From Acidobacteriota bacterium (GTDB lineage Bacteria > Acidobacteriota > Blastocatellia > Chloracidobacteriales > JADJPF01), in assembly GCA_016213785.1 (NCBI GenBank), contig JACQZQ010000068.1, forward strand, positions 1-37,280: a stretch of DNA of 37,280 nucleotides. Direction: 5' to 3'. Below are positions 1 through 37,280 of this stretch, one piece after another; position 1 is the first letter of the stretch, and each line of letters begins with the position of its first letter. A model generated the notes under the pieces. The model worked only from the letters and a program-made list of their open reading frames with translations. It made no database searches and was not told the origin of the DNA. The position numbers were made by a program, and so were the translations under genes.

Positions 1-1462
1 TGAGGATATCAAAGAAAAAGTTCAAGCTCGTGGGGCAGTTCTTTCAACCCTTAAAAGAGAACAACCTCAACTAGAAACTTTCCTCTCTTCCCTTGGTCTT
101 GCCTTTTGTTTTGGTGCAAAACCTGATTTAGAAAAACTATTCCCTGGTAAGCTTGTAAATTTACCAACCTATGCATTCCAACGTAATAGATATTGGTTAG
201 AAAAGGGAGTAGGTAGGAAGGAAGATGCTATCTTTCTAGGGCTTGAGCCAGCACATTCATTGTTAAGTGTAGAAACATCAATAGAAGAGGAGGAAGGCTA
301 TTTAAGGCAGCGACTAGCAGCATTACCTGAAAATGAGCAGTTAGCTACTTTGGTTTCTATAGTTCAGCAAGAAGTAGCAAGAGTACTAGCATTATCAAGT
401 ATTGACAGTGTGCCTACCGAAAAACCGCTTAAGGAACTAGGATTGGATTCTTTAATGGCAGTGCAGCTGAGAAAACGTCTTTCAATGCTTTGTGAGGTAG
501 AACTACCTGCAACCTTAGTTTTTGAATATCCAGCACCAAATGATATTGCAAAACTGCTATTAGATCGCACTCTAGAAGAACATCTACCTTCGCTCTTACA
601 TAATAGTAAAGAGGTGAAAAAAGATTGGTCATCATTAGTTGAGATACAACCTAAAGGTGCAGGCAGACCTTTTTTCTGTGTTCACCCTATTGGAGGCTAT
701 GCCTATTGTTATTCTCAATTGTCATATTTGCTAGGAGAGGATCAACCTTTCTATGGATTACAAGCAGCTGGTTTAGCTTCTGATATAAAACCTGATACTT
801 CTATTGAGCAAATGGCTTCTCGCTATATCAAAGAATTAAGGCAGGTGCAGCCAAATGGCCCATATCTCATAGGAGGATGGTCTATGGGCGGAATTATTGC
901 ATTCGAGATGGCCCAACAGCTTTACAACCAAGGCCAAGAAGTAGAACAACTTGTTATGTTTGATACTTTTGAATTATCCCAAAAGAAACCAGATAATATT
1001 GAGTCTGTAATAGGTTTAGTCAACTTAACAGGTTTACCAATAAATGAAGAAGAGTTTCGCCGTTGTCCATCAAAAGAATTGCTAGAGGTATTGATGCAAC
1101 ATGCGTTATTCAGCAGCATTTTGTCTTTTAACACCATAATCGAAAAATTCCCTCAATACTGGCAAGTTTTTAAGAGTTGTATAAATGCTCCTGGTAATTA
1201 TCGGCCTCAAATCTACCCAGGCAAAATAACCTTGATCCGCTGCTCAGAGATTGAGCATGGTGTAAGAGCATCACGAGAATTAATAAACCTATTTGAGGAT
1301 AGAACATTAGGATGGGCTGAATTCTCTACTAAACCAATAGACGTTCATTTTGTCAAAGGTGTCCATCATAAGATGATGGAAGGTTCCTACGTAGAAGAAG
1401 TTGCTGAGCAATTAAAAATAATAACAGGTATTTTTGCTTATCCTCCATGTGCATTAGGATAA
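1..1462 (+). CDS. Type I polyketide synthase, C-terminal part (AT end, ACP, thioesterase); 5' truncated by window edge
   Basis: Open from the window edge (codons start at base 2) to the TAA at 1460-1462, 486 codons visible. The ATG at 260 is internal and not the start. Codons from base 2 give the end of an acyltransferase, including LKREQPQLE and the post-AT linker LPTYAFQRNRYWL. Only about 40 residues later an ACP begins, with phosphopantetheine Ser in GLDSL (449-451). A type I thioesterase follows: nucleophile Ser in GGWSMGG (881-883), Asp in MFDTF (962-964), His in GVHHKMM (1364-1369). No KR, DH or ER lies between AT and ACP, so the last extension should keep its beta-keto group before TE release. 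LKREQPQLE occurs here only in the three YASHS-type ATs of the opposing operon, so this AT is probably methylmalonyl-type (inference). The gene converges on the minus-strand operon and ends a separate assembly line. The KS and anything upstream lie outside the window. Confidence 0.93.
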   Translation, partial: EDIKEKVQARGAVLSTLKREQPQLETFLSSLGLAFCFGAKPDLEKLFPGKLVNLPTYAFQRNRYWLEKGVGRKEDAIFLGLEPAHSLLSVETSIEEEEGYLRQRLAALPENEQLATLVSIVQQEVARVLALSSIDSVPTEKPLKELGLDSLMAVQLRKRLSMLCEVELPATLVFEYPAPNDIAKLLLDRTLEEHLPSLLHNSKEVKKDWSSLVEIQPKGAGRPFFCVHPIGGYAYCYSQLSYLLGEDQPFYGLQAAGLASDIKPDTSIEQMASRYIKELRQVQPNGPYLIGGWSMGGIIAFEMAQQLYNQGQEVEQLVMFDTFELSQKKPDNIESVIGLVNLTGLPINEEEFRRCPSKELLEVLMQHALFSSILSFNTIIEKFPQYWQVFKSCINAPGNYRPQIYPGKITLIRCSEIEHGVRASRELINLFEDRTLGWAEFSTKPIDVHFVKGVHHKMMEGSYVEEVAEQLKIITGIFAYPPCALG

Positions 1463-1497
1463 GCAATTGGATATTTTGTTAAAAAGGATGAGAATTT

Positions 1498-1538
1498 GGC
1501 AAAATCTGTGACAATATGTTTTTACACGCTATTTTGCC
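1498..1538. terminator. Possible weak bidirectional terminator between convergent PKS genes
   Basis: A perfect 8-bp inverted repeat, GGCAAAAT (1498-1505) and ATTTTGCC (1531-1538), spans the 59-bp gap between the two convergent stop codons; the right arm lies in the last codons of gene B. The 25-nt loop and AT-rich arms make it a poor intrinsic terminator. It is the only symmetric element seen in the gap. Confidence 0.2.
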
Positions 1539-4500
1539 TTGTTCTTGTTTTATCAATTAAAGGCTTTAGATATTTTACGAGTGTTTTTACACTAGGGGAT
1601 GTTAGCATTGACTGATGATCGCCAGCTACATTATAGCATTCAAGAGGTTGTCTAGAGAGTTTATTCCAGCTAGAGGAAAAATCAAACGTTTTGCTTAAAA
1701 CCCCTTCACTAGCGCGGAAGAAAGCAATTTTGCCTGAATAAATTTTGGGCTGATAGTTGTAGAGAGCATGACAGTTAATTTTAAAGATTCTTAACAATAG
1801 CTCTTTCTGAGATATATCGATACCACCAGGCAAATCATTTATCTTATCAACGCACTCAAATTGACTAACCATATCTAGTCGATTTACTTCATTTATTAGC
1901 TCTTTCAAGTTTTCATCATTTTTTAAGTTGAGTGTGCTTGCAACTAAAACGGCTTCTGACGCGCTTAAATCATCAATATTAATACCCTTAAAAGGATTTT
2001 GCTTGTTCATAGTTGGAACCCAACTATCAAAAAGAGCTAATAGTTCTACCACGTCGTCTTTAGCTAATAGCTGTTGTGCCATTTCAAAAGCTATAACTCC
2101 ACCCATTGAATGACCTGCTAATTGGTATGGCCCTTCAGGTTGAACTTGTTTCATTAGTTCAATATAATGCGCGGCCATTTCTTCAATCGTTTCATGTGGT
2201 TTTTGTTCTGCGTTTAAGCCATTAGATTGAAAACCATAGAATGGTTGCTCTTTGCCAAGTTGGGAGGCAAGTTCAAAGTAACCTAGTACATTTCCTCCTG
2301 CTGGGTGAACAATAAAAATTGGTGTTTGTGTTCTGCCTTTTTGGATTTCAACAAGTGAAGACCATTCAGGAGTGTGCGGCTCTTTTAATAATTCACCAAG
2401 CCGCTCAATAGTAGCAGATTGAATAAGCATTGAGAGTGGCAATTTAACGCTTAATCGTTTTTCAATATTTGCCATCAAACGAGTGGCAAGTAAAGAATGT
2501 CCGCCTATATCAAAAAAGTTATCATTTATTCCTACTTTATCTATACCTAAAAGGTTTGAATAAATTTCTGCTAGCGTTTCTTCTATGGAGTTTCTAGGAG
2601 CTATATAAGGTGTTGGAGATAAATCAGAGCTTTGTTCTAAGGCTAAGTTAGTTAAAGCTTTATGATCTATTTTTCCATTAGCAGTTAAGGGGAATTTATC
2701 TATTCTAATGAAAAGGCTTGGCACCATATATTCTGGCAGTTTTTGTTTTAAGGTTTCTTTTATCTCTGCGCTTGTTACTTTTGCTGATTGCTTAATTACC
2801 ATATAAGCAACTAGCTTTTTCCCACTAGATTGGTCATCTTTAGCAATCACAATACATTCCACTACACTGGGGTGTTCTATTAACACAGATTCTATTTCGC
2901 CTAACTCAATACGAAAGCCTCTAATTTTTACTTGGTTATCATTACGACCTAGATATTCTATATCTCCATCTTCAAGATATTTGGCTAGATCTCCTGTGCG
3001 GTATAACCTTATTGTTGTGTTTGAGTTATCCAATCTATGATTAATAAAACGTTCTTCTGTTAACTCTTTCCTATTAAGGTAGCCGCGAGCAACTCCTGAG
3101 CCTCCTACATATATTTCACCTGTTACTCCAACAGGGACTCCAACAGGGACTTGTTTTTTATCTTTATCAAAAATAAAAAGTTGAAGGTCAGGAATAGCTT
3201 TACCTATTACACTTCCTAGTGTTGTATCATTTTTAGTTAATGGTCTATAGGTAACGTGAACTGTAGTTTCAGTAATACCGTACATATTGATAAGCTGAGG
3301 TTGTTTGTCTGAATGCCTATCAAACCAAGGTTTTAGACTATTTAATTCTAATGCTTCCCCTCCAAATATTACATATTTTAAGTTTAGCTTTTCTCTTTCT
3401 TGGTCTGCTTGCTCATCAACTTTTATTAATTGACGAAATGCTGCTGGAGTTTGATTAAGTACCGTAACTTGTTCTTTAATTAGAAGTTGATAGAAATCTT
3501 CAGGGTTACGGCTAATTAAATAAGGGACAATTACGAGCCTACCACCAAACACGAGAGCACCCCAAATTTCCCATACTGAAAAGTCAAATGCATAGGAATG
3601 AAATAATGACCATGCATCCTTTTCATTAAAATTAAACCACTCTTTAGTTGCTAACATTAAACGAGCAACATTAAAGTGAGTGACCATAACTCCTTTAGGA
3701 TTACCAGTTGAACCAGATGTGTAGATTATATAAGCTAGGTTTTCTGGTTGTACAATATCGGGGAGGTTATTGGAGCTTTGCTTGGAAATCTCTGCCCAAT
3801 CGCTATCTAAACAGATAAGTTTTGCAGTAGTTGAAGGCAATTTATCAACTAGCTTTTCTTGTGTTAGAAGTATGTTTAGCTTGGCATCGTCTAAAATAAA
3901 GGCTTGTCTATCTTGTGGATAAGTAGGATCTATTGGCACATAAGCCCCACCCGCCTTTAGTATTCCTAGTAATCCTATAATCATTTCTAAAGATCGCTCT
4001 ACACAAATCCCTACTAGCACTTCAGGGACAACACCAAGTTTTATTAAATGGTTAGCTAGTTGGTTTGCTTTAATATTTAGCTGTGAGTAAGTTAGTTTTA
4101 CACCTTCAAATACTAGAGCAATCGCCTCAGGTGCTTTTGCTACTTGTTCTTCAAATAGTTTAATGGTTGTTATGTTAGGGTAATTTAGAGGATTAGAGTT
4201 TAATTGCTGAACCAACCAGTTACGTTCTTCAGGAAGCACAATGCTTAGCTCGCCAATTCTGCTAATTCCACTAATTATTTGATCTGAAAGATGAAGTATT
4301 CGTTCTAAGAATTTGTTTTCATAAAATAAACTTTCATCATAAAAAAGAACTAGCTCTAAACTATTTTTTAGATCATCGATAATAAAGTGTATTTCATCTT
4401 CAGCAAAAGTTTTAGTATGTTCAATTTTACGATCATTTGATAATAAATTAGCTGTAGAGAAGTTATACCAATTAAAATAAAACTTTAGTCCTTCATCTTT

Positions 4501-7500
4501 AATTAATTGCTTTTGCATAAAAACAGAAAGGTTTTGCTTAGCACCTAGCTGTTTTTTGTACTCCTTAACTTGGGTAAGATACTGGTTAACTGTTGTATTT
4601 GCAGCAAATAAGTCCTTATTAAATATTGTAGGCACTACTTGATAAATACACCCTATTGTGTTGATATGTTCTGTTGGCCTTAGAGCAACTACTTCGTATG
4701 TAAGAAAACTATTAGTAGGATTAAACCATTTGTCTAAAACTAGTCCAAACAACGCTCTAAAGTAAACTGAGAGGCTATAACCAACGGATTTACAATATTT
4801 ACTGATACTGGCTAGCTTTTCTCCTTCTATAATTACTGGAATCCGTCTTGCTTGAGCCGCTTTTCCGGTCTTATGTGCTGCACTTAATGGTTCTATAGTT
4901 TTAACCTGCTCTGACCAAAATTCTATAGTCTCTTTATTATCAACTTGCGGGAGCATATCTTGAGTATAACTATAGAAAGACCCACTGCTAACACATGTAA
5001 GAGGCTGCCCATTTAATAAAGATTCATAAACTTTGCTAATTTTTTCTAGAAGTAATGTAACAGAATAAGCATCAAACAGTATATGGAACCAAGCCAGTAC
5101 AGAAACATATTCCCCTTGTAAGTCTTTAATTAAGTAGAACTTATAGGGGAATTCACTTTTGAGATCATATTGAATCTTAACCAAGCCTGTAATAAATTCT
5201 TTAATGTTGGCAGGATCTGTTTTGTGAGAAAGATCAATAAATTCAAATGGGACTTGACTTACTTCTGAAATAAACTGTATTGGTTCATCTCTGAGTAAAG
5301 TAAATCGGGTTTTAGTCATTTCCTCGCAGGCTGCTACCATTTCTATAGCTTGTTGCCAAATTGCTACATTTACGTTCTTTCCTATCCTGACCACTATACC
5401 ATCACTAAAAATAGTACTGTTTGGATTGAGCAAATTTGCTAAATAAAGATCTCTTTGTGTTGGGGTTAATGGCGATATTTGCTCAATGTGTGTACTTATT
5501 CCAACGAGATTAGCAATATCCTTATGGAAAAGTTGTATTGCTCTAATTCTTTGCTCAGGAGATTCAGCAACAGCATTTAATATTGTTAAGTAATTGTCAA
5601 TTATTGTCTTAATGGTGCTTTCATCAAATAAATCGATGCTATATTCCAACATTCCATGTAACTTTTCTTCTGTTTCTGTAATACGGATAAACAATTCTGT
5701 TACAGTTGTGGCAGTGTTAGAAAAAGATAGTTCCATGCTTAAGTTATCAAGTTGCCAGTCTGTTTTAGTAAATGTCCGTTGATAACTAAAGCCGATCTGT
5801 TGATGCGGCAAAACATTTTTATTACGATCAAATTTAAGCTGCTCAAAGATCTTTTCAAGAGGTAAATCTTGATGCGAGAATGCAGCAAAAGTTACGTCTC
5901 GCACACGTTGTAGTAGTTCGGAAAACTTTGGGTTTCCTGACAAATCATTGCGTATTATCAAAATATTTATAAAACAGCCAATAAGTGTTTCTACTTGTAC
6001 CTGATTGCGGTTTGCGGATGCTGAAGCAATGCAAATATCTTCCTGACCGGTGTAGCGATAAAGTAATACGTTGAGTGCTGCTAAAACAATATTGTAGAGG
6101 GTTACATTCTCTTTTTGTGCGAGTTTCTTTAACTTACTAGCTAGTTCTGGGGTGAAATTAAAATGAATAGTTGCTCCTCGCCTACTAGGAATACTTGGTT
6201 TGGGGCGATCTATAGGAAGTTGTAGTCCCTTTATCCCTTCAAGTTGCTGTTTCCAATAACCTAAATCTTTATTGAACCTTTCATTGGTATACCAATTACG
6301 TTCCCAATAAGCATAATCAGCGTACTGAATCTCAAGTTCAAGTAGTGGTGATGGTTTATTTTGGCTAAAGGCTTGGTAAAGTTGTGTTAATTCTCTAAAT
6401 AAAAAGTCAATTGATAAACCATCCATAGAAATATGATGAGTGGTTAATAGTAATAAGTGCTGGGTTGCTTCTAATTGTAACAACTTAATCTTTATTAATG
6501 GCAGTACTGTTAGATCAAAATTTTCTGTTGCTAATTGAGCAATTAAGCGCTCTGTTTCAACCTTGCGCTTATATTGATCAAGGTTTTGTAGGTCTATTTT
6601 TTCAATCAAGAGAGCTTCCATTGGTTTGACTATCTGGCTTGCAATACCATCAGTCATCACATAAGTAGTACGAAGTATTTCATGCCGATTAACAATCTCA
6701 TTAATGCTTTGTTCTAAGGCAGCAACCTGCAATTTTCCATTAATTTTAAGTGCAAATGGTAAATTGTAATAAGGGCTACTAGGCTCAAGCTGATAAGTAA
6801 ACCAGATACGTTGTTGTGAAAATGAGAGTGGAAGAGTCTGGTTTCTCGGTACTTTTCTGATAGTTGTTTTTGTCTGATTACTGCCTGTAGAGTTTACATT
6901 ATCTTCTACTAAATCTAATTGTAAAAACTTGAGTAATTCTGAGGTTAAACTCTGGGCTGTAGGAAAGCGTAGTATTAAGGTTGTTGGTAAGTCTATAGCA
7001 AAAGCTGTTGAAAGCCGATTACGTGTTTCAACAGCCATCAGTGAATCAAGCCCTAATTCTTGAAATGGTGTTTCTGGTAATAAACAACTTTCTGGCAATG
7101 CCAAGACATGTGCAACTTCTTTTGTAACTAATGATAGGAGTTTAGCTAACTGCTCATTTTGTGATAATGATTTCAAACTATCTTTTAAGGATAAAACACT
7201 CTTGGAATGAGAACTCTCTATTCGTGTTTTTAAGATTTTTGTCTTGATCATTCCACTTAACAAAACAGGAATAGATGTTTGTTTAGATAGGGTTTCTAGT
7301 CTTAATTTAGCCACTATCAATAGTGGTTCTGGTAGCGATATTGCTCTATCAAAAAGTAATAAACCTTCTTTTTCAGTGATAGCGTCTAACCCTTGACGCT
7401 TCATTCTAGCTAGTTCTGATGAACCAAGATGAGCAGTCATACCCGATCCTGATTGTTGCCATAATCCCCAAGCCAAACTCTGTGCAGGTAAAGCCTTACT

Positions 7501-10500
7501 GCGACGATAATTTGCCAGTGTATCTAAAAATGTATTGGCAGCGGCATAATTTGACTGGCTTGCAGTGCCTAATATTCCTGCTATTGATGAGAACATTACA
7601 AATAGACTTAATTTTTTATCTTTAGTTAATTGGTGTAGATTCCATGCTCCATCTACTTTTGCAGAGAGTACTTTATTAATGCTTTCGTTATTTTGTGACA
7701 AAAGTAATCCGTCTTCTAATGCTCCAGCACAATGAATTACTGCAATCAATGGATGCTCTTTAGGTATAGAATCAATCAATAATTTAACTGATGAATAATC
7801 TGCCACGTCACAGGCAGCAATTTCAACATTTGCATTTTGTTGCTCTAAAGCTGCTTTTAGTGCTTCTGCTCTAGGGGCTGCCATTCCCTGGCGTGATGTT
7901 AGTAACAGATGTTTAGCACCATAGTTATTAACTAAATGCTTAGCTATTAAACTACCAATCTCACCAGTGCCCCCTGTAATCAATATTGTGCCATTATCAA
8001 GAGGCTGATATTGTTGATTTACTGATGATTTATGTTGATATGAGATCAGGCGAGGTGCTAACAGTCTACCATTACGCACAGTTATTTCTGGCTCTGAGTT
8101 TACCTTTAATGCATTGATAAGTGTTTGTTCATCAGTCTGATCATCAATATCAATTAATCTTACTAAGCGATCTGGGTGCTCATTTCTAGCACTTCTTAAG
8201 AGTCCCCATAATGCTGAATAGTTAAGATCAGTTAATTGATCGTCTGATGACGTTGCTATTGCGTGTCTAGTAATCCAGATTAATTCACTGCCTAGCAAGT
8301 GTTTATTAGTTAATAATGTTTGTAGTTGTTCTAAGGCTTTTACGACATTGTTTATTACCCTATTTGATTCAGTGGTATTATCGCTATTCTCTATAACTGT
8401 AGTGTCAATAATTACTGTTTGAGTAACCACACCTTGCTTATTTATATGCTCTATTAATGCGTCTAGCTTATCAAAAGCATTGATATTAAGGCGTTTAGTT
8501 AATTGTGATGATCCCAAAATAACAGCAGATGTTAATTGATTGTTGGTTGTAGTTAAGTTTATTGGTTGCCATTTAATGTTATAGAAATGACGATCAATCT
8601 CGCCCATTACTGCGGCTTTTACTTGTTGGCGTGTAGCCTTTCTTTTTATTAATCTTTCAATATGAGCTAACGGTTCAAAAGAATCATCATAGAGCGATAT
8701 CTCTAGATCATCTGTTCTACTAATCTTTGCATAGACTTCTTTTGAACCTAGAGCAAACAATTTTGCGCCTCTCCATTCAAAAGGCAAATGCAGAACCTGT
8801 TCTGACTCATCAAATAGAAAAAATCCTGAATGTAATGCTGCATCTAATAAAACAGGATGTACCCCATAATACTCGGCATTTATCGCATTTTCTGCGGGTA
8901 ACACTAATTTAGTAAATATTGTGTTATCTTTACGCCATATCTCTTTGACTGCTTGAAATAATGGCCCGTATTCTACATCTAACGAACTTTTAATTCTGTC
9001 ATAAAAGTTCGTTAAATCCATTAACTTGCTATCAGGTGGAGGCCAATTTAACATTCTAGCCATTGTTGTTGAAGAATTGGTATTGCTATTTAATAATCCA
9101 TTAGCATGTTTAATCCACCCTCCTTCAATACCATTCTCTGCATTTCTGCTATATAGAGCAAAATTATGTTGATTCTGCACATCACTAGGAGAAATTTTAA
9201 TTTGTATCTGCCGCGTCACTTTTTCATTCAATATTAATGGCGAGATTATAATCAATTCTGATACTGTATTTGCTCCGATCTGCTGTGCAGCAGCCCAAAC
9301 CAATTCTACTAAAGCAGCCCCAGGTATAATAATGGTATCAAATACTAGGTGTTGTGCTAACCAGGGTTGTTCTGCAATAGATAGTCTGCCACTAAATATG
9401 TGTCCTTCTCCATCAGCTAATTCTGTCATAGCTGAAAGTAAGGGATGAGACAATGATTGTAAGCCTGCGACACTAACATTTGTTTTTTCTGTTCTCTTTC
9501 TCTCTAACCAAAATCGTTGTCTATCAAAAGCATAAGTGGGAATATCAACAAATTTGCCATGCAATATTTTCTTCCATTCAATATTTGCACCATTACAATG
9601 TAGTGCGCCTAATGAAGTATAAAAGCTTTCTAATTGGGGTTGTTCTCTCTTTAATGTACTAACTACGGCTCCTTTACCATTTGCTTGTTTTCTTACTTCC
9701 TCCATAGACACTGTTAATAATGGGTGTGAACTTATTTCTACCATTATGTAGTTTTCTGTTCTAAATAATTGCTCTACTACTTGACCAAAATAAACTGTCT
9801 GTCTCAAATTTTTATACCAATATTGGGCATCTAGTTCATTACCATTTACCTCTTTTGTTGTTACGGTAGAAATAAATTTTATTTGTGCTAAACCTGGTTT
9901 TATATCTATTAAAGAATTTATTAACGCTTCTTTAATTATTTCTACCTGTGGAGAGTGTGAGGCATAATCTACTTGAATTTTCTTGCAGAAGATTTGTTCT
10001 ATTGCTAACTCTAATAAGAGTTTTTCAATAGCTTGGCTCTCTCCTGCAACTACAGTTTGAGACGCGCTATTACTTACTGCAATTGATATCTTTCCTTGGT
10101 AATCAGGTGTATTTATTCTAGCTTGAACTTGAGTGAGAGTTAGTTCTACCATTGCCATCAAGCCTTGTTTGGCAAATTGTTTTATTACGCGACTACGACG
10201 GCATACTATTTTTACAGCGTCTATTAAACTTAAAGCTCCTGCAATATAGGCAGCGGCTATTTCTCCTTGAGAATGTCCAACTACCACATCAGGTTTTACT
10301 CCGTACTCCTGCCACATTGCTGTTAATGCAACTGACATAGCAAATAAAACTGGTTGTACTACATCTGTTTCGTTTAATCTTGATTGCTCTTTATTAGCCA
10401 TTAATTCAGCAATCACAGAAAATCCAGATTCTATTTTTATTAACTTATCACATTCTTCTATAGCGCTACGAAATGCTTTAGAAGTATGAAATAATTCTTT

Positions 10501-13500
10501 ACCCATTCCTAACCATTGTGATCCTTGTCCTGGATAGATAAATGCTATTTTGGGTAATACTACAGCTTTTGCTTTTATGGCTAATGGGGCTGTTGCTGTG
10601 GTTGCAATCTGATTTAATGACGTTATTAACTGCTCTCTATTTTGGAATACAACTGCCAATCTATCAGCAAAGTGGGTACGCGAGTTAGCAGCACTATAAA
10701 TAATATCTGTCAATTCTTGTTCAGGATGTTTATTAATATGTTCAGCATAGTTTAATGCTTGTGTTTTTAAGCTTTCTTCTGTCTTTCCTGATAAAAGTAG
10801 TAGGTTTATACTTGGGCTTAAAATTGTATTATCTTTTTGGTGTTGTGTTTGTGGCTCTGGTGCTTCTTCTAAAATAACATGAGCATTTGTTCCACTAAAA
10901 CCAAATGAACTTACAGCAGCCCTCCTAGGGGTGCCATTCTTAACCCATTCCATCTGCTCGGTTGCTACTTTGACTGGTAACTCTTGCCAATTAATGTGAG
11001 GGTTTGGTTGATTAAAATATAAGCTCTTTACAAGTTGCTTTTCTTGTAAACAAAGTATTGCTTTTATTACTCCTGCAATTCCTGCTGCTCCTTCTGTATG
11101 GCCTATATTGGTCTTTACTGAGCCTATGTATAGATTTTCTTTTCTATCTGTTCCATAGACAGCACCTATTGATTCTACTTCTATAGGGTCGCCTAGTGGC
11201 GTGCCCGTACCATGACATTCTACATAGCTTACAGTTGCCGCATCGACTCCTGCTTGAGTTAATGCTGCTGTTATTACTGCTTGTTGTGATGGGCCATTTG
11301 GTGCTGTAAGGCCATTGCTACGGCCATCTTGATTTATTGCACTACCTTTAATTAATGCCAGTATTGGATTACCGTCTCTTTGTGCGTCGCTGAGTTTTTT
11401 AAGGTAGAGCATTCCACATCCTTCTGCTCTAACATATCCGTCTGCTTCAGCACTAAATGCTTGGCATTTTCCTTGGTGGCTCAATGCTTTTAATTTTGAA
11501 AAATAAATATGTCCTTCAGGTTCTAGTATTAGATTTACTCCACCTACTAATGCACTCTCACACTCTCCCTGTCTTAGTGCTTGGCAAGCTAAATGCAGCG
11601 CTACTAGTGACGAGGAACAAGCAGTGTCTACAGGAAAGTTAGGCCCTTTAAGTCCTAAAACATATGATATTCTTCCCACAACTGCACTATGTACAGTGCC
11701 TAATAATGAATAAGCATCTATGTAATCAATATCAGCGGTTACTCTGGTAAGGTATTCTTGACCGCAGATGCCTACGTATACACCTGTATTAGTTCCCATT
11801 AAATCTTCTGCAACTATGCCCGCATTTTCTAATACTTCCCAGCAGGTTTCTAATAAAAGCCTTTGTTGCGGGTCGATATTTACTGCTTCTCTAGGTGATA
11901 TGCCAAAAAATCCAGCATCAAATTCGCGGATATCTCCTAAAAATCCACCCCACTTTGCATAAGTCTTACCTTTTACTTCTGGGTCAGTATCAAAATATGC
12001 CTCTACATCCCAACGCTCTTTTGGTACGGTAGTTATAGCATCTCTGCCTTCAATCAATAGTTGCCAAAAGGATTCCAAACTTTCCACTTCTCCAGGAAAT
12101 CGACATGCTACTGATACAATAGCAACAGGTTCTATGGTGTGTTGTTTACTCTTAAAAGTCGGTTTTGATTTTTTGGCAACCTCTTTTTCATAACCCAACT
12201 TTTCAATTATAAAAACTGCTACTTGCTTCAATGTTGGGTAATCAAAGGCTAAGGTTGCTGGTAGGTTTAAGAATATTTTTTTGCTTATCTTCTCTTTTAA
12301 CTCAACAGCCATTAGCGAATCTAATCCCATTTCGGTAAATGGGCGGTTAACATCAATCTTCTCTTTGGTAGCCATACCAAGCACTGATGCTAGTTCCTGG
12401 CTAATAATTTCTAGGATGGCTTGTTCTTTTTGTGTTGGATTTAATCCTTGTAACTGTAATTTTAATACAGAAAACTCTTTTGCTTTGACATCTTTTTGAG
12501 AAGTTTTTATAGCCCGTTTTGCTTTTTCAATATTTAATTGTGCAGGTATTAGGACGGCTTCTGGTCTAGTTAATGCTTCTCTAAAGAGTTTTAATGCTTC
12601 GGCTGTACTTAAAGCATTAATGTCTTGTCCAGCCAATTGATAGCGAGCATTCTCTGACAATTTAGCTGACAATTTAGCTGCCATTCCTACTTCAGCCCAT
12701 GCTGTCCAAGCTAAACTCTGTGCTGTTAATCCTTGTTGCTGTCGGTACTCTGCTAAGCCATCTAGAAATCTATTAGCAGCAGCATAATTGCTCTGTCCAG
12801 GATTACCTAGTGTTGCAGCCAAAGAAGAGAAGAGAACAAAAATTTCTAATTGCTTATTTTTAGTTAAAAAGTGCAGATTCCAAGCACCATTAACCTTGGG
12901 CGACATTACTTTTTCTAATCTATTGGCTGTTTGTTGCAATACCAGCCCATCATCAATAATTCCTGCACAATGAATAATGCCACAAAGATCTTTTTCTGCT
13001 GGTATTGATTCAATGAGGGTTTTTAAGGCTTCATAATCAGCAATATCACAATTAACTACTTCTAGATTAGCTCCATACTCAGCTAACTCTTTAATGAACT
13101 CATTTACTCCTGTTGTGATTGTTGCTTGGCGAGAAACTAATAACAGATGTTTGGCTGATAGCTCTTTTGCTAAATATCTAGCTACTTCTTTACCTAATGC
13201 GCCTAATCCTCCTGTAATTAATACAGTGCCTTTTAATTTTAGTTCTGCTTTTTCTTGAACGTTAGGCTCAACAGCTTTAAAAGAAGGATAAAATAGTTGG
13301 TCTTTTCTTAAAGCAAGCTGTTTATATTCGCTTCCAAGTACAGTATTGATTAACGGCCAATTGTTGGCTTCATCTATATCAATCAATTGAATATTGCGAT
13401 TGGGATATTCATTTTGTACACTGCTTATAAGGCCAGCAATAGGTGTATGTATTAAATCTAGCTCTTGTTTACCATCTCCCACCAACATAGCTTGTTTAGT

Positions 13501-16500
13501 GATAATGACCAATTTTGTTGATATAAAACGTTTATCTTTTAACCAGACTTGTACAAAAGCAAGCAGTGCTTGAGTTTCAGCTATTGTATTATGTGCTAGC
13601 TGTTTATTTGAGCTACCTTCATTAATAAATTCAGTAATTATTAATTCTGGTGTTACTCCATTATCAGATGCATTAAACAACGTCTCTAGATCTTGATAGT
13701 ACAAGGCTGATTCAATATTCTTGCTTAGTAGTTGACTAATACTTGAACTAGAGTTTAAGTTTCTGCCAATTAAAGCAACTTGAGGTATGGATTGTGTGGA
13801 TTGATTATTGGCTAATTCTACATCTACTATCTGCCAATTTAGCGCATATAAAGTGCTCTTAGTTTTAGATAAAAACTGTTGTACTGGTGCACGGCGTGTC
13901 CTAAAACCAGTTATAAGCAGTAATGGTTTACCATGCTCATCCCATAAACTTAATTGAGACTGTGTGGATTCTGAACTGAGTTGAAATTGTTGAGTCAATT
14001 GATGTTCAGCCCAATGGATTTTTCCTTTTCTGCCATACCAAATCAGCTTATCTACTGCAATTGGTAAGAAAGGTATCCCTTTTTCAATTATCTCTTTTCC
14101 AGAGTTTGGTAGCAACCAAAAGATTGAACCAAAAGCATTATCGAGGGCTATGGGGGAAAAAGGTAAGCTAGGGCGTTCTGGCAAATGGTATTTGCTTAAA
14201 ATACCTGATTGGGTTTCTATAGCCTGCTCTATAGCCCACCACTTAGTTCCCCAATCAACTGAAACGGCTTTTAATACTTCATCAAGTTCTTGGAGTGATA
14301 ATGATGGCTCAGCTAAATTGTTATCAATACCTAAATCAGGAATTAAATAATCAGACACATCTTTACAAGCAGAAATATGCGCTTTGGCATGTTTTACCCA
14401 TTCTTCTTTTCTAAAACTGGACATACTAACAGTAAATCCATTTTCTTCTTCTTGTAATAAAATGTGTAATTTAACTATTTCATCAACACTATCAAAAATA
14501 ATGGCTCTAAAAACCTTAAAATCATTTATTTCAATAGCTTGATCAGGCCAATAAACTTGTGCAATAGCCAACAACATTGGTAGATAATATGCACCAGCTA
14601 GTACAATTTGATTATGGACAATGTGGTCAGCGAGTTCTGTTTGTATTTTGGGGCTAAGTTCTACTATATGCAGAATTTGCCCGTCAGGAAGATCTACCTT
14701 TTGTCCACTTACTTGATTAACAGAAGTACTTATGGAAGGTTGAGGTTTTACTTCCATCCAATATCTTTCTCGCTGGAATGGGTAAGTAGGAATCTCCACT
14801 AGTTTACCTGGTAATAGCTGTGCCCAATCAAGTTCAATACCTTGTAGCCATAAGCCTGTAACGGCGTTGGATAAAGTATTGCTATCAGATTGATTTTTCT
14901 TTAATGAGTCATAGAAGTTAAGATTTGTTGTTGGAGTATTAGAATTAATTTGAGCGCCTAAGCCACTTAAGACAGGGTGTGGGCCTAATTCAATAAATGT
15001 AGTGATGCCTGATTCCATCAGCGCCTTTAATCCATCAGTAAATCTTACTGCTTCGCGCATTTGCTTAGCCCAGTAATTAGAATCTGTTAATAACTCCTGT
15101 TCTAATTTACCAGTAAGATTAGAAACTACAAAAATGTTGGGATTGTGTTTTGCTATTGTCGCTACCACTTTCTCAAATTCTAAGGCAGCTTTATCCATCA
15201 TCTGAGAATGGAATGCACGGGAAACTACCAATTCTTTGTGCTTAATTGCTTGTTTTTTTAATTGTTCAACTAATTCTTTAATAGCAGCAGTCTCACCAGA
15301 AATTACCGTCTGTAGAGGTGCATTTAATCCTGCTATGGAGAGCTTGCCATCAAATTTAGCAATCAATTCTTGTGCTTGTTGTTCGCTAACATCTACAGAA
15401 ACCATTGAGCCTGGCATCATAGCCGACATTAATTGCCCTCTAATTACAGCCAATCTTATGCCATCTTCTAAGCTAAATATTCCAGCAACAGTAGCTGCTA
15501 CTAGCTCGCCAATGCTATGACCTAATAATGCTGCTGGCTTTATTCCCCAACTGTTCCATAATTGATAGAGAGCATATTCCAAAGCAAATAATGCTGGTTG
15601 AGTATACTCAGTTTGATTTAATAGCTCTGCTTCTGTGCTATTTGCTTCTGCAAAGATCAACTCCTTTATTGAGCACTCTATTAATGGGTCAATTATGCTA
15701 ACACATTGATCTAATATTGCTTTAAACAAAGAATGATTTTGATAAAGTTCTTTAGCCATTCCAGCATATTGAGCGCCTTGACCAGTAAATAAAAAGGCTA
15801 TCTTGTCTAGCTTTAAACTTGCTACAGAGTCCTCTACTGATGATAAAGCATCTCTATCTGCATAGGCTTTTAACTGCTCAATTAACTCGCTTCTTTTATC
15901 AGCTTGTAGGGCTAGCCTATGTGAAAAATGAGTTCTATATAAAGCAGCACTATGACATATATCTAACAAGCTATGTTCTGGATGTTCTGCAATATATTTT
16001 GCAAACTGTGCAGCCTGTGCTTCTAGTGCATCTGCTGTTTGGCCTGATAATAAAAGTATATTACCAATAGAGTTACTAATTTTAGTTTCTACATTGGTAT
16101 CATTGTTAATGGCATCATTATTATTAATTGGTGCTTCTTCTAAAATAATATGTGCATTAGTGCCAGAAATACCAAAAGAACTTATTCCACATCTTCTTGG
16201 TTGGTGATTTGGCTTCCAGTCTCTAGTGCTGGTTAATAGCTCTATTCCACTACCTTCCCATTTAATATGGGGACTAGATGTTTCAGCATGTAATGTCTTA
16301 GGTAATAGTTGATGATTTAATGCTAAAACCATCTTCATCACTCCAGTAACTCCGGCTGCCGCTTGGGAGTGACCAAGATTAGACTTAGATGAGCCTAAAT
16401 AAAGGGGTTTACCTTTTTGCCTACTTGATGAAAATACTTCAGCAAGTGAAGTAGCTTCAATAGGATCTCCAAGTGTTGTACCTGTTCCATGTGCTTCTAT

Positions 16501-17493
16501 TGCGTCTATATCTTCTGGTTTTAGGCTTGATAATTCTAAGGCTTTTTGTATTACTCTTTGTTGAGAAGGGCCATTAGGAGCAGTTAAGCCTTGGCTACGC
16601 CCATCTTGATTAATAGCGCTTCCTTTAATTACTGCTAATACGTTATCTTTATCTTTTTGAGCATCAGAGAGTCGTTTTAGTACTAATATTCCACACCCTT
16701 CGCTCCAACCTGTTCCATCAGCATTTGCAGAAAAACTTTTACAACGACCATCTACTGATAAGCCTTTTAACCGACTAAACTCTACATAGACGGCTGGGCT
16801 TACCATCACTGTAACACCACCAGCTAGAGCTAGATCACAGTCTCCTAGCCTTAACCCTTGGACTGCTAAATGTATTGCTACTAAGGAACTTGAGCAGGCT
16901 GTGTCTATAGTGATAGCTGGCCCTTGAAGCCCCAATGTATAAGCTACTCTGCCTGATATAACACTATTTAATTTACCTGTTCCTACATAACCATCTAGCG
17001 CATCTAAATCCGTTTGATTATCAAGTGCTCCTAATGCCCCTATATAAACACCTGTTTTAGTTGTGTTTAAGCTAAATGGTAGGATCCCCATTCTTTCTAA
17101 TGCTTCCCAAGTAGTTTCTAACACAAGCCTTTGTTGAGGATCCATTGCATTAGCTTCACGAGGTGAAATACCAAAAAAAGCAGCGTCGAATTTATCAATG
17201 TCCTTTAAAAACCCACCTGTTTTACAATATGTTTTTCCTTTTGTTTCTGGGTTTGGATCATAGAGTTCTTGGGCATTCCATCTATCTTTTGGAAACTCTT
17301 CTATTAGATCTTTACCCTCTTCTAGAATTTTCCAATACTCTTCAGGAGTATTAACTCCTGCTGGCAACCTACAAGCCATTGATACTATTGCTATAGGTTC
17401 ATTGAGTTTTGATTCTAATTTCTTAATTCGACCTTTTGCTGCCTGCAAAGCAGCTACAGCATCATTTAGTATTTTTCTGGTATTGTCTATCAT
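1522..17493 (-). CDS. Hybrid PKS-NRPS megasynthase (gene B): PKS modules 4 and 5, then C-C'-A(Thr)-PCP-TE
   Basis: Encodes 5323 aa without frame breaks. Domain order: N-terminal helix (1-31, probable docking); module 4 KS-AT-DH-KR-ACP (32 to about 1760); module 5 KS-AT-DH-KR-ACP (1788 to about 3520); condensation domain (about 3548-3985); a second, degenerate condensation-like domain (about 3998-4440); adenylation domain (about 4450-4950); PCP (Ser5000); type I thioesterase (Ser5129, Asp5156, His5293). The enzyme should take the triketide-extended acyl chain from gene A, extend it twice, amidate it with threonine and release it. The ATG at 17491-17493 overlaps the TGA of gene A (17490-17492), so translation is probably coupled. 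A weak GGTGAA lies 11 nt upstream. The C-terminal TE makes this the end of the minus-strand assembly line. The extra C-like domain and the non-canonical DH of module 4 are the oddities. Confidence 0.97.
1525..2361 (-). other. Terminal type I thioesterase domain (gene B)
   Basis: Alpha/beta-hydrolase thioesterase with Ser5129 in GHSMGG, Asp5156 in LFDSW and His5293 in GDHQSM, a complete triad. It shares the preceding linker (WSSLVEIQ) and overall sequence with the thioesterase of the convergent plus-strand PKS gene, so the two are close paralogues. It should release the acyl-Thr chain by hydrolysis or by lactonisation; the sequence does not say which. Confidence 0.95.
2389..2601 (-). other. 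Peptidyl carrier protein domain
   Basis: [15 protein letters not shown] contains the phosphopantetheine attachment Ser5000 (codon 2494-2496). GGHS rather than GLDS distinguishes this NRPS-type carrier from the ACPs of the PKS modules. It carries threonine and then the acyl-threonine chain. Confidence 0.95.
2644..4146 (-). other. NRPS adenylation domain, predicted threonine-specific
   Basis: Core motifs are intact: [54 protein letters not shown] and the C-terminal Lys4941 in ANGKIDHK. Aligned by eye with PheA numbering, the specificity residues are Asp4637, Phe4638, Trp4641, Asn4680, Ile4709, Gly4711, Met4737, Val4745, His4746 and Lys4941, giving DFWNIGMVHK. This is an established bacterial threonine code. 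The domain should form Thr-AMP and load the downstream PCP (Ser5000). Confidence 0.93.
4174..5502 (-). other. Second, degenerate condensation-like domain (C') between C1 and the A domain
   Basis: About 440 residues follow C1 directly and begin with a recognisable N-terminal C motif ([12 protein letters not shown]). The catalytic motif reads FHILFDA (4136-4142): the first His is Phe, the second, catalytic His (4137) and the Asp (4141) remain, and Gly is Ala. FWSEQVKTI and a FFVN-like region ([10 protein letters not shown]) follow, but the usual HQDLPFE motif is not recognisable. No carrier protein or A domain separates it from C1, so it is not the start of an ordinary extra module. It could be an inactive interface or scaffold domain, an esterifying or modifying C domain, or a relic. 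No specific subtype is claimed. Confidence 0.8.
5539..6852 (-). other. NRPS condensation domain C1 (gene B)
   Basis: Starts with a clear C1 motif ([10 protein letters not shown]) soon after the module 5 ACP. The catalytic motif HHISMDG lies at residues 3686-3692 with both His, Asp and Gly intact. Later canonical C-domain motifs are also visible, such as CFINILIIR and HQDLPLEKI. This domain is well suited to condensing the polyketide acyl donor from module 5 with a PCP-bound amino acid. Confidence 0.95.
6934..12132 (-). other. PKS module 5 (gene B): KS-AT(methylmalonyl-type)-DH-KR-ACP
   Basis: KS: Cys1959, His2094 (ECHGTGT), His2132 (NIGHTE). AT: Ser2408 in [11 protein letters not shown] and YASHS at 2510-2514, the established methylmalonyl-type fingerprint. 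DH: His2715 in [12 protein letters not shown] (Gly position is Asp, Pro kept) and Asp2884 in [24 protein letters not shown] at the LDD position, Tyr3316. ACP: Ser3484 in GLDSL. Predicted product is an alpha-methyl-alpha,beta-unsaturated thioester. Inferred function: this acyl group is passed to the downstream condensation domain and becomes the N-acyl part of the threonine amide. Confidence 0.93.
12214..17400 (-). other. PKS module 4 (gene B): KS-AT(malonyl)-DH-KR-ACP
   Basis: KS: Cys200 in DTACSSS, His335 in EAHGTGT, His375 in NLGHSQ, a complete triad. AT: nucleophile Ser660 in GHSIGE and specificity motif RAFHS (759-763), close to the malonyl signature HAFHS. DH: His957, but the motif reads [11 protein letters not shown], with the conserved Gly replaced by Asn and the conserved Pro by Ala; Asp1118 lies in LDNAF. 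KR: glycine-rich [12 protein letters not shown] at the LDD position (B-type signature), Tyr1570. ACP: Ser1726. Expected output is a beta-hydroxy or, if the DH works, an enoyl intermediate. The C-terminal half of the KS is nearly the same as the module 3 KS in DNA sequence, whereas AT and DH resemble module 2. Confidence 0.93.
17490..17493 (-). promoter_or_regulatory. ATGA stop-start overlap of genes A and B
   Basis: The TGA of gene A (17490-17492) and the ATG of gene B (17491-17493) share bases. The only Shine-Dalgarno-like sequence (GGTGAA, complement of 17505-17510) lies inside gene A at an 11-nt spacing. This fixes the gene B start and points to translational coupling, which would help keep the two giant subunits equimolar. 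Confidence 0.85.
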
Positions 17494-20400
17494 AATAGTT
17501 CTAGTTCACCTACGATGTTTTTAATTAATTGGTCTACTTCTTGAGTTTCTAAGTTTTCAATGTTTTGTACATCTATTTGAATTTCATCAGCTTTATCATT
17601 AACTGTAAAATCACCAGCTACCTTACAAAGCTCATCAAAAATTCCTAGAGCTTTTAACTCAGTAATTGAAGTATTAGAAATAGCCTGAATTAAAGTTTTG
17701 TGAAGTTGTTTGTCAGAAGAAGTATTTTCTTCTGTTCCTGGAAATAACTTGTTATATAAAAAGTCAGTTATGCTTTTAGGGGTTGGATAATCAAAGAGTA
17801 AGCTTGCTGGTAACTCTAAGCCAGAAAGGTAAGAGAGCCTATTTCTTAATTCCACTGCCATTAATGAATCTAGCCCCAGTTCCTTTAATGGCCGATCAAT
17901 TGCAACTAAATTAGAGTTTGGTAAAACCAACACCATAGCTATTTCAGTACAAACATTAGAGAGTAGTAGTTCAAGCCGTTGATTTTCAGCCAGTGGTGTT
18001 AGCTTGTGCTTTAAGTTTGATGCTTTATTTGTACTAGATTTTCTGCTTTGTCTTATTGCTTTTCTTTTTACTATTTCGCTAAAAAGTGGTGCTAGTTGCT
18101 CATTTTTTGCAAGGTTTGACAAGTTAAATTTTGAAGGAATAAGTAAAGAATCAGGCTTGGAAATAGACCTATCAAATAGCCTTACGCCCTCTTGTTGACT
18201 AATAACTTCTATACCTTGGCGCTTCATTCTAGCTAACTCAGCTTTACCAAGATGAGAGGTCATACCTGTGCCTTGTTGTTGCCAAAAACTCCAAGCCAGA
18301 CTTTGAGCTGTTAAGCCCTGTTTTTGACGATAAGCTGCCAAAGCATCTAGAAAAGTATTAGCTGCTGCATAATTATTTTGTCCAGGGCTTCCTATTATTC
18401 CTGTAAACGATGAATACATTAAAAATAATTCTAAATCTCTATCTTTAGTAAGTAGGTGTAAGTTCCAAGCTCCTAACACTTTGGAAGACATTACTTTTGT
18501 AAATTTCTCTCTAGTTTGTTCTAAAACTAGACCATCGTCTAAAGTGCCTGCTGCATGTATTATTGCTTTTAAGGGTTTATCTGCTGGTAAGTCGTTTATT
18601 AGCTTCTTTAAGGAATCTAAATCTGTAACATCACAAGCTTTTATCTCTACATTAGCACCTAATTGCTCTAAAGTAATTTTTGTTTGTAATGCTAGTGGGG
18701 CATTAAGTCCTCTATTTGATATTAGTAGGAGGTCTTTTGCCCCATATTCTTTTACTAGATGCTGGGCAAATAAAGAGCCTAACTCTCCTGTTCCACCTGT
18801 AATTAAAACCGTACCGTTTAGCTCTAAAGGATGAGGAGGAAGTAAGAGTAGTTTTCCAATATGATGAGCATTAGCCATATGTCTAAATGCAAAATGTGCT
18901 TCTCTTGCATCATATGTTTTATAAGGAAGCGGTTTAAGCTGCCCTTCTTGAAATAATCTAATTAAGTCCTCTAATATTTCAACAGTTCTATCTATGCCTG
19001 CATATAGCGAGTCTAAAGCTTGATATTTAACACCTAAATATTTATCTGCAATAGCTTTACTATCACGAATATCTGTTTTACCCATCTCAAGAAAACGTCC
19101 GCCTCTTGGAAGAAGTCTTAGTGAAGCATCTACAAAGTCTTTAGCAAGGCTATTTAGTACTAAATCCATTCCTTCAAAATCTGTTTGTTTAAGGAAATGA
19201 GCCTCAAAATCTAAATCTCTAGATGATGAGATGTGAGACTTATCAAAACCTTGATCTAAAAGGACTTTCCACTTACTTGGACTAGCTGTAACAAATACTT
19301 CTGCATTTTTTAATCTAGCAAGTTGGACTGCGGCCATTCCTGTTGCGCCTGTGCCCGCATGTATAAGGATTTTTTCTCCTGCTTTTAGCTTTCCTAAGTC
19401 AAAGAGTGCATAATAAGCGGTTATAAAAGCTACAGGAATAGTTGCTGCTTCTTGATAAGAAAGGTTTTCTGGGGTTTTGCAGATAAATTTACTATTTGCA
19501 ATAGCTATAGATCCACCATTAGAGTTAAGTAAACCCATAACTCTATCACCTACAGCAAATCCTTTTACTAAAGTTCCAACTTCAACAATTATGCCGCTAG
19601 CCTCAGCAAGTAAAGGTCTGTCCTTTATTGATACCATACCTAAAGTACGAACTACGTCTAGAAAGTTTATACCTAAAGCTTTTACTTTTATTCTTACTTC
19701 TTGTTCTCCTAAAGGTAGTTGCCCTTGAGGTGAGTCTGTTATTTGGAGTTTTTCTATTGCTCCTGCTTGTTCTAGCGAAAAACACCAAGGCGATTTTAGG
19801 TTTGGAATAGATAGTTTTTCCACTTCCTGTTTAATTGAGGAAAGTCTAGGCGCTAGTATAAATTTTCCACGAATCGCTAGTTCTGTCTCTGATTGCTCAG
19901 CTAGTACGGCTAAGGCAGATAGTAAAAGTTGATTGTTATTAAATGTATCAATATCAATAAGATGGAACTTACGGTTAACATATTCATTTCTTACACTGCG
20001 AATGAGTCCCCAAATAGAAGAATGAGGTAAATCTAGGATTTCATCATCAACACCTGTTGATATTGCTTGTTTAGTAATCCATACAAGCTCGCTTTGAAAT
20101 AATTTTTCTTCTTTTAATAGTGTTTGAATTTGTTCTAAAGCTAGTTGTGTATTTTCTATAGTAGTGTTTGCTAAATGCTCATTGCTTTGTGTTGAAAGGC
20201 TAGTTGTATCTATTATTATGTGTTTTGGTGTAGGTGTAATTGAAAGTAATTTTTGAATATTTTCAAATAAAGGCACATTCAAAGCTTGAGCTAAGGTTGA
20301 GTTACCTATTACTACAGCATCTTCAAGCTTATTTGTCTTTTCTTTAACATCAATAGGCCGCCACTGTAGTTTGTAAAGATGTTCTATTTCTTCTGTTGTG

Positions 20401-23400
20401 GCTTGCTTTATTTGCTCTGCTGAAGCGGTTCTTAGAACTAACTCTTTAATATTAGCCACTAATAAGCCCTCAGTGTCATATAGGCTTATTTCTACTGTTT
20501 CTTCATTCTTTAATGCTAAACGTGCATAAAGCTCTTTAGCTCCTTTTGTATAAAGGGTTGCTCCATTTATTTCAAATGGTAATCTTACACTTTGTTTATC
20601 TGTTTCTTGATATAAAAAGAAAATAGAGTGTAGTGCAGAATCTAGTAGTGCAGGATGAATAGCATATTTTTCTGCTTCTTTAGCTTGTTCATCAGATAAT
20701 TCTACTTTTGCATAAACTGTTTGGTTATTGCGATAAACCTCTTTTAAGCATTGAAATGTAGAGCCATAATTTAATCCGATTTCTTCTAACTTAGAATAAA
20801 CTCCTTCCACAGTTAAAGCTTGAAACCCCTTTGGCGGCCAGGCTTCTAACTCTTTTATTTCTTCTTTATCTATGTCTGTGCTATTAGAGACACTAAATAA
20901 ACCTGTGGAGTTTTCTATCCAATTGCTATCATTAGACTCAGACTCTTTTCTACTATAAAAAACTAAACTTCCTTGTTCATCAGCTTTGTTTATTTTTAGT
21001 TGGAGTTGAGTAGAGGAATCTTTTTTAAGTACTATAGGAGACATCAAAGTTAGTTGAGATAAAGAGGTTGCTCCTAAAACTTCTAATGCTCTCCAAGCTA
21101 GTTCAAGATAAGCTGTTGCAGGAAACACTACTGTATTAAAAACTTGATGATCAGATAACCAAGCGTGTTCTTTAAGTGACAAAAGTGCTGTAAATAAATG
21201 TCCTCCTTCTGCTAACTGGGTTGTTGCGCCTAAGAGTGGATGTTGGGCTGATGTTAATCCGATTGTGCTTATATCTGTTATTTTTTCTTTATCGCTTTCT
21301 AGCCAGTATCTTTGTCTCTGGAATGGATATGTTGGTATGTCCACATATTTACCTGATAATAAATTTACCCAATTTACTTCTACCCCTGAGCAATGTATTG
21401 CTCCTAGCGATAATAAAATAGTTTCTAGTTGAGGTTGTTCTCTCTTAAGTGAATTAACAACTGCACCTTTTGCTGAAAGTTGCTTTCTTATTTCCTCCAT
21501 AGACAAAGTAAGCAAAGGATGAGGGCTTTGTTCTATCATCACACATTGACCACCAGCCCAAAGCTTTTCTATTACTTTTGCAAAATTTACAGGCTCTCTT
21601 AAATTTCTATACCAATACTCATTATTTAGTTCTTCACCTTGTAATTTTTCTTGGGTGACAGTAGAGATAAACTCTATTTTTGCAGCCTTGGGGGCTATAC
21701 ACTGAAGCTCTTCTATTATTTGGGTTTTTAAGGTTTCAATTTGAGGAGAGTGAGAAGCATAATCAACTTGGATTTTACGAGCAAATATTTTTTCTTTTTC
21801 TAGTTCTATTAGAAGCTCTTCAATAGCTTTGGTTTCACCAGAAACAACTGTTTGACTAGGGCTATTACTTACAGCTATTGATATTTTCCCTTTATAACAA
21901 TCTTTAGATATCAACGTTTGAGTTTGGGCTGTAGTAAGTTCAAGCATAGCCATTAAACCAAGCCCTGTTATTTGTTTAACAATACGGCTACGACGACAAA
22001 CAACTTTTACAGCGTCTTCCAAAGTAAGGATGCCAGAAATATAAGCAGCAACGACTTCTCCTTGTGAGTGACCAACTACTACATCAGCTTTTATTCCTAA
22101 TTCCTCCCACAAAGCGGTAATAGCTACAGCCATTGTAAAGAGAATGGGTTGAACTACTTCTATGTCATCTAAGCGAGAATTTTCTTTTGTTGCTAAAAGT
22201 TCTTCTATTACTGAAAAGTTTGCTTCTTTTTTTATTACTTCATCGCTTTTTTCTATAGAGTTACGAAAAGCGTCTGAAATAGCAAAAAGTTCTTGTCCCA
22301 TTCCAAGCCATTGAGAGCCTTGGCCTGGATAGACAAATACTATTTTAGGGTTTTCTACGGTTACTTGTGCTTTACTTATTAACGAGCTACTACCTTTTTC
22401 TGCAAACTCTTTTAGTGTTTCTAATATTTGGTCTCTATCCCTAACTAGCACTGATGCCCTATATGAAAAGTGAGTTCTATACAAAGCAGCGCTATGACAT
22501 ATATCTAGTAAGCTATGTTCTGCATGGTTTTCTATATATTTTGCATATTGAGTAGCTTGAGCTTTTAATGCTTCTTCTGTTTGCCCTGATAATAAAAGTA
22601 GTTTTCCAAGTTGGTGTTTAACTTCGTTAACTTCGTTATTATTAAGTAATGGAGCTTCTTCTAAAATAATATGAGCATTGGTGCCAGAAATACCAAAAGA
22701 GCTTACTCCGCATCTTCTTACTCTAGAATTACGAGGCCAGCTTTCTGCTTTACTTAAAAGCTTTAAACCGCTTCCTTCCCATTTTATATGCGGGCTTGGT
22801 GCTTCTGAATAAAGAGTTTTTGGCAGCATTTGATTTTCTAGAGCTAATACCATTTTTATAATACCAGCAACGCCTGCTGCTGCTTGAGAATGCCCAAGAT
22901 TAGACTTGGATGAGCCTAAATAAAGAGGTTTACCCTCTAGCCTACTTGATGAAAATACTTCAGCAAGTGAAGTAGCTTCAATAGGATCGCCAAGTGTTGT
23001 TCCTGTTCCATGTGCTTCTATTGCGTCTATATCTTCTGGTTTAAGATTGGAAAGCTGTAGGGTTTTATTAATTAATCTTTGCTGGGAAAGGCCATTAGGA
23101 GCAGTTAAACCTTGGCTACGGCCATCTTGGTTAATAGCGGTTCCTTTTATTACTGCTAATACATTGTCTCTATCTTTTTGAGCATCAGAAAGTCGTTTTA
23201 GTACTAATATTCCACATCCTTCACTCCAAGCTGCTCCATCTGCTTGTGCTGAAAAGCTTTTACAACGACCATCTGCTGCAAGTGCTTTGAGTCGGCTAAA
23301 TTCAACAAACATTGAAGGTGTAGCCATAAGCTGTACCCCGCCACAAATAGCCATTTCACATTCATCAAGCCTTAGCGCTTGACAAGCTAGATGTAGTGCT

Positions 23401-26400
23401 ACAAGTGATGAAGAGCAAGCTGTATCTACAGTAATAGCTGGCCCTTGCAGCCCCAATATATAAGCAACTCTGCCAGAAATAACACTGCCAGCACGACCTG
23501 TGGCATTATAGCCTTCATAATTTTCTAAGTCTTGAGTAGTACCATAATCAGAACCCATAGAACCCATATAAACTCCTGTAACTGTTTTAGATAAAGAACT
23601 GGGTTTGATACCTCCTCGCTCTAAAGCTTCCCAAACAATCTCTAGAACAAAGCGCTGTTGCGGATCCATTGAAACAGCTTCTCTAGGAGCTATACCAAAG
23701 AAAGCAGCATCAAATTGGTCTATATCCTTTAAGAATCCTCCTTCTTTACAATAAGTTTTACCTGCTTTATCTGGGTCTGGATCATATAAAGAGTCTATAT
23801 CCCATCGCTTAGCTGGAAATTCTTCTATTGCATCTCTTTCTTCTTTTAATAGTTGCCAATAATCTTCAGGGCTAGAAACATTGCCTGGCAACCTACAAGC
23901 CATTGAAATTATTGCTATTGGCTCTTGTAGCTTTGAATTAAGGCTATTTATTTGATGTTGAGGTAGCGAGTTTGTATAAAGCGGTTCAACTACCTTAAAA
24001 AGGCTCTCATAAATATGCTCAGTAAGAGCAAAAGCAGAAGGATAATTAAAAAGTAGCGCAGCAGGAAATTCTGCTTCAAACATTGCAGATAAACCATTGC
24101 GAATCTCAATGGCTAGTAATGAATCTAAGCCTAATTCTCTAAGGGGTTTTGTAGCGGATAATTCTGTAGCGTCAGGTAAATTTAATATTGATGCAATTTC
24201 TGTTGAAACAATGGATAAAATTGAGGAAAATCTTTTATTTTCTGGCAACGCATTAATTCTTTGTTTCAAAGAATTAGTTGTACTAAGCGCTCTACTAGCT
24301 TTTCTAGAAGGCAAACTTATTTTAACTAAGTCTCTTAAGATACTTAAGTTTGATATATCTTTACTCTGTAAACTTAGGCGAGCGGGAATAAGTAAAGCTG
24401 TTGGCTGGTACATTGCTTTATCTAGAAGCTCTAGACCCTCTTCTTTAGTAAGAGCAAATATTCCTTGCCGATTAATTCTTGCTAAATCTAGAACCGAAAG
24501 ATTAGAAGCCATTCCTCTAGATTTTTGTTCCCATAAGCCCCAAGCAAGACTTTGAGCCACTAATCCTTGTTTTTGCCGATAAGCAGCCAAAACATCTAGA
24601 AAAGTATTGGCAGCACTATAATTACTTTGCCCTGCTGCACCAATTACTCCTGATAAAGACGAAAACATAATAAAGAAATCAAGATTTTTACCTTTTGTAA
24701 GTAAATGTAAATTCCATGTACCCAAAACTTTAGAAGAGAATACACTACTTAATTTCTTGTGATTCATGTTTGTAGTGGTATCATCGCTAACTACTCCAGC
24801 ACAATGAATTACGCCTTTTAATGGAGATTCTTTTGATATCGAGTTAATTACATTTGAAAGTTGGTTTTTATTGGCTATATCACAAGAGAAAATATTAACG
24901 CTTGTACCTATGTCTTCTAATTCTGTTTTTAAGTTTATTGCTTCTTGGTCATTTAATCCTTTTCTTGATACTAAAATCAAATTTTTTACTTTATGTTCTT
25001 TTGCTAGGTGTATTGCTACCAAGCTACCTATCTCGCCTGTTCCGCCTGTTATTAAGACTGTTGCAGTGGGATTAATGGGATTTGGTGATGTTATTGGTAA
25101 CTGCTCAACTGGCTTAAGCCTAGGAACAAGAATTAAGTCATTACAGAGAGCTATTTCTGGTTCTCCAGTAACATTTATTGCTTTTTGCAAAAGTGCAGTA
25201 TTAGATGAACTATTATCAATCAGGCGAATAGACCAATCAGGGTATTCATTACGAATACTTCTAATTAACCCCCATATTGGAGCTAATGAAAGCTCTAAGT
25301 CCTGATCAAATCCTGTATCTATAGCACCTTTTGTTAACCAAATTAGTTCTGTTTTTGTAAACTCTCTTTTAGATAGTAAATCTTGAGCCTGAGCTAAAAC
25401 CCTTTCTGTGTTTGTACTTGCTTGTAATGGAAGTTCTGTGTCTTCTAAGACACTTATTTGCATAATAATTCTTTGTGGAATAGGGTTTTTAACTGTGTAG
25501 GCAAATAAACTTTCTAGATCATTAAAATAGTTGAAGTTTAATTCTTTAGCCAAAGTAATTTCCCCTACTACAACAGTTTCTTTAGCTTTTGAATTTTGGG
25601 GTTTTGGTAAAGCTATCCAATCCACTTTATAAAAATTATTAATCTCTGGTTTTGGTAAAAACTTTTCAATAGGAGCTTTTTGGGTAATGTAGTTTTTTAT
25701 TAAAGCTAGCGCTTGGCCGTTTTCATCCCAATAAACAATATTACTTTGGCTTGAATCTTCAGTTTGAGAGATAAGGTGTAACTGTGCTGCTACTGCAAGG
25801 TTTTTACTGCCATACCACTCTAAGCTTTTTATTGCAAAAGGTAGTCTAGGCACAAATGTGTCATCTTGCTTAGAGGTGGCTGGAACTTCTAAAGCAAAAC
25901 TATTATCAATAAGCCCTGCTGGAATAGGTGAATCTATTGGTACTTCTCTTGGTGCTTTAAAATGCCCATAGGCTAATTGATTAGCAATTTTTGTAGCATT
26001 CTCTATCCACCACCATTGCTTGCCCCATCCTATTTGCCACTTATCAAGTAAAGGTTCTAGAAAATCTGCTGTTTGCGAGGTTTTGAACAGTTGGTTAGTG
26101 TTTTGCTCTGGTAAAGTATATTTTTTTAATAAAGAAAGTTTTGCTCTAGCATGAGTGTTCCATTCGTCTTTCTCATTTTGTGTAGTCAAAGTAACTTGAT
26201 AAGAATCTTCTGTTTCTGGATCAAGTTGGGTAAAAAGTGTAGTCTCGCCTTTAGTATCAGCAAAGGTCAAAGGACAAATAAATTGAACATCATTTAATTC
26301 AATTGCGCTATCAGGCCAACAAGCATCACCTACAGCTAATAGCACCGATAAATAAAAGGCACCAGGCACAACAATTGTGTTATAAACTTTATGATCTTCA

Positions 26401-29400
26401 AGATAAGGCTGAATAGATGGCCCCACTTCTAAGCGATAAACCAAACGCCCATCAGGCAGCATAATACGTTCACCACTTAGCGCATAAGTGCCACTGCTTT
26501 GAATTGCTTTTCTTAAACGAGTAGGCTCTAACCAATAGTGCTGTCTCTGAAATTGATAAGTAGGTAGCTGAACCCGCTTTCCTGGTAAAATAGTAGCCCA
26601 GTTTAGCTCAACTCCAGATAAATAGAGCTTACAAAATGTTTCATTAAGTATATTTAAATCACAATGGTTTTGTTTTATTGATGGATGCCAAGTAACTGTT
26701 TCTTTAGTATTACTTACAGACATTTGTCCTAAAGCGCATAATGTAGGTTGAGGGCCAAGTTCAATAAAAGTAGTGATACCATAATCGACTAAAGAAATAA
26801 TAGCAGGCTTAAACCTAACACTTTGTCTGATTTGCTTAGCCCAATAGCTAGGTTTGGTAAAACATTCTTTTTCTATTTTACCAGTTAAATTAGAGGCTAT
26901 AGGAATAGAGGGACTATTTAGCTTAATCTTTCTTACTTCTTTTTCAAAATCCTCAAGAATAGGCTCCATCATCTGTGAATGAAAAGCATGTGATACTTTC
27001 AGCTTTTTATATTTTATAGACTCTTTTTCTAAAGTTTTAATAAAAGAGTCTACTTCATCGCTTTGACCAGAAATAACTGTTTGATTAGGTGAGTTTATTC
27101 CTGCTATTGATATTTTTGAGAAAGGTTTTATTAATTCTAAAGTTTTCTCTTCATCAAGCTCTAAAGAGAGCATAGAACCGTTTTCAACGCTACTCATTAG
27201 CCTTCCGCGTTCTACTGAAAGCTTTAAGCCATCTTCCAATGAAAATACACCTGCACAGACGGCAGCTACAAGCTCCCCTATACTATGTCCTAATAATGCA
27301 CTTGGAATAACTCCAAATGCTCGCCACATTTGATATAGAGAATACTCTACTATAAATAGAGCTACTTGGGTGTATTCAGTCTGATCTAGTAAACTTGCTA
27401 GCTTGCTACCTTCTTCGGCAAATATTATTTCTAATAATGAGTGATTAAGTAATGGATTAACTATTTCTAAACATTTATTTAATGTTTCTCTAAATATAGG
27501 TTCTCTCTCATAAAGACCTTTTGCCATTCCTACGTATTGAGCGCCTTGACCTGTAAATAGAAATGCTATTTTAGGTTCTTCTAAGTTTGCTAACCCTGTG
27601 TGAGCTAGTGTTGAGTAATCATAGCTAACATATCCTTTTAATTGCTTTATTAGCTCTGCTCTTTCTGTTATTTCTATTGATAGTCTATGAGCAAAGTGTG
27701 TTCTATAGGTTGCAGTATGACCTATATCTCTTAAGTCTATATTTGGATGCTTTTCTATATATTCTGCATAACTTTCTACTTGTGCTTTTAATGCTTCTTC
27801 TGTTTGCCCTGATAATAATAGGAATTTTCCTATTGGTTGTTTATCTTTATCTTTTTTTTGTATTTCTGGGCTTTCTTCTAATATTACATGAGCATTTGTT
27901 CCACTAAGACCAAAAGCGCTTATAGCAGCAAATCTAGGTCTTCCATTCTTTTGCCAAATTTTTTCTTGAGCATTAACCTTAATAGGCAGTTCTTCCCAAT
28001 TAATATAGGGGCTGGGTTCTATAAAATGTAGACTGCGAGGCAATTTCTCATGTTGGAGTGATAGAGCTACTTTTATAAGCCCAGCTATCCCTGATGCTGC
28101 TTCTAGGTGGCCTATATTAGTTTTAACTGTACCAATTAATAATGGATTTTCCTTAAGTCGCTCTTTAGCATATACTGAGGCGGCAGCTTGTACTTCTATA
28201 GGATCTCCTAGTTCTGTTCCTGTTCCATGACATTCTAAATAATCAATTTCAGAAGGAGAAAGTTTAGCTTTTCTTAGAGCTTCACTTATTACAGATTGTT
28301 GAGCTAGACCATTAGGAACAGTTAACCCACTGCTAGCTCCATCATGATTTATTGCTGAAGATTTTATTAGCGCTAAGATATTATCTCCTGCTTTTTGAGC
28401 ATCAGATAGACGTTTTAATACAACCATTCCACAACCCTCGCCCCGAGTATATCCGTCTGCTTTATTTGAAAATGTATGGCAACGTCCTGTTGGCGAAAGG
28501 GCTTTTATAGCAGAAAGTATTTTATAGGATTCTTCTGAAAGTATAAGGCTTACACCACCTGCTAAGGCTGTGTCACATTCATAGTTATTAAGAGATTGAC
28601 AAGCTAAATGTAGGGACACCAAGGAAGAGGAACAAGCTGTATCTATTGCTAAAGCGGGGCCTTGCAGACCTAAAGTATAAGCAATTCTTCCTGCTAAAAA
28701 TGATGGTTGATTTCCTGTTAGAGCATAAGTTTTTATTTCTTGGTCTTGGCTAGAAAAACTAGCATAGCTACTAGAAGTCAATCCTATAAAAATTCCTGTA
28801 AGGCTATTGCGTAAGGTGTTTGCAATAATATTAGCATTCTCAAGGGCTTCCCAGCTTACTTCTAGTAAAAGTCTTTGTTGAGGATCTAAAGCTTTAGCTT
28901 CGCGGGGAGAGATATGGAAAAAGCTAGCATCAAAACCTTTTACATCATCAAGAAAAGCTCCCCATTTTGAATAGCTCGTTGATTGTTTTTTTGGGTCTGG
29001 ATCATAAAACCCTTCTATTTTCCATCTTTCTTGAGGTATCTCTGTTACAGCATCTTGTCCTTGTTCTAGTAGCCTCCAAAAGCTGTCTAAATCTTTAACT
29101 CCTCCTGGAAATCGGCAAGCCGCCCCTACTATTGCTATTGGCTCTTGCTTATCACCAAAAACTATTTGCCTTTCTTGCTTATCTTTACTTTCAAGGCTAA
29201 AAATTTGATTAAACAAATAATTGCTTAATTTTTCTACATTTGGATATTCAAATGCTATTGTGCTTGGAAGCGATATGTCCAAAGCTTGTTGTAATTGCAG
29301 GCGCAACTGTGTTGCCATTAAAGAATCAAGCCCTTGTTCAGCAAAACCTCTCTTAAGTTCTACATCACTCTTTGATGTCCCTAATAATTTAGAAATTTGT

Positions 29401-32400
29401 TCTCTAACAAGTTGGGTTAATTCAAGCTTTCTTTCATTTAATGGTAAATGCCCTAGCGTTGACTGATATTGTTGTTTTTGTTGGGAGGAGTTTTTTAAAA
29501 TTTCAGCTTTCTTTTCTGTGTCAATTAATTGTGCTAATAATTTTTGTTGGGATGGGGACAAAAGTTTATAGTAAAGCTGCCAATTATAAGGTAATACTCC
29601 TAGTATCGTTTGTTGAGACAAACCTACTTGTTCTAGAACTTTTAAGCCCTCTTTAATAGAAAATGAGCCTATGCCAAAGTTAGTTGCTAAAGACTCAGTA
29701 AGTGAGCTTTGGCTAGCCATACCTTCACCTCTCCAAGCACCCCAGGCTATGCTTAAAGCAGTGCGGCCTTGAGAACGACGCTCAAAAGCTAAAGCATCTA
29801 GAAAAGCATTAGCAGCAGCATAAGCAGATGTTTGCCTTAGCCCTAACCAAGCTGAAGCAGAGGAATACATCACCAAAAAGTCTAGCTCCATTTCTAAACT
29901 AAGCTGATGTAAATTTATTGCTCCTTCTACTTTGGCTTTAGTGTTCTCAAGCCAATTTTCTTCTGTTAATTCAAGTAGAGAGCATTGTTTAACAGCACCA
30001 GCCGCATGAACTATTCCTTTTAATGGAGGAAGCTCACTACTTATTTGTGCAAAAAGTAACTCTAGTTTTTCCTTGTCTGAAACATCAATTTTTGGAGTCC
30101 AAACAACTGCACCTGCTTTGCAAAGCTCATCAATAATTACTTGCTGATTGTTGTTAGTAATCCCATGACGGCTTAATAAAACCAACGATCTAGCGCCACG
30201 ATTTACTAAATCCTTGGCTAAAGCAAGACCTAAAGAACCTGTTCCGCCACTAATAAGATAACTTGAGTTTATTTGTATAGATAAAGATTCTTTTCTAGAT
30301 AAATAGTTATAAGGTTGTAATCTTGATATATAAATGGAGTTATCTCTTAGTACTAGTTCAGGTTCAAGTTCTGACCAATCACAAACAGCCTTAAATAAAG
30401 GGAGAGTTTTCTTAAACCCACTACTAGTAATTTCAGCACTTAAATCAATTAATCGACAAAATAGACTGGGGTGTTCCCAAGCTAAAACTCTTGCCAGCCC
30501 CCAAAATATGTTTTGTATAGGTGAAACCTTCTCAGTTGCTTTGATTGATTGGGCACCACGAGTTACCAAACATAATTTTAGTAATATGTTTTTGCTTGAA
30601 ATTACATTAAGTAAATTAAGTAAAGGTAATATTTCCTCTGTAAATATTTTGCTAAATTGGGTTTCTATATTTAAGTTAATAGGCCACAAATAGATCAAAC
30701 TATTTATTGTTATGTTTTTACCTTCAAGTACTTGAAACAACTTAAAATAATCATCAATTGAATTTGGGTTGATATAGAATGTATTTTCTTTTTCTTCAAT
30801 AAATTTATCACTTATTTTTACAAGTACTGTTTGTTTTCCATCAGTGTGTAAGCTTTCTATTAACTCTTTAGTTACCCCTGTTTTATCACAAAATATTAAC
30901 CAAGTATCTTTAGCATTTTTATTAGAAGCAGGCACGTCTATTAAATTCCAGCTAAGATTATAGAGAAGCCGCTCAATACCTCTTGAATGTTGAGTTTTAA
31001 GAGATTTATCAAACCAGTAGCTTTGACGTTGAAAAGGATATGTTGGTAAATCAACATATTTACCTGTTAAGAGACTTGACCAATCTAAACTTACACCAAG
31101 GCAGTGAGTTAAGCCTAAAGATAAAATAATAGATTCTAGTTGAGGTTGTTCTCTCTTAAGCGAACCAACTACACCACCTATTGCTTGAAATTCTTTTCTG
31201 AGCGCTTCAATGGATAAACTAAGCAAAGGATGAGGGCTTTGTTCTATCATCACATATTCGCTACTTTTCCATAAGTTTTCTATGACTTCACCAAATCTTA
31301 CTGGCTGTCGTAAGTTAAGATACCAATACTCAGGTGTTAATTTCTCTCCTTCTATGAGGCTGGCTGTTACTGTAGAAATAAAGTCTATTTTACTTGGGCT
31401 ATGTTTTATTTCTTTTATCTCAGCAATAAGTTGGTCTTTAATAGAGTCAATTTGAGGAGAGTGAGAAGCATAATCAACTTGGATTTTACGAGCAAACACT
31501 TTTTCTTCTTCTAGTTCTGTTAATAATTTTTCAATAGCTAGAGTTTCACCAGAAACAATAGTTTGACTAGGGCTATTACTTGCTGCTATTGATATTTTTC
31601 CTTCATAAGAAGCTTTGGATAACCTTTCTTTAGTTTGAGTAGTATTGAGTTCAAGCAAAGCCATCAAGCCTTGGCCTGAAAGCTGTTTTACTACTCTGCT
31701 ACGACTACATACAAGCTTTACTGCATCTTCTAAAGTAAGAATCCCAGAGATATAAGCAGCAACTACTTCACCTTGAGAATGTCCAACTACCACATCTGGT
31801 TTTATACCAAAGTCGTTCCAAATAGCTGTAATAGCCACCGCCATTGCAAAAAGTACTGGTTGGACTACGTCTATTTTATCTAAGCGTGATTTGTCTTTTG
31901 GTGCTAAGAGTTCTTCTATTACTGAAAAGTTAGCTTCTTTTTTTATTGCTTTATCACATTGTTCTATAGCTTTATGGAAAACAGAACTCTCTAGCAGTTC
32001 TTTGCCCATTCCAAGCCATTGTGAGCCTTGCCCTGGGTAGATAAATACTACTTTTGCATTTTTTGTTGTGGCTTCTTCTGTGGCTACTAATGGATTTGAT
32101 AAGGTTTCAGAGAACTCTTTTAATGTCTTAATTAATTGCTCTCTATTTCTAACTAGAATGGCTGCTCTATGCTGAAAGTGCGTTCTATAATTTGCAGCAG
32201 TATAACAAATATCTTCTAGTGTCTGCTCAGGATTTGTTTCTATATGTTGAGCATATTGAGCAGCTTGAGATTTTAAGGCTTCTTTACTTTTTCCTGATAT
32301 TAGCAACAAGCTTACTTTTGATTTTTGCTCTTTATTAAATTCTTTAGCTTCTATGGGGAGTGGAAACTCTTCTAATACAATATGAGCATTTGTTCCACCA

Positions 32401-33728
32401 AAACCAAAAGAACTAACCCCAGCAATAGCACCATCTTCTAATCTAGGCCAATCTTCTAAAGAAGCCTGAACTTTTAGCGGTAATTCATTAAATGGGATAA
32501 ATGGGTTTGGTTTTTCAAAATGAAGATTAGGTACAAGGGTATGATTTTTTAATGACAATGCTACTTTTATTAAGCCTGCAATCCCGGCAGCAGACTCAAG
32601 ATGCCCTATATTGGTTTTTACTGATCCTATTGCACATTTATTTTCTATAGAGCGATCTTTTTTTAAGACGTTTCCTAAAGCTTGTACTTCTATAGGATCT
32701 CCAAGAGATGTTCCTGTTCCATGCGCTTCAATGTAAGACACTAAAGATGGTGAAATATCAGCTTTTGTGTAAGCAGCCTCTAAAACTGCTTCTTGAGATA
32801 AGCGATTTGGTGCTGTTAAGCCATTTGTTCTGCCATCTTGGTTGACAGCACTTCCTCTAATGACTGCATAGATTGGATCTTTTGATTCTAGAGCATCACT
32901 TAATCTCTTTAATACTATTATTCCTACTCCTTCTGCGCGAACATAGCCATTTGCTCTAGAGTCAAAGGTTTTGCATTTACCATCAGGAGCAAGAAAACCA
33001 GCTTTAGTAAAACTAATACTAAATTCAGGTGAAAGAATTAAATTTACTCCCCCGGCTAAAGCTAAGCTAGATTCCTTATTTAATAAACTTTGGCAAGCTA
33101 AATGAACTGCGACTAGGGAAGAAGAGCAAGCTGTATCAACTGCCATACTTGGGCCACGAAAATCATATATATAAGAAAGCCTATTTGCTGCAATACTAAA
33201 TGCACCACCAGTTCCCACATATACATTGCTAAGATTTGAGCCGCTTAATTGCATCCGGCTATAATCGTCGGCTGCTATGCCAATAAATACACCTGTTTGA
33301 GAACCTCTAAGTTTATCAGGTAGTTGTTTAGCGTTTTCTAAAGCTTCCCAGCTAGTTTCTAATAACAGTCTTTGTTGTGGATCCATATGGGCGGCTTCAG
33401 CAGATGAGATTTCAAAAAAAGAAGAGTCAAATTTATCTACTTCTTTTATAAAACCACCCCAACGAGTGTTTATTTTTCCTGGGGCTAAAGGGTCAGTATC
33501 ATAAAGTTCGTCAATATCCCATCTATCTGATGGAACTTCTGTTATAGCATCTACTGCGTTTTTTAATAAATGCCAGAACGTTTCTGGGCTATTAGCACCG
33601 CCAGGAAACCTACAACCTATTCCAATTATTGCAATTGGTTCAGTTAAACCTATTCTATTTATTTCAGACAAAAATATTTGACGTTTTGCTGAAGACATTT
33701 TAGAAAAACGCTCAACAAATCTACTCAT
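17490..33728 (-). CDS. Type I modular polyketide synthase (gene A), modules 1-3
   Basis: Encodes 5412 aa in one uninterrupted frame. Domain order: short N-terminal segment (1-29); module 1 KS-AT-KR-ACP (30 to about 1505); module 2 KS-AT-DH-KR-ACP (1529 to about 3240); module 3 KS-AT-DH-ER-KR-ACP (3269 to about 5325); C-terminal tail (about 5330-5412), probably a docking domain. It lacks a loading module of its own. The FAAL-ACP gene ends 36 bp upstream, so KS1 should take the acyl starter from that ACP. It lacks a thioesterase, and gene B begins in the overlapping ATGA, so the chain should pass to module 4. The ATG at 33726-33728 has a good ribosome binding site, AGGGG (complement of 33737-33741), 8 nt upstream. 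All KS, AT, KR and ACP active-site residues are present, so nothing suggests a dead module. Confidence 0.97.
17493..17741 (-). other. C-terminal docking region of gene A
   Basis: About 83 residues follow the module 3 ACP. They look helical ([18 protein letters not shown]) and end in an acidic stretch ([20 protein letters not shown]). Gene B starts with a basic, coiled-coil-like helix ([17 protein letters not shown]). Such acidic C-terminal and basic N-terminal helices are typical of PKS subunit docking pairs; the pairing here is inferred. Confidence 0.6.
17754..23924 (-). other. PKS module 3 (gene A): KS-AT(methylmalonyl-type)-DH-ER-KR-ACP, fully reducing
   Basis: KS: Cys3438, His3573, His3613 (NLGHSQ). 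AT: Ser3888 in GHSQGE and YASHS at 3990-3994. DH: His4194 in [11 protein letters not shown] and Asp4363 in [12 protein letters not shown]: about residues 4643-4967 (nt about 18830-19800), with NFLDVV and the nucleotide-binding motif [14 protein letters not shown] near 4790. [14 protein letters not shown] present, Tyr5120. ACP: Ser5288. This is the only module with an ER; it should give a saturated, methyl-branched two-carbon unit. The KS resembles module 4 and the AT resembles module 1, so the module is a recombinant. Confidence 0.94.
24009..29144 (-). other. PKS module 2 (gene A): KS-AT(malonyl)-DH-KR-ACP
   Basis: KS: Cys1699, His1834, His1874. AT: Ser2149 in [10 protein letters not shown] and HAFHS at 2247-2251, the malonyl fingerprint. 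DH: His2446 in [12 protein letters not shown] (Gly position is Asn, Pro kept) and Asp2608 in LIDNSFAL; the usual Gln/His four residues after that Asp is Ala. [15 protein letters not shown] at the LDD position, Tyr3037. ACP: Ser3203. Expected product is an unbranched enoyl thioester. AT and DH closely resemble those of module 4. Confidence 0.92.
29214..33641 (-). other. PKS module 1 (gene A): KS-AT(methylmalonyl-type)-KR-ACP
   Basis: KS: Cys201 in DTACSSS, His336 in EAHGTGT, His376 in NIGHLE. AT: Ser651 in [11 protein letters not shown] and YASHS at 753-757 (methylmalonyl-type fingerprint). The AT is followed by the structural half of a KR and then the catalytic half: SGGTGSLG around residue 1155 and Tyr1303 in SAYAAAN. 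The LDD position reads VKQ, so the B-type signature is absent, and a Trp lies next to the position diagnostic for A-type; stereochemistry is therefore uncertain. ACP: Ser1469. With no DH, the product should be an alpha-methyl-beta-hydroxy thioester. This KR belongs to a different lineage from the other four. Confidence 0.93.
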
Positions 33729-33764
33729 AAATAATTCCCCTACCTAATAACTATATTTATAATC

Positions 33765-36014
33765 CTAATATCTATAGCTATAAGGATTATTCTTAGCGAT
33801 AAGCTTGCTAGCTTCATCATCTGAGAGGTTTTCTATCTGTTCAAATAAACTATCAAGTCTGCTATTAGTTTTTGGGGTTTCGACTTCCTGCTTAATGATA
33901 TTTTGAGGAGTTTTAGTAATTGTAGAGAGGCTTATATTTTCATAAATGTAGTCAGTAGCTTTATTTAAGGTGGGATAATCCCAGGTTATTGTTGGAGGTA
34001 TAGGAAACCCTAATACATCTTCTAAGTCTTGAGCCATTGTTACACCTGCAAGTGAGTCAAAACCGTAATGGGTAAATTCCTTGTCCATTTGGATATCTTT
34101 AATCTCAATACCGGTTTTTTTACTTGTCCATTCTTTTATCCATTGTTTTATAAAGTCTTTTGAAACGATATTATTTTCTTTTGAAACTGTATTAATAAAT
34201 TTCTTAGACGTGCTATCAATAAGAGTTGAGACAGGCATTTTAGCAGCAAGATTATCTAGATAATTATTAACATCCAAATTAGAAGTTAAATGACATTCTG
34301 ATGTCCAAGCTGCGATTTGGCTTAAAGCCCCTTCTAAGAATAATTTATGGCAAGCCCTACGTTGAAGCTTACCACTAGAAGTTTTACAAATAGTACCTTG
34401 TTCAATTAATACAATTGCACGGATTTCAACCTGGAATTCATTAACTATTTCAAAATGTATAGACTCTAACAATGCATTTATTTTAAGCTCTTTAAGGCTT
34501 TTACTATCAACTTCAGCAACTATTACTATTTTTTCTTCTTCATTTATTTCTATAGAAAATGCAATTACACAACCTGGTCTAATTGCTTGATGAACTTCTT
34601 CTACTTTCTTTTCTATATCTTGGGGGTAAAGATTTCTACCTCTTACTATGATTAAATCTTTGTATCTGCCAGTAATAAATAGTTCATTGTTATATATAAA
34701 GCCAAGATCCCCTGTTCTTAACCAACTATTAGAATCACCTATAATATTAGCTTGAAATATCTTTTTACTTAGTTCACTATGACCCCAATAGCCTTTTGTC
34801 ACTAAAGCCCCTGAAAGCCATATTTCTCCAATACCACTAGGAACTTGAGCAAAAGTTTCTGAGTTAACAATATTAACAGCACAAATATCTGTTATTGGCC
34901 CACAACCAACAATTTTTACCGAGTCCTCATCTGTAGCTAACAAGACTTTTTTTTGCTCAAGAGCTTGTTTTGAAAGCGTTAGGACAGTTGGTTGCCCAAC
35001 AACAGGAGGCTTTAGAGTCACTTGTAAAGTGTTTTCAGCTAAACCAAAACCTGGACACATTGCACTAGCACGAAAACCCACTGCCCCAAATTTATGTTGA
35101 AACTTATCCATTGTTTCTGCTCTAACAGGTTCAGCAGCATTAATTGATACTTCAAGACAAGATAAGTCTAGGTTTTTCAAAGTTTGTTCATCTACTTTGC
35201 GAAGACATAAATCATATCCAAAGTTTGGCGAAGCCGCAGCCGTTCCTCTAAAATGGCTAATTGCTTTAAGCCATCGAGAAGGTTTTTGTAAAAAGGCTGT
35301 TGGAGACATAAACGTGCAAGGAATTGCCCCCACAACAGGTGTCATTAATCCCCAAATTAACCCTAGATCATGATAAATAGGAAGCCAAGAAATATGATGA
35401 GCCTTCTCAAAGTTGTAAGATAAATGTTCTAAAAAATTTAAACAAGATACTACTAAATTATTATGAGTAACCATTACTCCTTTAGGATCACCTGTAGAGC
35501 CTGATGTATATTGCAAATAAGCTAAATCTTCAGATTTTGGGTGACATTCTTTCCACTCTTGAGGAGTGGTGCTAATCATATCTGTAGCAATCCATTGCAA
35601 ATGTTTTAATCCATTAACTTGAGTACATAAGGGTTCAGCCGCTTCTAATAAATCAGCACTTGTTAAAACTACTTTTGCACTAGCATCTAATACAATAGCT
35701 TGAAGGCGAGGTAAAGTCCGGTTAATACGATTATTCTCAGGAGAAAAGCCAGGCACAGCAATAACGCCTGCTGCAAAACAAGCATATATTGCAATAACAA
35801 AATCTAGCCCTGGGCTATAAAGCAATAAAGCTCTATCGCCTACTTGAGCCTGTCTCTGTAGTGTAGCCGCCACAGCCCTTACTCTATTTGCCAACTCTAG
35901 CCAAGTAATTTCAAATTGCGGGCCTGTAATATCTCCTGTTTCTAAAAATCTGTATGCTAAGTTTTGCGGTTTAGAAATAGAGTTTTTCCAAAGAAATTCC
36001 AATAAATTATGCAT
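33765..36014 (-). CDS. Fatty acyl-AMP ligase fused to an acyl carrier protein (FAAL-ACP starter unit)
   Basis: 749 aa. Residues about 1-580 form an acyl-adenylating enzyme: P-loop [16 protein letters not shown] at 169-184, a FAAL-like SPNFGYDLCLRK near 265, RTGDLGF, and the C-terminal catalytic Lys549 in SSGKLQRRACH. The sequence fits fatty acyl-AMP ligases better than acyl-CoA ligases. An ACP follows with Ser654 in YGFDSLAGV. The C-terminal tail (LDSLFEQIENLSDDEASKLI) resembles the short docking segments after ACPs in other PKS starter proteins. It should activate a free fatty acid with ATP and load it on its ACP for KS1 of gene A, 36 bp downstream. The start ATG (36012-36014) has AGGAAG (complement of 36022-36027) 7 nt upstream. 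As first gene of the operon it probably sits behind the promoter. Chain length of the fatty acid cannot be read from the sequence. Confidence 0.94.
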   Translation of the reverse strand: MHNLLEFLWKNSISKPQNLAYRFLETGDITGPQFEITWLELANRVRAVAATLQRQAQVGDRALLLYSPGLDFVIAIYACFAAGVIAVPGFSPENNRINRTLPRLQAIVLDASAKVVLTSADLLEAAEPLCTQVNGLKHLQWIATDMISTTPQEWKECHPKSEDLAYLQYTSGSTGDPKGVMVTHNNLVVSCLNFLEHLSYNFEKAHHISWLPIYHDLGLIWGLMTPVVGAIPCTFMSPTAFLQKPSRWLKAISHFRGTAAASPNFGYDLCLRKVDEQTLKNLDLSCLEVSINAAEPVRAETMDKFQHKFGAVGFRASAMCPGFGLAENTLQVTLKPPVVGQPTVLTLSKQALEQKKVLLATDEDSVKIVGCGPITDICAVNIVNSETFAQVPSGIGEIWLSGALVTKGYWGHSELSKKIFQANIIGDSNSWLRTGDLGFIYNNELFITGRYKDLIIVRGRNLYPQDIEKKVEEVHQAIRPGCVIAFSIEINEEEKIVIVAEVDSKSLKELKINALLESIHFEIVNEFQVEIRAIVLIEQGTICKTSSGKLQRRACHKLFLEGALSQIAAWTSECHLTSNLDVNNYLDNLAAKMPVSTLIDSTSKKFINTVSKENNIVSKDFIKQWIKEWTSKKTGIEIKDIQMDKEFTHYGFDSLAGVTMAQDLEDVLGFPIPPTITWDYPTLNKATDYIYENISLSTITKTPQNIIKQEVETPKTNSRLDSLFEQIENLSDDEASKLIAKNNPYSYRY

Positions 36015-36220
36015 AATTAAACTTCCTATAAATCTATATTTTTTATTAATTGTTATAATTTAACCTGCAAAGAAGTGGTGAAAACGCCCACTAGGGGAAA
36101 GTTTAGCGTTAAGGGGTAGAGTACAAAAGTTAAAAATTAAGTAGTTGCAATCTAGTTTCTATAAGAGGTACTTCTAGTCGCTAAAGTGTGTATATATAGC
36201 AGTTTCCATAAATACAAAAT

Positions 36221-36233
36221 ACGATATAATCGT
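36221..36233. promoter_or_regulatory. Operator-like palindrome ACGAT-ATA-ATCGT
   Basis: Perfect 5-bp arms around a 3-bp centre, about 210 bp upstream of the FAAL start, overlapping a TATAAT on the plus strand and the candidate minus-strand -10. The position fits a repressor or activator site for the operon. The regulator is unknown, and a 5-bp-arm palindrome in AT-rich DNA can arise by chance. Confidence 0.3.
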
Positions 36234-36341
36234 TTATAAATTTAATCAAAAAGTAAAAAGAAAAATTTAAAAGAAGGTTAAAGCGAGGCTATTTTGCACA
36301 AAGTTTTTCAAACATATAAGTCTTTTGTTGGTGTTTATTGT

Positions 36342-36430
36342 GTTGAGAAAATAGGTTGTGTTTCAATAAAATTGATATATCTTTTTGGTTATTAAACAAT
36401 TCTCTTAATAGCACGACCTATTTTCTTAAT
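36342..36430 (+). repeat. Long imperfect inverted repeat, 21-bp stem with about 47-nt loop
   Basis: Positions 36342-36362 pair with 36410-36430. The core arm is AGAAAATAGGT, matched exactly by ACCTATTTTCT. As a plus-strand RNA all 21 positions pair, four of them G-U. On the minus strand the same four positions would be C-A mismatches. The loop can form a small inner stem (AATTG 36370-36374 with CAATT 36397-36401). It lies 21 bp past the stop of the small minus-strand gene. It could be a structured plus-strand RNA, a miniature mobile element with terminal inverted repeats, or an atypical terminator; no target-site duplication or U-tract was recognised. Confidence 0.6.
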
Positions 36431-36444
36431 CTTTTCTGGAAAAG
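36431..36444. repeat. Short perfect inverted repeat CTTTTC-TG-GAAAAG
   Basis: Six-bp arms with a 2-nt centre, starting 7 bp past the stop codon of the small minus-strand gene and abutting the longer stem at 36342-36430. It might help end that transcript, but it is AT-rich, has too short a loop for an RNA hairpin without melting the inner pairs, and has no clear U-tract. Confidence 0.25.
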
Positions 36445-36450
36445 AACTAA

Positions 36451-36708
36451 TTAATATAACTCTGAGTTTTTTTCTTTTGTTGATTTTTCAAGTTCTGCTG
36501 CAACTCTTTCAATTTCTACTAACCAATCATAGATCATTTGTAAATTAGGTAATGATTCTTCAGAAACATTATAAAAAGTAAAATCTCTGGCTGGTGGCAT
36601 ACTGTGATTAGAGTTTGTTAATTTATTTAGTGCTGTTTTAGTCTTTCGTTCTGTTGAATTCAAGAAATACAATATTTCCCTCATTGCATATTTTGATTTG
36701 TTATCCAT
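36451..36708 (-). CDS. Small hypothetical protein, 85 aa
   Basis: The ATG (36706-36708) is preceded by GGAGG (complement of 36713-36717) with a 4-nt gap, the strongest ribosome binding site in the window, which supports a real gene. The product is hydrophilic and probably mostly helical: an N-terminal helix rich in Lys/Arg (KYAMREILYFLNSTERK), a central Pro/Phe-containing segment (MPPARDFTFY), and a C-terminal amphipathic helix (YDWLVEIERVAAELEKS). No signal peptide, membrane segment, DNA-binding motif or catalytic signature is recognisable, and the family is unknown. It points the same way as the FAAL operon but lies 436 bp upstream, with a stem structure between, so it is probably a separate transcript. 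Confidence 0.75.
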   Translation of the reverse strand: MDNKSKYAMREILYFLNSTERKTKTALNKLTNSNHSMPPARDFTFYNVSEESLPNLQMIYDWLVEIERVAAELEKSTKEKNSELY

Positions 36709-36917
36709 TTATCCTCCATAAAATTAAATCCTTATATAATTAAAATATAAATTTATTTAGCTTACATAGTATCTAACCAACACTGTTTAGTGTAAGTAGT
36801 ACTTCCTTACTTATAACTATCTTGATCAAAAATACATACTTACTTTTTCTTCGTATTTTATGATAGGATCATAGGGAAAGCTAACCATCTTTTTTATCTA
36901 CTACCATTAATCAAGTT
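36709..36917. promoter_or_regulatory. Divergent intergenic region with palindromes
   Basis: 209 bp separate the two divergently read small genes, so promoters for both should be here. It is very AT-rich. Symmetric elements: AAGTA-G-TACTT (36794-36804), TTGATCAA (36822-36829) and TATGAT-AGG-ATCATA (36859-36873). The last contains a -10-like TATGAT on the plus strand, about 50 bp before the next ATG. No well-spaced -35 box was identified. Confidence 0.4.
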
Positions 36918-37148
36918 ATGACTACCCCGTTAGCCCTTTGGCAAGAAAAAAAACAATATTTAGAATACCAATTAGCTATTACTTCTGATGCTAGCCAAAT
37001 GTATACACTACGTAAGCAAATACAAGAGTGTGAAACAGAAATTGCTAGACTACAATCTAAAGCTACTCAAGAGCAAGCAATAATGCCATTTAGACAAGGA
37101 GCAATCACTAGTTCCACTGTTGCTTTTATTATAATCAAAGAATTATAG
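36918..37148 (+). CDS. Small coiled-coil protein, 76 aa, resembling effector-associated coiled-coil modules
   Basis: Residues about 6-48 form a predicted amphipathic coiled coil (LWQEKKQYLEYQLAITSDAS, then LRKQIQECETEIARLQ). The pattern of a leucine-rich helix, an AI-x-SDxxQ turn and a LxKQIxEC helix resembles short segments often found at one end of multidomain cyanobacterial and other bacterial conflict or signalling proteins. That is a memory-based family resemblance, not a search result. The last 25 residues (from QAIMPFRQG) show no recognised domain. The protein is therefore stand-alone or the remnant of a larger one. No clear Shine-Dalgarno sequence precedes the ATG. It is divergent from the 85-aa gene and not obviously part of the PKS pathway. 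Confidence 0.65.
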   Translation: MTTPLALWQEKKQYLEYQLAITSDASQMYTLRKQIQECETEIARLQSKATQEQAIMPFRQGAITSSTVAFIIIKEL

Positions 37149-37220
37149 TATTTAACCAAAAAGATGAGAATTTGAAAAAGTTTTATGGTAGTATGTAAGA
37201 AAACTTAAGGAAAAAGAAAA

Positions 37221-37280
37221 ATGAGAGTAAAAGTAGAAGAAGCAAATAAGCTAGATAAATATTTGGAGAATAGAGAAAAA
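37221..37280 (+). CDS. Start of an unidentified gene, 3' truncated by window edge
   Basis: ATG at 37221 opens a frame that runs to the window end without a stop, giving 20 residues starting MRVKVEEANKLDKYLE. A good Shine-Dalgarno sequence, AAGGA at 37207-37211, lies 9 nt upstream, and the gene begins 72 bp after the stop of the coiled-coil gene on the same strand. Too little is visible to name a family; the visible part is hydrophilic and helix-prone. Confidence 0.5.
   Translation, partial: MRVKVEEANKLDKYLENREK

Follow-up and report, generated by a model that had tools for sequence, protein, structure and literature searches.

The terminal module of the PKS-NRPS protein P0001 carries two consecutive condensation (C) domains, and the second of these, C', is best called a separate, new condensation subtype near the starter and DCL/dual lineages, judging from its sequence. 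The first domain, C1, reads as an ordinary LCL domain. The bonds that an assembly line can make are set by its condensation subtypes. The same tandem order was found in one distant genome, where the C' domains are specifically related and the domains around them are not.

The window, which denotes the whole analysed stretch of 37,280 nucleotides, contains a minus-strand assembly line on a single contig of a 6.4-Mb draft genome. This line is composed of P0003 (33765-36014), a fatty acyl-AMP ligase (FAAL) with a C-terminal ACP that loads the starter chain, P0002 (17490-33728), an upstream PKS of three modules, and P0001 (1522-17493), a protein of 5323 aa with the order KS-AT-DH-KR-ACP, KS-AT-DH-KR-ACP, C1-C'-A-PCP-TE. 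All features of these three genes lie on the minus strand. The ACP that feeds C1 (6943-7134; residues 3454-3517) was recognized by a profile match, and C1 itself (5530-6834) by a Pfam match and by its position within the LCL clade. C' occupies positions 4174-5502, and it is followed by the A domain (2650-4098), the PCP of the terminal module (2395-2583) and a type I thioesterase domain with the motif GHSMGG (1573-2325). The A domain bears the code DFWNIGMVHK, which corresponds to Thr, and the predicted product of the assembly line is of the fatty-acid/polyketide/threonine type. Apart from C1 and C', no C domain was found in this draft genome. A preliminary description of the gene had read it as ACP-C-C'-A-PCP-TE, with threonine as the module's substrate and with C' at residues 3998-4440; domain profiles and the A code agree with that reading throughout.

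C' is an intact condensation domain rather than a fragment of one. It belongs to the Pfam Condensation family (PF00668) with 124.6 bits, as compared to 332.7 bits for C1 and a cut-off of 30.6, and its match spans profile positions 2-429 of 456. As the preliminary description had stated, neither a carrier nor an A domain separates the two C domains, because C1 ends near residue 3988 and C' starts near residue 4007. The junction between them (5476-5529) is about 19 aa long, and no carrier remnant was detected in its 19-20 residues. The linker between C' and the A domain comprises about 48 residues, the length in ordinary modules being 48-49, and the A-PCP-TE part follows directly. The reading frame of C' is uninterrupted, and its codon-position composition (GC1 0.447, GC2 0.307, GC3 0.244) resembles that of neighbouring domains. 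A structure prediction with AlphaFold, one of the checks that had been proposed, modelled C' as one complete C fold with a mean pLDDT of 76 and a pTM of 0.72, based on a shallow alignment, while the model of the C1-C' didomain was unusable (pLDDT 32). The best PDB matches of the predicted C' structure include SrfA-C, CmnI and the RzmA starter domain, with Z values of 28-34 to C domains.

The motifs of C' depart from those of a canonical domain. C1 keeps the complete active-site motif HHISMDG (6418-6438; residue 3686 onward), whereas C' shows FHILFDA (5068-5088; residue 4136 onward), in which the first His is replaced by Phe and Gly by Ala, and the catalytic second His and Asp are kept. Both motifs were found as initially described. 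No HH pair occurs anywhere in the C' sequence of the window. The C2 motif RHExLRT, which accompanies a complete HHxxxDG in LCL domains, is altered to CEEMTKT, a change that the preliminary description does not mention, and the HQDxP-type motif is degenerate. Of the key residues defined by Rausch et al. (PMC1894796), equivalents of Trp202 and Arg278 are kept in the C' domains of both the window and its homologue. The C2 arginine (Arg62) is absent from both, and it is likewise absent from two starter-type sequences, that of EntF and an N-terminal C domain from Mycetohabitans. In starter domains, C2 and C4 are unconserved, which has been attributed to a broader substrate range (PMC1894796).

Phylogenetic analysis gives C' a clade to itself, in trees without representatives of the interface, Cy, modAA, X and SgcC5 types. 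In a tree of 37 rows, the two C' sequences group exclusively with each other (100/100) and have DCL domains as their sister (98/92), and both C1 domains fall among LCL domains. When starter and dual rows are added, the C' clade persists (100/100), and C', starters and DCL+dual constitute one group (82/99) whose internal order is not fixed; the best tree sets C' beside two starter-type rows, weakly and not significantly (77/54). In this larger tree, C' lies outside the LCL clade (95/95), the dual clade (100/100), the DCL+dual clade (98/96) and the E clade (100/99). Constraining C' to join DCL+dual lowers the likelihood by just 0.3 lnL (p-AU 0.497), and forcing it into LCL lowers it by 13.7 lnL (p-AU 0.114), so that LCL membership is disfavoured. 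The own clade, the small cost of DCL+dual and the poor fit of LCL together suggest a separate subtype near starter and DCL domains. The phylogeny proposed in the preliminary description has placed C' outside the LCL clade, although an LCL position is not formally rejected by the AU test.

Several established subtypes also differ from C' in other features. A DCL domain follows an E domain, whereas an LCL-type C1 precedes C' in both examples, and a starter is the first C domain of its line, whereas C' is internal and stands behind C1. The dual E/C subtype was rejected by the tree and by motif, as C' does not have the N-terminal HHxxxxGD. The E subtype was rejected by the E clade, and the Cy subtype because FHILFDA and HHLLFDG stand in place of DxxxxD.

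The search for other C-C' arrangements that had been recommended returned a single true homologue of C' in a phylum sample of several hundred genomes. It is encoded on JAHZIX010000035.1, from the MAG Deltaproteobacteria bacterium P_S1_bin.14, and its match (E 2.8e-73) was of a different magnitude from all others in the sample; the region of the locus has 62% GC. The open frame starting from 93292 has the order C1-C'-A-PCP-TE, identical to that of the window, and the C1-C' junctions are nearly equal in length. The two C' domains are reciprocal best matches (29% identity, 250 bits), the next best match reaching 86 bits. In contrast, the flanking domains show no such specificity: C1 takes rank 47 of 92, A takes rank 68 of 99, and neither PCP nor TE stands out. 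Because C1, A, PCP and TE are not specifically shared and the C' pair is specific, C' appears to have been kept as a unit. The same order and reciprocal-best C' domains in otherwise unrelated genes argue for a coherent subtype and against an assembly error or a deletion relic.

Forty-eight residues are identical in both C' domains and rare elsewhere, and they are densest in GLKFYFNxYxF, which is GLKFYFNYYRF in the homologue and corresponds to 11 residues at 4459-4491 of the window. An N-terminal signature, likewise of 11 residues (5440-5472), is near-identical to PLTGTQRDLYL of the homologue. The active-site motif of the homologous C' is complete (HHLLFDG), so the loss of the first His and Gly is confined to the window, where it may lower the activity of the domain. 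The motif states of the two loci are reversed: the homologue combines a canonical C' with HHIVADD in C1, in which Gly is changed to Asp, while the window has the opposite arrangement. Two other origins were also considered and rejected, namely a recent duplication of C1, as C1 and C' have about 17% identity, and an assembly artefact, as the same order occurs in an independent assembly.

The subtype is at present defined by two sequences, and searches for it at profile depth were confined to the phylum. No third member was found in plasmids or in the 162 genomes of the window's class, where the best matches are ordinary C domains with about 20-26% identity, nor by profile search of the homologue's class (149 genomes) and the phylum sample (~395). 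Several of the best plasmid matches, when examined, proved to be C domains placed after an E domain. Scans of genome contigs and viral contigs with short exact patterns, which reach close relatives only, also gave no further member. Literature searches on tandem C domains found little published.

The residue loaded by the module is one guide to a proposed function of C'. The last three A domains of the homologue have the common code DIWE[LM]TADDK, for which a literature search found no published assignment. Genes for SbnA and SbnB, both above NCBIfam cut-offs, are located just upstream of the homologue's NRPS genes, which suggests that the terminal A domain probably loads 2,3-diaminopropionate and that DIWE[LM]TADDK could be a Dap code. 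In both C'-bearing modules, the loaded residue thus seems to offer a nucleophile on its side chain, being Thr by an exact code in the window and probably diaminopropionate in the homologue. The coincidence in two of two modules may be due to chance, since such residues are common, and the preceding module of the homologue has the same A code without C', which indicates that the residue alone does not demand C'. The wider cluster at about 60668-99015 of JAHZIX010000035.1 contains, besides SbnA/SbnB and the three A domains, KS-AT, an ACP-aminotransferase and an E domain.

The role that we favour for C', albeit tentatively, is to acylate the terminal residue a second time. According to this proposal, C1 would join the upstream polyketide or peptide chain to the terminal residue, and C', with a starter-like donor side, would transfer a further acyl moiety delivered by CoA or by a free-standing acyl carrier. 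The alpha-amine and the side chain would serve as the two acceptors, the latter through the Thr beta-OH in the window and probably through the beta-amine of diaminopropionate in the homologue. Release by the TE would then give a branched, two-tailed or differently cyclised product. This role is preferred because the slot between an LCL domain and an A domain holds C' as a conserved unit, a TE ends both modules, and both residues seem to carry a second nucleophile. Extra C domains reported elsewhere fit the same picture. In icosalide, an embedded internal Cstart acylates Ser (PMC8949500), and in kribbellichelin, the two modules of a TE-bearing NRPS have an additional C domain between them, ahead of the Orn module, for which a role in linking two chains through the delta position of OH-Orn is proposed (PMC9962454). 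No dedicated acyl donor for C', such as a free ACP or an acyltransferase, was identified. The fuller proposition, that C' founds a new subtype moving between lines as a unit, by which a terminal module acylates the side chain of its own residue with two condensations per module and yields branched two-chain products, is rather unlikely to hold in all its parts.

The main rival regards C' as a platform that forms no bond itself, comparable to the interface domain of siderophore synthetases or the glycopeptide X domain, and that recruits a trans-acting enzyme to modify whichever aminoacyl or peptidyl group the terminal PCP carries. We judge it somewhat unlikely. The damaged motif of the window C' agrees with such a function, and so does a synthetase of Eleftheria terrae P9846-PB, in which a tandem of LCL, a C domain with HHIVADR and A(Asn) is accompanied by a TauD/TfdA dioxygenase gene in the cluster; this suggests that the slot between LCL and A can accompany residue modification. 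However, the E. terrae domain stands outside the C' clade (p-AU 0.063 against joining) and gives no useful BLAST match, and the homologous C' retains a complete HHLLFDG. Moreover, a Pfam scan of proteins from the homologue's cluster detected neither a dioxygenase nor a P450, and the window genome has a single TauD homologue, which is located on another contig, beside a transporter-like gene, the window contig being truncated at its left end.

The E. terrae tandem is of interest in itself, as an independent occurrence of the arrangement with a candidate interface-type domain. It is encoded on plasmid NZ_CP106952.1, at residues 3913-4805 of the protein, and the A codes of the synthetase, which we take to be that of clovibactin, read Phe-Leu-Lys-Ser-Asn.

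An improbable alternative is that the usual amide bond is formed by C', with C1 either idle or working on the acyl chain from upstream, as in modules of the PCP-E-C-A order. The canonical length of the C'-A linker is consistent with this, and the succession carrier, C fold, C fold, A equals that of PCP-E-DCL-A modules. DCL domains are also the closest to C' in BLAST, PDB and fold searches, and the homologue, with HHIVADD in C1 and HHLLFDG in C', shows the expected distribution of motifs. The window shows the reverse of the prediction, as its C1 is a complete LCL domain and the motif of its C' is damaged.

Still less probable is that C' helps to release the chain, by esterification or macrocyclisation for instance, instead of or together with the TE. 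Both examples sit in TE-bearing terminal modules, and an extra, unassigned DCL* domain has been suggested for ring closure in miuraenamide (PMC10051162). Nevertheless, release C domains are usually placed after the last PCP, whereas C' precedes the A domain in a module that has a full TE. The homologous C' shows the HHxxxDx14Y spacing, of which the window C' lacks the first His, but ordinary LCL domains show it as well, and hence it is not diagnostic of esterification. Finally, a functionless relic of an A-PCP deletion from C1-A-PCP-C'-A-PCP-TE, a reading to which the damaged motif and long branch of the window C' might point, is strongly disfavoured and very improbable, as the preliminary description had already held, since a distant genome conserves the tandem with its subtype-specific residues and an intact motif, C' lies outside the LCL clade of the tree, and frame, codon composition and junction bear no trace of such an event.

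C' can be compared with several known systems. Among starter C domains, the embedded Cstart of icosalide is reported as an internal extra domain (PMC8949500), as C' is, and the loss of the C2 Arg is common to C' and two starter-type sequences; C' differs from starters by its terminal TE module, by about 13-15% identity to solved starters over the fold alignment, and by its own clade. DCL and dual domains provide the best sequence and fold matches (SrfA-C, PvdL C3, TycB C1) and occupy, like C', the place immediately between a C-fold domain and A, but C' is preceded by LCL rather than E, falls outside their clade once starters are included, and has degenerate C2, C4 and C6 motifs. Interface domains, which partner a siderophore beta-hydroxylase, and X domains are likewise C folds added beside a normal C domain and could recruit a partner, whereas for C' no partner gene was found among the proteins scanned and the homologue keeps HHxxxDG. 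The extra C domain of Krb24 from the kribbellichelin pathway, a possible parallel to C', stands in a TE-bearing NRPS ahead of a module for a residue that offers a second nucleophile (PMC9962454).

Division of one module's work between two C-fold domains is not without precedent. Tandem cyclisation domains of the VibF/AngN type share it in this manner, and C' differs from them by not having the DxxxxD motif. Similarity limited to C' in two lines whose flanking domains are all different is unusual and resembles the behaviour of a plug-in part, which would be useful for product prediction and NRPS engineering. Should C' attach a further acyl chain, products will be mispredicted by genome-mining tools that overlook the domain or mark it as inactive.

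Two further features flank the assembly line. P0004 (2-1462, plus strand) is the end of another PKS gene, with an AT remnant, an ACP and a thioesterase, arranged tail-to-tail with P0001; it is cut off by the contig start, and it may share the cluster of P0001 or sit in a neighbouring one. At the opposite end, a small open frame (36919-37150, plus strand) starting ATGACTACCCCGTTAGCCCTTTGGCAAG looks like a short coiled-coil protein.

Follow-up and report, generated by a model that had tools for sequence, protein, structure and literature searches.

A long hairpin beside a PKS/NRPS-like gene cluster of an acidobacterium as the likely remnant of an IS1-type miniature element

Between two minus-strand genes of the window, by which we mean the whole 37,280-nucleotide stretch of acidobacterial DNA analysed here, lies an inverted repeat that is unbroken when read as plus-strand RNA, which raises the question of whether the locus encodes a structured transcript or carries the trace of a mobile element. 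The preliminary description had put forward both: a plus-strand RNA missing from the annotation and lying antisense to the leader of the operon, or a small mobile element bounded by terminal inverted repeats. The stem joins 36342-36362 to 36410-36430 in 21 consecutive plus-strand pairs, 17 Watson-Crick and four G-U (36342/36430, 36345/36427, 36357/36415 and 36361/36411), around a loop of 47 nt; on the minus strand the four G-U pairs become C-A. The coordinates and pair count first given for it (21 pairs, no plus-strand mismatch, four C-A on the minus strand) are correct, as is the assignment of both flanking genes to the minus strand (Table 1). Folding of 36336-36436 gave -28.3 kcal/mol (z -6.1) for the plus strand and -19.7 kcal/mol (z -5.1) for the minus strand, and in both cases none of 200 shuffles folded as well. 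When the window was shuffled 60 times with dinucleotides preserved, no shuffle contained a 21-pair stem and one contained a 20-pair stem within a span of at most 140 bases; under the same span limit, the longest other stem on the plus strand of the window has 17 pairs, and it is the only other one of that length. The 21-pair stem is thus real and unlikely by chance.

Table 1. Positions of the hairpin components and neighbouring open reading frames in the window
Feature	Position	Strand	Basis or remark
Left insertion-site flank, outer 12 bp of stem	36342..36353	+	12 pairs with 36419-36430
Putative IS1-type MITE copy, 65 bp	36354..36418	+	ends and first half common to the C34, C120 (two) and C122 copies
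Left-type terminal inverted repeat GGTTGTGTTTCAATAAAATTGAT	36354..36376	+	1 mismatch to searched pattern
Right-type terminal inverted repeat GGTCGTGCTATTAAGAGAATTGTT (minus-strand reading)	36395..36418	-	local alignment to other copies
Right insertion-site flank	36419..36430	+	reverse complement of left flank (two G-U), not a direct repeat
85-aa ORF, no Pfam match	36451..36708	-	stop 20 bp from stem
749-aa ORF	33765..36014	-	ORF listing

The 749-aa ORF is presumably a fatty acyl-AMP ligase with a carrier domain and the first gene of a PKS/NRPS cluster. Judged by their translations, positions 2-36014 hold giant PKS/NRPS-like ORFs of 5323 and 5412 aa headed by this ligase-like ORF, and another PKS fragment, its end resembling a thioesterase, occupies 2-1462 on the opposite strand. 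A pattern search for relatives of the 85-aa ORF matched 85 stretches, none of which encodes a relative. When the genome itself and 38 relatives (39 genomes) were searched, only one genome, from the same genus, matched, at 36783-37130 and at 31 bases in 36245-36275. The former region, which surrounds a small plus-strand ORF, is found at three places in that genome with 73-76% identity, perhaps as members of a small gene family with several copies. The ligases that match best there are only about 40% identical, so they do not represent the same locus, and neither an orthologous nor an empty site was found among the 38 relatives. The terminal 141 bases of the contig (37140-37280) are repeated with 100% identity where contig C49 ends, 139 of them also close contig C40, and shorter pieces of 37-54 bases repeat on C36, C41, C11 and C94. 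The contig therefore breaks off within a repeat present in several copies, which is perhaps another insertion sequence.

A DNA search of the whole genome led to a second site, on contig C122, that reads GGTCGTGTTTCAAAAGAATTGAT ... ATCAACTTTATTGAAACACGACC with CAAAATAC on both sides. A left-end pattern taken from the C122 end matched the 6.4-Mb genome eight times, in seven elements (the window, C122, C106, C34, C120, an insertion sequence on C39 and a truncated one on C16), and the reversed pattern, used as a control, matched nowhere. Patterns for both ends, restricted to a total length of 61-122, found five elements including the window, again with no control match. Together with two more DNA searches, the left-end matches were read out as short copies of 109 bp (C122), 272 bp (C106), 95 bp (C34), twice 109 bp (C120) and 89 bp (C57). 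The genome-wide search for further copies that the preliminary description had proposed thus returned six other short copies and an 870-bp IS1-family element with like ends, and the genome holds at least seven short copies, the window included. Across five of these, the core aligns with a mean column identity of 76%. Comparisons of eight copies below refer to the seven short copies and the C39 element, with the truncated element on C16 left out; weaker insertion-sequence pieces on C114 (82%, 97 bases) and at C120:631-710 (76%) stand outside all counts. A short match on C97, to 36433-36468, was set aside, since its 3-kb locus contains no copy of the 23-base end with up to seven mismatches allowed. 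The 272-bp copy (L006 1501-1772) carries an extra insert, and both of its strands fold very strongly, at about -82 kcal/mol for the element, which suggests a nested inverted repeat within it. In 12 related genomes the MITE had no match, as judged by one query at E 0.001 that also missed three of the seven copies in its own genome.

The 870-bp element on C39 begins and ends like the MITE (GGTCGTGTTGCAAAA...) and encodes both proteins expected of an IS1-type parent: InsA, with zinc-ribbon and helix-turn-helix domains (PF03811, PF12759), and InsB, with a DDE domain (PF03400, E 2.1e-44) that is the single PF03400 match in the whole genome. InsB lies in the -1 frame relative to InsA, and its open frame spans an A9C run near the end of InsA. 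The inverted repeats of the window copy matched this IS1-family element directly at the left end and through other MITE copies at the right. The InsB relatives found are mostly cyanobacterial, the best by E-value being 65% identical. In other genomes, 27 of 54 loci of IS1 relatives were examined, and 21 of the 27 have a GGTNNTG end pair, the only end form looked for, with at least 13 of 22 positions identical; an exact duplication of at least seven bases accompanies two of these 21 and measures 9 bp in both. A parent of the IS1595 type, which the GG ends together with the 8-bp repeat had suggested, was rejected, there being no PF12762 match in the genome. On contig C16 (L008 521-2043), a truncated IS1-type element that retains the InsA half is followed by an ISL3-type transposase.

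The window copy, at 65 bp, is shorter than the 95-109-bp copies by an internal deletion, and its first half matches the family core. It combines two end types, one on the left and a second on the right that is also present at C34, C106 and both C120 copies. Since alignments of the copies miss the internal deletion of the window copy, the right end (36395-36418) was compared separately; its local alignment scores to the same end were 26 for C34, 22 and 20 for the two C120 copies and 21 for C106, and against either end of the C39 element it shares only the seven bases GGTCGTG (score 14). For the inner 17 bases of this end, an equal or better match was found in 4 of 20,000 genomic 17-mers and in 21 of 20,000 shuffles. 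The alignment of the right end to the other MITEs requires a gap and several mismatches, which counts against assigning it to the family. On balance, we consider 36354-36418 to be a decayed, non-autonomous IS1-family miniature element and the hairpin its by-product, with a probability of roughly 0.87. Such copies were presumably mobilised in trans: InsAB' transposase from an autonomous resident element, for example the 870-bp one, would once have bound both ends, and copies would have spread. Part of the core is lost and there is no direct target duplication, so the window copy is probably immobile; the claim made here is one of descent from an IS1-type MITE, not of present mobility. The suggestion of a small mobile element thus gains support from the further copies, the resident IS1-type element and 8-bp duplications at two other copies, but of the 21 pairs it accounts for just the innermost 9, formed by the tips of the inverted repeats. 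The outer 12 pairs lie in the insertion-site flanks, and apart from them the hairpin is an ordinary feature of a mobile element.

Exact 8-bp direct repeats are present at two of the eight copies, C122 (CAAAATAC) and C39 (CTTTTTGG, allowing one base of slack on the left), and absent from the other six, including the window; C34 has only a 4-base direct repeat, and that with a base of slack at either side. Because six of eight copies in the same genome have no 8-bp repeat, its lack at the window copy is unremarkable by itself. The flanks pair with each other instead, in 8 exact pairs or 12 when two G-U pairs are counted. The corresponding outer run amounts to three pairs at the C39 element and none at the remaining six copies, and when pairs of sites separated by 65 bp were drawn at random 400,000 times from 15 genomic loci, only nine paired this well. 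The outer 12 pairs are thus beyond chance, and the mobile-element reading alone leaves them unexplained. Our best guess is that a template switch during replication made the outer arms reverse-complementary: a polymerase stalled at the hairpin would have switched template and, by copying one flank in reverse, replaced the sequence of the opposite flank. If so, the locus is a tidy natural example of inverted-repeat ends seeding longer hairpins. The arms might instead predate the element, which would then have inserted into an A/T palindrome (TTGAGAAAATATTTTCTTAA) and duplicated 2 bp, TA, without any template switch. TA does adjoin the element on both flanks, and overlapping the flanks at TA yields a palindrome; however, two other copies are bordered by 8-bp duplications, and a two-base TA target duplication is a trait of other families, so we regard this origin of the arms as unlikely.

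Whatever its origin, the stem might act as a terminator in either direction, ending transcription of the 85-aa minus-strand ORF or insulating the PKS operon, a role compatible with descent from a MITE. A G/C core lies between an A-tract and a T-tract (arms AGAAAATA-GGTYGTG ... CACGACC-TATTTTCT), both strands fold well, the 85-aa ORF stops 20 bp before the stem, and the C57 copy sits between convergent ORFs. However, intrinsic terminators usually have loops shorter than the 47 nt seen here, and none of the seven other copies has a comparable outer arm; a terminator scan made no call, although it allows loops of 3-8 only and is thus a weak test. We therefore think a terminator role improbable, about as much so as the palindromic target. 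A bolder combination, in which a template switch during replication reshaped a dead IS1-type MITE into a long stem that now serves as a two-way terminator or leader structure before the giant PKS/NRPS operon, strikes us as very doubtful; were it true, a mobile-element end would have become a regulatory hairpin in a single mutational step.

The strand asymmetry, which had been read as a hint of a plus-strand RNA, carries little weight. A transition in a formerly perfect stem appears as G-U when one strand is read and as C-A when its complement is, and the two-sided chance of all four imperfections favouring the same strand is 0.125. Two of the four pairs (36357/36415 and 36361/36411) lie within the inverted repeat and were probably inherited with the element, because the C34 copy has both in the same orientation. 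Over the first 23 positions of the eight copies, compared without gaps, 17 G-U stand against 17 C-A, a count to which the window contributes 2 and 4, as its regular pairing stops after position 9, and in which the orientation of some copies is arbitrary. Given the chance level, the shared pairs and this balance, the asymmetry does not point to a plus-strand RNA. Covariation, also proposed earlier, does not help: compensatory changes were found at none of 19 consensus pairs across five sequences of the MITE family, in which the right end of the window copy is partly aligned and the outer 12 pairs have no relatives. A plus-strand RNA that is absent from the annotation, runs antisense to the leader of the operon and uses the stem as its structure is highly improbable: the stem is unbroken on that strand only, the plus-strand fold is better by 8.6 kcal/mol and promoter-like sites occur on the plus strand upstream (TTTCCA-16-TATAAT, 10/12, at 36203-36230) and at 36343-36372, but the latter site sits inside the left arm and loop, such sites are at chance level (7 found against 8.7 expected in 35900-37280, both strands), and 36000-37280 has no Rfam match up to E 1. 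We infer that the stem has no function in a plus-strand RNA. What the analysis contributes is little more than annotation: a small family of IS1-type MITEs is now named for this genome, and the antisense-RNA lead is weaker than before.

On insertion, IS1 duplicates 8 or 9 bp of its target as direct repeats, and in the E. coli element InsB lies in the -1 frame and is reached by a frameshift of -1 at A6C, as outlined in PMC12428005. The C39 element resembles the family so described in having InsA followed, after an A-run, by InsB in the -1 frame, and in its 8-bp duplication; it differs in length and in the run itself (870 bp and A9C, against 768 bp and A6C in E. coli IS1), and the window copy is unlike IS1 in having neither gene nor duplication. 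Hairpins attributed to template switching, in which one replication event copies a stretch in reverse complement and so creates or mends a stem (PMC8794818), share the stem-making likeness, although here no ancestral sequence displays the event. The titles and abstract openings of the matches listed for IS1-family MITEs include no such element, from which we do not claim absence from the literature. Within the IS1 family, an ISAba3-like element described in PMC6382973 makes 8-bp duplications and ends in GGTGGTGTTTCAAAAAGTATGCTG, which by eye resembles the end of the MITE, GGTCGTGTTTCAATAAAGTTGAT, closely; the same source reports that only 40% of 90 copies of MITEAba12 of Acinetobacter keep a target duplication and 60% do not. 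A Microcystis MITE of 187 bp folds as a stem-loop (PMC11448079). The parents of those two MITEs are different, ISAba12 and the ISL3 family, whereas the copies in the present genome are few and diverged; like both of them, the element in the window is short and non-coding and has inverted repeats that match a resident insertion sequence.
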